DNA from: Hyphomicrobiales bacterium
Lineage (GTDB): Bacteria; Pseudomonadota; Alphaproteobacteria; Rhizobiales; TMED25
Length of the DNA stretch: 64,000 nucleotides
Assembly: GCA_029245795.1 (NCBI GenBank)
Contig: JAQWOP010000024.1
Coordinates: 124,001 to 188,000, forward strand
Direction: 5' to 3'
A program made the position numbers and the translations under genes. Below are positions 1 to 64,000 of the stretch, piece after piece (within the stretch, counting starts at the first letter, position 1; each line of letters starts with the position of its first letter). Under the pieces are notes generated by a model. The model did not search any database, had not been told where the DNA came from, and saw nothing but the letters and a program-made list of their open reading frames with translations.

Positions 1-7871: not shown

Positions 7872-9521
7872 TTATCCAAAGGGTCTCATATTAGCAAAAT
7901 CTTGATCTTTGGATGTATTAAATTGTAATAAAGCCGCTATCCCTTCTTCATTTTTTTCTTTTGCTTTCATAATAGCGGACCCAATCTCTTGAGGATCGCT
8001 TATTGACATTGACCAGCCTCCAAGAGCTTTTGCTATATCAGCATAATCACCATTTAAGTCGCGGGCCTTATATTTATCATGACTAATTTTCATATGATTG
8101 GTTTCAATTGCCATTGTTGAGTTACGAAAAACTATTGTAGTTATTGGCAGTTTCGCTCTAACGGATGTCTCGAAGTCGAGCCCTGTCATCCCAAAAGCCG
8201 CATCTCCCATGAAATTTACACAGAATTTATCTGGAGCAGCTAATTTTGCACCAATAACAAGTCCAAGTCCAGTTCCAAGCTGATGGGACTTCCCCCATCC
8301 AAGGTAGGATCTGGGGCTTCCTGATTGATAAAATGGCATCATCTGATATCTTGGGCTGCCTGCATCGTGCGTAACAATTGCATTATCTGGGTTGATGTTC
8401 TTCATAAATTCCCATATTACTCGGTAAGGATTAATTGGTTTATCATTCGCATTAAGACGCTTGCTCCAATTTTGTATATATTTCTGTCTTATTTCATTGA
8501 TATTATTTGTAACATTATCCTCAATTATTTTTCCTGATAAATAATCTTTGCATGACTCTATTAATTGCTCAATGACAAGTTTTGTATCTCCTAATAGAGG
8601 GAAGTCAATGTTGTAACTTTTGTATAAATCTTGGGGATCATTTGTATTATGTATTATAATTTTTCCAGGTGGAACTGTTGTAACCATTGGATGTTTTGTA
8701 AGACTAGTTCCTAGTGCAATAATGACATCAGAGTCCCTTAAGTACTCATATACCGTATCACTCATAACACCAGAACCACTTCCAAGAGCAAATGGATTAT
8801 TTCTTTCTGATATCGCACTTTTCCCTTCCATAGTAGTCATGACGGGAATCTTAAGTAAATCGACTAATTCTGAGAGTTCTTTGGTGGCTTCTGAATACAA
8901 AACACCTGACCCAGCAATAATAATAGGTTTTTTTGCTTCTAATATTATTTTTGATACTCTTGAAATATCATCATGGGCTGCTTGGCTTTTTGGAATTACA
9001 ATCTTTTTATAACTATTAAATAGAGATTCATTACATTCTTGATTTAATATATCTTCTGGTATTTCAACCATTACAGGACCAGGTCGACCAATCTTCATAT
9101 GAGAAATAGCTCTTCTCAATGCGTCCACAGATTTCTCGGGTGTAGTAATCTGCTCGATATATTTAGTGATAGTTTCATATGATTTTAAGCTTGAATACAT
9201 TGGAAATACTTTGTCTCTATTGAGAGGGTGTCCGAGAGGTAAGATCAGCATTGGCGTTGAATCACTATAAGCTGTTGCAACTCCTGGGTATGCGTTTTCA
9301 GCTCCAGGGCCATATTGCATGGCAAAAACTGAAAGTTTTTTTCCATTTGTTACTCTCGAATATCCATCAGCTATACCAAGTCCAACCCTCTCCTGACGGC
9401 AAATTATCGGCTTGATATCTTCTTTAGCAGCCGCTTCAATTATAGGGGTTGTTGGAAAACAACTCAAATACTCCAGCCCTTCTTTTTTGAGTACATTTAT
9501 TATTCCGTCAACTACTTTCAT
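7872..9521 (-). CDS. ThDP-dependent enzyme, acetolactate-synthase/2-oxoacid decarboxylase superfamily
   Basis: A 549-residue protein of the three-domain POX/AHAS fold. The cofactor-activating Glu is in CRQERVGLGIADGYSR (residues about 41-56). The C-terminal ThDP/Mg motif starts at GDAAFGMTG and ends at the Asn in VFRN. It probably decarboxylates or carboligates a 2-oxoacid in the cytosol. Glyoxylate carboligase is disfavoured because that enzyme lacks the Glu. There is no adjacent acetolactate synthase regulatory subunit, so branched-chain synthesis is unlikely. Neighbours are a 2-hydroxyacid dehydrogenase downstream and a ketopantoate-reductase-like gene upstream on the same strand. Substrate unknown. 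Confidence 0.85.
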   Translation of the reverse strand: MKVVDGIINVLKKEGLEYLSCFPTTPIIEAAAKEDIKPIICRQERVGLGIADGYSRVTNGKKLSVFAMQYGPGAENAYPGVATAYSDSTPMLILPLGHPLNRDKVFPMYSSLKSYETITKYIEQITTPEKSVDALRRAISHMKIGRPGPVMVEIPEDILNQECNESLFNSYKKIVIPKSQAAHDDISRVSKIILEAKKPIIIAGSGVLYSEATKELSELVDLLKIPVMTTMEGKSAISERNNPFALGSGSGVMSDTVYEYLRDSDVIIALGTSLTKHPMVTTVPPGKIIIHNTNDPQDLYKSYNIDFPLLGDTKLVIEQLIESCKDYLSGKIIEDNVTNNINEIRQKYIQNWSKRLNANDKPINPYRVIWEFMKNINPDNAIVTHDAGSPRYQMMPFYQSGSPRSYLGWGKSHQLGTGLGLVIGAKLAAPDKFCVNFMGDAAFGMTGLDFETSVRAKLPITTIVFRNSTMAIETNHMKISHDKYKARDLNGDYADIAKALGGWSMSISDPQEIGSAIMKAKEKNEEGIAALLQFNTSKDQDFANMRPFG

Positions 9522-9557
9522 TTAATATCCCGATCCTATAATATAATCTCTAGCTTT

Positions 9558-10622
9558 TTAAACACTTCTATTAATACTGACTCTGCGATCAACCTGATCA
9601 ATTATCTCATCAACAATACTGCTATCTTTTCCTATTTGATGCGCAATTAATTTTATAAGCTTATCAACTCTCTCTATATTTTTAGCTCCTGCAAAAAGTG
9701 CTCTAGCAGCAGAGGATGGTCTTATAAGACTTTGTGCAGCTAATGCATATTTTTCAAAAGGCACTTGATCAGAACTAATAGCACCAAGTTCAATTGCGAT
9801 TTCAGAAACCCAGTTATATATCTCTTTTGACTTTTCAAGATCCGTGTGAACCGCCTCTCTTATTGCTACAGCTTGTTCTTCTTGAACACATCTGTAATTA
9901 CCAGCAAGAAGCATACTCCACTTTGCAAGAGGTACAAATATAGAATCATGAACTTTCAGTTTTACAGGAAGACCAATACTCTCTCCATTATAATCATAGG
10001 TTACTTCTTCGATATCCCTTTGAAGATCTCTTAATATTTTTGTGTGCTCTTCTGACTCAAATCTTGCCACTTTAAAATTTGTTGGAAGCCCTACTTGCAA
10101 TACATTAATTGGTTCATCGGGCGGTCTAAATGCCTGAGGATCTGGACTACAAAGGGTAATATTAGCTGGATCAAAATATTGCCAGACATCAGCCTTAGTG
10201 TATGCATCTGTCAACATAGATGTATCCAATCCCTCAATCCTTGCAATATAGGCCAACGGTGGCATGTTCATAATTGACATACAAGGCAATTTTTTTTCAC
10301 CAATTTCCTTCAATAATTGGGAGATTACATCTGCTCCATATTGAGGCTCTTGCATTGCTAATGCAACTAGATCGTATTGATCCAGTTTGATATTATCAGT
10401 TCCAATAGCCGCGAGTACTCCAGAACAATTTTTTGAATTTAGCTCAATTACTGTATCTTTTTCTCGAATTGGCAATCTAACAATAGCACCATTTTCATTA
10501 ATAGTCTTAACCTCATCCGGTAGGCATACAAGATCTACTTTATGCCCTGCCATTGCCAACTTAATCCCTAATAAAGAACCATATGATGCTCCTAATATGA
10601 TTATACTGTATTGCTTACCCAT
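9558..10622 (-). CDS. Ketopantoate reductase-like NAD(P)-binding oxidoreductase
   Basis: A 354-residue oxidoreductase with an N-terminal Rossmann motif (IIILGASYGSLLGIKLA, a GxxxxG variant) and an all-helical C-terminal domain, the layout of the ApbA/PanE and opine-dehydrogenase relatives. GGAGG precedes ATG 10622 at good spacing, which settles the start. It lies between the amidase gene and the ThDP gene in one minus-strand block, so it likely acts in the same unknown pathway rather than in pantothenate synthesis. It is longer than typical PanE (about 300 residues) and the ligand residues differ, so a substrate cannot be named. Confidence 0.7.
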   Translation of the reverse strand: MGKQYSIIILGASYGSLLGIKLAMAGHKVDLVCLPDEVKTINENGAIVRLPIREKDTVIELNSKNCSGVLAAIGTDNIKLDQYDLVALAMQEPQYGADVISQLLKEIGEKKLPCMSIMNMPPLAYIARIEGLDTSMLTDAYTKADVWQYFDPANITLCSPDPQAFRPPDEPINVLQVGLPTNFKVARFESEEHTKILRDLQRDIEEVTYDYNGESIGLPVKLKVHDSIFVPLAKWSMLLAGNYRCVQEEQAVAIREAVHTDLEKSKEIYNWVSEIAIELGAISSDQVPFEKYALAAQSLIRPSSAARALFAGAKNIERVDKLIKLIAHQIGKDSSIVDEIIDQVDRRVSINRSV

Positions 10623-10635
10623 TGATACTTACCTC

Positions 10636-11589
10636 CTATATTTTGAATGTTTTATTTAAGAAATATTTTTTTGGTAACATTAGATGTATACCTTTATTGC
10701 CATTAACAACTTGAGTAACTCGAAGATCACCAACGTAACTAAGCAGTGTATATGCATCCTCATTTGAAATACCACAATTATTGTTTAATAACTTAATCAT
10801 GCTTCTCGTAACAATTTTGACACACTCATCAAGATCAGGGTCAAAAGCCATAGTAATCAAATAATTATCATTTTCTGCGAATGGCCATAATATATTCATA
10901 TCTTTTCTTCTTGTCAGCTTAAATTCACCCTTCATATCCATCTCTACCGCAGCTGTACAAATTTCTCCATCTCCCTGAGTTCCATGACCATCCCCAACGG
11001 AAAACATACCACCATCTACAAACACTGGTAAATATAGAGTTGTTCCAACTTTTAGCTCTTTATTATCCATATTACCTCCATTTTGTCTTGGCGGTATGGT
11101 TGGTACCTTACCCCAGTTTGCGGGTGGTGCCGTACAGATAAGACCAAAGAACGGATCTAGATCAATCTCCATACCCCATGGGGTTTTTGCAATTGATTTA
11201 TCTTTATCAATTTCTAAGTAAGTCATCTGTTTTTTATGAAAATCATTTGGAAGAGCACCCTTTAATGGGCTCACACCTGTATAAGCCCAAATTGAGTCTA
11301 ATTCAATTGAAAGTATGTCAATCTGCAAAACTTCACCGGATTTTATACCATCTATCTCAATAGGCCCTGTACAAATATGACCACCCTGAAGTGTCCCTCT
11401 AAAAGATTTAGAATGAATTTCTATGAGATTCTCTTTTATAGGAAATGGACAAGTAGATGTAACCTCAGGGGGACCTGAAACAGAATTAATTGATATAGTA
11501 TCGCCGCTATTAATTTTTAAAATTGGTTCAATATCCGCTGATAGATAACCCCAATGTACATTACTATAATTTGCTTCAATTTTATGCAT
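10636..11589 (-). CDS. Acetamidase/formamidase family protein
   Basis: A cytosolic amidase of the FmdA/AmdA family, which releases ammonia from formamide, acetamide or similar short amides. The 317-residue length is normal. Typical features are STCPFPI near the N-terminus, GGHICTGPIEI (about residues 69-79) and the GDGHGTQGDGEICTAAVEM signature of the metal site. Its 3' end is 13 bases from the next gene start and the HIBADH-like gene is 18 bases upstream, so it is mid-operon. It suggests that the pathway encoded here releases nitrogen from an amide. Substrate inferred only at class level. Confidence 0.87.
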   Translation of the reverse strand: MHKIEANYSNVHWGYLSADIEPILKINSGDTISINSVSGPPEVTSTCPFPIKENLIEIHSKSFRGTLQGGHICTGPIEIDGIKSGEVLQIDILSIELDSIWAYTGVSPLKGALPNDFHKKQMTYLEIDKDKSIAKTPWGMEIDLDPFFGLICTAPPANWGKVPTIPPRQNGGNMDNKELKVGTTLYLPVFVDGGMFSVGDGHGTQGDGEICTAAVEMDMKGEFKLTRRKDMNILWPFAENDNYLITMAFDPDLDECVKIVTRSMIKLLNNNCGISNEDAYTLLSYVGDLRVTQVVNGNKGIHLMLPKKYFLNKTFKI

Positions 11590-11607
11590 AATTTAGTTCC
11601 AAAAAAA

Positions 11608-12489
11608 TTATTTTCTCTTCACGCCCGCTAATTGATCAGTAACAGCGCAAACAGAGGCTGTATCTTCATGAGCCCTTCCCATAGCAATTGCAGCCCTATG
11701 AATTTCACCAGCAACGGAGAAAAGTGGTGTTGGGCAAGCCATTTGATCGGCATAATCAAGTATGACTGATATATCTTTTTTAGTTATAATATGATTTGCT
11801 GATACATCCTCATCATACTTACCCTCAACCATCATCGGACCTCTAACTTCGAACATTCTCGATGTTCCAGCACTTGATTTTATTACATCATAAACTAATT
11901 GAGGATCAATTCCTGCCTTAATACCATATGTAATTGCCTCAGCGGATGATACATTATGAATTACAACTAGAAGATTTGCTATATACTTCATTTTCGATCC
12001 AGTACCAAATTCACCTAAGTAATGAACTTCTCTACCCATTTTCTCAAAAGCAGGTTTGATCTTGTTGAATGAGTCTTCGTCTCCACTTCCAAAAATAACT
12101 AAATCCCCAGCTGCTGCCTGATGACCAGTTCCACTGACAGGACAATCGAGTAATGTTATTCCCTTTTCAGCAAGTATGTCCCGTGCCTTAGTTTTATCAC
12201 TGATTTTCAATGTGCATGTATCTGCAATAATTACTTCTTTTCCTGATTGTGCAATTTCCTCTGCAACAGCTATGAGTGCATCTGGATTTGGTAGAGAGGT
12301 AATAACCCTATCAACCTGATTTACAACATCTGTTGGTGATGAGGCTCTTGTAATTCTAGCGTTTCCTTGTGCCTCAAATCTATCTTCATTAACATCGAAA
12401 CCAACAATCTCATATCCTGCAGCACTCAAATTCTTTGTATAAGCTGACCCCATTATTCCAAGGCCAATAATTCCTATTTTTTCTGACAT
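11608..12489 (-). CDS. 3-hydroxyisobutyrate dehydrogenase-family beta-hydroxyacid dehydrogenase
   Basis: NAD(P)-dependent oxidation or reduction of a beta-hydroxyacid such as 3-hydroxyisobutyrate or tartronate semialdehyde. The 293-residue protein has the motif GIIGLGIMGSAY (residues 5-16), the substrate motif DCPVSGTGHQAAAGD and the catalytic Lys in GTGSKMKYIANLL. It is the first gene of a five-gene minus-strand block (with the amidase, ketopantoate-reductase-like, ThDP and 2-hydroxyacid dehydrogenase genes). The intergenic region to the divergent oxygenase gene contains a direct repeat. Tartronate semialdehyde reductase (GarR) is one option; the sequence does not decide. Confidence 0.85.
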   Translation of the reverse strand: MSEKIGIIGLGIMGSAYTKNLSAAGYEIVGFDVNEDRFEAQGNARITRASSPTDVVNQVDRVITSLPNPDALIAVAEEIAQSGKEVIIADTCTLKISDKTKARDILAEKGITLLDCPVSGTGHQAAAGDLVIFGSGDEDSFNKIKPAFEKMGREVHYLGEFGTGSKMKYIANLLVVIHNVSSAEAITYGIKAGIDPQLVYDVIKSSAGTSRMFEVRGPMMVEGKYDEDVSANHIITKKDISVILDYADQMACPTPLFSVAGEIHRAAIAMGRAHEDTASVCAVTDQLAGVKRK

Positions 12490-12543
12490 ATTAGTATCCC
12501 CAATTTTGATTTTTTTATTTACAATAACATTAAAAAATTGTTT

Positions 12544-12573
12544 TAATAGTATTTCAGACTTAATAATAGTATT
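12544..12573. repeat. Direct repeat TAATAGTATT in a divergent promoter region
   Basis: Two exact copies of TAATAGTATT lie at 12544-12553 and 12564-12573, with a 20-base period (about two helical turns). They sit in the 130-base gap between the divergent HIBADH-like and oxygenase genes. A longer-range inverted repeat (AACATTAA 12526-12533, TTAATGTT 12587-12594) brackets them. The arrangement resembles a tandem operator. In AT-rich DNA such repeats can arise by chance, so this is only a candidate. Confidence 0.3.
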
Positions 12574-12621
12574 AATTTTGATTTTATTAATGTTAAAAAT
12601 TACATTAGAACAAAATATTTA

Positions 12622-13656
12622 ATGGGGCAAATAATGAATTCAGATAAAATTGACGCAAGAGATAAAAATTTTCCACATAAAGAATTACCAGTGATGGATC
12701 TTGGGCCACTTATGGCTGGCGATAAATCTGGAATTAAAGAATTAGCAAAAGAATGGAAAAAAATTGCAGAAACACTGGGATTCATGTGCCTCACTAATCA
12801 TGGAGTAACTCAAGATAAAATAGAGAAAATGGAAGAACAGATTATTCGTTTCCATGACCAACCAGTCGATTTTAAAATGGGTATTAGAGTCAACGATCAC
12901 CAAAGAGGCTACATACCCTCAAAAACAACAATTTTAAAACATTCTGAGTATGAAGAGCATACTAAAACAGATACAGTTGAATGCCTTGTCTTGGCAACTG
13001 ACTATCCTGATGATCATCCCAATGTGATAGCTGGAAAACAATTCTTTTCCCAAAACCCATGGCCAGAACTTGATGGTTTTAAAGATGATGTCATGGATTA
13101 TTGGGATGGAATAATCAATATGTGCAAAAAACTTCTTCCTGTTTGGGCTGAAGCTCTTGATGTATCTGAAGATTTTTTTGAGCCACATTTTGAAGAATTA
13201 TATAGCTATTTTAGGCTAGCAAAATATCCAAAAGTCGATTTTGTTGATGAAAAAGAATTTGGATTAGGCGCTCACGCCGATACGGGTTTTATGACAATTT
13301 TGCCTATGGCAAAGGAACCTGGTTTGCAAGTAATGGATACAAATGGCGAGTGGTTTTGGCCTGTTATTCCAGAAGGTGCACTTATTTTGAACCTAGGTCA
13401 ATTCCTTGAAAGATGGACAAATGAGAAGTTCAGAGCTACCCCTCATCGGGTGCTTCCTCCTCGTAATAATGATAGGTATTCACTTGCATGCTTTGTTAAT
13501 ACTAGCCTAGACACAGTTGCTCATGAGATACCTTCATGTGTGAGTGCTGATAATCCAATGAAATATCCTGAAGAAAGCTACTGGGATTTCTTTAGATGGT
13601 ATTTGCAACAAACCTATACACATTATGGAAAAGTTGCAGAAGAAGATTCAAAATAG
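12622..13656 (+). CDS. Isopenicillin N synthase-family Fe(II)/2-oxoglutarate-type oxygenase
   Basis: A 344-residue non-heme iron oxygenase. The metal triad is visible as His218-x-Asp220 (GAHADTG) and His275 (ATPHRVLPP), and the RxS co-substrate site as RYS at 285-287. The N-terminal DIOX_N region includes FMCLTNHG. It could hydroxylate, desaturate or cyclise a small molecule; the family does not predict which. ATG 12622 and ATG 12634 are both possible starts. It is divergent from the HIBADH-like block and convergent with the CoA-transferase gene, only 10 bases away. Confidence 0.9.
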   Translation: MGQIMNSDKIDARDKNFPHKELPVMDLGPLMAGDKSGIKELAKEWKKIAETLGFMCLTNHGVTQDKIEKMEEQIIRFHDQPVDFKMGIRVNDHQRGYIPSKTTILKHSEYEEHTKTDTVECLVLATDYPDDHPNVIAGKQFFSQNPWPELDGFKDDVMDYWDGIINMCKKLLPVWAEALDVSEDFFEPHFEELYSYFRLAKYPKVDFVDEKEFGLGAHADTGFMTILPMAKEPGLQVMDTNGEWFWPVIPEGALILNLGQFLERWTNEKFRATPHRVLPPRNNDRYSLACFVNTSLDTVAHEIPSCVSADNPMKYPEESYWDFFRWYLQQTYTHYGKVAEEDSK

Positions 13657-13666
13657 GAAATTTCTT

Positions 13667-14881
13667 TTAAATAATTCCTGACTTCTTCATCTTTAATATC
13701 TCATCTTTGCTTAGGTTAAGATAATCTCTTAGAATTTCATCAGTGTGTTCCCCATGCTTGGGAGGAGGATATCTATATGAAATACTCCCTTCTTTCATCT
13801 TCATTGGATTCGCTATTAATTTATATGGCAACTTATCAGGGGCTGTGCCTGACATTTTGATGACCATTTCCCTTGCTAAAACCTGCGGATCTTTAAAAAC
13901 ATCTTCAAGAGTATTTATTGCGCAACACCCAATATTACTTTTTTCTAATCTTTCAAGCCACCATTTCGTTGGATGTTGTTTTGTAATATCGTTTAGTGTT
14001 TTGGTTACAACTTTTCGATTCTTTACCCTATTGATTGCCTCAGAATATATTTCATCTTCTAAAAGATCTTCGCATGAGGCAACTTTGCAAAACCTCTCAA
14101 ATGTTGCATCATTACCAACTGATAATACAAAATATCCGTCCTGCGATGGCATAACCTGATATGGCAAAATATTGGGATGTTGATTACCTAAACGTTCTGG
14201 ATTTTCATTTGTAGCTAAATAATTCATACCTTGATTCGCAAGCCAAGCCACATGAGCATCTAACATTGATATATCCAAATGCTGACCTTCATTAGTCTGA
14301 TCTCTGTGTCTTAAAGCTGCAAGAATTGATACAGTTCCGTACATTCCAGCCATCAAGTCAGCAATAGAAACACCGACTTTCATTGGCTCTCCCTTGGCAT
14401 CGCCTGTTAAACTCATGACGCCTCCCATTGCTTGAACTAGTGCATCATATGCAGGTCTTTTAGAGTATGGGCCTGTCTGGCCAAAGCCGGTAATAGAACA
14501 ATAGATAAGACTTGGAAATTCATTTTTAAGTGTTTCATAATCTAAACCATATTTCTTTAATGTACCTACTTTAAAATTTTCAACTAATATATCAGACTTA
14601 GCAATTAATTTCTTAGCAATATCCTGGCCCTCAGGAGAATTAAGATTTAATGTTATGGATCTTTTATTTCTATTAGTACCTGAAAAGTAAGCGCTTTGAT
14701 CTGTATCATTTCCATTTTTATCTTTCATAAAAGGTGGTGCAAATTTTCTTGTGTCATCTCCATTTTCTACTCTCTCAACTTTAATTATATCCGCTCCTAA
14801 ATCTCCCAATATTTGTGTACAATGTGGACCCGCCAAAACACGAGTCATATCAAAAATTTTAATATCCTTTAATGGTCCCAT
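13667..14881 (-). CDS. Class III CoA transferase (CaiB/BaiF family)
   Basis: Moves CoA between carboxylic acids through aspartyl-anhydride and thioester intermediates. The 404-residue length is typical of formyl-CoA transferase relatives. The N-terminal LKDIKIFDMTRVLAGPH, the DIIKVE element and the catalytic Asp175 in VGVSIADLMAG are present. It forms a single-gene minus-strand unit, divergent from the PuuE-like gene (100 bases apart) and convergent with the oxygenase. In the island it would activate a carboxylate product as its CoA ester. The acid is unknown. Confidence 0.9.
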   Translation of the reverse strand: MGPLKDIKIFDMTRVLAGPHCTQILGDLGADIIKVERVENGDDTRKFAPPFMKDKNGNDTDQSAYFSGTNRNKRSITLNLNSPEGQDIAKKLIAKSDILVENFKVGTLKKYGLDYETLKNEFPSLIYCSITGFGQTGPYSKRPAYDALVQAMGGVMSLTGDAKGEPMKVGVSIADLMAGMYGTVSILAALRHRDQTNEGQHLDISMLDAHVAWLANQGMNYLATNENPERLGNQHPNILPYQVMPSQDGYFVLSVGNDATFERFCKVASCEDLLEDEIYSEAINRVKNRKVVTKTLNDITKQHPTKWWLERLEKSNIGCCAINTLEDVFKDPQVLAREMVIKMSGTAPDKLPYKLIANPMKMKEGSISYRYPPPKHGEHTDEILRDYLNLSKDEILKMKKSGII

Positions 14882-14982
14882 TTTTCATCCTATAAAAAGT
14901 TCTTAGAAAGTTTATAAAAAATAATATATTGAAAAAAAAATAGTATATAAATGTTAAAGAAGAAATAAAAAGTAGGAAAATA

Positions 14983-15858
14983 ATGAATTTACTCACAGAT
15001 CGCTTAAAATATGAAGCGAGTATTGATAGACCAAAGATTAAAGGTCCGAATGGTTCAAAAATAATTGTCTGGACTACAGTTAATGTCGAATTATGGAATA
15101 TTATCCGACCTATGCCAAGAAATGCACTACCACCTCCAATGGGTAATCAATTATTACCAAACGTACCAAATTGGTCTTGGCATGAATATGGAAATCGTGT
15201 TGGTTTTTGGAGGCATTTAAAAGCTCTCCAATCAAGGGATATTCGAGCAACTCTTGCAATAAATGGGCATGTTTGTTCAAAATACCCAAGAATTGCAGAA
15301 GCAGCTCTTGAAGCTGGCTGGGAGTTTATGGGTCATGGATATGAACAACAACCTCAACATTCCTTGGCTAATGAAGATGCAGAAATTGCAGCTGCTGTTG
15401 AGGAAATAAAAAATTTCACTGGTAAGCAGCCGATTGGTTGGGAAAGCCCCGGCTTAACTGAAACTGAAAATACACTAGATCTCTTGAAAAAAAATGGAAT
15501 TGAGTACGTTTGTAACTGGCCTATGGATGATTTGCCGACAACCTTAGAAACAAAATATGGACCAATGCTAACGCTACCATATCCTCTAGAAACAAATGAT
15601 ATTGTTATTCATATTATTCAGCATCAACCTGCAAATGTCTTTTATCAGCAGTGTAAGGAAACATTTGATAGACTATACATGGAAAGCGATGAAAACATAA
15701 AAATCATGGCAATAAGTATGCACCCATATCTGACGGGAACACCGCATCGTATTGGTCATGTTGAAAAATTATATGATTACATAAATCAACATGATGGTGT
15801 TATCCATATGACTGGCGAAGAAATATATCATTGGTATAACTCCGAAACAAAATCCTAA
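14983..15858 (+). CDS. Polysaccharide-deacetylase-fold amidohydrolase, PuuE allantoinase-like
   Basis: A 291-residue protein of the NodB/deacetylase fold, closest in pattern to the cyclic-amide hydrolases around PuuE. Recognisable segments are WTTVNVELW (residues about 30-38), RATLAINGHVCSKYP and GWEFMGHGYEQQP. The Asp-His-His metal set of true deacetylases is not evident (VNVE in place of the usual Asp motif). This fits the known metal-independent PuuE type. It starts a plus-strand block with an SDR, a cyclase-family hydrolase and a HisD-like dehydrogenase (14, 15 and 14 bases apart), so it likely opens or hydrolyses a cyclic amide. Allantoin itself is not proven. Confidence 0.78.
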   Translation: MNLLTDRLKYEASIDRPKIKGPNGSKIIVWTTVNVELWNIIRPMPRNALPPPMGNQLLPNVPNWSWHEYGNRVGFWRHLKALQSRDIRATLAINGHVCSKYPRIAEAALEAGWEFMGHGYEQQPQHSLANEDAEIAAAVEEIKNFTGKQPIGWESPGLTETENTLDLLKKNGIEYVCNWPMDDLPTTLETKYGPMLTLPYPLETNDIVIHIIQHQPANVFYQQCKETFDRLYMESDENIKIMAISMHPYLTGTPHRIGHVEKLYDYINQHDGVIHMTGEEIYHWYNSETKS

Positions 15859-15872
15859 TAGGCTCTAAAACT

Positions 15873-16610
15873 ATGGACAGCTCCAGCTCATTCCAAAATA
15901 AAGTAGTTTTGATAACAGGCGCAGCAAGGGGTATTGGCAAAGCCACAGCTATCGAATTTGCTAAGAAAAATGCACACGTTATTGCAGTTAGTAGAACAAA
16001 AGATGACCTTCTGGAATTGCAAAAACAATATCCAAATAATATAGAAGTTTGGGCTTTTGATATTACCGGTGATGAGTTTTATGCAAAAATGGAGTCTCTA
16101 GATAGACTGGATATATGTATAAATAATGCCGGAGTTAATCGGCCAAAATTTATTGAAGATGTTGACGATGCTACGCTTGATTTAATGCTTGATCTAAATG
16201 TAAGAGCTACATTCCGTACATCCAAATTTGCAGTAAAATTGATGAAAAAGAATAATCAAGGAGTAATTATAAATGTCACATCACAGATGGGGCATGTTGG
16301 TTCACCAAAAAGAACAGTTTATTGTCTCACAAAACATGCAATAGAGGGGTTAACAAAAGCATTAGCTGTTGAAGTTGCAAGCTCTAATATAAGAGTATGT
16401 TCAATAGCTCCAACTTTTGCTGACACACCTATGACCAAGCCTATGTTTGAAAATGAAGAATTTAAGAATTTTGTATACGGAATGATACCACTAAAAAAAT
16501 TGGTTGACGTTCAAGATATAGTAGATGGCATATTGTATTTATCTTCACCTCAAGCTAAGATGATAACTGGTACAAGTTTATTAATTGATGGCGGTTGGAC
16601 TGCTCACTAA
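15873..16610 (+). CDS. Short-chain dehydrogenase/reductase
   Basis: A 245-residue classical SDR. It has TGAARGIGKA (NAD(P) binding, residues about 15-24), NNAGVN (structural), the catalytic Ser in VTSQMG, YCLTK (the YxxxK catalytic pair) and the C-terminal LIDGGWTAH. All catalytic residues are present, so it should be active on an alcohol or ketone. It lies between the PuuE-like gene and the cyclase-family gene with gaps of about 15 bases, so it is co-transcribed. The substrate cannot be read from the sequence. Confidence 0.88.
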   Translation: MDSSSSFQNKVVLITGAARGIGKATAIEFAKKNAHVIAVSRTKDDLLELQKQYPNNIEVWAFDITGDEFYAKMESLDRLDICINNAGVNRPKFIEDVDDATLDLMLDLNVRATFRTSKFAVKLMKKNNQGVIINVTSQMGHVGSPKRTVYCLTKHAIEGLTKALAVEVASSNIRVCSIAPTFADTPMTKPMFENEEFKNFVYGMIPLKKLVDVQDIVDGILYLSSPQAKMITGTSLLIDGGWTAH

Positions 16611-16625
16611 AAAAGGAGAATTCAT

Positions 16626-17579
16626 ATGGATATTAAGGTAAATCTCGAAGCAATAAAAAAAGCTTCTGAAGACCTGTCGAACTGGGGAAGATGGGGTAAG
16701 GATGACCAAATAGGAACATTAAACCTTGTGAGTCCTGAAAATATAATAGAAGCCTCTAAACTTATAAAAAAGGGGAAAGTTTTTTCATTAGGTATTCCTC
16801 TTGATAGAGATGGTCCTCAAAATGGTTTATTTGGTGGTAGATTCAATCCTATTCACCAAATGCTTGCAACAGGAACTGACGCCGTTTGTGGAAGACAAGA
16901 TTGGAATAAAATAAGGTATGCAGATGATACTATAAATCTATGTGTTCAAGGTGCTACCCACTGGGATGCTCTTGGTCATATATTTTATGAGGACAGGGCA
17001 TATAATGGCCATGATCCAAAAGATATAGATGTTACAGGACTAAATGTCCTTGGTATTGAAAATTCAAAAGACAAAATGAACGGCAGAGGAGTTCTACTTG
17101 ACATTGCTCGTTATCGTGGTGTTAATTGGCTTCAAGATGGAGAAGGTATTTCTAACGAGGAACTTGATGCATGCGCGAAAAAGCAAGGCGTTGAAATTAA
17201 AAAAGCTGATTTTGTAATTGTTCGTACAGGTCAGATGGAACGATGCTTAAGTGAAAATGTTTGGGGGGGATATGCAGGGGGTGACGCGCCTGGTGTTAAA
17301 TTTGAGAACTGTTACTGGTGTCATGAGAAAGAAATAGCAGCTATTTGCTCAGATACATGGGGAGTCGAAGTAAGGCCATGCGAGACTTCCGAAGCAAACC
17401 AACCATGGCATTGGGTTGTCATACCCGCTATGGGACTTTGTATGGGTGAGATATTTTATTTAAAAGAATTAGCAGAAGATTGTGCTAAAGATGGTGTTTA
17501 TGAATTCTTTTTTTGCGGACCACCTCTAATAATTACAGGTGGAACGGGATCACCGATTAATCCTCAAGTCTTTAAATAA
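16626..17579 (+). CDS. Cyclase-family (kynurenine-formamidase-like) hydrolase
   Basis: A 317-residue metal-dependent hydrolase of the family that includes kynurenine formamidase and isatin hydrolase. The metal motif appears as GATHWDALGHIFY (residues about 117-129; family form HxGTHxD...H). It is longer than the bacterial KynB type (about 210 residues) and belongs to the larger branch that also has a conserved NWGRWGKDDQIGTLN N-terminus. A strong AAGGAG precedes ATG 16626. It sits third in the plus-strand block. A likely role is hydrolysis of a formamide, lactam or imide ring. Substrate unknown. Confidence 0.82.
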   Translation: MDIKVNLEAIKKASEDLSNWGRWGKDDQIGTLNLVSPENIIEASKLIKKGKVFSLGIPLDRDGPQNGLFGGRFNPIHQMLATGTDAVCGRQDWNKIRYADDTINLCVQGATHWDALGHIFYEDRAYNGHDPKDIDVTGLNVLGIENSKDKMNGRGVLLDIARYRGVNWLQDGEGISNEELDACAKKQGVEIKKADFVIVRTGQMERCLSENVWGGYAGGDAPGVKFENCYWCHEKEIAAICSDTWGVEVRPCETSEANQPWHWVVIPAMGLCMGEIFYLKELAEDCAKDGVYEFFFCGPPLIITGGTGSPINPQVFK

Positions 17580-17593
17580 ACGGAGTTTTAAAG

Positions 17594-18898
17594 TTGCTAA
17601 AATATATAAAGCAAAGTAATCCTAAAAGTACAATAACTGAAGATAAGCAATCTATAGAAAAAACAGTTAGTTCTATACTTAAAGATATACGAGAAAATGG
17701 TCATAAGGCCGTTGAGAACTACTCTAAAAAGTTTGACAAATGGCAACCCAAAACTTTTAAACTATCAAAAAAAGATATAGAAAACTCTATATCTCAGTTA
17801 AGTGATGGTGATATCGATGATATAGAATTTGCTCAGAAGCAAATAAGAAATTTTGCTGAAAAACAACTAGAAACTATGAAAGAGTTAGAAGTTGAAACTC
17901 TTCCTGGTGTTTTTCTTGGACATAAACATATTCCAATTGAAAATGTTGGTTGTTATATCCCAGGAGGAAGATACCCAATGGTTGCATCAGCTCATATGAG
18001 TATAATTACGGCTAAAGTTGCTGGTGTTAAAAGAGTGATAGCTTGCGCTCCTCCATACAATGGTGGCGCACATCCCGCAACAATTTCTGCTATGCACTTT
18101 GCAGGAGCTGATGAAATATATTTGATTGGTGGTATCCAAGCGATAGGGGCAATGGGGATTGGAACTGAAAAAATTAAACCTGTTAATATGATTGTTGGCC
18201 CTGGAAACTCGTATGTTGCTGAAGCTAAAAAGCAAATGTTTGGAGAAGTTGGAATAGATTTAATTGCTGGACCAACAGAAACACTTGTCATTGCAGATGA
18301 TACTTCAGATGGTGAAATATGTGCAACAGACCTTCTTGGTCAGGCAGAGCATGGACCAACATCACCTGCAGTTCTCATTACAGATTCTGAAAAACTTGCA
18401 AAAGATACACTAATAGAAATAAAAAGATTACTCGAAATACTACCAACTGCCGGTATAACAAAGGTATCTTGGGAGAATTTTGGTGAGATTATTTTATGTA
18501 AAGATAAGGAAGATATGTTAAATGAAGCAAATAGATTAGCATACGAACATGTTCAAGTTATGACAAAAGATCCATCATTTTTCCTTGATAATCTTAAAAA
18601 CTATGGTTCGCTATTCTTAGGTGAAGAGACTAACGTAGCATATGGGGATAAAATAATTGGAACAAATCATACCCTGCCAACAAAAAAAGCAAGCCGATAT
18701 ACAGGTGGCTTATGGGTTGGAAAATTCTTAAAAACTTGCACTTATCAAAGAATAGAAAATACTGAAACATCTTCCCAAATTGGTGAAATATGCTCAAGGC
18801 TAGCTCTTCTCGAGGGTTTTGCTGGACATGCTGAACAAGCAAATATTAGAGTCCGAAGGTATTCTGGGAAGAACGTTCCATATCCAATAAAAAAATAA
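17594..18898 (+). CDS. HisD-superfamily dehydrogenase in a catabolic context (possibly HpsN-like)
   Basis: A 434-residue NAD-dependent four-electron alcohol dehydrogenase of the histidinol dehydrogenase superfamily. Zinc ligands map to Gln250, His253, Asp352 and His412; the catalytic pair is Glu318-His319, and Glu407 precedes the last ligand. The region GTNHTLPTKKASRYTGGLW differs from what I recall of biosynthetic HisD and looks like the paralogues that oxidise other diols, such as sulfopropanediol dehydrogenase HpsN. No other his-operon gene is nearby. The start is TTG 17594 with CGGAG nine bases before. It ends the block with the PuuE-like, SDR and cyclase-family genes. Assignment to HpsN is a guess. 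Confidence 0.8.
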   Translation: MLKYIKQSNPKSTITEDKQSIEKTVSSILKDIRENGHKAVENYSKKFDKWQPKTFKLSKKDIENSISQLSDGDIDDIEFAQKQIRNFAEKQLETMKELEVETLPGVFLGHKHIPIENVGCYIPGGRYPMVASAHMSIITAKVAGVKRVIACAPPYNGGAHPATISAMHFAGADEIYLIGGIQAIGAMGIGTEKIKPVNMIVGPGNSYVAEAKKQMFGEVGIDLIAGPTETLVIADDTSDGEICATDLLGQAEHGPTSPAVLITDSEKLAKDTLIEIKRLLEILPTAGITKVSWENFGEIILCKDKEDMLNEANRLAYEHVQVMTKDPSFFLDNLKNYGSLFLGEETNVAYGDKIIGTNHTLPTKKASRYTGGLWVGKFLKTCTYQRIENTETSSQIGEICSRLALLEGFAGHAEQANIRVRRYSGKNVPYPIKK

Positions 18899-18899
18899 T

Positions 18900-19679
18900 T
18901 TAACTTGCTAACTTATGATAAGGAGCCTGCAAACCTTCCATAACTTTTGGCATAGTTTTTTCTACATCAAGGATTGGAAGCCCATGAGTTGGAGCAATAT
19001 ACTTTATACCTAACTCGTCAACTAACTGTTTTATGCGTTTAGTATAAATCTCCATATCAACAAAATTTGTCCAGAATAATGCTAACTCTGCAAATACAGC
19101 TGATACATCAAATAAATCAAGTGTATCTGCTTCTTCCGCAATCATACCACAATGCCCATCCCAATGATAATGACTATAGGCAAAACCATCTGCAGGGAAT
19201 AATAACATTTGAGGTGCAATATAACCCCATAGGGAAGTTCTCATATCACGTACTACGGGTTCTGCAGCGACAAATTCCATTCCACCTAGATCAATTTTAT
19301 CCCCCACTTCCATTGCTTTAAAGTTATCACTATATTTTGGAAATGCCATGTGGTAGTCATTTATATCTCCATGAACCTCAACATCTGGATATATATTTAA
19401 AAACCTACCAACACCACCAGAATGAGGCGTTTCTTGATGTGTTATGAATATATATTTTAATGGAATTTTCTTTTTTGCCAGAATCCCTTTGATTTGTTCG
19501 TGAAGTTCATTAAAATCTTTTGGGTGCCCTGTTTCTACAAGTAATGCCGATGAATTTCCTACAACTAAATAAGAAGAATTATACGAATGATATATTTTTC
19601 CTTGATATCTCTGTTCAAGACAATCCCCTAACCAAAATATATTATCTAATATTTCTCTTGGTAACTTACTATTTGACAT
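18900..19679 (-). CDS. Metallo-beta-lactamase-fold protein, di-iron-type ligand set
   Basis: A 259-residue MBL-fold protein. The first metal motif is ITHQETPHSGG. The second position of the usual HxHxDH is Glu, as in flavodiiron/ODP proteins (HxExDH), and the Asp is replaced by Pro. Other ligand positions are His in VEVHGD, Asp in FPADGFAYSH and His in APTHGLP. The protein may thus bind iron and sense or reduce oxygen species, or hydrolyse a thioester or lactone. It is followed on the same strand by nothing and preceded by a paralogue with lost ligands (3-base gap). It ends one base from the HisD-like gene's stop. Confidence 0.75.
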   Translation of the reverse strand: MSNSKLPREILDNIFWLGDCLEQRYQGKIYHSYNSSYLVVGNSSALLVETGHPKDFNELHEQIKGILAKKKIPLKYIFITHQETPHSGGVGRFLNIYPDVEVHGDINDYHMAFPKYSDNFKAMEVGDKIDLGGMEFVAAEPVVRDMRTSLWGYIAPQMLLFPADGFAYSHYHWDGHCGMIAEEADTLDLFDVSAVFAELALFWTNFVDMEIYTKRIKQLVDELGIKYIAPTHGLPILDVEKTMPKVMEGLQAPYHKLAS

Positions 19680-19682
19680 ACT

Positions 19683-20558
19683 TTACCTCATAAAATTTCT
19701 AGGAACATATTGCGCTATACTATTTGATTTATCAAGCTCTAATAATATTTCATCAAGAAAATTAAATTGTTTTTTAACTAGGTCTTTTCCTTGAAATATT
19801 TTTCCATAACCCGGAGCTATTGTTTCTATATCATAGGAATTAAATACTTTTTTAATATTATCTCTTAAGAGCCTTGTTTTTGCTCCCTCTAACCACCAAT
19901 ATCTTGTATTTAGCAGGAATGATTTAATAAAATTAGAATTGATCATTTCATCTTCATAATCAATTACCCAATCCTCATTATCACTATTAGCAATGCCATA
20001 ATTGAACATATCTGATGAATATAATATTTTTGTGCTCTCATCATATATCCATGATGTATTTATAAGTCTTATAGGAGCGCTCATAATATTAATATTTCTT
20101 CCTGATCCCTCTCCAACCTCACAATTTACCAATCCCCTTACAATAGTTGTTGGTATATCTTTTAAACTTAAGTCTCTTTCTTCATCAGTAAAGTCAAACC
20201 AATCTGCCCCCTCTGGATGAGGTGAATAATATCCGATGACATTGAAATTTTGTGAAATAGCCTTAACATTTCCAACAGACATAAATTCATTAATGCGCAG
20301 GGGAATTATAGATAAGGGAATATCAGGTTCAATAAGGGATTTCAATTGATCTAGTACATTCTTTTGATGAAATAAGTACCCTGTATCTAGAAGAAATGCA
20401 CCATTTTCTTCTTTTAAAAGATAACAATTTAACGGCACATATCCGACTTGATTTGGAGGATAAGCACTTAACCTTCCGTCTAGTTTTACAATATTTTGTA
20501 TTGAAAAAGCTTTATTGGGTGAGAGTTCTATTATATTGTTTTCCAAGAGGGTCTCCAA
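19683..20558 (-). CDS. Metallo-beta-lactamase-fold protein with degenerate metal site
   Basis: A 291-residue relative of the adjacent MBL-fold protein. The position of the first metal motif reads RINEFMSVGN. Only the Glu remains and both His are gone. The Asp is kept (LYSSDMFNYG), and the final His is replaced by Tyr (APGYGKIF). Catalysis by the usual dinuclear centre seems impossible. It may be a structural partner of the downstream gene. The start appears to be TTG 20558, as no ATG lies in the first part of the frame. It heads the two-gene minus-strand unit and diverges from the EamA exporter gene (74 bases). Confidence 0.65.
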   Translation of the reverse strand: METLLENNIIELSPNKAFSIQNIVKLDGRLSAYPPNQVGYVPLNCYLLKEENGAFLLDTGYLFHQKNVLDQLKSLIEPDIPLSIIPLRINEFMSVGNVKAISQNFNVIGYYSPHPEGADWFDFTDEERDLSLKDIPTTIVRGLVNCEVGEGSGRNINIMSAPIRLINTSWIYDESTKILYSSDMFNYGIANSDNEDWVIDYEDEMINSNFIKSFLLNTRYWWLEGAKTRLLRDNIKKVFNSYDIETIAPGYGKIFQGKDLVKKQFNFLDEILLELDKSNSIAQYVPRNFMR

Positions 20559-20632
20559 GCTATAAACATATTATTATTATCATCATTTAGAATAATTATA
20601 AATTAAAAATACTATCTAATATAAAAAAAATT

Positions 20633-21514
20633 ATGGATAAAAAAGTGAAACAGTCATACTCAGAAAAGAATAAAGGTCCATTTTTTGCAGTTCTCTCATC
20701 ATTATGTTATGGAATTAATAACCCACTTGCCGCTTATAGTATACAAAATGGTATACCAACTATTGTTTCAGTATCATCAAGAGCATTATTTCTGTTCTCT
20801 TTCGCACTAATATTAGCTATTTATGGAAAATTAAGCTTCCATATCCCTAGGGAGATACGAAAGTACGTTGTGATCATGTCAATTTCAACTGGAATGATCA
20901 GTTTATGTTATGTTGGATCAATAAATTTTATTCCTGTTTCGCTTGCTGCAATCATATTCTTTACATTCCCAATCCAAATATTACTCGTTAGCATCATAAG
21001 AGGAGACCATAATATAAAAATACCAGATATAATAATATTTCTCATTGTATTTTCAGGTCTCATTTTTGTAATTGTGCCAGATTTTAATAATATAAATCCA
21101 ATTGGTATTTTACTTGCTGGTATATCAAGCATTTGCGCTACTTTCTTGTATTTTTCATCAGGTATAGCTTGTAAGAAATCTAGCCCAATCATATTAGGTT
21201 TTTGGGTTCACCTTGGAATAATTCCAATACTGATAGTAGCTTTAATCCTATTAGCTCCTCAAATCAATACTGACCAATTTTCTATCTTCATTCCGGTTCT
21301 TATTCTATCAACATGTTACATCGGCGCTTACTGTTTTCAGATGCTATCACTTAAATACACTTCTGCTGTCATTTCAGGATTATTTTTTAATACTGAACCA
21401 ATTCTAACGGCAATAGCAGCTGCAATTATTTTAGACGAACGACTGCTCTTGCCTCAATATATTGGTGGTATGTTGATATTTGCATCACTAATATTTGTAA
21501 GTATTAGGAAATAG
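20633..21514 (+). CDS. EamA/DMT-family transporter
   Basis: A 293-residue inner-membrane protein with about ten membrane segments in two EamA repeats (starts near residues 15 and 150). The second repeat ends with the typical segment TSAVISGLFFNTEPILTAI and the conserved LDERLLLPQYIGG. Family members export amino acids or metabolites; the substrate cannot be predicted. It is the only transporter inside the metabolic island, so it may export a pathway product or relieve toxicity. It converges on the TusA-like gene with a gap of nine bases. Confidence 0.88.
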   Translation: MDKKVKQSYSEKNKGPFFAVLSSLCYGINNPLAAYSIQNGIPTIVSVSSRALFLFSFALILAIYGKLSFHIPREIRKYVVIMSISTGMISLCYVGSINFIPVSLAAIIFFTFPIQILLVSIIRGDHNIKIPDIIIFLIVFSGLIFVIVPDFNNINPIGILLAGISSICATFLYFSSGIACKKSSPIILGFWVHLGIIPILIVALILLAPQINTDQFSIFIPVLILSTCYIGAYCFQMLSLKYTSAVISGLFFNTEPILTAIAAAIILDERLLLPQYIGGMLIFASLIFVSIRK

Positions 21515-21523
21515 AATAAATTA

Positions 21524-21751
21524 CTAAATAAGTTCTAATTTGAAAGATATGAAATCTTCATAATCATTGATTGATATAATTTTGCAATTTTCCTCCATAC
21601 AAAATAAAGGTAAATCAATCTTTAGCATTGGGTCAGAAGCTTTGACAAACAAATGATCACCCTTTGAAAGTGACTCTATTTTTTTTTTTATTTTTAAAAT
21701 TGGAATAGGACATTTATAGCCTATTAAATCAATTTCATATTTTGATACCAT
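21524..21751 (-). CDS. tusA: TusA-family sulfurtransferase
   Basis: A 75-residue protein of the TusA/SirA fold from ATG 21751; an in-frame TTG lies 12 bases upstream. The signature CPIP has the persulfide Cys at about residue 14 (GYKCPIPILK). The second half contains the DPMLKIDLPLFC region found in this family. TusA passes sulfur for tRNA 2-thiolation or other sulfur trafficking. Here it is a lone gene, not beside tusBCD or a rhodanese. An extra Cys in the C-terminal half is not a standard feature. Its role in this cell is open. Confidence 0.8.
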   Translation of the reverse strand: MVSKYEIDLIGYKCPIPILKIKKKIESLSKGDHLFVKASDPMLKIDLPLFCMEENCKIISINDYEDFISFKLELI

Positions 21752-21915
21752 TTTGTAAACCAAACATTCGTTCGAAATAATTTAATTGTCATATAATTCA
21801 AATAAAATATACTAATAAATATTTTTTATTCATATAATTATATAATATTAACAGATTACAAAAGAGTTGTCATAGCTACTAAAGATAAATTAACTAAAAT
21901 AAGTTCTAATAAAAA

Positions 21916-22428
21916 ATGCTAAACTTTGATTTAAATGGAATTGGTATCTTGGTCCTTCGGATTGCTATTGCCTATATATATTTACACGGTGTTTTTATGA
22001 TTGGGTCAACTAAAAATAGACGGTCTATTGCAATTAAGAGAACAGGCATACTGTTTAGAGATTTAGAGGGGGGTCGCTATTACTCATTATTAACGAATTT
22101 TTCCTTCTTCTCTGCGGTATCACTAATGAGCCTTGGAAGCTTGCTTATTTTAAGTGGCTTTTATATTAAGATCGGTGCATTAATGCTTATTATTTTCACG
22201 ATACCTGCAATTATTGTTCATAAGAGGGAATCAGTTAAATCTCATTTATTAGCAGAAAAAATAAAAAAATATAGCAATGATACAATACATGAAGATTTAC
22301 AATTACTGGCAAACTTTAGCCACGCAGGGCATCGCTCTTCAGGTAACAAGAATTATATGCTACTTGCTGTTAATGTCTATTTATACCTTATGGATAATAC
22401 TATTGGCTTCATAAATATATTTATTTAA
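21916..22428 (+). CDS. DoxX-family membrane protein
   Basis: A 170-residue protein with four predicted membrane segments: about residues 8-27, 56-76 and 80-98, and the last near 150-168. The N-terminal LRIAIAYIYLHGVFMIGS pattern is close to DoxX. It carries a basic cytosolic loop with His residues (NFSHAGHRSSGNKN, residues about 133-146). DoxX proteins are linked to quinone or thiol redox chemistry but individual roles differ. It converges with the ThDP gene, eight bases apart, and is close to tusA; a sulfur-related role is only a speculation from position. Confidence 0.7.
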   Translation: MLNFDLNGIGILVLRIAIAYIYLHGVFMIGSTKNRRSIAIKRTGILFRDLEGGRYYSLLTNFSFFSAVSLMSLGSLLILSGFYIKIGALMLIIFTIPAIIVHKRESVKSHLLAEKIKKYSNDTIHEDLQLLANFSHAGHRSSGNKNYMLLAVNVYLYLMDNTIGFINIFI

Positions 22429-22436
22429 TCTTTTAC

Positions 22437-24098
22437 TTAACCAATATTTGTTCCAATTTCTAAAGAGGGGGATAATACATTTGGATCAATAATTAATTCA
22501 ATTAATGTTGCTTTTTTATTATTTTTTGCCTTTTCAAAATAACCATAAAAATCCTCTGTATTTGTTATTCTCTTAGAATCCAAACCATATGACTTTGCGA
22601 GAGCAACAAAATCTGGGTTTTTTATATTTGTACCCATTACTCTTTTTGGAAATTTTTTCTCCTGATGCATTCTTATGGTTCCAAGTTTTTCATTATTAAC
22701 TATAACAAATATAGGATTCAATTCATTTTCAATAGCATTTATAATCTCCTGACCCAACATCATAAAACAACCATCCCCATTGAAAGAGACCACTGTTTTT
22801 TTTGGATAAACCAGCTTTGCAGCTATTGCAGCCGGCACTCCATAACCCATAGAACCTGCTGTTGTCACTAGTTGAGATCCAAGATTTCGGTATTGGTAAT
22901 ACCTATGCACCCATTGTGAATTATTACCCGAGCCCACAATGACAATATCGTCTTCTCCTAGCGTTTTATTCAGATATGCAATTATTTCTGATAGATTTAA
23001 GTCTCCGCTCATAGGGGTTGGTTTTATAAAATTAAGATATTCATTCCTGGCTCCAGCACACCATTCTTTCCAGACTGGATTTTTGATTTGAGGTAAATTT
23101 GATAACGATTCTGCAAATTCCTGCATTCCACTATTAATACCTATATCTGGACAATAAACAGATCCTATTTCTGCTATACCAGGATGTACATGAACCAAAA
23201 ATTGTTCAGGCTTTGGTATTTTGATGGAAGTATAACCCTGGGTTGTGACTTCTCCTAACCTTGCTCCCAATGAAAGAATAAAATCACTATCTTCAATTCT
23301 CTTTCTTGTTTCAGGGGGTATTGCATAACTCGAATGCCCAATATAGCTATCGTTCCTATTATCAAATCTATCTTGTGCTCTATAAGAAGTTAATACGGGA
23401 ATTGAATTCTTATTTACAAAATCTTTCACCTTATTAATTGCGTCTTGTGACCAAGTATTACCACCAACAATTATAATTGGTTTTTTAGCCAATTTTAATC
23501 TTTCATAAAAATCCTCTACGTCACCAACAGATGGGCTGGCTTGAACTATTTTTGATGCAGGTACTGGTTGTGCTGTTACTTCGTCTATAAGCATATCTTC
23601 TGGAAGAGATAAAACAACAGGACCGGGTCTTCCAGATTGACTAATGTAAAACGCTTTATTTATAAATTCAGGTATTCTATTTGCATCATTAATTTCTGCT
23701 ACATATTTCGCCATAGGCTTAAACATTTCTTTATAATCAATTTCCTGTTGAGCTTCTCTATCTCTTTCATTCCTTGATACTTGGCCGATTAACAATATTA
23801 ATGGAGTTGAGTCTTGATAAGCCGTATGTATACCATTTGAAGCATTTGTAGCACCTGGACCTCTTGAAACAAGACAAATGCCAGGTTTATTGGTTAATTT
23901 TGCATAGGCATCTGCCATGTTAGCAGCCCCGGACTCATGCCTAGTTGTAATTAATCTAATATTTTGATTATGATTATACAATCCATCTAGTAAGCCCAAG
24001 TAACTCTCCCCAGGTACACAAAATATTGTATCTACACCGTTGATCTCTAACTGATCAGCTAGTAGATGACCTCCAATTTTTTTATTAACTAAATTCAT
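22437..24098 (-). CDS. ThDP-dependent enzyme, acetolactate synthase large-subunit-like
   Basis: About 553 residues of the AHAS/POX family. The activating Glu is in TRHESGAANMADAY (about residues 50-63), and the ThDP/Mg motif runs from GDGCFMMLGQE to VNNEK. The start is ATG 24098 because GGGAGGG lies directly before it; the longer frame start at 24110 overlaps this ribosome site. No small regulatory subunit is adjacent, so this is probably a catabolic or acetoin-type enzyme rather than IlvB. It is a distant paralogue of the ThDP gene at 7872-9521. An SDR gene lies 15 bases upstream on the same strand and probably shares its transcript. Confidence 0.85.
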   Translation of the reverse strand: MNLVNKKIGGHLLADQLEINGVDTIFCVPGESYLGLLDGLYNHNQNIRLITTRHESGAANMADAYAKLTNKPGICLVSRGPGATNASNGIHTAYQDSTPLILLIGQVSRNERDREAQQEIDYKEMFKPMAKYVAEINDANRIPEFINKAFYISQSGRPGPVVLSLPEDMLIDEVTAQPVPASKIVQASPSVGDVEDFYERLKLAKKPIIIVGGNTWSQDAINKVKDFVNKNSIPVLTSYRAQDRFDNRNDSYIGHSSYAIPPETRKRIEDSDFILSLGARLGEVTTQGYTSIKIPKPEQFLVHVHPGIAEIGSVYCPDIGINSGMQEFAESLSNLPQIKNPVWKEWCAGARNEYLNFIKPTPMSGDLNLSEIIAYLNKTLGEDDIVIVGSGNNSQWVHRYYQYRNLGSQLVTTAGSMGYGVPAAIAAKLVYPKKTVVSFNGDGCFMMLGQEIINAIENELNPIFVIVNNEKLGTIRMHQEKKFPKRVMGTNIKNPDFVALAKSYGLDSKRITNTEDFYGYFEKAKNNKKATLIELIIDPNVLSPSLEIGTNIG

Positions 24099-24113
24099 AG
24101 ACCCTCCCAAGAA

Positions 24114-24896
24114 TCATATATTCCTTATTAAGCCGCCATCTACCCTAAGATTACTTCCGGTAATATAGCTTGCCTTTTCACTTGCCAGAAAGCATACAAC
24201 ATCTCCAAATTCTTCTGACTTCCCATATCTTTTAATAGGTATTTCTGATGACGATCTATTTATAGCTTCATCATAAGTAATACCCATTTTATCAGCCCTA
24301 GATTGATTCACCTGCAATGTACGATTAGTCATTATGCGCCCTGGCATAATAGTATTAACAGTTATACCATATTGCGAGACTTCATTTGATAAAGTCTTCA
24401 TGTATCCTGTAATAGCTGGCCTTAGTGTATTTGAAATCAGAAGATTATCAATTGGTTGAATAACTCCAGACGAAGTAATTGTCAAGATTCTACCCCAATT
24501 CTTCTTTTTCATTGAGGTGACAAGAGTGTTAGTAACTCTTATAGTATTTAAAATAATAGAATTTATATATTTTTCCCATCCGTCATATGTAGTATTTAAT
24601 GAGTTTGATGGAGGAGGTCCACCTGTATTATTTACTAGAATATCAAAACTTTTACTCATAAAAATATTCACAAAATTATTTACATCAACCACTTGCGTCA
24701 TATCAAAACAAGCATAATCACATGGTACGCTATAATTTTTTTCAATTTCATCCCTAACATCTTTAAGTTTCTTTTCATCTCGAGCTATCAAAAAAATGTC
24801 TGCACCTTCAGCCGCTAAACTTTTTGCAGATGCCATTCCCAATCCTGAAGAAGCTCCAAATACTAACGCTTTTTTTGATTTTAAGCCTAAATCCAT
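24114..24896 (-). CDS. Atypical short-chain dehydrogenase/reductase lacking YxxxK
   Basis: A 260-residue SDR with a good cofactor motif (FGASSGLGMA) and NNTGGP in place of NNAG. Ser is present (ITSSG), but the YxxxK pair is replaced: the position reads SNTLR within LLISNTLRPAITGYMKTL. This matches a known SDR subgroup that lacks the catalytic Tyr, so its activity is uncertain. The C-terminus TGSNLRVDGGLIRNI is normal. ATG 24896 has AGAGG before it. It probably forms a two-gene unit with the downstream ThDP enzyme; tRNA-Leu lies 18 bases upstream on the same strand. Confidence 0.85.
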   Translation of the reverse strand: MDLGLKSKKALVFGASSGLGMASAKSLAAEGADIFLIARDEKKLKDVRDEIEKNYSVPCDYACFDMTQVVDVNNFVNIFMSKSFDILVNNTGGPPPSNSLNTTYDGWEKYINSIILNTIRVTNTLVTSMKKKNWGRILTITSSGVIQPIDNLLISNTLRPAITGYMKTLSNEVSQYGITVNTIMPGRIMTNRTLQVNQSRADKMGITYDEAINRSSSEIPIKRYGKSEEFGDVVCFLASEKASYITGSNLRVDGGLIRNI

Positions 24897-24914
24897 CAAA
24901 TAACCTCTTTAAGA

Positions 24915-24999
24915 TGGTGCCCCTGGCCGGACTCGAACCAGCACGCCCTAAAGCAACAGATTTTGAATCTGTCGTGTCTACCAATTCCACCACAGGGGC
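24915..24999 (-). tRNA. tRNA-Leu (CAA)
   Basis: An 85-base tRNA with encoded CCA. The acceptor stem GCCCCTG pairs with CAGGGGC, the discriminator is A73, and the anticodon stem ACAGA/TCTGT holds the loop TTCAAAA with anticodon CAA (reads UUG). The long variable arm (class II) and TGGTAGACACG D-arm fit leucine. It lies between glnK and an SDR gene, all on the same strand. Confidence 0.96.
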
Positions 25000-25027
25000 A
25001 TAAAAAATTATCTCAGAAAACTATCGA

Positions 25028-26594
<1,567 letters not shown>

Positions 26595-26638
26595 CTAGAA
26601 TTCTCCATTATTTTAATATAATTAAACAATATAACAAT

Positions 26639-26669
26639 AATTATGCATAATTCTTGATTGATAATCAAT
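26639..26669. promoter_or_regulatory. Two palindromes upstream of amtB
   Basis: AATTATGCATAATT (26639-26652) is a perfect 14-base palindrome, and ATTGATAATCAAT (26657-26669) is a perfect 13-base one around a central base. They lie 45-75 bases before the amtB start and 65-95 bases before the divergent yqaA-like gene. They could be binding sites for a dimeric regulator controlling nitrogen uptake. AT-rich DNA makes chance palindromes likely, so confidence is low. Confidence 0.35.
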
Positions 26670-26733
26670 GAGATTTATTTCATTATGATTGCAGTTCACG
26701 TTTTGATAAGAAACTATTTGAGTATTTTTTGAG

Positions 26734-27327
26734 TTGTTAAAAAGAAAAATTCATATTTTAGAAAGCTATGCAAATGAAAAACTCATTGCAGTTTATATTT
26801 CTATATTTGCCATAACTGAAAGTATTTTTAATCCATTTCCTGTCGAGATACTCTTAATTCCAGCAGTACTCAAATATAGAAAAAAATATATTAAAATTGC
26901 AATTCTAGCTGCATTAATGTCAACTTTTGGGGCATTAATTGGTTATATGATTGGATTTTACCTTGACGAATTAATGCTAAGCAAATTTATAGATTTATCA
27001 ATTTATCAAAGTATGTATCAAAGATATGGCTCATTAATTATTCTAATTGGCGCAATAACCCCTTTCCCTTTTAAAATAGTCACTATTGCAAGTGGTATAT
27101 TTAAAATGGATTTATTTTACTTGGTAATATATAGTTTAATTGGCAGATATCTAAGATATCAAATAATAACACTTCTTACATATCATTTGGGACCAAAAAT
27201 GATTGATCTTTATAAAAAAATCGACCAAAATACAAAATTATTTACAAAAATCTTTATTGTAATATCAATCATATTTATAGCTTTAATTATATATTATACT
27301 TATTGGACCCAAAAGAATGCCTTCTAA
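26734..27327 (+). CDS. YqaA/DedA-type membrane protein
   Basis: A 197-residue SNARE-associated (DedA-like) membrane protein. The start is TTG 26734: MLKRKIHILESYANEK followed by FAITESIFNPFPVE aligns with the start of YqaA proteins, and no ATG exists nearby. The family helix-loop motif appears as YRKKYIKIAILAALMSTFGALIGY (first half) and RYGSLIILIGAITPFPFKIVTIASG. About five hydrophobic segments. DedA-type proteins act in membrane homeostasis or lipid flipping. It overlaps dsbB by 11 bases, so the two are translationally linked. The pair may support envelope function. Confidence 0.83.
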   Translation: MLKRKIHILESYANEKLIAVYISIFAITESIFNPFPVEILLIPAVLKYRKKYIKIAILAALMSTFGALIGYMIGFYLDELMLSKFIDLSIYQSMYQRYGSLIILIGAITPFPFKIVTIASGIFKMDLFYLVIYSLIGRYLRYQIITLLTYHLGPKMIDLYKKIDQNTKLFTKIFIVISIIFIALIIYYTYWTQKNAF

Positions 27328-27811
27328 TTCATCAGTTGCAACAATAATAGGAATTTATAGTGGAATAGTATTAATTACTGTCTATTTCATGGAATTTGTT
27401 TTAGGTTATAAGCCCTGCGATCTATGTGTAATACAGAGATATCCTTATTTCACATTAGTAATCTTGAGTGTTGCATTCATTACACTCACAAAAAAGGGGA
27501 AAATTATAAATAAATTAATTCCTCCAATTGCAATTATTTCCTGTATATTTATAGGGCTATTTATCGCTATTTATCATTTTGGTATTGAAAATTACTTATG
27601 GAAAAACCTCTCTTCATGTTCTGATCAATTAATAGGTATTAATATAGATACAGATAATTTATTGTTAGATTTAGATCAAATTAAACCAAATTGTTCAGAT
27701 CCTGTTGAAATATTTAGCCTATCGCTATCTGGTTATAATATAATTTCAAATACAATAATGCTTGGCATTTCAATTTATGGCTATTTCTTTTTCAGAAGAA
27801 AATCAAATTAA
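27317..27811 (+). CDS. dsbB: Disulfide bond formation protein B
   Basis: Inner-membrane quinone reductase that reoxidises DsbA. The 164-residue protein has four membrane segments and the two periplasmic cysteine pairs of the family: Cys35-x-x-Cys38 (PCDLC) and Cys102...Cys127 (SSCSD; KPNCSD). The region QRYPYFTLVIL resembles DsbB after the first pair. It overlaps the upstream YqaA-like gene by 11 bases and the convergent esterase gene by four bases. A DsbA partner is not in the window. The cysteine-rich secreted protein at 4475-5497 is a plausible client. Confidence 0.9.
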   Translation: MPSNSSVATIIGIYSGIVLITVYFMEFVLGYKPCDLCVIQRYPYFTLVILSVAFITLTKKGKIINKLIPPIAIISCIFIGLFIAIYHFGIENYLWKNLSSCSDQLIGINIDTDNLLLDLDQIKPNCSDPVEIFSLSLSGYNIISNTIMLGISIYGYFFFRRKSN

Positions 27812-28422
27812 TCATCCTTTATTAAAACCTTTAAATATTCTACCAAATATTCTAATTCTTTGAAGCTAATACTATGAGATAAATTTTTGAAAGATTTATA
27901 ATTGAAATTAATATCTAATTTTCTGAGTTTGTTTAACGTTTGATTAAAATAATCTATTGGCAAAACATTATCATCTTCACCGTGAAGTATAAGTATATTT
28001 GGCTGATCTTTTCCTGATATATCGATGTTATCTAGTAATAAACCTGATAAGCAAATCACTAGAAATGGTTTATCAGGCATTGATAAACCAATAGATAAGG
28101 CAAGCATCCCACCTTGGCTAAAACCACAAAGAATTACATCATTGACCTCTATATCTCGTGATTTAACCTGATGAATAACAAACTCTTGGAACGCTCTGAT
28201 AGATGCACTCTTAACATCCTCACTGAATATATATTGCCTATCCTCAGATAAATGAAACCATTGAAATCCAAGAGAGTTTGCATTACAAATCTCAAATCCA
28301 TTTGGACTAATAAAATCTATATTTGGAATATTTTCCTTAATGAAAGCACCAATTGGTTCTAAATCTTTTCCGTCAGAACCATAACCATGAAATAAAATTA
28401 ATAATTTTTTTTTCTGCTTCAT
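27808..28422 (-). CDS. Alpha/beta-hydrolase, phospholipase/carboxylesterase family
   Basis: Cytosolic serine hydrolase related to carboxylesterase 2 / YpfH. The 204-residue form from ATG 28422 begins just before the oxyanion segment LLILFHGYGSDGKDL; a TTG start at 28458 is also possible. The nucleophile elbow is GFSQGGM, the acid is in the HGEDDNVLP segment, and the catalytic His is in NLSHSIS. All triad residues are present. Its substrate is unknown. It is an isolated minus-strand gene whose 3' end overlaps dsbB by four bases. Confidence 0.88.
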   Translation of the reverse strand: MKQKKKLLILFHGYGSDGKDLEPIGAFIKENIPNIDFISPNGFEICNANSLGFQWFHLSEDRQYIFSEDVKSASIRAFQEFVIHQVKSRDIEVNDVILCGFSQGGMLALSIGLSMPDKPFLVICLSGLLLDNIDISGKDQPNILILHGEDDNVLPIDYFNQTLNKLRKLDINFNYKSFKNLSHSISFKELEYLVEYLKVLIKDD

Positions 28423-28583
28423 ACTAAAATACCAATATATCTCAAAATTTATATTCAAACATTATATTAATTATGAAGATTAATAAATATCCTTAACTAA
28501 TATATATATTAATTTTTGAAATTATCTCTTTGAAATTATCTCTTTGGGTGCATATATAAAATATATATTTATGGAATAGTATT

Positions 28584-28772
28584 ATGAGCGGATTATTAAA
28601 TATTATTATTACAATTTCTGTGCTTGCAGTTGCAGTTGTTCTAGTGCTTGGATTAAGCAATATGCTAAAAAAAGGGAGCGCAAATAGATCACAAAAATTA
28701 ATGAGGTTGAGAATTATCTCACAATTTATCGCAATTGTTTTGATAATGATTTTCTTTTATTTTAACTATTAA
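28584..28772 (+). CDS. HIG1-domain-like twin transmembrane protein
   Basis: A 62-residue protein with two hydrophobic segments (about residues 5-26 and 43-61) joined by a basic loop ending in SQKLMRLRIISQF, the pattern of HIG1-domain proteins of alphaproteobacteria. Mitochondrial relatives help assemble or regulate respiratory complexes; the bacterial role is unproven. It immediately precedes the cobalamin adenosyltransferase gene, an arrangement seen repeatedly in alphaproteobacteria together with etfBA. Confidence 0.8.
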   Translation: MSGLLNIIITISVLAVAVVLVLGLSNMLKKGSANRSQKLMRLRIISQFIAIVLIMIFFYFNY

Positions 28773-28786
28773 AGGAACAAAACATA
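28773..28786 (+). promoter_or_regulatory. Ribosome binding site and ATA start codon of the adenosyltransferase
   Basis: AGGA (28773-28776) overlaps the end of the previous gene's stop region and lies seven bases before ATA (28784-28786). The homologous start codon in related proteins is ATG followed by Val, here GTC. Initiation at AUA would be discriminated against by IF3. Confidence 0.6.
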
Positions 28787-29371
28787 GTCATTTTAAACAA
28801 AATATACACTAAGACGGGAGATGATGGATCCACGGCCCTTGGCAGTGGAGAAAGAATATCAAAAAGTTCAAAAAGAGTCTGTGCATACGGCTCTGTTGAT
28901 GAACTTAATTCATTTATAGGTTTGGCAAGGTCTTTTATTGACGATAGTAAGTTAGATTTAATAGATAAAATTCTCTCAAATGTTCAAAATGATCTATTCG
29001 ATCTTGGCGCAGATCTTTGTATACCTGATAATAATAAAAATTTAAATAGCCTTAGAATAGTTGATAGTTATGTAAAAAAACTTGAAAAAAATATAGATCT
29101 ATTAAACAAAGACCTAAAACCATTAAGATCTTTTATTCTCCCGGGCGGAACAAAAATATCCTCATATTTGCATGTGGCTAGAACAATTGCTAGACGATCA
29201 GAAAGGGAAATGATAGAACTTAGTCAAATTAATGAGGAACAAATAAGTAAAGAATCTATTCAATATATTAATAGATTATCCGATTTTTTGTTTGTCGCTG
29301 CAAGATATGTAAACTTGAAACTTAAATTTGAAGATATTCTATGGGTTCCAGGTGATAATTATGAGAAGTAA
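28784..29371 (+). CDS. pduO: Cob(I)yrinic acid a,c-diamide adenosyltransferase, PduO type, with ATA start
   Basis: Makes adenosylcobalamin by transferring the adenosyl group of ATP to cob(I)alamin. From ATA 28784 the frame gives (M)VILNKIYTKTGDDGSTAL, then CAYGSVDELNSF and RSFILPGGTKISSYLHVART (ATP and cobalamin site regions); the total of about 195 residues is normal. An in-frame TAA at 28763 and the absence of ATG, GTG, TTG or CTG before TTG 28922 leave no canonical start, and TTG 28922 would remove the conserved TGDDG ATP loop. AGGA at 28773-28776 is 7 bases from ATA. The gene precedes etfB. Function is secure; the start codon is the unusual part. Confidence 0.85.
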   Translation: MVILNKIYTKTGDDGSTALGSGERISKSSKRVCAYGSVDELNSFIGLARSFIDDSKLDLIDKILSNVQNDLFDLGADLCIPDNNKNLNSLRIVDSYVKKLEKNIDLLNKDLKPLRSFILPGGTKISSYLHVARTIARRSEREMIELSQINEEQISKESIQYINRLSDFLFVAARYVNLKLKFEDILWVPGDNYEK

Positions 29372-29383
29372 CGGAGATTGATA

Positions 29384-30133
29384 ATGAAAATTCTTGTACC
29401 AGTAAAAAGAGTGGTCGATTATAATGTGAAAATTAGAGTTGATAAAGATACTAATTCTGTTGACCTAAATAACATTAAAATGTCGATGAATCCCTTCGAT
29501 GAGATAGCAGTCGAAGAGGCAATCAGGATAAAAGAAAAAGGTCAGTGTGATGAAATTGTTGTTGTTTCTCTTGGACCAGAACAATCTAAAGAAACTATAA
29601 GAAATGCTTTGGCTATGGGAGCAGATAGAGGAATTTTAATTAAAACTGAGCATTCACCGGAGCCTTTGATTGTCGCAAAAGCATTAGCTAAATTGGTTCA
29701 GCAAGATAATTATGATCTTATTATCCTCGGTAAACAGTCTATAGATGATGATTGTAATCAAACAGGTCAGATGCTTTCCGCACTGCTTAATTGTTCTGTT
29801 GGAACTTATGCATCTAAAATTGATTTTGATAATGATTCTATCATTATCACGCGTGAAATTGACGGTGGACTTCAAACTTTGAAACTTAGTAAACCATCTG
29901 TTGTGACAGCAGATCTTCGTTTAAATGTACCAAGATACGCTTCGCTACCAAATATTATGAAGGCTAAACAAAAAACAATCGATGAGTTAGATCCTCAAGA
30001 TCTAGGTATTGATATGAATCCAAAATTGGTAATTAAAAAAGTAGAAGAACCACCTAAAAGAATTGGTGGAGGAAAAGTCGAATCTATAGAGGAACTAATA
30101 GATAAACTAAAGAACGAAGCGGGAGTTATATAA
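29384..30133 (+). CDS. etfB: Electron transfer flavoprotein beta subunit
   Basis: Small subunit of the soluble FAD/AMP-containing ETF that takes electrons from acyl-CoA and other dehydrogenases. About 249 residues from ATG 29384 (CGGAG before it). It shows the N-terminal [14 protein letters not shown], the [11 protein letters not shown] segment and the AMP-binding-type [16 protein letters not shown], all typical. The stop overlaps the etfA start (TAATG at 30131-30135), so the subunits are translationally coupled. The ETF:quinone oxidoreductase partner is not in the window. Confidence 0.97.
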
Positions 30134-31077
30134 TGAGTGTTTTAGTCTTAGCAGAACATAATAATGATAAATTAAATGAAGCAACAAGAAAAGCTATTAC
30201 TGCAGCATGTCTTATTTCAAAACCAGTGCATGTTATTGTTGTCGGAAGTGAGTGTGAAAATGTTGCAAAAGTGACTTCAGGAATATCTGGAGTTGATAAG
30301 GTAATGCTTGCAGACGATCCAATCTATAAAAATATGTTGAGTGAAACAACTTCAGAATTATTATTAGACCTTATCAAGGATTATGATTTCTTGGTCGCAG
30401 CTGCCTCAACAAATGGCAAGAATATTCTTCCAAGAGTAGCCGCTTCCATAGATGTCAGCCAAATCTCTGAAATTATATCTGTTATTGATGATAAGACTTT
30501 CCAAAGACCAATCTATGCCGGAAATGCAATAGCTACTATCGAAACTAAGACTGAAAAGAATGTAATAACAATAAGAACAACAGCATTTGAAACTGCACCT
30601 GAATCAGACAAAAAGGCAGAAATTGAGAGAATAAATCCCAAAACAAATCCTCAATTATCTGTTTTTATTGAAGAAAAAGTTTCAAGTAGTGAAAGACCAG
30701 AATTAACCTCTGCCGGTATTATTGTATCTGGTGGGAGAGGCATGCAATCGGGTGATAATTTTAAACTACTAGAGTCTGTTGCCGATAAGCTTGGGGCAGC
30801 CGTTGGAGCTAGTAGAGCAGCTGTTGATGCTGGCTTTGTTCCTAACGAATATCAAGTAGGTCAAACTGGAAAAGTTGTGGCACCAGAATTATATATTGCA
30901 GTTGGTATATCTGGAGCAATCCAGCATCTGGCAGGAATGAAAGACTCAAAGGTTATAGTTGCTATAAATAAAGATGAAGAAGCACCAATTTTTGAAGTTG
31001 CAGATTATGGGCTAATAGCTGACCTTTTTGAAGCTGTTCCTGAATTTGATAAAGAGCTAGAAAAATTACAAAAATAG
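30133..31077 (+). CDS. etfA: Electron transfer flavoprotein alpha subunit
   Basis: Large, FAD-binding subunit of ETF. The 314-residue length is normal. The FAD signature occurs in the C-terminal part: SGGRGMQ (about residue 197), [12 protein letters not shown] and [19 protein letters not shown] followed by AIQHLAGM. The start is ATG 30133 overlapping the etfB stop. It is followed, four bases after its stop, by the 3-hydroxybutyryl-CoA dehydrogenase gene, consistent with a role in beta-oxidation or polyhydroxybutyrate-type metabolism. Confidence 0.97.
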
Positions 31078-31081
31078 AATA

Positions 31082-31918
31082 ATGATTAAGAGTATCGGAA
31101 TAGCTGGCACTGGTATAATGGGAACGGCCATCGGTGAAGTTAATCTGCTTAGTGGCTATAAAGTTTTATTTTATGACCCAGATAAAAAACAGCTTAGCAA
31201 ATCAAAAAACAAAATGGAAAAGAATCTATATAGAAGAAATTCTATTGAAGATTTGGGAGTTAGCGATCTCTTTAAATCCATTGATTACTCAAATGATTTA
31301 GGAATTTTAAGAGATTGCGATTTAATTATTGAATGCATAAATGAAAATGAAGTTATTAAATCAATGTTGTATAATCAAATCGAAAAAATATGTCATGACA
31401 AGTCTATTATTGCATCAAATACTTCATCTATTTCCATTGAAAGACTGTCAAAAAAATTAAAAAAACCACAAAACTTCCTTGGACTTCATTTTATGAATCC
31501 ACCACAAATAATTAAACTCGTTGAAATTATATTACACAAAAGAACATCAAAAGATGTTGAAGATGAAATTCATAAATATATCTCCAGCTTAGCAATGATC
31601 TCTATAAAATGTGCAGATCAACCAGGATTTGTAGTCAATAGGATTCTAATTCCAATGATAAATGAGGCAATATACTGTCTAGAAAATAATTTATCTGATA
31701 TAAAATCTATTGATCATGCTCTAAAAATTGGAGCAAATCATCCTATGGGCCCATTAGAATTAGCTGATTTTATTGGGCTGGATACATGCCTAAATATTTT
31801 GAGGGTTTTAGAAAATGATTTAAAAGATCCAAAATATAAACCATGCCCCTTGCTTGAAAAATATGTTAATAATGGGAAACTCGGAAGAAAAACTAAAGAA
31901 GGTTTTTATAAATATTAA
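31082..31918 (+). CDS. hbdA: 3-hydroxybutyryl-CoA dehydrogenase
   Basis: NAD(P)-dependent oxidation of 3-hydroxyacyl-CoA (short chain). The 278-residue protein has the dinucleotide motif [12 protein letters not shown] (residues 6-17) and the catalytic region with His in [10 protein letters not shown] followed by Asn at the usual spacing ([14 protein letters not shown]). The C-terminal domain contains [15 protein letters not shown]. It is the last gene of the HIG1/adenosyltransferase/etfBA run. Its end is followed by 70 bases before argH. FadB-type fusion is absent; this is the single-domain form. Confidence 0.94.
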
Positions 31919-31989
31919 ATAAAATATTATCTTTTTAACGACATAATTATTATAATAATACCTCAAGTTTTATTATTTATGGATGAAGT

Positions 31990-33372
31990 ATGACGAATAA
32001 AATGTGGGGTGGAAGGTTTTCATCTAAAACTGATACACTCATTGAAAAAATAAATGCATCAATTAAATTTGATTATCGTTTAGCCATGCATGATATTGAT
32101 GGTTCAATAGCTCATGTAAATATGCTAGCAGATTGTTCTATTATAAAAAAAAAAGAAGCCAAACAAATAATCCTTGGTTTAGAAGAAATTAGAAAAGAAA
32201 TACTCGAAGATAAATTTGAATATAAGATTGAACTTGAAGATATTCATATGAATATTGAAAGTAGACTTACTGAAATAATTGGTCCAGTTGCAGGAAAAAT
32301 GCACACAGCTAGATCAAGAAACGACCAAATTGCTACAGATGTGAGACTCTATTTAAATGAAACTATAAATGAAATTATAGTTTTAATTAAAGATTTACAG
32401 AAAGATCTATCTCAAAAAGCTTTATCTAATTTTGATACCATAATGCCAGGTTATACTCACCTTCAGATTGCTCAGCCAATTACATTTGGACATCATTTAT
32501 TATCCTATGTTGAGTTATTTAATAGAGATAAGTTAAGATTCCTCGACTCCTTAGAAAGACTGGATGAATGCCCACTTGGTGCCGCTGCCTTAGCTGGAAC
32601 ATCCTATCCAATTGACAGATTCCTATCCTCAAAAGCATTAGGCTTTAGCAAACCAATGGCAAATTCCCTAGATGCCGTGTCATCAAGAGATATGCTTTTA
32701 GAAACATTATCAAATTTAAGTATCTTATCTGTGAATTTATCTAGGCTAGCAGAAGAAATTATACTATGGGTCTCATCAGAGTTTAATTTTGTTTGTTTAT
32801 CAGACAATCTAACAACAGGCTCATCCATTATGCCTCAAAAGCGTAATCCTGACGGAGCAGAGCTAATACGATCAAAAGCAGGACGTGTAATTGGATCTTT
32901 GAATACTCTTTTCATAGTCTTAAAAGGTCTCCCTTTAGCTTATAGCAAAGATTTACAGGAAGACAAAGAACCTCTTTTCGACGCAATTGATAGCGTTAAC
33001 TTATCACTTAAGGTTATGACGATTATAATAAAAGATATTCAACCAAATAAAGATATAATGCTGCAAGCAGCAAAAAAAGGGTTTGCAATTGCAACTGATA
33101 TTGCAGATATTTTAGTCCAAGAACTAAATATTCCCTTTAGAGAGTCGCATAAAATTGTTGGTTCAATTGTAGCATATGCCGAGAAGAGAAATAAAAATCT
33201 TGAGGAATTAGATATCGCTGATTACAAAGAGCTTGATCAGAGAATTACAATAGATCTAGTAAATAAGATTTCATTTGATACTATAATTCATAATAAACTA
33301 TCTTTTGGAGGTACATCCCCTCAAAATGTTAATAAAGAAGCAAAAAAATGGTTAAAGAGATTAAATGTCTAG
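31990..33372 (+). CDS. argH: Argininosuccinate lyase
   Basis: Last step of arginine biosynthesis: cleaves argininosuccinate to arginine and fumarate. The 460-residue length is normal for the fumarase/aspartase superfamily. The N-terminal MTNKMWGGRFSSKTDTL, the substrate-binding TARSRNDQIATD (about residues 106-117) and the superfamily signature GSSIMPQKRNPD (about residue 278) are intact. ATG 31990. It is followed directly by the small lipoprotein gene and lysA, a conserved alphaproteobacterial order. Confidence 0.98.
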   Translation: MTNKMWGGRFSSKTDTLIEKINASIKFDYRLAMHDIDGSIAHVNMLADCSIIKKKEAKQIILGLEEIRKEILEDKFEYKIELEDIHMNIESRLTEIIGPVAGKMHTARSRNDQIATDVRLYLNETINEIIVLIKDLQKDLSQKALSNFDTIMPGYTHLQIAQPITFGHHLLSYVELFNRDKLRFLDSLERLDECPLGAAALAGTSYPIDRFLSSKALGFSKPMANSLDAVSSRDMLLETLSNLSILSVNLSRLAEEIILWVSSEFNFVCLSDNLTTGSSIMPQKRNPDGAELIRSKAGRVIGSLNTLFIVLKGLPLAYSKDLQEDKEPLFDAIDSVNLSLKVMTIIIKDIQPNKDIMLQAAKKGFAIATDIADILVQELNIPFRESHKIVGSIVAYAEKRNKNLEELDIADYKELDQRITIDLVNKISFDTIIHNKLSFGGTSPQNVNKEAKKWLKRLNV

Positions 33373-33373
33373 T

Positions 33374-33526
33374 ATGAATAAAATATTGCCAAAGAATATA
33401 GTTTTAAGATTTATATTAATATTGTTAATTTCATTCATACTCTCATCATGTGGAGTAAAAGGTGATATTGAATTAGATCAAGAACCTAGTTTAAATAAAC
33501 CTACTATTTTTGATAAATTGATTTAA
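33374..33526 (+). CDS. lptM: LptM-like small outer-membrane lipoprotein
   Basis: A 50-residue protein starting at ATG 33374, just after the argH stop (an in-frame ATG at 33365 overlaps argH). The basic start is followed by a hydrophobic stretch (VLRFILILLISFIL) and a lipobox ending in LSSCG, so lipidation at Cys29 is expected. The mature part is about 22 residues. Position between argH and lysA and length match the LptM/YifL family, which helps the LptD translocon mature. The lptCAB genes are 28 kb away in this window. The assignment rests on position and lipobox because the mature part is too short for motif evidence. Confidence 0.75.
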   Translation: MNKILPKNIVLRFILILLISFILSSCGVKGDIELDQEPSLNKPTIFDKLI

Positions 33527-33572
33527 AATTAATATAGTTACAGTATATTTTAGATTAATGAGATAACCAAAT

Positions 33573-34829
33573 ATGACTTCAATTGAATATAAAAACAATC
33601 AATTACATATTGAAAAGTTGAATATACAAGAAATAACTAATTCAAATCAGACCCCTTTCTATTGTTATTCTGCAAGCTATATTGAAAATCAATATGATGA
33701 ACTTCATTCAGCATTTGATATGGATATTAAAATATTCTATGCAATGAAAGCTAATTCAAACCTTTCAATAATAAAATTACTATTAAATAAAGGGTCTGGG
33801 ATCGATGTAGTTTCAGGAGGTGAGATTCAACGATCAATAAGTGCTGGAGCAAAAGGTAAAGATATTATTTATTCTGGAATAGGTAAAACAGATGAAGAAT
33901 TGAAGTACGCAATTGAGTCAAAAATCCATTGTATTAATATTGAATCACAATCCGAACTAATTAGAATAAATGATTTATCAAAATCTCTTGGAGTTAAGCA
34001 AAATATAGCAATTAGGATAAATCCTGATGTTGATGCAAAAACACATATTAAAATAACTACCGGAAAAGCAGAAAATAAATTTGGTATTGAATTTGATTAT
34101 GCAAAGAGTATGTATAACATTGCTTCAGATCTTAAAAATATAAATATTTCAGGTATTTCGGTTCATATAGGTAGCCAAATCACTAGCCTTAAACCTTTTA
34201 AAAAAGCCTACACGATTATATATGATATGATTGAAGATCTAAGGAATAATGGGCATAAAATTGATCACGTAGACCTTGGAGGAGGTCTTGGAGTATCATA
34301 TTCTGCAGAAGAAAATATTCCAACTTTCAAAGAATATGCAAATCTTATCCAGAGTATATTTGGTAATTCAAATATAAAAGTTTATATTGAGCCTGGCAGA
34401 CTTATGGTTGCAAATAGTGGTCTACTTATTACAAAAGTTATAGATATAAAAACAACAACACAAAAAACTTTTATTATTGTTGATGCAGGTATGAATGATT
34501 TCATAAGACCAACTCTTTACGGTTCTTACCATGAAATATTGCCAGTAAAAAATAACCTTGGTACATCAAATAAAATTTATGACATAGTTGGTCCAATATG
34601 TGAAACAGGAGACTATTTTGCAAAGAATAGAAAGATGAATTCTGTAAAAATTGGGAGTCTTATTGCAATCAAATCCGTTGGGGCTTATGGTTCTGTCCAG
34701 TCTTCTAATTATAATTCTAGACCCCAAATAGCAGAAATATTAGTAAAAGACGATAAATATGAAATCATCAGGGATAGAGTAGAAGTGAAAGATCTTATAA
34801 AACAAGAAAAGATAGCTACTTGGTTATGA
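33573..34829 (+). CDS. lysA: Diaminopimelate decarboxylase
   Basis: PLP enzyme making L-lysine from meso-diaminopimelate. The 418-residue protein has the PLP lysine in KIFYAMKANSN (about residues 50-60), the glycine-rich phosphate-binding stretch HVDLGGGLGVSY, IYIEPGRL-type EPGR (VYIEPGRLMVA) and the C-terminal catalytic Cys in GPICETGDYFA. All are consistent with activity. It follows lptM by about 45 bases. The ftsE gene begins 7 bases after its stop. Confidence 0.97.
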   Translation: MTSIEYKNNQLHIEKLNIQEITNSNQTPFYCYSASYIENQYDELHSAFDMDIKIFYAMKANSNLSIIKLLLNKGSGIDVVSGGEIQRSISAGAKGKDIIYSGIGKTDEELKYAIESKIHCINIESQSELIRINDLSKSLGVKQNIAIRINPDVDAKTHIKITTGKAENKFGIEFDYAKSMYNIASDLKNINISGISVHIGSQITSLKPFKKAYTIIYDMIEDLRNNGHKIDHVDLGGGLGVSYSAEENIPTFKEYANLIQSIFGNSNIKVYIEPGRLMVANSGLLITKVIDIKTTTQKTFIIVDAGMNDFIRPTLYGSYHEILPVKNNLGTSNKIYDIVGPICETGDYFAKNRKMNSVKIGSLIAIKSVGAYGSVQSSNYNSRPQIAEILVKDDKYEIIRDRVEVKDLIKQEKIATWL

Positions 34830-34836
34830 TTTTGAG

Positions 34837-35520
34837 ATGAAAATTTATAACAGTCTCATAAAATTAGAAAATGTTTACCATAGATATAGTATTACTAGGG
34901 ATATCTTTAATGATATATCTATAGATATTAATGAAGGTGGTTTTTATTTTATTACTGGATCATCCGGCTCTGGAAAAACTACTCTATTAAAATTAATATC
35001 GTCTTCGCTCAAACCAAGTAAAGGTAATATTCTATTTCTTGGTCAAAAAATGAATGATATTCAAAAAAAGGATCTTTATAAAATAAAGAGGCAAATAGGA
35101 TTTGTATTCCAAGATTTCAGATTACTTCCTCATTTAACAACATATGAAAATGTTGCATTACCGTTAAGGATTCAAAATAAAAATGAAAAAGATTATAAAA
35201 AAGATGTTGTGGAATTATTAAGTTGGGTAAATCTTGAGCATTGCATCCATTCTTATCCAAATTATCTATCTGGAGGAGAGCAGCAAAGAGCCGCCATAGC
35301 GAGAGCGGTCATATCTTCACCAAAAATTATTTTAGCAGATGAACCAACAGGTAATGTTGATCAAACAAATTCATCAAAGATTCTAACCTTATTTCAAGAA
35401 ATGAATAAGTTGGGAACAACAATTATTATCGCAACACATGATGAAAAATTATTATCAGAAATTAATGCCCCTATTATCGAAATCATCGATCAAAAAATTA
35501 ACATAAATAATAGAAAATGA
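34837..35520 (+). CDS. ftsE: Cell-division ABC ATPase FtsE
   Basis: Cytosolic ATPase that drives FtsX to regulate cell-wall hydrolysis at the division site. The 227-residue length is normal. Walker A is GSSGSGKTTLLK (about residues 41-52), the signature is LSGGEQQRAAIARA and Walker B is IILADEPTGNVD. The start GTG/ATG choice is simple: ATG 34837. The 3' end overlaps ftsX by four bases (ATGA), so the pair is translationally coupled. It is more similar in motif to FtsE than to LolD, and its partner confirms that. Confidence 0.93.
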   Translation: MKIYNSLIKLENVYHRYSITRDIFNDISIDINEGGFYFITGSSGSGKTTLLKLISSSLKPSKGNILFLGQKMNDIQKKDLYKIKRQIGFVFQDFRLLPHLTTYENVALPLRIQNKNEKDYKKDVVELLSWVNLEHCIHSYPNYLSGGEQQRAAIARAVISSPKIILADEPTGNVDQTNSSKILTLFQEMNKLGTTIIIATHDEKLLSEINAPIIEIIDQKININNRK

Positions 35521-36152
35521 ATTTATTAAATAAAGTTTTAAATCAGTCAGAAGAAAAAAAGAGAATAAAACAGCTTGCACCAAAACCAGCGAATATTATA
35601 TCTCATGATGCATTCTATAATAGATATCTTCTAATAATGATTACCCTTTTATGTTATTTAAAATCGATATTACTTAGTTCCTTCCTAATACTTATGAAAA
35701 ACCCTGAGTTCTCTCAACTATCAATGAGTTTAATACAAATAAGTCTGATATCTTGGTGTTTTCTAATTCTATTGATTTTAATTATTATTGCTTACATCAT
35801 CACATATGGAACACATACATCTATTATGTACAATCGCAATACTATAAATCTATTGATGTTGATAGGTGCGTCTAATAATTTTATAATAAAAAGAGTCATA
35901 TTTTCATTTGCAAAAATAGGTATTCTCGCTGGCTTAATGGGTTCTCTTCTGGGATTTTTGACGATATTAACCATGTACCCATTTTTAAGCCAAATAAACT
36001 CCCTAATTAATGATATTTCAAATAATGTCATGGTTTATGATGTGTCAATTTTTGACGATTTTACTATATTTTTTGCAATACCTCTTTTTTCTTTTTTTAT
36101 ATGTGTTGTTTCTTCATATTTTACAATTAAAAAAATTATAAAGAATTACTAA
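35517..36152 (+). CDS. ftsX: FtsX-family permease lacking the periplasmic domain between TM1 and TM2
   Basis: Membrane partner of FtsE. At 211 residues it is much shorter than normal FtsX (about 300). Four membrane segments are clear (about 36-59, 72-97, 127-153 and 183-204), and NLLMLIGASNNFIIKRV is the typical FtsX cytosolic motif. Between segments 1 and 2 there are only about 12 residues (KNPEFSQLSMSL), where other FtsX proteins carry a domain of 100 or more that binds hydrolase activators such as EnvC. The frame is continuous and the overlap with ftsE is intact, so this is a real short form and not a frameshift. Confidence 0.88.
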   Translation: MNLLNKVLNQSEEKKRIKQLAPKPANIISHDAFYNRYLLIMITLLCYLKSILLSSFLILMKNPEFSQLSMSLIQISLISWCFLILLILIIIAYIITYGTHTSIMYNRNTINLLMLIGASNNFIIKRVIFSFAKIGILAGLMGSLLGFLTILTMYPFLSQINSLINDISNNVMVYDVSIFDDFTIFFAIPLFSFFICVVSSYFTIKKIIKNY

Positions 36153-36165
36153 TAATAATTAAGTT

Positions 36166-36765
36166 ATGACAAAAAGAAACACATCCCATATATATATGAA
36201 TATAATATTTTTCATATGTCTCGGCGTCATATCATTGGATATCATATCCTTTAGTAAATCATTAAAAGGACCTCTGAAATCATTTGAAGAACTAGTAAAT
36301 ATTGATGGTGTGGTCGTGTTTACAGGAGGTGAGAATAGGGTACAGAGCGCTATTGAATTACTTTCTAATAATATAGGTAAGAGATTACTTATATCAGGAG
36401 TAAACCCAAAAACAAAAAAAATAGATATTTTCTATCGGCTGAAATCAGATAATCAACTTCTGGAATGTTGTGTTGACCTTGGCAAGAATGCTAATAATAC
36501 TTTTGAAAATGCGACTGAAACAATCCAATGGGTAAATGAAAATAATTTTAAAAACTTAGTTCTCGTTACATCTAATTATCATATGAAAAGAAGCTTATTT
36601 ATTCTAAACCAAATGGGACCTAATATTAGTTTTATTCCAGTTCATGTTGAAAGCTCTCTTCTAAGAGATAAAAAGACTTCCCTACAAGAAAAAATTAAAA
36701 CTCTTAGTATTGAATATTTAAAGTATATGTACACAAGACTTTATTTTTTGTTCCAACTGAATTAA
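36166..36765 (+). CDS. YdcF/ElyC (DUF218) family protein
   Basis: A 199-residue protein with one N-terminal membrane anchor (about residues 9-26). The DUF218 pattern follows: VDGVVVFTGGENRVQSAIELL, RLLISGV, NTFENATETIQW and LVTSNYHMKRSLF. Members act in envelope polysaccharide metabolism; the ElyC role is in peptidoglycan/ECA assembly. The fold is usually cytosolic or periplasmic; here the anchor suggests a periplasmic domain. It lies 13 bases after ftsX and 9 bases before plsC, so it is probably in one envelope operon with ftsEX. Confidence 0.85.
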   Translation: MTKRNTSHIYMNIIFFICLGVISLDIISFSKSLKGPLKSFEELVNIDGVVVFTGGENRVQSAIELLSNNIGKRLLISGVNPKTKKIDIFYRLKSDNQLLECCVDLGKNANNTFENATETIQWVNENNFKNLVLVTSNYHMKRSLFILNQMGPNISFIPVHVESSLLRDKKTSLQEKIKTLSIEYLKYMYTRLYFLFQLN

Positions 36766-36774
36766 ATTTAAAAA

Positions 36775-37476
36775 ATGTTTTTAAGATCGCTTTTATATTA
36801 TTTATTATTTTCATTGTATTTCCTAGGTTTTGGTATCGTATTTCTACCTTTATTTATAATGCCAAAATCAATAGGTATAAGCGTGATGAGATTTTGGGCC
36901 AGATCATCACAAAAACTTCTATTTTATTTATGCAAAATAGATTTTGAGGTTATTGGTATGGATAAGATTCCAAATCAAAAATTTATTATTGCCTCAAAAC
37001 ATCAATCGGCATGGGAAACAATAAATTTTATTCATATATTAAAAGAAGCTCCAATAATGATATTTAAAAGAGAACTTCTATTTATTCCTTTTTTTGGATT
37101 ATATGCGCTAAAATTTGGTCATATAGCTATAAATAGAAAAGTTGGTTTATCTTCAATCAAGAGTATGATTAAGAAGGCAAAAGAGACACTTGACAATAAC
37201 AGACCAATTCTTATTTTCCCTGAGGGAACAAGGCAAGATATCTTATCAGAATCCACATACAAGAGAGGCATATTAGCGTTATATAAAAGTCTTAATATAC
37301 CTTGTGTTCCGGTTGCATTAAATTCAGGAAAATATTGGCCAAAAAATAGTATTAAGAAAATACCAGGAAAAATAACTGTTGAATTCTTGGATCCAATTCC
37401 CCCCGGGATAGATGATAATGAATTTATGAGAATATTAAAGGAGCAAATAGATACTGCATCGAAAAGATTGATTTGA
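36775..37476 (+). CDS. plsC: 1-acyl-sn-glycerol-3-phosphate acyltransferase
   Basis: Second acylation of glycerol-3-phosphate to phosphatidic acid at the inner membrane. The 233-residue length is normal. The acyltransferase motif I reads SKHQSAWET (Glu in place of the usual Asp of HX4D, which I recall as a common alphaproteobacterial variant), motif III is FPEGTRQ and motif IV VPVALNSG. The N-terminus has hydrophobic segments. It ends the ftsEX-DUF218-plsC run and converges on tyrC with a 12-base gap. Confidence 0.92.
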   Translation: MFLRSLLYYLLFSLYFLGFGIVFLPLFIMPKSIGISVMRFWARSSQKLLFYLCKIDFEVIGMDKIPNQKFIIASKHQSAWETINFIHILKEAPIMIFKRELLFIPFFGLYALKFGHIAINRKVGLSSIKSMIKKAKETLDNNRPILIFPEGTRQDILSESTYKRGILALYKSLNIPCVPVALNSGKYWPKNSIKKIPGKITVEFLDPIPPGIDDNEFMRILKEQIDTASKRLI

Positions 37477-37487
37477 TTAAATAAGCA

Positions 37488-38396
37488 CTATTTAGAACTT
37501 CTTTCTTTCTCTTCTTTGATTATTCCCTGCCTAATCTTTCGTGTTTTTGTAAATAGCTCTTCAAGCTTTTTGCCATCTTTCCATCTAATAGCTTTTTGAA
37601 GATCCGTTAGGTCCTCCATAAATCTACCTAACATTTCTAATACTGCTTCTTTATTATTTAAAAAGACATCCCGCCACATTATTGGATCAGAAGATGCAAT
37701 CCTTGTAAAATCTCTAAAACCTCCTGCTGCATATTGTGTTACTTGTTTCTTAGTGACCTTTTCTAAATCTGTTGCCGTTCCAACAATATTATAAGCTATA
37801 AGATGAGGTATATGACTTGTTATAGCCAATATAAGATCATGTTGTTCAGCTTCCATAATATCAACTAACATTCCAATTCTTTCCCAAAATGACTTCACTT
37901 TATTGAGACTATTTTTATCAAAATCACCATAAGGAGTAAGTATACACCATTTATCTTCGAGTAATTCTGCGAAGCCAGATTCAGGTCCAGAGAATTCAGT
38001 CCCAGCAATCGGATGCCCGGGAATAAAGCTTACTCCATGCGGAATCAGATCTGAAATTTGATGAATGACCTCTGCCTTTACGGATCCAACATCAGTTAAA
38101 ATTGATCCCTTTTTCAAACTTGAGGATATTTCTTGTAATATTTCTCTGTTTGAGCCAACTGGGACACATAGTATTATGAGGTCAGCATCTTTGATTGCAC
38201 TTACTAAATCATTCTCAACACAATCAATGTAACCAAGCTCTCTAACTTTTTGTCTAGTTTTATGTGTCTTTGCGTAGCCTGAGATATTGTTTGAAATTTG
38301 TGTTTTCTTTATTGCTTTAGCAATTGATGATCCTATCAGACCAATACCAATTATTGCAACTTTATCAAATATTATACCACTTTCTTTTTTAGTCAT
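37488..38396 (-). CDS. tyrC: Prephenate/arogenate dehydrogenase
   Basis: NAD(P)-dependent oxidative decarboxylation in tyrosine synthesis. The 302-residue TyrA-type domain has the motif VAIIGIGLIGSSIAKAI (residues about 13-29), DVGSVK, the GHPIAGTE catalytic-His region and ITSHIPHLIAY. No ACT or chorismate-mutase domain is fused. It overlaps hisC by 8 bases (minus strand) and is preceded by a chorismate mutase. This CM-hisC-tyrC trio is typical of alphaproteobacteria. Whether arogenate or prephenate is used cannot be read here. Confidence 0.93.
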   Translation of the reverse strand: MTKKESGIIFDKVAIIGIGLIGSSIAKAIKKTQISNNISGYAKTHKTRQKVRELGYIDCVENDLVSAIKDADLIILCVPVGSNREILQEISSSLKKGSILTDVGSVKAEVIHQISDLIPHGVSFIPGHPIAGTEFSGPESGFAELLEDKWCILTPYGDFDKNSLNKVKSFWERIGMLVDIMEAEQHDLILAITSHIPHLIAYNIVGTATDLEKVTKKQVTQYAAGGFRDFTRIASSDPIMWRDVFLNNKEAVLEMLGRFMEDLTDLQKAIRWKDGKKLEELFTKTRKIRQGIIKEEKERSSK

Positions 38397-39513
38397 CCCG
38401 ACTATCTCCAGATAAATATTCTTGTATCTTTTTTAGTACAATTCTATTTTGTTCTTTATTTCCAATTGACAGTCTTAAATGCCCCGTAAGTCCATAATCA
38501 CTGACATCTCTTAAAAAGATATTATTCTTATATAGATAATCATTTAAATTATCTGATATCTCTTGTTCTCCAATATAATTTGTATGATCAACATTTCTGA
38601 AATCTAGAAGTAAAAAATTTGCCACCCCTTTTATTACATTGACTCCCATACTAGTGTACTCTTCATTGAGATATTCTTTCTCTTCTGTATTTAGAGCAAT
38701 TGATTTTTGAACATGATCCGTGTCTTTAAGAGCCGCAGACCCAGCATAAATTGATGCTGTTGATAAATTAAATGGACCTCTTATCTTATTTAGCGTCTCA
38801 ATAATAAAAGTTGGACAGTAAGCCCAACCAATTCTCAGGGAAGCTAGACCATATACTTTTGAAAAAGTTCTAGTCATTATAGTATTACTTTTCTCAGACA
38901 CTAAATCCAACCCATCACAATAGTCAACTTCTTGCACATATTCAGCATAGGCACCATCTACGACTAGTAAAATTTTATCTGGCATTCTCTTTCTAAGGTC
39001 ATACAACTCATCCTTATTAAGATATGAGCCCGTAGGATTATTGGGATTTGCAATAAATACTATTTTTGTTCTTGAAGTTATAGAGTTAATAATATTATCA
39101 ACATTTGCTTTTAATCCAATCTCTGGAGCTACTATTGGTTTTGCGTTATTAGCTAGAGTTATTATTCTATATAACAGAAAAGCATGTTCTGAATATACCA
39201 CCTCATCACCAGGCAATAAATAGGCATTGGCAATTAAATTTAATATTTCATCAGAACCTGCTCCACAAAATATTTTTTTTATATCTAATCCATATGTTGC
39301 TGATATATTTTCTTTTAATAATGTGCTATTTCCATCGGGATATATTGATAACGAACTGCTTGCTTCTATAAAAGCCTTGATCGCCATCTGGCTAGGACCA
39401 ATTGCTGATTCATTTGAGGATAATTTTATCCCTTTATTCGTGCTAGCGCCCTTTCCACCTTTGTATCTGCTTATCTCAAATATACCTTCCTTTGGCTGAA
39501 TTGGAATACTCAA
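38389..39513 (-). CDS. hisC: Histidinol-phosphate/aromatic aminotransferase
   Basis: PLP-dependent fold I aminotransferase of 374 residues. Key elements are GAGSDEILNLIANAY, NPNNPTG (substrate/PLP region), VVDGAYAEY and the PLP lysine in TRTFSKVYGLASLRIGW; the C-terminal LRLSIG carries the substrate-binding Arg. In this context (between chorismate mutase and tyrC) the enzyme likely serves both histidine and aromatic amino-acid transamination, as known for HisC in other bacteria. It starts two bases after the chorismate mutase stop. Confidence 0.93.
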   Translation of the reverse strand: MSIPIQPKEGIFEISRYKGGKGASTNKGIKLSSNESAIGPSQMAIKAFIEASSSLSIYPDGNSTLLKENISATYGLDIKKIFCGAGSDEILNLIANAYLLPGDEVVYSEHAFLLYRIITLANNAKPIVAPEIGLKANVDNIINSITSRTKIVFIANPNNPTGSYLNKDELYDLRKRMPDKILLVVDGAYAEYVQEVDYCDGLDLVSEKSNTIMTRTFSKVYGLASLRIGWAYCPTFIIETLNKIRGPFNLSTASIYAGSAALKDTDHVQKSIALNTEEKEYLNEEYTSMGVNVIKGVANFLLLDFRNVDHTNYIGEQEISDNLNDYLYKNNIFLRDVSDYGLTGHLRLSIGNKEQNRIVLKKIQEYLSGDSRDD

Positions 39514-39515
39514 TA

Positions 39516-40337
39516 CTATCTCCTTAAATCTATTGGCGTTGCATATTGACCAATAATTACTGCTTTTTTAATATATTTTTCACTATTAATCTCCCTTAAT
39601 AGATCTTCGGATTCTATTTTTACAGATCTCAAAGCAAATAGAATTGTATCAGTTGAAATTTGCTGTGTATATTCTATTTCTTGATTAATTAAAAGAGATA
39701 ATTTATCAATTTTATTTTCAACCACATCCTCATAAGATAAATTTATAACAATTTTTAGCATAGTGGTATCATCATTGGTTGTTATATAATTTTCTTCCCC
39801 AATAATGTATAAAGAAGGAACATTTGAGCCAAAATTAATTACCGGCAATACACCAATAATACCAAATTCACTTTTATCAATTTCTTCTAATAGCAAACTT
39901 TTTGATTCGATTACTGCTATTGAATTATTCTTATTTTCTTGTTTGGATAATAATTTAATTGGATGATTATGTTCTATAACATTATTTTCATGACCAAAAT
40001 TATTAATTATTATTTCTCTATTTGCGTTATCTAAATTATTTTCTATATATATATCCAGTTGAGCTTGTATTGCGGTATTAGCATTAATTAAAGCTCTCCA
40101 TATATTCCAGATTAATTTTATATTTAATGGCGAAAGATCAGATTTTTGTAATCTTCTTAGGATTTCTAATTCTCGAGATGGATGATAGATTGGAAGATTA
40201 TGCTCTTTTTTAATTACAGAAATTTTCTCAGCAATCTCTGCTCTTTCTTTTATTAACTCTTTTAGCTGAATATCTATCTTATCCAGATCTTCTCTCAGCT
40301 CTTTGAGACCATTATTTTTCTTTTTTTCTTCTGGCAT
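39516..40337 (-). CDS. Chorismate mutase (AroQ) with an unassigned C-terminal region
   Basis: Converts chorismate to prephenate. Residues about 8-95 form an AroQ helical domain: LKELREDLDKIDIQLKELI, RAEIAEKI, the K(x)LPIYHPSRELEILRRL region and a C-terminal helix. The remaining about 150 residues do not match a complete prephenate dehydratase or ACT domain that I can recognise; they are AT-rich and weakly conserved in pattern. Alphaproteobacterial homologues of similar length exist next to hisC and tyrC. ATG 40337. The 190 bases upstream, toward divergent metX, contain a stem-loop. Confidence 0.85.
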   Translation of the reverse strand: MPEEKKKNNGLKELREDLDKIDIQLKELIKERAEIAEKISVIKKEHNLPIYHPSRELEILRRLQKSDLSPLNIKLIWNIWRALINANTAIQAQLDIYIENNLDNANREIIINNFGHENNVIEHNHPIKLLSKQENKNNSIAVIESKSLLLEEIDKSEFGIIGVLPVINFGSNVPSLYIIGEENYITTNDDTTMLKIVINLSYEDVVENKIDKLSLLINQEIEYTQQISTDTILFALRSVKIESEDLLREINSEKYIKKAVIIGQYATPIDLRR

Positions 40338-40425
40338 TTGTTAAAATGTAAACTATAACCTGATATAGTAAAAAATTTAATGATAAATATTAGTTAATAT
40401 ATAAAGGATATCATGATTAAATGAT

Positions 40426-40473
40426 AGATAATATTTAATTTAGGCATTCAGAATGTAAAGTTTAATATTATCT
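40426..40473 (+). promoter_or_regulatory. Stem-loop in the metX leader
   Basis: AGATAATATT (40426-40435) pairs exactly with AATATTATCT (40464-40473). The loop contains a second short hairpin, CATT-CAG-AATG (around 40445-40455). The element ends 56 bases before the metX start. It does not match the SAM-II or SAM-V patterns I know, so it may be an unknown methionine-linked leader element or a chance AT-rich stem. Confidence 0.35.
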
Positions 40474-40528
40474 AATTGTTAAAATATATATGCATAAATA
40501 GAAAATAAATAAGACAGGTATCTCTCAA

Positions 40529-41632
40529 ATGACTAAAAAGATTGCCTTTGATAGCAATAATTTTACTCTATCCTCTGGAAAATCAATATTTCCACTTGAA
40601 ATTGCTTATGAGACTTTTGGTAAACTAAATAAAGAAAGAACGAATGCTATTTTAATTTGTCATGCTTTGACTGGCGAACAATATGTTAGTGATATAAACC
40701 CTATTACTAAAAAACCAGGCTGGTGGGATATTTTAGTTGGGAAAAATAAACCAATCGATACTTCAAAATATTTTATAATATGTCCAAATGTAATTGGTGG
40801 TTGTATGGGGTCAACAGGACCTACATCCATAAATCCTAAAACAAAACAACCTTATGGGTTGGCTTTCCCTGTAATTACAATTCATGATATGGTTAAATCT
40901 CAAGTATTGCTAATAGACCATCTAGAAATAGATAAACTTTTGTCAGTTATTGGAGGTTCTATGGGTGGAATGCAAGTTCTTGAGTGGATGTCAAGCTTTC
41001 CTAAGCGAATTAAATCAGCCATACCCATAGCTACAGCGGCAAATCATAGTTCTCAAAATATTGCCTTCCATGAAGTTGGTAGACAAGCTATTATGGCTGA
41101 CCCCAATTGGCATGATGGTAAATATTTTGAGTATAAAATAGTCCCTGAGAAAGGTCTCTCAGTTGCAAGAATGGCGGCCCATATAACTTATTTGTCTGAA
41201 ATGGCCCTACAAAATAAATTTGGAAGGAATCTTCAAGATAGATCAATAAAAACATTTAGTTTTGATGCAGATTTTCAAGTTGAAAGCTACTTAAGATATC
41301 AAGGAATAAATTTTGTTAAAAGATTTGACGCCAATACTTATTTATATTTGACTCGCGCTATGGATTATTTTGACTTAATTTCAGAAAACGGAGGTGTACT
41401 AGCAAATGCATTCAATGATCTTAAAGCATCCATCTGCGTTATTTCTTTTTCTGGGGATTGGCTATTTCCAACCAGTGAAAGTAAGAAAATTGTTCATGCT
41501 TTAAATGCAAAAGGAGTAGATGTGAGTTTTATTGATATAGAATCTAATAAGGGACATGATGCATTCCTAATGGATGAACCAGATATGTTTTTAACTATAA
41601 ACGGCTTCCTGCAAGCTCAATTTGATAAATGA
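40529..41632 (+). CDS. metX: Homoserine O-acetyltransferase (MetX family)
   Basis: Acylates homoserine for methionine synthesis. The 367-residue alpha/beta hydrolase has the nucleophile elbow [28 protein letters not shown] (oxyanion region), and the terminal Asp/His parts ([19 protein letters not shown]). Alphaproteobacterial MetX proteins mostly use acetyl-CoA, though some family members use succinyl-CoA; the sequence alone does not decide. The metW gene starts two bases after the stop. A stem-loop precedes the start. Confidence 0.95.
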
Positions 41633-41633
41633 T

Positions 41634-42242
41634 ATGAATAAAAATAGACATGACTTTCTCATAATTAAAGAAATGGTATCTAATAATTCGAGAGTACTAG
41701 ATATTGGGTGTGACGATGGCTCCTTATTAAAAATGTTACAAGAAAGTAAGAATGCTAACACAAGAGGAATAGAAATATCTCCTGATAAAGTTAATTTATG
41801 TTTAGCAAAAGGTATATCCGCAGTCCAAGGAGATGCAAATCAAGATTTGGAAATGTATCCAGAAGATAGTTTTGATTTTGTAATACTTAGTAAAACTCTC
41901 CAATCAATGATTGAACCAAAAAAAATGCTTGAAGAGCTTCTGAGAATTGGTAAAAATGCTATCGTTTCAATACCAAACTTTGGTCATTGGAAAGTAAGAT
42001 TATACCTATCTATATATGGTAGAATGCCTGTTACTCCATCTTTGCCTGCTACCTGGTACAATACTGAAAATATCCATTTGTGTACAATTAATGACTTTAT
42101 ACATTTGTGTAGTGAGCTACAAATTGAAATTATTAAGTCAGTTGCACTTGATAAAAATGGGAACCTATTAAACTTTGCAAATAGAATTAGGTCTGTTAAT
42201 CTAATTGGTGAACAAGCAATATTCCTACTAAAAAGAAAATAA
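41634..42242 (+). CDS. metW: Methionine biosynthesis protein MetW
   Basis: A 202-residue SAM-dependent-methyltransferase-fold protein that works with MetX in many proteobacteria. ATG 41634 is chosen over the overlapping TTG 41622. The N-terminus reads RHDFLIIKEMVSNNSRVLDIGCDDGSLL, giving motif I; the family pattern FDFVILSKTLQSM and SIPNFGHWKVRLYL followed by GRMPVT are all present. Its methyl-acceptor role is unclear; evidence in other bacteria points to a complex with MetX. Confidence 0.95.
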   Translation: MNKNRHDFLIIKEMVSNNSRVLDIGCDDGSLLKMLQESKNANTRGIEISPDKVNLCLAKGISAVQGDANQDLEMYPEDSFDFVILSKTLQSMIEPKKMLEELLRIGKNAIVSIPNFGHWKVRLYLSIYGRMPVTPSLPATWYNTENIHLCTINDFIHLCSELQIEIIKSVALDKNGNLLNFANRIRSVNLIGEQAIFLLKRK

Positions 42243-42248
42243 ATAAAA

Positions 42249-43019
42249 ATGAATAATTATGATATTTTTCAATTTATTTGCCGCGAAGATAATTACGGTG
42301 TATTGATTGCAGATAATAACACAGGCTTAACAGCTTCAATTGACGCACCTGATGCGAGTGCAATAGATAATGAGCTTAAAAAGAGAGATCTAAAACTTAC
42401 TCATTTATTTATAACACATAAACATGCTGACCATACAGATGGAATAGATTTTCTTAAGAAAAAATATGGCTGTACAGTTATTGGTCCTGATAAGGAAAAA
42501 AATGATATACCATGCCTTGATGTAACTGTAATTGATGAAGAATATATAGATTTTTCTGGGAGCCCGGTGAGAGTGATAGAAACACCAGGACACACCCTAG
42601 GACATATCGTTTATTTTTTTGAAAGGGAAAATATCTTATTCGCTGGTGATACAATATTTCTTATGGGCTGTGGGAGAGTTTTTGAAGGAACGCATGATCA
42701 AATGTTTGAATCAATGAAAAAAATAAAATCTTTGCCAAATGATACTAGCATATATTGTGGGCATGAATATTCATTACAAAACGCGAAATTTGCAATATCA
42801 ATAGAACCAGATAATAAACTTATAGAAGCACGTATGAAAGATATTGAAAGAAAAACACTTCAAAATATTGATTGTTTACCAACAAATCTTGAGATAGAGC
42901 TAAAAACAAATCCTTTTTTAAGATACGACGAAATGTCAGTTAGAAAAATTTTAGAAATGGAAAAGGTTTCTGATAAAATCATCTTTTCAGAAATAAGAAA
43001 ACGAAAAGATAATTTCTAG
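42249..43019 (+). CDS. gloB: Hydroxyacylglutathione hydrolase (glyoxalase II)
   Basis: Hydrolyses S-lactoylglutathione in methylglyoxal detoxification. The 256-residue MBL-fold protein has the complete metal motif THKHADHTDG (about residues 56-65), then TPGHTLGH, FAGDTIF and GHEY with the C-terminal HAGH domain. All zinc ligands are present, unlike the MBL-like pair at 18.9-20.6 kb. It follows metW by six bases and overlaps the convergent thiolase gene by four bases. Confidence 0.95.
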   Translation: MNNYDIFQFICREDNYGVLIADNNTGLTASIDAPDASAIDNELKKRDLKLTHLFITHKHADHTDGIDFLKKKYGCTVIGPDKEKNDIPCLDVTVIDEEYIDFSGSPVRVIETPGHTLGHIVYFFERENILFAGDTIFLMGCGRVFEGTHDQMFESMKKIKSLPNDTSIYCGHEYSLQNAKFAISIEPDNKLIEARMKDIERKTLQNIDCLPTNLEIELKTNPFLRYDEMSVRKILEMEKVSDKIIFSEIRKRKDNF

Positions 43020-44206
43020 CTAAACCTCTCAACGCATAGTGCAACTCCCATACCACCTCCTACACATAATGAGGCTAACCCTTTTGAGACATCTCTTCTT
43101 ATCATCTCATGAATTAATGTTACAAGAATTCTTGCGCCAGATGCCCCAACAGGATGACCTAATGCAATAGCCCCACCATTGACGTTTAGTTTTTCATCAG
43201 GAATTCCCAAATCACTTGCACAAGCACATGATTGAGCGGCAAATGCTTCATTAAGCTCAAATAAATCAATGTCGTCAATTGACCATTTAATTTTTTTGAG
43301 TGCATTTTTGATCGCTGGAACAGGACCTATTCCCATTATTGCCGGGTCAACACCCGCTTGACCCCATCCAGAAATCCTCACAAGTGGTTTCAACCCAAGC
43401 ATTTTTGCCTTTTTAAAAGACATAAGTAATACTGCCGCTGCACCATCATTAATACCGGATGCATTAGCTACGGTAACAGTTCCACTATCTTTCTTAAAGA
43501 TAGGGTTTAACGACTCAATATCAGATAAATTTATATCTTTTCTGATGTATTCATCATCTTTAATAATCTTTTCCATTCTTTTATGAACCACCTCTACTGG
43601 ACATATTTCATCGAAAAAATATCCCAAATCTTGGGCTTTAGATGCTTTTTTTTGTGAATTGAATGCAAAAGAATCTTGAGTCTTTCTACTAATATCCCAT
43701 TTTTTTGCAACATTTTCTGCCGTAACCCCCATATGGTAATTATTAAAAACATCTATTAAAGCATCATTGATCATTGTATCTTGCATTTGAAAGTTACCCA
43801 TTCGGTAACCATTTCTGATATGGGCCGTATGGGGTGATAAGGACATATTTTCTTGTCCACCAGCAATAATTGAAAGACCATCGTCTTCTTTAATCTGTTG
43901 CTGCGCAATAATTACTGCTTTCAAACCTGATCCACATAATTGATTTATTATCCAAGCTGGAGTTTCATATGAAATACCAGCGGCTATTGCAGCCTGCCTA
44001 GCAGGGTTTTGACCTTGACCTGCTGTTAAAATTTGTCCCATAATAACCTCATCTATCTCAGATGCATTTATATCGGATTTTTGAAGTAAGCTATTAATAA
44101 CCTTACCACCTAAAGAATGTGCCGGTGTAGTTGAGAACATCCCATTAAAGCTTCCAATAGCTGTTCGAGAGGCTGAAACAATAACTATATCTGTATCACT
44201 ATACAA
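43016..44206 (-). CDS. Acetyl-CoA C-acetyltransferase (thiolase)
   Basis: Condenses two acetyl-CoA or cleaves acetoacetyl-CoA. The 396-residue length is normal. The nucleophile Cys is in NQLCGSGLKAV (about residue 89), the His in NGGAIALGHPVGASGARI and the second Cys in SLCVGGGMG. Start TTG 44206 (MYSDTDIVIVSASRTAIG) with GGAG upstream; no ATG fits. The gene is four bases from the upstream MFS transporter gene on the same strand. It may feed polyhydroxybutyrate, acetate or ketone-body metabolism; no phaB/phaC lies nearby. Confidence 0.93.
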   Translation of the reverse strand: MYSDTDIVIVSASRTAIGSFNGMFSTTPAHSLGGKVINSLLQKSDINASEIDEVIMGQILTAGQGQNPARQAAIAAGISYETPAWIINQLCGSGLKAVIIAQQQIKEDDGLSIIAGGQENMSLSPHTAHIRNGYRMGNFQMQDTMINDALIDVFNNYHMGVTAENVAKKWDISRKTQDSFAFNSQKKASKAQDLGYFFDEICPVEVVHKRMEKIIKDDEYIRKDINLSDIESLNPIFKKDSGTVTVANASGINDGAAAVLLMSFKKAKMLGLKPLVRISGWGQAGVDPAIMGIGPVPAIKNALKKIKWSIDDIDLFELNEAFAAQSCACASDLGIPDEKLNVNGGAIALGHPVGASGARILVTLIHEMIRRDVSKGLASLCVGGGMGVALCVERFS

Positions 44207-44209
44207 TTC

Positions 44210-45406
44210 CTAACTCCTTTGCTCTTTATACCTTAATATGGCTTTTTCATATTTATCTGCTCTATATGTCATAAATATAACAAGAAATAAGAATGGAATA
44301 CATATTATATTCATGATTTTCCAGCCAATCATAGTTAACATAAAACCAGCAGATAGACTTGCCAGTGCTTGCATTGAAAAAACTAAAATCTCATTAAATC
44401 CTTGCGCCCTGAATTTTTCTTCTTCCTTATATGAAAGGATCAACAAACTAGTAGAGGTTATAAATAAGAAATTCCAGCCAAGGCCAAGTGATATCAATGA
44501 GATAAGGTAATTTACATATGTATGTTCATAAAAACTCATCCCAATGGTTAAGCATAAAAATATAATTCCACTATATATAATAATACTATGCCCATATTTT
44601 TTTATTAATCTCCCAGTGATAAGTGATGGTAAGAACATTGCAATAATATGAGATTGAATAACAATTCCTGTGCTTGACAAAGAATAACCCTCCATATGAT
44701 GCATACTTATAGGTGTTGCAGTCATAAGAAATGACATTATTGCATACGCCATTGCCGCAACTAGTATTGCTTGGCTAAATCTTGGTGATTTGAGCATCTC
44801 CCTATAAGATCTTCCACCGATGTTTATTTTATTTTTTGATATAATCTTTTCTTGTTTAAAAAATATTAAAACCGATATCGGAATTAATGTTAATATTGAT
44901 AAGGCAAGATATGATCCAACATATGCATGCCCTGTAATTACATTTTGACTGAATATTGCAATGTTCGGACCAAGAAGAGCTGATAGAATACCTGCGAGCA
45001 TAATCACGGAAATTGCCCTTGGGATCATCTCTTTGCTAACTGACTCTGCTGCAGCAAATCTATATTGATGGGTAAATGCTAAAGCATTACCAATTGTGAA
45101 ACATGCCACACAATATAGTATAAAATTTCCAGTATATATTGCATAAGCTGCAATTAACGCAGATATGGAAGAGGAAATACAAGCTAAGATAAAACCTTTT
45201 TTCCTTCCAATAATGCTCATTATTTTTGATGCTAACATTGTAAATATGGCTATTCCTATGATCATCATAGAAGTAGGAAGTGTGGATAATATTTTTATTG
45301 GAGTTAATATTGCGCCTATTATACCACTCAAAAATATTGTAATAGGAGCTGCAGTAAAACTAAATATTTGAGCGATAATTATTATTATTAGATTTTTATT
45401 ATACAT
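44210..45406 (-). CDS. MFS transporter
   Basis: A 398-residue inner-membrane protein with twelve predicted membrane segments. The MFS loop between segments 2 and 3 reads ASKIMSIIGRKKGF, and a related motif occurs in the second half (TGRLIKKYGHS). The substrate cannot be predicted. It starts at ATG 45406. The thiolase gene begins 3 bases after its stop, suggesting co-transcription, perhaps linking export or uptake of a small acid to thiolase activity. The 91 bases upstream, to selO, include an 8-base inverted repeat (45410-45417 and 45477-45484). Confidence 0.85.
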   Translation of the reverse strand: MYNKNLIIIIIAQIFSFTAAPITIFLSGIIGAILTPIKILSTLPTSMMIIGIAIFTMLASKIMSIIGRKKGFILACISSSISALIAAYAIYTGNFILYCVACFTIGNALAFTHQYRFAAAESVSKEMIPRAISVIMLAGILSALLGPNIAIFSQNVITGHAYVGSYLALSILTLIPISVLIFFKQEKIISKNKINIGGRSYREMLKSPRFSQAILVAAMAYAIMSFLMTATPISMHHMEGYSLSSTGIVIQSHIIAMFLPSLITGRLIKKYGHSIIIYSGIIFLCLTIGMSFYEHTYVNYLISLISLGLGWNFLFITSTSLLILSYKEEEKFRAQGFNEILVFSMQALASLSAGFMLTMIGWKIMNIICIPFLFLVIFMTYRADKYEKAILRYKEQRS

Positions 45407-45497
45407 TTAACACCAACATATATTTTTTTAAATATATAACTACTTATTATCTCAGATGTCTAATTATTATTCATCAGTTGGTGTCAAGGAACTTAAA

Positions 45498-46952
45498 TCA
45501 TGTACCACAGAATGTCTGATAAACTTGATCACTAGGTTTAGGTAAGCTTTGATAAGGTTTCAAAAGCTCTCGATCTTTATATGGCTCCTTAAGTACCTCC
45601 AATAAATCTCTCAAAGATTTAAAATTACCACTATTTGCCTCATTCAATACACTCTCCACAATATGATTACGTGGAATGATAGCGGGATTTGTATTTCTCA
45701 TTAAAGATAGTGATGATTTAAAGGACTTAGAGTTTTTCTTAAGCCTCTCCTGCCATCGAAGATACCACTCTTTGAATGATTCTTGTTCATATATCTTGCC
45801 GGTTGGGTAGTCTATCTGCGTCAGATCAAGAAACGTATTTATATAATTCGCATGATTTTTCTGCATCCAGTCAAGAAGATCAGAAATAAGCTGCTCATCA
45901 CCTGCTTGTGAGTTAAACAAACCGAGTTTAGAGCACATCATGCAGAGCCATTTTTGCTTATAAATATCGGGGAATTGGCTAACCAACTGTTCAGCTAAAT
46001 TGATGGCTTTGTCAATATCATCATCGATTAGGGGCAACAGTGTTTCTATAAGCCTAGCAAGATTCCAATGGGCTATTTTAGGCTGATTACTATAAGAATA
46101 ACGACCCATGCGATCAATTGAACTGAAAACAGTTTTGGGATCATAAACATCCATAAAAGCACAGGGGCCATAATCTATTGTCTCTCCGGATAGAGTCATA
46201 TTATCCGTATTCATCACACCATGAATAAACCCAATACGCATCCAATGGACAATCAGGTCAGCTTGTTTTTCTATGACAGCTCTTATTAAAGATAAGGCCT
46301 TATTATGACTTTCTATTAGCTCAGGATAATGGCGCTTAATTGTATAGTCCATGAGAGCTTCAATTGCATTTTTATCTCCATGATTCGCTGCAAATTGAAA
46401 TGTGCCAACACGGATATGCGAGCTAGCTACTCGAGTTAATATAGCTCCCGGTAAGATGGTTTCACGCAAGACTTGTTCACCCGTAGTCACGACAGCAAGG
46501 CTGCGTGTTGTTGGGATGCCCAAATAATACATGGCCTCAGAAATAATATATTCACGTAACATTGGCCCCAATAATGCTTTTCCATCGCCACTCCGTGAAT
46601 AAGGTGTTCTACCTGATCCTTTAAATTGAATATCAAATCTATCACCAGCAGGTGTTATATGCTCTCCCAAGATATGAGCACGTCCATCTCCCAATAGAGT
46701 AAAATGTCCGAATTGATGACCGGCGTATGCTTGTGAGAATGGAGTTGAGCCTTTCGGTAAATAATTTCCTGCAAATAATTCACATTGCTCTTTTCCAGTC
46801 AGGTTTGAAAAATCCAAACCCATGGATTCTGCAAGCGTATTATTCAAAATAGTTACACTGGGTTCTACTGCTGTATTCGGTCTTAGTTTAGAAAAAAACT
46901 GCTTGGGTAAAGCTGTGTAAGTTGTATCAAAATTAAATCCACATGCTTTCAT
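45498..46952 (-). CDS. selO: Protein adenylyltransferase SelO (YdiU family)
   Basis: Pseudokinase-fold enzyme that transfers AMP to protein hydroxyls. The 484-residue protein contains the inverted-ATP-site features FKGSGRTPYSRSGDGKA and GPMLREYIISEAM, the catalytic Asn/Asp segment HGVMNTDNM, and DYGPCAF in place of DFG. The C-terminus ends in a Cys two residues from the end (FCGT), corresponding to the Cys/Sec position, so it is the non-selenium form. It is preceded by the DUF2237 gene with a 4-base gap. The DNA is visibly richer in G and C than the rest of the window. Confidence 0.93.
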   Translation of the reverse strand: MKACGFNFDTTYTALPKQFFSKLRPNTAVEPSVTILNNTLAESMGLDFSNLTGKEQCELFAGNYLPKGSTPFSQAYAGHQFGHFTLLGDGRAHILGEHITPAGDRFDIQFKGSGRTPYSRSGDGKALLGPMLREYIISEAMYYLGIPTTRSLAVVTTGEQVLRETILPGAILTRVASSHIRVGTFQFAANHGDKNAIEALMDYTIKRHYPELIESHNKALSLIRAVIEKQADLIVHWMRIGFIHGVMNTDNMTLSGETIDYGPCAFMDVYDPKTVFSSIDRMGRYSYSNQPKIAHWNLARLIETLLPLIDDDIDKAINLAEQLVSQFPDIYKQKWLCMMCSKLGLFNSQAGDEQLISDLLDWMQKNHANYINTFLDLTQIDYPTGKIYEQESFKEWYLRWQERLKKNSKSFKSSLSLMRNTNPAIIPRNHIVESVLNEANSGNFKSLRDLLEVLKEPYKDRELLKPYQSLPKPSDQVYQTFCGT

Positions 46953-46956
46953 GGCG

Positions 46957-47346
46957 TCAATTTACCGATTTAATAGCATGCTGCTGTAATGCCCCTAAAG
47001 GGATTAACTTTAATGCAGATTCTTCGCAAGCCTCTAATATCACGGATGGTGCAACACCTTCTTTCCAAGCTTCCTTCCATCGGAGAGCACAAAGACACCA
47101 ACGATCTCCTGGCTTTAAGCCTGGAAAACCAAATTCTGGTCTAGGGGTGGAGAGATCGTTTCCACGATTTCTGGAAAATTCCAGAAACCCAGCTGTCATC
47201 TCGGCACATACAACGTGTCGTCCATGATCACTCTGGTCTGTTCGACAATATCCATCTCTGAAGTAACCCGTCTCGGGGGCATAGCAACATGCTTCAAGTG
47301 GACCACCTAAAACATTTCTTTTTGTTTTGGCTTGCTCTTTTGTCAT
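46957..47346 (-). CDS. DUF2237 family protein
   Basis: A 129-residue protein of DUF2237. The family pattern is complete: NVLGGPLEACCYAPETGYFRDG, SDHGRHVVCAEMT, FLEFSRNRGNDLSTP and FPGLKPGDRWCLCALRW. Several cysteines are conserved (CC near residues 19-20 and CLC near residue 85). The function of the family is unknown. The GC content is among the highest in the window and codon use differs clearly from neighbours, as in selO downstream. Together they look like a small horizontally gained unit lying next to tRNA-Ser. Confidence 0.9.
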   Translation of the reverse strand: MTKEQAKTKRNVLGGPLEACCYAPETGYFRDGYCRTDQSDHGRHVVCAEMTAGFLEFSRNRGNDLSTPRPEFGFPGLKPGDRWCLCALRWKEAWKEGVAPSVILEACEESALKLIPLGALQQHAIKSVN

Positions 47347-47405
47347 CTCATTCCCCAGTTTGTTTTAATGTGACAATCAATAGCTGACAGTGCCACTCAA
47401 GTCAA

Positions 47406-47495
47406 TGGCGGAGAGAGAGGGATTCGAACCCTCGATAGTATTACTACTATACACGCTTTCCAAGCGTGCGCCTTAAGCCACTCGGCCACCTCTCC
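47406..47495 (-). tRNA. tRNA-Ser (GGA)
   Basis: A 90-base class II tRNA with encoded CCA. The acceptor stem GGAGAGG pairs with TCTCTCC, G73 is the discriminator and the anticodon stem CACGC/GCGTG holds the loop TTGGAAA with anticodon GGA. The long variable arm (TATAGTAGTAATACTATCGA) is typical of serine. Its 3' end faces the GC-richer selO/DUF2237 pair, but no duplicated tRNA 3' end marks an attachment site. Confidence 0.96.
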
Positions 47496-47507
47496 CTAAG
47501 AACATAT

Positions 47508-48371
47508 TTACTGTATTACCTTTTTACATGATTTAGGTAAATCAGACAATAATATCCATTTTTTAATTTTATTTGAATTTGACTCAAAAATCTTATCTTT
47601 TTTTAACCAATTATCTAACTCTTCATTGCATCCATGAAAATCTCTAACTGGCGTTTGGCTAATACAACTTCCCGATTCTTGCGGGCATTCTAGTCTGACA
47701 TGAAAATGCTTATAATGACCTCCCCAAGGCCTTATTTTTTTTAGCCAATCAGTATCATTTTTTTCAATTGCTTGGATACATAGTTTCTTTTTTATTACTG
47801 GATTGACAAAAATTCTTGTAACCATTTTATTCTTTGAGATAATTTCCAGTAATTCATGATGATAATTCGACCATAAATCATTTTGAATCTCTTCTTGATT
47901 TTCTGTTAGTATTGATTTTGGCTGATAAGTTTCTAAATCGAACCTTTGCATTTGATAGTCTGGTTTTCTTTGATAGAAAATATCCACATCCAGTCCATTT
48001 TGATGACTTTTATGTCCAAATGGCATTGGACCCCCTCTTGGCATTGCCATATCACCAATTAATATCCCATTTCCATATTGTGAATATATTTTTTGTGATA
48101 TTTCTTCGATAAAATTGATTAAATTAGGGTGCCCCCAGTATCGATTGCGAGATGGTTTTAGAGCATCATAATAAGATTGATTACTTGGTAAATATTTTGC
48201 CCCAGCAAGACAACCCTTTGAATAAGATCCTAAACTCTCTGAGATATCTAAATTTTCAGTACGTATTTTTGAAAATATCTCACTTGCATATTCACTTGCA
48301 GTTGACACATGGGATTTGAAGAATAAAACTAATAAGAAAATTATAGTATATATCAGTAAAGATTTATTCAT
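47508..48371 (-). CDS. mepA: Penicillin-insensitive murein endopeptidase
   Basis: Periplasmic zinc peptidase (MepA, peptidase M74/LAS group) that cleaves DD cross-links in peptidoglycan. From ATG 48371 it has 287 residues with a signal peptide ([18 protein letters not shown]; the longer frame start at 48425 adds 18 unlikely residues). The zinc set appears as [15 protein letters not shown] and [11 protein letters not shown]. Four or more Cys residues suggest disulfides. The gene overlaps the end of lepA by 8 bases. Confidence 0.92.
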
Positions 48372-50166
48372 AATCCGTCTTAAGTGCCTGAATGAATGCT
48401 TCTTGAGGTATCTCAACTTTTCCATATTTTCTCATTTTCTTCTTACCTTTCTTTTGTTTCTCAAGAAGTTTCCTTTTCCTACTAACATCTCCCCCATAGC
48501 ATTTTGCTGTAACATCCTTTCTTACAGCAGATATTGTTTCCCTAGCAATGACTCTTCCACCAATAGATGCTTGAATTGGTATCTTAAATAGATGACGAGG
48601 AATTAATTCTTTCAATTTTTCAATGATAATCCTCCCTCTAATTTCTGCAACACTTCTGTGAACTATCATTGCAAGTGCATCAACTGACTCTTCATTAACT
48701 AATATTTGTAATTTAACCAATTCAGATTGTTGATAATTTGATATGGTGTAATCAAAACTTGCATAACCCTTTGATACAGATTTTAGTTTATCGTAAAAAT
48801 CAAAAACAACCTCATTAAGAGGAATTTCATATAAAACAACTGCTCTGTTGCCAGAAAAAGTTAATTCCTTTTGTTTTCCTCTTCTCTCCTCACATAATTT
48901 TAATATAGCCCCCAAATATTCATCTGGAACAATAATTGATGCCAGAATCCAAGGTTCTTCTATCCTTGATATACGTTCTTGTGGTGGGAGGTCAATTGGG
49001 TTATGTAATTCTATGTTCTTACTATCTGTAGTTAAAACATTATAGATAACACTTGGCGCTGTTGTAACTAGATCAATGTTATACTCCCTATCTATTCTCT
49101 CGCAAATAATTTCAAGATGTAAAAGTCCAAGAAATCCACATCTATAACCCAAGCCTAAAGCTGCAGAGGTTTCCTTTTCGTAATGAAAACTAGCATCGTT
49201 TAGACTTAACTTTTCAATTGCATCTCTTAGACCTTCAAAATCAGAAGTATCTTGCGGATATAAACCACAAAAAACAACTGGTTGTGCTGGCTTAAAACCA
49301 TCAAGTGGTGTATCGCAAACTATTTTTGCATCTGTTATTGTATCACCAACTCTCATATCAGAAACCTGTTTAATAGAGGCTGTAAAAAAGCCAATTTCTC
49401 CTGGTCCGAGTTCATTTATCATTTTTTGTTTTGGCTGGAATATTCCTATTCTTTCAATTTGATATATAGCAGAATTAGACATTAACTTTATTTTTTGACC
49501 TTTTTCAATTTTACCTTCATACACTCTAATTAACACCACAACCCCCAAGTAAGTGTCATACCATGAGTCAACAAGAAGAGCCTTCGTAGGTTCTTTATAA
49601 TCTCCTATTGGAGAAGGTAGTTTTTCAATAATTTTTTCTAACAGATCGCCTATTCCCAATCCAGTTTTTGCCGATATTTCTATTGAATCACTTGTATCCA
49701 AACCAATCACATCTTCAATTTGTTTTTTTACTCTTTCAGGCTCTGCTGCTGGTAAATCTATTTTATTTAATACAATCAAAATCTCATGATCATTTGCTAT
49801 AGCTTGATAAACATTTGCTAATGTTTGTGCTTCAACTCCTTGACTTGCATCCACAACTAGAATTGACCCCTCGCATGCAGCGAGAGACCTATTAACTTCA
49901 TAGGCAAAGTCAACATGTCCAGGCGTGTCAATTATATTGAAAATAAATTCTTCGTTTTTCTGACTTTTGTATTTTAATGAGACCGACTGAGCTTTAATAG
50001 TTATGCCTCTTTCCCTCTCAAGATCCATTGAGTCAAGAACCTGCTCCCTCATCTCCCTTGATTCAAGACCTCCTGTGATTTGTATAAGTCTATCTGCAAG
50101 TGTAGATTTGCCATGATCGATATGGGCTATAATTGAAAAGTTTCTTATCTTTGATAGATCTTTCAT
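48364..50166 (-). CDS. lepA: Elongation factor 4
   Basis: Translational GTPase that remodels stalled or initiating ribosomes. The 600-residue length is exact for LepA. G1 is AHIDHGKST (residues about 14-22), G3 is DTPGHVDF, G4 is NKID and the C-terminal LepA-specific domain is present ([18 protein letters not shown]). Start ATG 50166. It follows pheT by 27 bases on the same strand and is followed by overlapping mepA, an arrangement that extends the infC-to-pheT translation run. Confidence 0.98.
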
Positions 50167-50193
50167 TGCACTTTGAATAGTTTTTATATTAAA

Positions 50194-52602
50194 TTATGCT
50201 CTTATCTCAGCACCAAATTTATTAGAAATTTCCATAATAATCATATTTGATATTTCTTCTATTTCTTTATCTGTCAGTGTTTTCTCGTGAGGTTGTATAG
50301 TAACATTAATCCCGATTGATTTTTTGTTTTCTGGAATATTTTTTCCAGTATAAACATCAAATATTTTTACATTTTCAATCATTGTATTTTTTATTCTTTT
50401 TATAGACTGAAGAATATCCTCAGCATTAATATCCTTATCAAAAATAAATGCAAAATCTCTTGAAATTGGCATGAATTGACTTGAATAATATCCATCTCTA
50501 CCTCTAGTTTTTTTCTTTTTATTATTAGAAAAATTATCCATGAAAATTTCAAAGCAACACAAAGACTCTTCAATATCGAAACCTTTTAAAATCTTTGGAT
50601 GAATTTCACCAAAATAGGCTATAATATTTTGAGGACCTTGCCTAATTACTCCAGATTTTCCTGGGTGATAATAATCAGGAGCATCTTGGGTTATCTTGTA
50701 TTTATCGTCTTTTATCCCAAATGCCCTGAGGACTACAAGAACATCCTCTTTAGCATCATAAATGTCAATATCCCTTCCTCTTCCTCTCCAATCTTCGGCA
50801 CCTCCTAGACCTATGGCTCTTCCAAGCCTAACTCCTGCAGCAGAGTCGAATTGGTCTGAAATTCCAACACCGTTAAAGCAGTGGCTAACCTCAAAGAGTG
50901 AGATATCTTTAATTCCTTTATCACTATTTTTTTTTGTAGATGAAATCAAATTTGGAAGCAGTGATTGTCGCAGAATATTAAGCTCCGAGGAGATAGGATT
51001 TAATAATACCAAACTTTCATTCATGTGATTGAAAAATTTTGCATACTTATCAGATATAAAAGAATAACTTACTGTCTCGACCAAACCTCTGCTCGCTAAA
51101 ATCCTTTTTGTTAGAGACCTATTCTTAAATGAGGGGCTTAACTTTCTTGAAGAAACTCCCATTGATTTACTTAAAGGTATTGATTTAATATGATCCGTAC
51201 CTTTAATCCTCATTATTTCTTCAACGATGCATGCTTGTTCAGATATATCATGCCGCCATGATGGGATAGTTACATTTAAATTATTGCCGTTATCAATTAT
51301 TCCAAAACCTAAAGTAGACAAAATTGATATGACTTCTTCTTTCATAAAGGTAATCCCAAGAAGCCTTTCTAACTCATCCATATCAAAGTCTAAGGTTTCA
51401 TATGGCTTTGGGGGGGCTCCAATAGATTTCATATATGAAATATCACCCCCACATATTTTATGGACTATTTCTACTGCTTTTTTCAAACCATCATCTATGA
51501 AATTTTTATCAATACCTCTCTCATTTCTATATCTTGCATCTGAGATTATTCCAAGTTTTCTTCCAGTATTAGCAATATTAATTTTATCCCAAATAGCACT
51601 CTCAATTAGAACATTCTTTGTTTCATTATTACATCCGGTCCTTTTTCCTCCAATAATTCCAGCTATAGATTCTGGACCTTTTTCATCAGTAATGACTGTA
51701 ACTGATTCATCTAATAAATATTGCTTATCATCCAAAGCAATAATTTTCTCATCTTTCTTAGCCTTTCTAATCTCTAAACATTTTTCTATTTTGTCATAAT
51801 CAAAGACATGCAAGGGTCTATTTAAGTCATAAGTTAAATAATTTGTCACATCCACTAATGCGTTAATTGAACGCAAACCTATTGCTTCTAATCTATCTTT
51901 CAACCATAGTGGTGAATTACAATTTTTAACATTCCTTATAAGAACAAAACTTGCGTAAATATCTTCTTTAAGATCTTTATTTAGGGATATTTCTTTTTCA
52001 ATTTTGAAATTACCTTCAAGTTTAATATCTTCTAATGATTTAAGAGTTCCAACATTTGCTGCACTTAGATCTCTAGCAATCCCTCTAACTCCAAGCGCAT
52101 CAGATCTATTGGGAGTGATAGCCACCTCAACAATAGGGTCATTTTTTTTAATATGATTTGTTAATGGATCACCAATTTTTGAATGTTCATTTATTTCAAG
52201 TATCCCATCATGTTGATCTGATAGTAAAAGTTCACGTTCAGAAAGAAGCATGCCATTTGACTTTACACCTCTTATTTTGGTAGCTTGTAATTTAACTCCT
52301 AGACCAGGAATAAATGACCCTTCCGGTGCAAAAACAGCTTTCATTCCGATTCTGACATTGTCAGCTCCACAAATAACTTCACAATCACCGTTTATTGTAT
52401 TTAGTTGACATAAATTTAGCTTATCAGCATTTGGATGTTTTTTGATTCCTGCAATTTGACAAACTGTAAAATCCTTATATTTCTTAATTGGATCATCAAT
52501 ATCTTCAACTTCTAGTCCAATCATATTTAATTTTTCACAAATTCCATCAATACTAAAACTTGTATCCAGATGATCCTTTAACCATGAGAGTGTGAATTTC
52601 AT
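50194..52602 (-). CDS. pheT: Phenylalanyl-tRNA synthetase beta subunit
   Basis: Large subunit of the (alpha-beta)2 PheRS. At 802 residues it is normal. The N-terminal tRNA-binding EMAP domain ([20 protein letters not shown]) and B3/B4 editing region ([14 protein letters not shown], residues about 350) are present. The B5 and C-terminal FDX-ACB domains ([16 protein letters not shown]) complete the set. It overlaps the pheS stop by 4 bases (ATGA), so expression of both subunits is coupled. Confidence 0.98.
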
Positions 52603-53687
52603 TCGGAGAGTCCTTTTGATAATGATGGAATATCGAAAGCCCTAAACCCATAATGCCTTAACCAACGCAGATCCGAGTCAAAAAAAGCTCTTAGGTCTGT
52701 CATCCCATATTTTAACATTGCCAATCTATCTATTCCCATTCCAAATGCAAAACCTTTATAAACTTTAGGATCAAGATTAACATTCCTAAGGACTTGAGGG
52801 TGAACCATTCCACTACCTAAAACTTCTAGCCAATCTTCTCCCTCTCCAACAATTAATTGGTTATTCTCTTTATGACAGGCAATATCCACTTCAAGTGATG
52901 GCTCAGTGAAAGGAAAATAACTAGGCCTTAATCTCATTTTTATAGATGAAACTTCAAAGAAGGACTTACAGAATTCTTCAAGAACCCATTTTAATTGACC
53001 CATATTAGCATCTGTATCAATCACAAGCCCCTCCACTTGGTGGAACATCGGAGTATGTGTTTGGTCTGAGTCAGATCTATATGTTCTTCCCGGAGCAATA
53101 ATCCTAATTGGTGGCTTTTTCGTTAACATTGTTCTTATTTGTACTGGGCTTGTATGTGTTCTTAGAAGTCTTGACTCACCATTTACTTTTGGTAAATAAA
53201 ATGTATCCACCATTTGCCTAGCAGGATGACTATCTGGTATATTCAATGCATTAAAATTATGTTGCTCATCCTCAATATCTGGCCCTTCTGCAATATAGAA
53301 ATCCATATCAGAAAAAATTTCTATTACCTCTTCTGTAACTTGACTTATAGGATGTATTTTACCAATATCAATTCCTGATTCAGGCAAAGGAAGGGTCACA
53401 TCAATTTTATTATTACTTATTTTTTCGATTATCTCAGCATCTAATAAATTAGATTTATACCTATCTATCTCTTCTGTTACTTTTCTTTTTAATTGATTAA
53501 CCTGTTCACCAAAAACTTTCCTATCTTCCGGAATTTGAGCAGAAATGTTTTTTAATAGAGAAGTTATGGTTCCCTTTTTTCCCAAAATTGAAACTCTAAT
53601 AGATTCAAGTTGCTCAAGTGTCTTAACTTGAGTAATTTTTTTGCTGATTTGTTCTTGTAATTGTAAAAATTTGTCAAATTTATTCAT
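52599..53687 (-). CDS. pheS: Phenylalanyl-tRNA synthetase alpha subunit
   Basis: Catalytic subunit of PheRS. The 362-residue protein has the N-terminal coiled-coil, class II motif 2 ([14 protein letters not shown]...[20 protein letters not shown]) and motif 3 ([17 protein letters not shown]). ATG 53687; the pheM-type leader peptide of enterobacteria is not seen in the 75-base gap to rplT. Overlaps the pheT start. Confidence 0.98.
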
Positions 53688-53762
53688 TGTTTAGGAGAAC
53701 CTATTAATAACTGCTATAATAGACATATTAAAACATATAAATAAATGAATAGTAAACTGAAA

Positions 53763-54119
53763 CTATTTAAGTTCAGCTTGAACTTTTGACAATAATTCAG
53801 TGAATACTTGAGGTTCATTGACTGCAAGATCAGCCAATACTTTTCTGTCAATTTCAATACCAGCTTTGTTTAAACCATATATAAAAGTTGAATATCTCAT
53901 TCCATGTTGACGCACCATGGCATTTATTCTTTGAATCCATAAGCTTCTAAAATCACGTTTTCTGACTTTTCTATCTCTGTAGGCGTATTGAGCCGCTTTT
54001 TCGACTGCTTGTTTTGCAACACGAATAGTATTCTTTCTTCTACCATAGTAACCCTTTGCACTTGATAAAACTTTAGAATGTCGTGCGTGTGATGTCACAC
54101 CTCTTTTAACTCTTGCCAT
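53763..54119 (-). CDS. rplT: 50S ribosomal protein L20
   Basis: Assembly protein of the large subunit and, in several bacteria, repressor of rpmI-rplT translation. The 118-residue length and [18 protein letters not shown]...[22 protein letters not shown] are typical. It follows rpmI by 11 bases. The rpmI-rplT pair is preceded by its own candidate promoter in addition to infC read-through. Confidence 0.98.
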
Positions 54120-54130
54120 CTCTTTATCTT

Positions 54131-54328
54131 CTAACTATACGGTAAAAATTGTTTTACTATTTTCTGATCAGCTTCAGCTAAAACTGACATACCTCTTGCA
54201 TTTCTAATAAATTTATTAGTTCTTTTAATCATACCATGTCTTTTCCCAGCCTGTGCACACATTATTTTACCTGATTTAGTAACTTTAAATCTTTTTTTTG
54301 CACCTGATTTAGTCTTTAACTTCGGCAT
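54131..54328 (-). CDS. rpmI: 50S ribosomal protein L35
   Basis: A 65-residue basic ribosomal protein: [22 protein letters not shown] at the start and [19 protein letters not shown] at the end. ATG 54328 is preferred over the in-frame start 12 bases upstream, matching all known L35 proteins. Promoter-like elements are about 40-70 bases upstream. Confidence 0.97.
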
Positions 54329-54370
54329 GATATTATCCAATTATTTTGAAAAAATTATAACTAAAAACAA

Positions 54371-54399
54371 TTTATAGGCTACGTTTAAATTATTTACAA
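54371..54399 (-). promoter_or_regulatory. Candidate sigma-70 promoter for rpmI-rplT
   Basis: On the minus strand TTGTAA (54399-54394) and TATAAA (54376-54371) are separated by 17 bases, a good match to the -35/-10 pattern. It lies in the 111-base gap between infC and rpmI, so L35 and L20 could be made independently of infC. Confidence 0.45.
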
Positions 54400-54439
54400 T
54401 AGAAAAAAGCAAAAATATTGATTAGATGTCTTACATTAA

Positions 54440-54982
54440 TTATTTTGGAGCTAAAACCATAATTATTTGTCTACCTTCAAATTTTGGCTGCAATTCTACT
54501 TTTGCTAATTCATCAATATCTAATTTTATTCTATCAAATAGCTTAACACCAAGTTCTGAATGTGACATTTCTCTTCCACGAAACATAAGAGATATTTTGA
54601 CTTTATCACCAAATTCAATGAATTTCTTCATATTCCTTAATTTTACTTCATAGTCGTGTGTATCTATATTGGGACGCATTTTTATTTCCTTTACGCCAAT
54701 AGTTTTTTGTTTCTTTTTGGCTTCAGCCGCTTTTTTTTGAGATTGGTATTTGAATTTACCGTAATCCATAATTTTACATACTGGCAATACAGGATTGGGT
54801 GATATTTCAACTAAATCAAGTTCAAATTTTTCAGCTTCTTCAATTCCTGTTTGAATACTAACCTCACCATAATTTTCACTATTTGGCCCAATCAATCTGA
54901 TATTGTCCGCAATAATTAATTCATTTATACGATGAGCAGCATCAGATTTCTTTTTAGCAAAATCTTCTATTCTTCTAACTAT
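54440..54982 (-). CDS. infC: Translation initiation factor IF-3 with ATA start
   Basis: IF3 discriminates against non-AUG start codons and prevents premature subunit joining. From ATA 54982 the frame gives 180 residues, the length of E. coli IF3: (M)VRRIEDFAKKKSDAAHRINELIIADNIRLIGP, then DLVEISPNPVLPVCKIMDYGKFKYQ, MRPNIDTHDYEVKLRNMKKF, FRGREMSHSELG and EGRQIIMVLAPK. GGAGG (54993-54989) lies six bases before ATA. There is no in-frame ATG, GTG or TTG until the internal TTG at 54895, which would delete the conserved RINELI start. A non-AUG codon is expected for infC (AUU in E. coli), allowing IF3 to repress its own synthesis. Confidence 0.93.
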   Translation of the reverse strand: MVRRIEDFAKKKSDAAHRINELIIADNIRLIGPNSENYGEVSIQTGIEEAEKFELDLVEISPNPVLPVCKIMDYGKFKYQSQKKAAEAKKKQKTIGVKEIKMRPNIDTHDYEVKLRNMKKFIEFGDKVKISLMFRGREMSHSELGVKLFDRIKLDIDELAKVELQPKFEGRQIIMVLAPK

Positions 54983-54993
54983 GGGAATCCTCC
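54980..54993 (-). promoter_or_regulatory. Ribosome binding site and ATA start of infC
   Basis: GGAGG on the minus strand (54993-54989) is followed by six bases and then ATA (54982-54980). This combination of a strong ribosome site and a rare start codon is the known autoregulation layout of infC. Confidence 0.75.
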
Positions 54994-55012
54994 AGTAATG
55001 TTTTAAATATGA

Positions 55013-55027
55013 ATATATATATATATA
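55013..55027. repeat. AT dinucleotide run upstream of infC
   Basis: A 15-base pure alternating AT run sits about 30-45 bases upstream of the infC start, where the -10 region of its promoter would be expected; TTGTTT on the minus strand (55042-55037) could be the -35. Slippage here could alter spacing. Only the repeat itself is certain. Confidence 0.5.
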
Positions 55028-55051
55028 CTTAATTTAAAACAAATCAATTAT

Positions 55052-57085
55052 TTATCTTATATTATTGTTTAATAAGCTTGCATAAATTCGTAAAGTTTGT
55101 TGACACATTTTCTTAATAGTAAAATTTTTGATGATATTCTCCATTGCATGCGAAGATGCTATCTTTACTTGATTGTCATCTAGATATAAAACTCTCTTTA
55201 TTTTTTGATATAATTCATCGGAATCTCCTGATTTAAACAAGTACCCATAAGGATTATTTTTCTTACCTCTATCATTTTGAGATATTATTTCTCTAACAGG
55301 CCCAATATCTGAAGCTATAACCAATCGCCCCATCGCCAAACTCTCGGCTATTACTCTACCGAAAGCTTCGGGCTTAATAGATGGGCATAAGACTATATCT
55401 GATAAATATATAATTGATGGCATATCAGTTATGTGCCCTAAAAAATGAATATCATTTTCTAGACCATAATCTGAAATAATCTTTCTTAATTTCTTTGTGT
55501 AAGAAGCATGTCTCATATTATCCCCTGCAAAAATTAGTTTAATTGGAACATCACAATCAATTGAAAGTTTTCGGAATGCTTCTATTGCAATCTCATGCCC
55601 CTTCCACTCAGTGATCCTTCCTGGTAAAAGAATTATTTTTTTATTTTCTAAAAATAATTCTTCCCTTATTTCTTTTATATAATTTTTATTTATATATTTT
55701 GGGTTAAATTTTTCTATGTCTACACCTCGGTGAATAATAGATATCTTATGATTAGGTATTGAATATCTCTTTTGAATTACCTGCTTTGTATAATTAGAAT
55801 TTGCAATTACAATTTTACCCTTCACCATAAATTGATTATATTTCTTTTTAATGTAAGATTTTTCTGTGTATATCCCATGATAAGTACTTATAAAATCTAT
55901 TCTCATTAATTTAGTCGCAAAGTACACAGATATTGCAGGTGCTCTACTTCTTACATGCACCAATTTTATGTTACATTTCTTTATTATATTAATTAATGAT
56001 ATTGTATTGAGTATAATTAGAAATGGATTTTTAGATTGAAGTGGTAAATTTATATGAACATTATCTCCTTTTTTGTATTCCTCTAAAAGACGTCCTTTAT
56101 TTGAGGCTAAACAGGCTTTAATTCCTATTAAGTTTAGCTCCCTTGCAATTTCAACACATGTTTGCTCAGCACCACCACTGTCTATTGAAGGAGCAACCTG
56201 GAGTATACCAAATTTAAATTCATTCTTTTTTGGAGAGGCTATTTCCTCTAAGCCTTTTTTGTAATTAGGGTATTTTAGTTTGTAATTAAGTTTATTTTTT
56301 ATCTTTGTATTCTTAATTACCTTCGTTTCAGAGTAGAAACTCTTCGCCATATCACTTAATTGAGATTTCTCGAATGAGATTGCTTCAGGAGGGGATATAT
56401 TTAATAAATGCGCCGCATGATCTACAACATCTTGTGGTGGGGCAGGAAGATCATCAGAGACATTAAATATATCACTGCCCAATTTTGATTTTGATATATT
56501 GAATATTATTTTTGTAATATCATCTACATGAATCCTGTTAAATATCTGACCTTCTTTTATTACCCTTTTCGCTTTACCATTTAATAAATTCTTTATTTGA
56601 TTTCTTCCCCTTCCATAAATGCCTGATAATCTCAGTAAGTTACATGGTACATTATATTCTCTGCATAAATCCATCCATTGACTTTCAGATTTTATTCGGT
56701 TTTTAGCACGCTGTGATTTTGGACTTAAGGGGAATTCTTCATCTACATCTTTACCTTCTGCATCACCATAAACTGCAGTTGTAGACAAGTATATTACCCT
56801 TTGAATTCCATCTTTTAGAAGTTTAGTAATATCCTCCTGATTATTACCTAGCACTATATCTCCATTATCATCTGGTCCAATACAAATAAGAAGGACGTTT
56901 GTCTCAGATAAATAATTCTTTAAATCCCGTAAATTGTTTTTTGGATCATATTTTATAATATTAATATTTGTATCTAAATCCTTCTTTTTCCTCGAAGTTC
57001 CTGTTACCTTCCACCCATGCTGAATAAAATAATTGGCAACATTCTTCCCAGTAAAACCAAGACCAAAACAAAATAATTTATTCAT
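55052..57085 (-). CDS. Fusion: NAD-dependent epimerase-like SDR plus GT4 glycosyltransferase
   Basis: A 677-residue two-domain protein. Residues 1 to about 275 are an extended SDR of the YeeZ type (FCFGLGFTGKNVA, STTAVYGDA, LLRLSGIYGRGR). Residues about 293-670 form a GT-B glycosyltransferase of family 4 (QVAPSIDSGGAEQTCVE, IHRGVDIEKFNP, LLPGRITEWKGHEIAIEAF and the acceptor/donor motif EAFGRVIAESLAMG). The frame is continuous; no internal start with a ribosome site is visible at the junction. It probably makes a cell-surface glycan, with the SDR part either active or a scaffold. It lies 3 bases after queG's stop, and infC starts 70 bases downstream. Confidence 0.88.
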   Translation of the reverse strand: MNKLFCFGLGFTGKNVANYFIQHGWKVTGTSRKKKDLDTNINIIKYDPKNNLRDLKNYLSETNVLLICIGPDDNGDIVLGNNQEDITKLLKDGIQRVIYLSTTAVYGDAEGKDVDEEFPLSPKSQRAKNRIKSESQWMDLCREYNVPCNLLRLSGIYGRGRNQIKNLLNGKAKRVIKEGQIFNRIHVDDITKIIFNISKSKLGSDIFNVSDDLPAPPQDVVDHAAHLLNISPPEAISFEKSQLSDMAKSFYSETKVIKNTKIKNKLNYKLKYPNYKKGLEEIASPKKNEFKFGILQVAPSIDSGGAEQTCVEIARELNLIGIKACLASNKGRLLEEYKKGDNVHINLPLQSKNPFLIILNTISLINIIKKCNIKLVHVRSRAPAISVYFATKLMRIDFISTYHGIYTEKSYIKKKYNQFMVKGKIVIANSNYTKQVIQKRYSIPNHKISIIHRGVDIEKFNPKYINKNYIKEIREELFLENKKIILLPGRITEWKGHEIAIEAFRKLSIDCDVPIKLIFAGDNMRHASYTKKLRKIISDYGLENDIHFLGHITDMPSIIYLSDIVLCPSIKPEAFGRVIAESLAMGRLVIASDIGPVREIISQNDRGKKNNPYGYLFKSGDSDELYQKIKRVLYLDDNQVKIASSHAMENIIKNFTIKKMCQQTLRIYASLLNNNIR

Positions 57086-57088
57086 AAT

Positions 57089-58192
57089 CTAATTCCATTC
57101 TGAAATAACACTATGGTCTTTCTCTAAATGCAAGTTATTTTCTTTGATAATTTCAAATTTTTTCTTAGAAACAAGTTGTTTAATCGCCCATATTGATGCA
57201 GCACGTACGATAGCTGTTTCATCAGTTAAATGAGGAATAATTTTAGATACACAGTCTTTCATACCTGAATTCCCAATTGCAATAAGTATATTTCTTATGA
57301 ATCTATCTCTTCCAATTCTTTTAATTGGAGAATCTTTGAAAAACTCATTAAATATTTCTTTATCAAATTCTAAGAAATAAGAGAGGTCTGGCATATTTAA
57401 TTCTTCTCTTGCCTTAAGTTTAATATCATTTGTTATTTCAGCAAATTTATTCCATGGACATACGGCTAAGCAATCATCACAACCATAAACTCTATTTCCA
57501 ATTGATTTTCTCATATTCTTAGGGATATGGCCTTTCAGCTCAATTGTGAGATAAGAAATACATTTTCTTGAGTCTAATTTATATGGTTTAACAATTGCAT
57601 TAGTTGGACATATGTCTATGCAAGATGAACAAGAACCACAATGATCCTTTTCACTATCTGTTGATGGTATCCTTATTGATAGTAAAATAACTCCTAAAAA
57701 AAACCATGATCCTAATTTACGACTGACAAGATTTGTATGCTTCCCTTGCCAACCTAACCCTGCAATTTGTGCAATTGGTTTTTCCATTATTGGAGCTGTA
57801 TCTACAAAATATCTTGATTCCACTTCGAAAGTATCCATTAACCAGATACTGGCTTCTTTTAGTCTTTTCTTCATTAGCTCGTGATAGTCATTCCCTCTTG
57901 CATAAACCGATATATTTGCTTTTTTCTCACTCTCAATAAATTTTAATGGGTTTTCTTCTGGTCCATAATTCTTAGATAGGACAATAATAGATTTAGCATC
58001 ATTCCAGATCTTTTTTGGGTGTGTCCTTCGTTCTTTATTTTTTTCGAGCCAGAACATTTCTCCATGAAAACCCTTTGATAAGTATTCCTCTAATTTTACT
58101 CTTTGATCAGGAATATTTTCTATATTTGTAAAACCAATATCATCAAAACCAGATTGAAGAAGTTTTGTTTTTATTTGTGAGGAAATATTCAT
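57089..58192 (-). CDS. queG: Epoxyqueuosine reductase
   Basis: Last step of queuosine synthesis on tRNA: reduces epoxyqueuosine using cobalamin and two 4Fe-4S clusters. About 367 residues from ATG 58192 (a TTG lies 6 bases upstream). Cluster motifs are CGSCSSCIDICPTNAI and CDDCLAVCPWN; the cobalamin-domain regions near the N-terminus (VLSKNYGPEE; YARGNDYH) fit QueG, and a C-terminal HEAT-like segment follows. The adjacent downstream gene is the epimerase/GT4 fusion, the upstream gene is a GST, all on the same strand. Confidence 0.95.
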   Translation of the reverse strand: MNISSQIKTKLLQSGFDDIGFTNIENIPDQRVKLEEYLSKGFHGEMFWLEKNKERRTHPKKIWNDAKSIIVLSKNYGPEENPLKFIESEKKANISVYARGNDYHELMKKRLKEASIWLMDTFEVESRYFVDTAPIMEKPIAQIAGLGWQGKHTNLVSRKLGSWFFLGVILLSIRIPSTDSEKDHCGSCSSCIDICPTNAIVKPYKLDSRKCISYLTIELKGHIPKNMRKSIGNRVYGCDDCLAVCPWNKFAEITNDIKLKAREELNMPDLSYFLEFDKEIFNEFFKDSPIKRIGRDRFIRNILIAIGNSGMKDCVSKIIPHLTDETAIVRAASIWAIKQLVSKKKFEIIKENNLHLEKDHSVISEWN

Positions 58193-58203
58193 AATCAAAT
58201 CTA

Positions 58204-58896
58204 CTAAAAATCAGGATTAGAATAATGTTCTGGTGGCCGGAAACCTGGTATATTATCATCTAATATCTCTGAAAATGATGGCCTAGATTTAATTCGAGCA
58301 TACCAATTTTTTAGTGAACCCCACCTATTCCAATCAATTTTTCCAAGATAATCTATACAAGAAATATGTGCGGCTGCAGCAAAATCTGCTTGTGACAAGT
58401 AATCTCCTCCAATCCAACGACGTGAATTAATTAAGTAACTAATATATTCGAAATGATATAATGAATTTTCTTGAGCTAATCTTACTAATTCCATATTTGG
58501 GCTAGTATTATCAATCTCATTTTTTAGATAATACTTATCAACTAACTCCCTCAATATTACTTTTGTAACTTCCTTATAGAATTTATTATCAAACCAATCA
58601 ATTAATCTTCTAATTTCAGCTTTTTGATATATATCTCCAGAGATGAAGTTTGATTTGTTATTATCATCTCTATATTTTTCTTCAATAAATTCAATAATTG
58701 CATAGGTATTAATAATAATATTATCCTGTTCATCAATAATTAAGGGGAGTGTTCCTGCAGGATTTAATGCCAAAAACTCTCGTCTTTTATCCCAAATTTT
58801 CTCATTTATCATTGAAACAGGAATATCCATTTCAGATAAAGTTATTCTGACTCTTCTTGAGAATGGGCATAATGGAAATTGAAATAACTTAATCAT
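58204..58896 (-). CDS. Glutathione S-transferase family protein
   Basis: A 230-residue cytosolic GST-fold protein. The thioredoxin-like N-terminus reads KLFQFPLCPFSRRVRITLSE with the Cys10-x-x-Ser motif, then GTLPLIIDE (cis-Pro) and an ESxAI-type segment (NTYAIIEFIEEKY). The helical C-terminal domain contains DYLSQADFAAAAHI. Its substrate is unknown; the Cys suggests a thiol-transferase or isomerase type. It precedes queG by 12 bases. The 148-base gap to divergent uppP holds only AT-rich DNA. Confidence 0.9.
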   Translation of the reverse strand: MIKLFQFPLCPFSRRVRITLSEMDIPVSMINEKIWDKRREFLALNPAGTLPLIIDEQDNIIINTYAIIEFIEEKYRDDNNKSNFISGDIYQKAEIRRLIDWFDNKFYKEVTKVILRELVDKYYLKNEIDNTSPNMELVRLAQENSLYHFEYISYLINSRRWIGGDYLSQADFAAAAHISCIDYLGKIDWNRWGSLKNWYARIKSRPSFSEILDDNIPGFRPPEHYSNPDF

Positions 58897-59043
58897 AATA
58901 ATATTTAAGCTCTATAATCGTAAAAAATTTGTAAAAAATTATAATAATGATGAACTTATACCTCTATCATAAGTAAAATAATAATAATAATTCCTTTATC
59001 AAAATCACTTTTATATGAATTTATATAATATATACTCTATCTC

Positions 59044-59835
59044 ATGGTTTTGGAAAATTTAATATTACTATCCGTCTTACAAGGAGCTACGGAATTTCTT
59101 CCTGTTAGTTCCTCAGCACATTTAGCTATTGTTAATTTTTTTAGTCAGAATATTAATCAATCTATCTCAGTAGATTTAAGCCTTCATGTTGGTTCATTAT
59201 TAGCTATGATCTTATATTTCTATCGAAATAGGATAACTATACCAATGCAATCATATGAAGAAAGTAAAGATTTTCTCAATAGAACAACAGTACTTTATCT
59301 GATCATCTTGAGTGCGATACCAACATTAATAATTGCATACCTTCTTCTAAATAGTGGAGTTATCAATAGTATACGAGATAATATTAATATTATTGTATGG
59401 TTTAATCTAATTTTTGCCATCTTATTGCTTATCAGTGACCTTATTGGAAAAAAGAAAGTCAATATTTTTAAACAAAAACATATTTATCCTCTTGCGTTAG
59501 TTCAAGCTATCGCATTAGTTCCAGGTGTAAGTAGATCAGGTATATGCCTTACAATGTCTAGATTCTTAGGTTATGGGAGAACGCAGTCCTCTATAATTGC
59601 AGCTATTATGTCTTTCCCACTATTATTAGTAAGCCTCATATATATAATATTTACATTATTTAAAGAGCAGCAAATAGATCTGACAATAACAATTTTAATA
59701 GCTATTGGATTATCATTTTTGACATCCTACATAACACTTAAAATTATCATTGAATATATTGAAAAGATAAAGATATACCCCTTCGTGATTTATAGAGTTT
59801 GTTTGAGTTTAACAATCCTCTATTTTATTAGTTAG
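59044..59835 (+). CDS. uppP: Undecaprenyl-diphosphatase
   Basis: Recycles the lipid carrier for cell-wall synthesis by removing the terminal phosphate of undecaprenyl pyrophosphate. The 263-residue membrane protein (BacA type) has about eight segments and both catalytic motifs: LQGATEFLPVSSSAHL near residue 14 and PGVSRSGI near 160. ATG 59044. TATAAT at 59024-59029 is close to the start and may be the -10 of its promoter. It overlaps the convergent NDUFA9-like gene by 8 bases. Confidence 0.95.
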   Translation: MVLENLILLSVLQGATEFLPVSSSAHLAIVNFFSQNINQSISVDLSLHVGSLLAMILYFYRNRITIPMQSYEESKDFLNRTTVLYLIILSAIPTLIIAYLLLNSGVINSIRDNINIIVWFNLIFAILLLISDLIGKKKVNIFKQKHIYPLALVQAIALVPGVSRSGICLTMSRFLGYGRTQSSIIAAIMSFPLLLVSLIYIIFTLFKEQQIDLTITILIAIGLSFLTSYITLKIIIEYIEKIKIYPFVIYRVCLSLTILYFIS

Positions 59836-60772
59836 AAAACCTTTTTAAATAATTTGGCACTATATTTTTTATTGAAGCAGGTTGAATCATATAATCACCA
59901 AGAGAGCCAATCTTATTATCAGTTAATTTATATAATATATTATCCTGCTTTAATGACTCAACCTGATCAAATGTAATTGGAGGTTTGGGCATAATTTGAA
60001 GAGGAGTAATAAATAATTTAGATATACTAAAAGGAATTGGCAATAATAATCTTTTTTTATTAGTAGTTTTTACTATGAACTCAATAATTTCCTTAAGTGA
60101 ATAAATTTCATTACCACCAATCTCATAAATATTCTTTTTATTGGTATCACTAATATGTCTGACGATCAGTTTGGCTAAATCCTCAACATAAACAGGTTGA
60201 AATTTTGTTTCTCCATAACCTATGAGAGGAAAAATTGGAACAAATGATAATATAGAAGCAAATTGATTAAAGAAATTATCATCATAACCAAAAACAAGAG
60301 AAGGTTTGATTATTGTTGAGTTTTGGTTTTTGGAGAAAACAGCCTCCTCTCCATTAGCCTTACTTCTTAAATATATAGATTTTGATCTTATATCTGAACC
60401 CAAGGCTGATATATGTATAAATCGCTCAACATCCATTTTCTTTGAGAAAGATGCAATCTTTTTTGGCAGTTCTGAATGAATATAATTAAATTTATGCTTA
60501 CGTGTTTGATTCAAGATTCCTATTAAATTAATAACAAAATTTGATCCTTTCAAAAAACTAGATATAGATCCTTCATCGTATATATTAACTTTAACCGCCT
60601 CAACTTGCCCTATATTACCCGATACACGGATATAATTTGCTTGACCAGGATACCTTGTAGCAAACTTTATTCGATAACCTTCTTTTACAAGTTGTCGAAC
60701 TAAATTTCTTCCAATAAACCCCGTTCCTCCAAATATGGATACAATTTTACTACTTTTTGATGGTATGCTGAT
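59828..60772 (-). CDS. NDUFA9-like NAD(P)-binding protein with ATC or ATA start
   Basis: Atypical extended SDR related to the complex I accessory subunit NDUFA9. From 60772 the frame gives about 314 residues: KIVSIFGGTGFIGRNLVRQL (Rossmann motif), VINLIGIL, FIHISALGSD and the YVEDLAKLIV region. The frame upstream of TTG 60553 is open to a TAA at 60775-60773 without ATG, GTG or TTG, and starting at TTG 60553 would delete the entire dinucleotide-binding motif. GGAG (60782-60779) is six bases before ATC 60772 and twelve before ATA 60766. The protein likely helps assemble or stabilise complex I. Function moderate, extent high. Confidence 0.8.
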   Translation of the reverse strand: MSIPSKSSKIVSIFGGTGFIGRNLVRQLVKEGYRIKFATRYPGQANYIRVSGNIGQVEAVKVNIYDEGSISSFLKGSNFVINLIGILNQTRKHKFNYIHSELPKKIASFSKKMDVERFIHISALGSDIRSKSIYLRSKANGEEAVFSKNQNSTIIKPSLVFGYDDNFFNQFASILSFVPIFPLIGYGETKFQPVYVEDLAKLIVRHISDTNKKNIYEIGGNEIYSLKEIIEFIVKTTNKKRLLLPIPFSISKLFITPLQIMPKPPITFDQVESLKQDNILYKLTDNKIGSLGDYMIQPASIKNIVPNYLKRFSN

Positions 60773-60782
60773 TTAATTCTCC
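60770..60782 (-). promoter_or_regulatory. Ribosome binding site and ATC start of the NDUFA9-like gene
   Basis: GGAG on the minus strand (60782-60779) precedes ATC (60772-60770) by six bases; an in-frame TAA sits directly before the ATC. The alternative ATA at 60766 would have a 12-base spacing. No canonical start lies in this stretch. Confidence 0.5.
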
Positions 60783-60934
60783 AATGTATTAATTTTAAAA
60801 AAAATAATCTAATATAATTAAATAGAAATATAATATATATTTATCATAAAAAAATAAAAAAAAAATAGTCTATAGAAACCAGAATATATACTTAAATAAA
60901 TTATTTAAAATAAAAAAAATAAAAAGGAAGAACA

Positions 60935-61561
60935 TTGAGCCAAAAGAAAATAAATATTCATATGCACTTCGATGACTTGCCTGACAATATAAATCTAGGC
61001 AATGAAATAGCTATTGATACCGAAACACTGGGACTTAATCCAAATAGAGATAGATTATGTCTGATTCAACTTAAAACTGATAATGATGAAATACATTTAA
61101 TCAAAATTAACAAAGATAAGAAACCAGCACCAAATCTATTGAAAATTTTAAAAGAAGAAAAAATCCTTAAGATTTTTCATTTCGCGAGATTTGATGTTGC
61201 AATACTCAATAGAACCTATGATATTAGTATAAATAATATCTATTGCACTAAGATTGCTTCCAAAATTGCAAGAACCTATACAGATAGGCATGGATTAAAG
61301 GATCTTTGCAAAGAATTGTTGAATATAGAATTATCAAAAGAGCAACAAAGTTCTGATTGGGGAGCAAAAGAATTAACGGATAATCAAAAAAAATATGCAG
61401 CTAATGATGTGATTTATTTGCATGATATTAAGAAAAATCTTGACCAAATGCTCCAAAGAGAGAATCGATACGATCTTGCGTATGCGTGTTTTAAATTTCT
61501 TAATACACAAGTAGAGTTGGACTTAAGAGGCTGGCATAACCAAAATATCTTCGATCACTAA
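60935..61561 (+). CDS. rnd: Ribonuclease D-type 3'-5' exonuclease
   Basis: A 208-residue DEDD-family exonuclease: IAIDTETLGL (ExoI, residues about 25-34), HFARFDVAIL (ExoII) and the ExoIII region ending in YAANDVIYL. It lacks the HRDC domain of full RNase D, as usual for this alphaproteobacterial gene before lptC. The start is TTG 60935 with AAGGAAG upstream. It probably trims tRNA or small RNA 3' ends. It precedes lptC by 35 bases. Confidence 0.92.
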   Translation: MSQKKINIHMHFDDLPDNINLGNEIAIDTETLGLNPNRDRLCLIQLKTDNDEIHLIKINKDKKPAPNLLKILKEEKILKIFHFARFDVAILNRTYDISINNIYCTKIASKIARTYTDRHGLKDLCKELLNIELSKEQQSSDWGAKELTDNQKKYAANDVIYLHDIKKNLDQMLQRENRYDLAYACFKFLNTQVELDLRGWHNQNIFDH

Positions 61562-61596
61562 TAAGATGATACCCTCTCTAAAATATAGAAACTAAT

Positions 61597-62247
61597 ATGG
61601 ACGATAAATATCACCATAATCAGATTAAAAGTGTTCTTGAACATTCGAAAAAGATAAGAATCCTTGATAAATCAATTTTATTAATTATCATATTCCTTCT
61701 TTTTTTTGCAATATATAATTATTCTCTTCAAGATCCTAATATAGCTTCAATTGAACAGATTGATGATAGGTATGAAGAAGTAGGAGAAGATTTTATAGAA
61801 AATATACTTCAAGCAAAAAATTCTGTAATTTCTGGAGTTAATAATGAAAATCAATACTATGAAATTTCCTCTGAAAAATCATGGAATACTATACATAATG
61901 AAAATATCCTTAACATGTCCGGAATTAAAACTAGCTTAATCTTAAAGGAAGATTACCCTATAAATATAGTTGGTGATAAAGCAACATATGATAATGAAAA
62001 GAAATATTTAAAGTTAGAGGATAATATTGAAATTCGTTCGGATAAAAGCATCCTTGTTTTTATTAAAAATGTATTTATTGATTTGAAAAAAAATAAGATA
62101 ATGAGCCCAAGTCCAGTGTTAGTAAAATTTAATGATCTATGTATTCAGAGTGAAACATTTGAAATCAATGATAATGGTAATAAGATAAAATTTAATAATG
62201 GTGTTATTCTTATAATTGGAAAGCAATCTAAATGTTTAGAAATATAA
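61597..62247 (+). CDS. lptC: LPS export protein LptC
   Basis: Bitopic inner-membrane component of the LPS bridge. The 216-residue protein has one membrane segment (about residues 25-45) followed by a periplasmic beta-jellyroll: repeated short strands such as INIVGDKATYDNEKKYLKLED. Sequence conservation in LptC is low, so position before lptA and lptB is an important part of the call. Its end overlaps lptA by 16 bases. Confidence 0.88.
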   Translation: MDDKYHHNQIKSVLEHSKKIRILDKSILLIIIFLLFFAIYNYSLQDPNIASIEQIDDRYEEVGEDFIENILQAKNSVISGVNNENQYYEISSEKSWNTIHNENILNMSGIKTSLILKEDYPINIVGDKATYDNEKKYLKLEDNIEIRSDKSILVFIKNVFIDLKKNKIMSPSPVLVKFNDLCIQSETFEINDNGNKIKFNNGVILIIGKQSKCLEI

Positions 62248-62741
62248 AAAAAATAACTCTGATCTTAAATATCTTTATTATTTATAATTTAATTATTATT
62301 GATTCAAAAGCTGAAGATAGCTCTATGTTATTGAATAAATCTCCAATCAATATAGAAAGCTCTTCACTCGAAATTATCGATAGCGAAAAAATAGCAATAT
62401 TTGAAGGAAAGGTTAGGGTAAATCAAGAAAATATTACCATATCAAGTGATAAGTTAGTCCTTTCATATGCTTTTAATTCAATTACTAAAAGTATAGATAT
62501 TCAAAAAATACTATGCTCCGGTAATGTATTAATAGAATTTGATAATCAAATTGTGACAAGTGAGACCGCGGAATATAATTTAATTGTTAATCAACTAATT
62601 TTACAAAATGACGTTATTATTAGTAGAGGTGAAGGTAATGCAATTAAAGCAGAAAAAGTAACTGTGGATCTCGATACCATGAGAATAAAAATGGACTCAT
62701 CTGAGAGAGTTAAAGCATTTATAACTCCGCCAAATAATTAG
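62232..62741 (+). CDS. lptA: LPS export protein LptA
   Basis: Periplasmic beta-jellyroll protein that bridges LptC and LptD. The 169-residue product has a signal sequence (hydrophobic ITLILNIFIIYNLIII) and OstA-type strands: INIESSSLEIIDSEKIAIFEGKV, VNQENITISSDKLVL, VIVSRG-type repeats. ATG 62232 overlaps the lptC end, so translation is coupled. It precedes lptB by 16 bases. Confidence 0.92.
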   Translation: MFRNIKKITLILNIFIIYNLIIIDSKAEDSSMLLNKSPINIESSSLEIIDSEKIAIFEGKVRVNQENITISSDKLVLSYAFNSITKSIDIQKILCSGNVLIEFDNQIVTSETAEYNLIVNQLILQNDVIISRGEGNAIKAEKVTVDLDTMRIKMDSSERVKAFITPPNN

Positions 62742-62757
62742 AATTTAAAGTATAGAA

Positions 62758-63486
62758 ATGACAGAAGATTCTCTATTAGTTGAAAATGTTGCAAAAGATT
62801 ATAACGGGATAAATGTTATTCATGATCTCTCACTCGCGGTGAAACCAGGTGAAATAATTGGTTTACTTGGGCCAAATGGTGCTGGGAAAACGACCTTGTT
62901 CTATATGATTATGGGATTGATAAAACCTCGTAAGGGAAAAATAAAACTAAATAATATAGATATCACAAGGCTAGCTATGTATAGCAGAGCAAGACTTGGT
63001 ATTAGTTATCTTCCGCAAGAACCATCTATTTTTAGGGGAATGAATGTAAGGGATAATATAAATTGTATATTAGAAATTACTGAAAAAGACTCAAAACTAA
63101 GAAAAATAGAATTGGACAAGCTGCTTTCGATATTTGGACTTGAAAAGATTCAAAAAAACCCTGCAAGATTATTATCTGGTGGAGAAAGAAGACGTGTAGA
63201 AATTGCAAGATCAATCGCCGGAAAACCAAAATATATCCTCATGGATGAGCCATTCTCTGGAGTAGACCCATTAGCAATTGAGGAAATAAAGAATATTATA
63301 AAATCTCTGAGTGATAGCAAAATTGGTATTTTAATAACAGATCATAATGTTAGAGAGACTCTAGGATTAAGCGATAGAGCATACATTATTTATGAGGGAA
63401 ATTTATTAATAAGCGGCACTTCTACTGAAATAGTCAATAGCGATGAAGCAAAGAAAGTTTATCTTGGAAACCAATTTAATATTTAA
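62758..63486 (+). CDS. lptB: LPS export ABC ATPase LptB
   Basis: Cytosolic ATPase that powers LPS extraction by LptFG. The 242-residue protein has Walker A GPNGAGKTTLFY (about residues 39-50), signature LLSGGERRRVEIARS, Walker B YILMDEPFSGVDPLA (with the LptB-type PFSGVDP) and ITDHNVRETL containing the switch His. It is followed by rpoN, as in most alphaproteobacteria. Confidence 0.97.
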   Translation: MTEDSLLVENVAKDYNGINVIHDLSLAVKPGEIIGLLGPNGAGKTTLFYMIMGLIKPRKGKIKLNNIDITRLAMYSRARLGISYLPQEPSIFRGMNVRDNINCILEITEKDSKLRKIELDKLLSIFGLEKIQKNPARLLSGGERRRVEIARSIAGKPKYILMDEPFSGVDPLAIEEIKNIIKSLSDSKIGILITDHNVRETLGLSDRAYIIYEGNLLISGTSTEIVNSDEAKKVYLGNQFNI

Positions 63487-63495
63487 TTAATTGAT

Positions 63496-64000
63496 ATGAG
63501 TCTTGGCCTAAAAAACATTCAGAAAGTTTCCCTGACACAAACACTTTCTCCTCAAATTCAATTAACTATTAAATTGTTAAGGCTGAATAATATAGAATTA
63601 GAAGATTTCATTGAAAAGGAAATTGCAGAAAACCCATTGCTTATTGAAAATGATACTGGAAGAAACTCTGGTGAATTAAGAATAAATAAAATTGCAGATA
63701 AATATTCTAAAAATACAACAAATATAGACTTAATTAATAATATAAATTACACAAAATCACTTAGAGAACATCTACTCGAGCAATTAATAATTGCAAATTT
63801 AAATAATAAAGAAAAAATTCTTGCAACATACTTAATCAATATTCTTGACGAAGCTGGATACATAACTGAAGATGACAAATTTGTTTGTGATAGGCTTGGT
63901 GTATCTTATGAATTCTATTCTAAAACAATAGAAAAGTTGCATAGTTTTGATCCCACTGGTGTCTTTTCAAGATCTCTAAGCGAATGTCTTTTTCTTCAAC
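63496..64000 (+). CDS. rpoN: RNA polymerase sigma-54 factor, 5' part (cut by window end)
   Basis: The first 168 residues of sigma-54, running off the window. Region I, rich in Gln and Leu, reads LTQTLSPQIQLTIKLLRLNNIELEDFIE and binds activators; the start of the core-binding region follows. ATG 63496 lies 9 bases after the lptB stop. Its presence means that sigma-54 promoters should exist in this genome; the -24/-12 pattern is absent before amtB in this window. Confidence 0.93.
   Translation, partial: MSLGLKNIQKVSLTQTLSPQIQLTIKLLRLNNIELEDFIEKEIAENPLLIENDTGRNSGELRINKIADKYSKNTTNIDLINNINYTKSLREHLLEQLIIANLNNKEKILATYLINILDEAGYITEDDKFVCDRLGVSYEFYSKTIEKLHSFDPTGVFSRSLSECLFLQ

Follow-up and report, generated by a model that had tools for sequence, protein, structure and literature searches.

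An FtsX without its periplasmic domain (PLD) is encoded in the window, by which we mean the whole stretch of 64,000 nucleotides analysed here, and the same short protein is found in every sampled genome of its family, together with an intact FtsE and without a detectable EnvC/LdpF-type activator or Amidase_3 (AmiC). The usual definition of FtsX rests on a periplasmic domain through which wall hydrolases are recruited and switched. The absence of domain, activator and amidase alike, with FtsE and the FtsX core conserved, presents a natural case of separation of function, in which the second job of FtsEX, the hydrolase-independent control of the Z-ring and FtsA, becomes directly testable. The available portions of the open-licence literature yielded no report of a naturally PLD-less FtsX, and a conserved form of this kind is apparently unreported.

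FtsX of the window and its missing domain

The features discussed are the following (positions in the window).

33573-34829, + strand: lysA, upstream gene-order marker (TIGR01048, over cut-off)
34837-35520, + strand: ftsE, ATPase subunit, 227 aa (TIGR02673, 267.5 bits against a cut-off of 264.85)
35517-36152, + strand: ftsX without PLD, 211 aa (ORF, profile, alignment and fold match to solved FtsX)
35613-35699, + strand: TM1 helix of FtsX, residues 33-61 (AlphaFold2 model; HMM piece 13-64)
35703-35732, + strand: junction at the missing PLD of about 114 residues, residues 63-72, PEFSQLSMSL (alignment A2)
35835-35861, + strand: coupling helix between TM2 and TM3, residues 107-115 (AlphaFold2 model; conserved residues around the helix)
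36009-36041, + strand: second periplasmic loop, residues 165-175, not enlarged (model and alignment A2)
36166-36765, + strand: DUF218 (SanA/ElyC/YdcF-like) gene directly downstream of ftsX (PF02698, 52.8 bits)
36775-37476, + strand: plsC-like acyltransferase gene, gene-order marker (PF01553)

The ATG of ftsX follows directly on ftsE and overlaps its stop codon by 4 bp. FtsE has its Walker A motif, LSGGE signature, Walker B motif (DEPTGN) and H-loop (ATHD), and the ATPase motifs are intact in 30/30 loci compared. The AlphaFold2 model of FtsX (mean pLDDT 76, lowest in the second periplasmic loop) has TM1 at residues 33-61, a loop at 62-66, TM2 at 67-105, a coupling helix at 107-115 that we take, from solved FtsEX, to be the expected contact with FtsE, TM3 at 120-164 and TM4 at 176-210. 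The solved structures that it matches best in fold are those of V. cholerae and E. coli FtsX (8tzj, 8x61).

Alignment A2 and the HMM built on it comprise 14 FtsX rows, 11 long and 3 short, the window sequence among them. The window FtsX aligns to ordinary FtsX through the end of TM1 and then again from TM2, and is matched by the HMM in two pieces (model positions 13-64 and 179-321); the stretch skipped holds the 114-residue PLD in 11/11 long rows and 9-10 residues in 3/3 short rows, with 8-10 in its place in the window protein. Model and alignment together leave some 5-12 residues between TM1 and TM2, in agreement with the first-pass annotation, which had counted about 12 and had described the frame, the overlap with ftsE and the other three segments as intact; the 4-bp overlap, the lack of an internal stop and the alignment of TM2-TM4 bear this out. 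An HMM of the PLD alone gave no match below E 1 in the window, and as a positive control it matched 16/16 long-FtsX loci. Pfam FtsX_ECD (PF18075) has no match in the window's genome, and since this model also misses the Caulobacter control it is uninformative for alphaproteobacteria. Pfam PF02687 matches residues 82-209 (32.9 bits against a cut-off of 25.5), which is the C-terminal core alone. The best NCBIfam match, TIGR00439, covers model positions 166-292 only and reaches 30.1 bits against a cut-off of 255; an ordinary long FtsX of a relative (L018) scores just 56.4 bits, which makes the cut-off of no diagnostic use within the order Rhizobiales. Judged from its sequence and predicted fold, the ORF is a true FtsX with a four-TM core and coupling helix, homologous over TM1 and TM2-TM4.

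Spread and conservation of the short FtsX

Our sample of the order comprised 61 genomes including the window's own, 14 from the same family (12 of one genus, the window's among them, and 2 of another) and 47 from other families. A short ftsX frame, 212-222 aa long and with no stop codon inside it, is present in 14/14 family genomes, such that the deletion is shared by relatives in two genera, a point that the first-pass annotation had proposed for checking. Outside the family FtsX was matched in 34/47 genomes, with frames of 311-575 aa. The named records at 13 family loci are TMED25, OCS116-cluster, 'Rhodobiaceae' and Hyphomicrobiales assemblies (marine Rhizobiales), with genome sizes in the family of 0.9-1.6 Mb; most record titles say MAG, and the AG- and AH-numbered assemblies are presumably single-cell genomes. 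The occurrence of the same short frame in 14 genomes led us to reject a frameshift, a contig gap or mis-binning. A separately encoded PLD was rejected near ftsX, since the PLD HMM found none in the window or the family loci and the gene beside ftsX encodes a DUF218 protein, which also follows many long ftsX genes. Against a PLD elsewhere in the window's genome (G000) there is indirect evidence: the search with A2 gave two matches there, positions not listed, and two would be expected if each half of the short FtsX gave one.

The short proteins of the two genera are just 32-34% identical, and the loss of the PLD is therefore old and has been kept. Purifying selection is indicated in 9/10 pairs of short ftsX genes (dN/dS 0.07-0.36); the exceptional pair has a dN/dS of 0.935 at a dS of 0.027. 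The order lysA-ftsE-ftsX-DUF218-plsC is kept in the family loci, with lysA upstream of ftsE in 14/14, and the contig of one locus (L011) ends within the DUF218 gene. Just upstream of lysA in the window lies a 53-aa lipoprotein-like ORF (33365-33526, + strand) whose match to LptM is weak and falls below the cut-off (E 0.007).

At the level of the class, the A2 profile matched 226/289 genomes. Frames were compared in 189 of the 225 matched genomes outside the family (150 listed and 40 hand-picked, mostly with low scores, one being in both), and among these 189 no short FtsX was found: the frames are at least 279 aa, except in G207 and G287, where the gene is split over contigs and the matches still take in PLD positions. 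A search of the phylum with a short-FtsX profile, which is insensitive to distant FtsX, matched 108/398 genomes, with a full-length match in the window's genome only. The 63/289 class genomes without an FtsX match to A2 include the near-complete G090, G126 and G157; in such genomes FtsEX may have disappeared or diverged strongly. Taken together, the deletion of the PLD probably dates to the common ancestor of a single family of marine Rhizobiales with streamlined genomes (TMED25/OCS116-type). We rejected genome reduction as a sufficient cause by itself, as genomes of 0.8-0.9 Mb (G128, G313, G332) retain the PLD.

Activator, amidase and other wall enzymes

Partners were compared between the 14 family genomes and 20 relatives chosen by hand from the 34 FtsX-positive genomes of the order. 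Amidase_3 was found in 0/14 family genomes and 20/20 chosen relatives. The EnvC/LdpF-type activator is likewise present in 20/20 chosen relatives (in G059 as a contig-end fragment), and profile A3, built from 15 of these proteins, finds it in 0/14 family genomes; four weak A3 matches in the family fall on a NlpD/DipM-type LytM gene. The first-pass annotation had held that the known route of hydrolase recruitment is closed to this FtsEX and had asked whether EnvC or an equivalent is missing from the genome; the joint absence of activator and amidase in all 14 genomes supports and strengthens that claim.

M23/LytM proteins number 0-2 per genome in the family vs 2-6 in the chosen relatives. From each relative we examined one M23 gene, choosing the one with the longer domain span, and in 20/20 it has a degenerate EnvC/LdpF-type domain, mostly with a charged, coiled-coil-like N-terminal half. 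The two M23 genes of the window's genome encode a NlpD/DipM/ActS-like lipoprotein with two LysM domains (L094) and a MepM/Shy-like endopeptidase whose active site is apparently complete. One soluble lytic transglycosylase (SLT) and FtsA are kept in 8/8 family genomes tested. In the window's genome FtsZ, FtsQ, MurB and Ddl stand with FtsA, and FtsZ ends in EIPSFLKRQ, which we take to be a canonical C-terminal tail. A single SPOR domain was found in 4/8 family genomes tested and none was detected in the other four (G000, which is the window's, G003, G005 and G011); three comparators have 2-5. SPOR domains bind amidase-processed wall, according to an excerpt of PMC7822825. FtsA and FtsZ are present in the window's genome, but it may lack an FtsN-type activator or carry one that escapes recognition. 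The hydrolase families searched were Amidase_3, M23/LytM and SLT, and an unrelated hydrolase, for example of the Amidase_2, NlpC/P60 or CHAP family, may serve as FtsX partner. These findings raise the question of how the septal wall is split in cells without Amidase_3.

The loss of partners and the loss of the PLD are not strictly coupled. We also screened 69 other genomes of the class, selected because they are small, score low for FtsX or have no match to it; Amidase_3 is present in 48 of them, and 14 of the 50 that bear FtsX are without it. All 12 of these with a listed frame (that is, all but G144 and G280) have an FtsX of at least 292 aa, for which reason we rejected the rule that loss of the amidase leads to loss of the PLD. 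LdpF in the 14 is clear in 4, weak in 7 (E 1e-6 to 1e-15, mostly over the LytM part) and absent in 3. The three FtsX-bearing genomes with neither an Amidase_3 nor an LdpF match are G084 and G193, both with a long FtsX, and G144, where the length is not listed; the long FtsX of the first two implies that partner loss does not force PLD loss. FtsX in these three genomes may use another periplasmic partner. Within the family the PLD loss counts as one evolutionary event, which places the co-loss beyond statistical testing there.

A proposed role for FtsEX without periplasmic output

We consider it probable, on balance, that the short FtsEX is the natural counterpart of the E. coli FtsEX loop deletion, kept for control of the Z-ring and FtsA without periplasmic output. 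Several reports provide the basis. In Caulobacter, the outer loop of FtsX binds the coiled coil of LdpF, FtsE focuses the Z-ring, and ftsE can be deleted and ftsX cannot, as described in the accessible part of PMC5607218. In E. coli, FtsE binds the FtsZ tail and FtsX interacts with and acts on FtsA, and FtsEX-delta-lp, in which a deletion in the large loop abolishes EnvC binding, still supports division (PMC7343993, excerpted text). A section of PMC8416486 describes the EnvC-AmiC pair of Agrobacterium as serving mainly polar growth patterning, and a lineage that abandons this mode of growth might therefore discard the pair.

In the mechanism that we propose, deletion of the PLD accompanies the absence of the whole FtsX-EnvC/LdpF-AmiC arm, and what remains is an FtsE ATPase on a four-helix FtsX membrane core. 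By analogy with the systems above, we infer that FtsE acts on FtsZ and FtsX on FtsA in the family. FtsE would engage the C-terminal peptide of FtsZ, with FtsEX sitting on the Z-ring and anchoring it to the membrane, and FtsEX would act on FtsA to promote assembly and pace septal wall synthesis. The short FtsEX itself would have no periplasmic output, and separation of the cells would depend on the wall proteins still present, namely a LytM regulator of NlpD/DipM type, an M23 endopeptidase and a soluble lytic transglycosylase. Our confidence is evenly poised on a broader statement, that FtsEX can exist as a purely cytoplasmic and membrane regulator of the divisome, in a family that has shed PLD, EnvC/LdpF and AmiC, or else that its output has been rerouted to the neighbouring DUF218 envelope protein.

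Signalling of the short FtsX to this neighbouring DUF218 (SanA/ElyC-like) protein instead of an EnvC-type activator is, as a reading by itself, unlikely. The DUF218 gene is the next gene after ftsX in 14/14 family loci (in L011 cut by the contig end), and deletion of sanA, a DUF218 gene of E. coli, suppresses growth defects of ftsE and ftsX mutants, as stated in part of PMC12176290. Among 14 loci with long open frames checked for fusion, FtsX and DUF218 form one uninterrupted in-frame ORF in two relatives of the order, L030 (943-2607, + strand) and L154 (1155-2867, - strand), and only in these. However, both fusion proteins retain the PLD, so the link to DUF218 is independent of PLD loss. In the 16 long-FtsX loci (L015-L030) DUF218 is nearby in 11, ftsX leads directly to plsC without DUF218 in 3 (L022, L023, L026) and neither arrangement is seen in 2 (one cut short). 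DUF218 is thus a neighbour of FtsX in general and no response particular to the missing PLD, and nothing in the family DUF218 protein suggests a new binding surface.

A little less probable still is that the short FtsX keeps a periplasmic partner by its second loop or the tips of TM1 and TM2, e.g. the retained NlpD/DipM-type LytM lipoprotein. Such a LytM protein, carrying two LysM domains, is indeed present (L094), and P155 and Q159, just ahead of the second loop, are invariant across 13 short FtsX sequences. However, the loop is about 2 residues shorter than in long FtsX (A2), and it is the region of the model with the lowest confidence. The first-pass annotation had offered a partner acting through this loop, or another role for FtsEX; the former gained no positive support and the latter is the better half, such that its interpretation as a whole is partly supported and its underlying observation confirmed.

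That FtsEX is a decaying remnant en route to loss from a reduced genome is very improbable and largely refuted: the family genomes are small and FtsX goes unmatched in 63 class genomes, but dN/dS is well under 1 in all pairs except the one with very low dS, and both genera have kept the frame, the FtsE motifs and the gene order. That the gene pair has left cell division and now exports small molecules or lipids, as a member of the MacB/LolCDE superfamily, is similarly far-fetched. In its favour, a search of solved chains with the short-FtsX profile ranks LolF a little ahead of FtsX (0.00043 vs 0.002), but the window FtsE passes the FtsE model and not the LolD model, the best fold matches are FtsX, and no periplasmic substrate-handling domain is left.

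Comparison with known systems

The preferred reading, an FtsEX kept for control of the Z-ring and FtsA, can be set against three known systems. With the canonical FtsEX of E. coli, Caulobacter and V. cholerae, the window pair shares an FtsE with all ATPase motifs, the ftsE-ftsX overlap, the core of TM1 and TM2-coupling helix-TM3-TM4, and the best fold matches; it differs in that its FtsX has no PLD and its genome no detected EnvC/LdpF or Amidase_3. The Rhizobiales EnvC-AmiC pathway of Agrobacterium and Sinorhizobium belongs to the same order, and both of its parts are kept in 20/20 relatives examined, whereas the pathway, which the excerpt of PMC8416486 links to polar-growth patterning in Agrobacterium, is missing in the family. 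The third system is the E. coli FtsEX-delta-lp laboratory mutant, which also has a deletion in the large periplasmic loop of FtsX, has lost EnvC binding and, in the text available from PMC7343993, continues to divide. In contrast to that engineered mutant, the deletion here is natural and family-wide, the entire domain is gone, and the downstream partners are gone with it.

Follow-up and report, generated by a model that had tools for sequence, protein, structure and literature searches.

Conserved ATA, ATC and ATT start codons in five genes of a marine alphaproteobacterial family, among them a gene for an NDUFA9-like protein with a probably weak, IF3-sensitive start

At which codon does translation of a conserved gene begin if its frame offers no ATG, GTG or TTG ahead of the conserved N-terminus? 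This question is raised by a gene for an NDUFA9-like protein on a stretch of 64,000 nucleotides, referred to here as the window, which comprises bases 124001-188000 of contig C2 of a genome (G000) of 1.36 Mb in 24 contigs. The sampled part of this genome has a GC content of 32%, and its nearest named relatives are uncultured marine alphaproteobacteria of the OCS116 cluster / 'Rhodobiaceae'. A previous sequence-only reading had stated that the frame contains no canonical start codon from a TAA at 60775 to a TTG at 60553, and that a GGAG precedes an ATC at 60772 by six bases. Both statements proved to be exact. The earliest in-frame ATG, GTG or TTG in sequence and translation is TTG 60553, 73 codons into the frame and past the dinucleotide-binding loop, and the GGAG (60782-60779) is located exactly 6 nt ahead of ATC 60772. 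In the following, ATA, ATC and ATT starts are collectively termed ATH, or AUH in the transcript (H = A, C or U). The coordinates are compiled in Table 1.

Table 1. Features of the NDUFA9-like gene and of two further genes with ATH start codons, given as window positions
Feature	Position	Strand	Support
NDUFA9-like protein (complex I 39 kDa-type SDR/epimerase), 314 codons from ATC	59828..60772	-	open frame, Epimerase/NmrA Pfam matches, solved NDUFA9 matches, third-position excess 5' of TTG 60553
Proposed NDUFA9-like initiator codon ATC	60770..60772	-	homologous codon ATC/ATT/ATA in 13/13 family genomes
Shine-Dalgarno GGAG, 6 nt 5' of ATC	60779..60782	-	similar motifs (GGAG, GAGG, AGG) in most relatives
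In-frame stop TAA directly 5' of ATC	60773..60775	-	sequence and translation
infC (IF3), ATA start 54982-54980, GGAGG 54993-54989 (6 nt upstream)	54440..54982	-	ATA in 14/14 family genomes
PduO-type cob(I)alamin adenosyltransferase, ATA start 28784-28786, AAGGA 28772-28776 (7 nt upstream)	28784..29371	+	ATA/ATC/ATT in 11 family genomes

The 314-residue product has Pfam matches to Epimerase and NmrA. Its best match is 9g83_P, a solved NAD-dependent epimerase/dehydratase of 330 residues (E 2e-54), and E-values < 1e-40 were obtained with numerous solved mitochondrial NDUFA9 subunits. This similarity to solved subunits covers most of the length, which places the protein in the NDUFA9 / complex I 39 kDa subunit family. 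The best alignment pairs residue 3 of 9g83_P with residue 7 of the NDUFA9-like protein. Hence, translation would begin close to ATC 60772 rather than at TTG 60553. For the 72 codons from the ATC to this TTG, differences between relatives were counted at first, second and third codon positions, resulting in 7/9/31 for G000 versus G003, 1/2/23 for G001 versus G005, and 4/3/33 for G001 versus G002. Since the differences mostly fall on third positions, the 72 codons ahead of TTG 60553, as judged by this comparison, evolve as coding sequence. A true start elsewhere, either upstream via frameshift or reinitiation or downstream at the TTG with a shorter protein, is very improbable, although this TTG is in frame and the frame is open further upstream in some relatives. 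A product started at the TTG would be devoid of the conserved NAD loop (GGTGFIGR). Directly ahead of the ATC in G000 and of the corresponding ATT in G003 there is an in-frame stop codon, and the roughly 60 nt upstream of ATC 60772 contain no ATG in any of the frames. Furthermore, the same pattern was found in four other genes.

The NDUFA9-like protein is encoded in all 41 genomes searched. In the 13 genomes of the OCS116-type family with a visible start, the homologous codon is ATC, ATT or ATA and never ATG, GTG or TTG. It is ATC in G000, ATT in G003, G011, G007 and G004, and ATA in six further genomes (G001, G002, G005, G006, G009 and G010). The sister genus (G012, G013) has ATT with an ATA one codon further upstream, and the exact codon is uncertain there. 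A GGAG, GAGG, AGG or similar motif precedes the start in the family genomes, with only short Shine-Dalgarno matches in some relatives. Among the order relatives with the full locus in view, L016, L018, L019, L020, L023 and L026 start the gene with ATG. From 80 loci in named genomes 6 belong to the family, and the other 74, likewise alphaproteobacterial, all have a canonical codon within reach. The relatives do not refute the earlier proposal of a non-canonical start, as no canonical codon was found at this position in 13 of 13 family genomes. Most of the genomes were assembled from metagenomes or single cells, a source of data in which a missing start codon might be caused by a sequencing or assembly error. 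For the NDUFA9-like gene the probability of such an error is practically negligible, because 13 independent assemblies agree, with proteins sharing 49-81% identity with the G000 protein.

In an audit, all long open reading frames in 0.80 Mb of G000 were compared with 0.79 Mb of G001 and with 0.38-0.39 Mb each of G011 and G012. Genes were selected if the conserved protein extends upstream of the first ATG, GTG or TTG, and these candidates were then inspected. The audit comprised 644 conserved genes in G000 and 547 in G001; it covered about 60% of the G000 genome, and the resulting number of ATH genes is a lower bound. After inspection, five genes had an ATH start in every family genome in which they were seen (56 of 56 start codons). 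These were infC (14/14 genomes with ATH at the homologous codon), the NDUFA9-like gene (13/13), the PduO adenosyltransferase gene (11/11), an acetylornithine deacetylase gene of the argE type (10/10), and the gene of an NlpC/P60 protein (8/8). The ATA starts of infC and the adenosyltransferase gene, which had been named beside the NDUFA9-like gene before, were both confirmed together with their spaced Shine-Dalgarno sequences. Other such genes are not absent from the genome, as five conserved ATH-start genes were found in roughly 60% of it. The remaining ATH candidates of the audit were dropped on inspection, being short shadow frames, conserved leaders ahead of an ATG, or frames in which closer reading revealed an ATG. 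The lpxK candidate of G011 looks truncated and was rejected. Another audit candidate, aroQ of G000, is located at a contig end.

For infC, an ATA, ATC or ATT start also agrees with the sequence of nearly all order relatives, in line with prior knowledge of this gene. The ATH codon of the PduO gene falls exactly on Met1 of the proteins of order relatives (ATG/GTG-V-x-L-N-K-I-Y). For the acetylornithine deacetylase, ATC, ATT or ATA is found in the 10 family genomes, and order relatives have TTG, GTG or ATG nearby; in G002 an in-frame TTG is located five codons 5' of the ATA. The start of the NlpC/P60 gene is an ATT following GGTG in the 8 family genomes, and in G001 the first 228 of its 266 codons contain no ATG, GTG or TTG. 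It is likely that standard gene callers mis-start or truncate these five proteins.

ATH starts are rare in this genome. Only about 1% of the conserved genes, namely the five conserved cases and approximately two sporadic ones out of 644 in G000, use them, and about 99% have canonical starts. The 523 canonical starts of G000 supported by alignment comprise 471 ATG (ninety per cent), 38 TTG and 14 GTG. A Shine-Dalgarno match of at least 4 nt precedes all five ATH genes of G000 but only 240 of the 523 canonical starts, which is expected by chance with a probability of about 0.02. Along the family tree, the start codon underwent at least seven third-base changes, all among A, C and T and none to G. 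This is not significant alone, because G accounts for only 8% at fourfold sites. Between G000 and G001, 11 of 40 TTG or GTG starts are ATG in the other genome and 29 are retained, whereas the five ATH starts are all non-canonical in the other genome as well. Since weak canonical starts are thus also often retained, retention alone is no proof of selection for weakness.

A few further candidates were observed in single genomes. In trpA of G000 (L325) the codon aligned to the TTG of G003 is TTA, and the sole nearby candidate is the preceding ATT. The trpA start is TTG in G001-type genomes (L326-L331). Possibly, trpA of G000 has recently switched to an ATH start. A gene for an FAD-dependent monooxygenase in G000 (G000:C2 40611-42266, L114) has no canonical start before the conserved N-terminus and a possible ATA, and its counterpart in G001 has ATG. 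Likewise, ispH of G011 (G011:C5 84827-85777, L156) lacks a canonical start near the conserved N-terminus and is a candidate for a sporadic ATA, with ATG being the start in G000. These candidates indicate that some ATH starts may be gained and lost, and cases such as trpA of G000 suggest that AUH starts can also arise by drift.

The sequence-only reading had offered two explanations, either relaxed initiation or a set of IF3-sensitive genes with a respiratory accessory protein among them. The first of these does not hold up well. If the machinery of the whole family took AUH nearly as well as AUG, ATH starts would drift in, and the sporadic cases (trpA in G000, ispH in G011) agree with this. 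So do two changes in the machinery. The initiator tRNA (L129, 17027-17103, minus strand) has the anticodon-stem pairs A-U/G-C/G-C instead of three G-C pairs, with A-U as the first pair. Furthermore, in IF3 of the genus of G000 (window 54440-54982) a Met replaces an otherwise conserved Arg adjoining the RGRE loop, presumably R129 according to our own numbering on E. coli IF3 (R129M). However, the same 77-base initiator tRNA is present with 100% identity in six order relatives, in which pduO starts with ATG or GTG where seen, and the tRNA change was therefore rejected as the cause of the ATH starts. IF3 R129M is found only in the genus of G000, whereas the sister genus keeps the Arg and has ATH starts as well; hence, it was also rejected as the cause. 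The residues of IF3 which we take to be relevant for fidelity, including R131, are kept in the family. Neither the initiator tRNA nor IF3 is altered specifically in the lineage, and non-canonical starts are not common genome-wide. ATG accounts for 471 of 523 starts and ATH for about 1% in a genome of 32% GC, where drift favours A or T at third bases. A general relaxation of initiation in the family is therefore unlikely. The 16S 3' end and the uS9 tail were not found in the sampled sequence. RNA structure at the ATH start sites did not exceed that of shuffled sequence, and the promoter scan of the intergenic region gave no excess over chance.

The second explanation, an IF3-sensitive set, fits all of the evidence including an infC-like layout, with control by IF3 as its conjectural part. 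The NDUFA9-like gene shares the features of infC-type AUH starts: its true start is not canonical, a Shine-Dalgarno sequence lies at a working distance, and the non-canonical start is conserved in relatives. We consider it fairly probable that it starts at ATC 60772 and belongs to a small conserved set of genes with infC-like weak starts and low, probably IF3-sensitive expression. In this mechanism the ordinary initiator tRNA, charged with fMet, would start translation at the ATC guided by the GGAG, and all five family genes (infC, pduO, NDUFA9-like, argE-type and nlpC/P60) would combine a Shine-Dalgarno match with AUH. Initiation at AUH would be possible but inefficient, since IF3 destabilises initiation complexes on codons other than AUG, GUG and UUG. 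Thus, the five proteins would be kept at low levels and would probably be sensitive to the ratio of IF3 to ribosomes. From the sequence comparisons we infer for the ATH set an N-terminal fMet, low expression, IF3 sensitivity and a benefit to the cell.

Alternatively, AUH may merely fix a low and constant protein level, with variation in IF3 never being large enough to matter. This tuning without regulation is possible but somewhat doubtful. The conservation of ATH and the Shine-Dalgarno matches fit it equally, and the AUU start of S. aureus cvfC1 lowers expression with no dependence on the medium (PMC13009471). On the other hand, a weak Shine-Dalgarno sequence or a TTG or GTG start would serve the same purpose and is common here (38 TTG and 14 GTG among the 523 starts), and the ATH genes instead keep a Shine-Dalgarno match together with AUH, like infC.

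A stronger version of IF3-sensitive expression is a true AUH regulon, i.e. a conserved, co-regulated set with translation tracking the availability of IF3 and its members encoded within about 80 kb. The five conserved ATH genes are indeed located within approximately 80 kb, at 418-498 kb of G001:C1 (L148-L151, L309), 162-245 kb of G011:C5, and 0.8-84 kb of G003:C1. By chance, five positions drawn at random from the G001 sample would lie that close in about 5 of 10,000 cases (~0.0005), a value that was calculated post hoc. Such a regulon is rather doubtful. If true, it would couple initiation capacity with respiration (through an accessory protein of complex I), B12 use, the synthesis of arginine and the turnover of the wall.

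To our knowledge, only a handful of genes other than infC have a conserved AUH start. The present set, which comprises at least five genes across a whole family and was obtained solely by comparison, suggests that AUH starts can be stable over long evolution in streamlined ocean bacteria. It also provides concrete material for asking whether IF3 levels regulate genes besides infC. In Mycoplasma, relaxed initiation coincides with an unusual initiator tRNA and changes at IF3 R131. The family resembles it in an initiator tRNA short of one G-C pair and differs in that this tRNA is order-wide, IF3 R131 is intact and the use of ATH is rare. In Deinococcus deserti, non-canonical starts in several ordinary genes, a similar situation, were reportedly found by N-terminal proteomics. 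An AUU, AUC or AUA start of infC is widespread in bacteria. The known autoregulation of this gene is the closest parallel, with an AUH start preceded by a Shine-Dalgarno sequence, and infC itself is among the five genes. Wherever a check is possible, namely for the pduO, NDUFA9-like and argE-type genes, the start in order relatives is canonical, in contrast to infC.

Repression by IF3 is known for non-canonical starts, including the GTC start of Streptomyces sigR, and IF3 also regulates its own gene infC (PMC5472188). In S. aureus, infC, ccpN and citZ with AUA and cvfC1 with AUU carry extended Shine-Dalgarno sequences; the AUA or AUU starts of ccpN, cvfC1 and citZ reduce expression to about 10% of that with AUG, in a medium-dependent manner for ccpN, and different species share the non-canonical starts of ccpN and cvfC1 (PMC13009471). 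Taken together with the infC-like layout, these published cases lead us to expect weak, probably IF3-sensitive initiation at ATC 60772. The sigR gene resembles our set in that a non-canonical start keeps down the expression of a conserved gene which is not infC. Its start is GUC and not AUH, and its benefit arises from the stoichiometry with an anti-sigma factor, a partner of a kind not known for the family set. The S. aureus genes share the pairing of AUA or AUU with a Shine-Dalgarno sequence, conserved for ccpN and cvfC1. They are different genes from another phylum, with extended and very strong Shine-Dalgarno sequences compared to matches of 4-5 nt in G000, where the evidence comes from sequence. 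Hence, the kind of start is already known from infC, S. aureus ccpN and cvfC1, and Streptomyces sigR, and the members found here are new.
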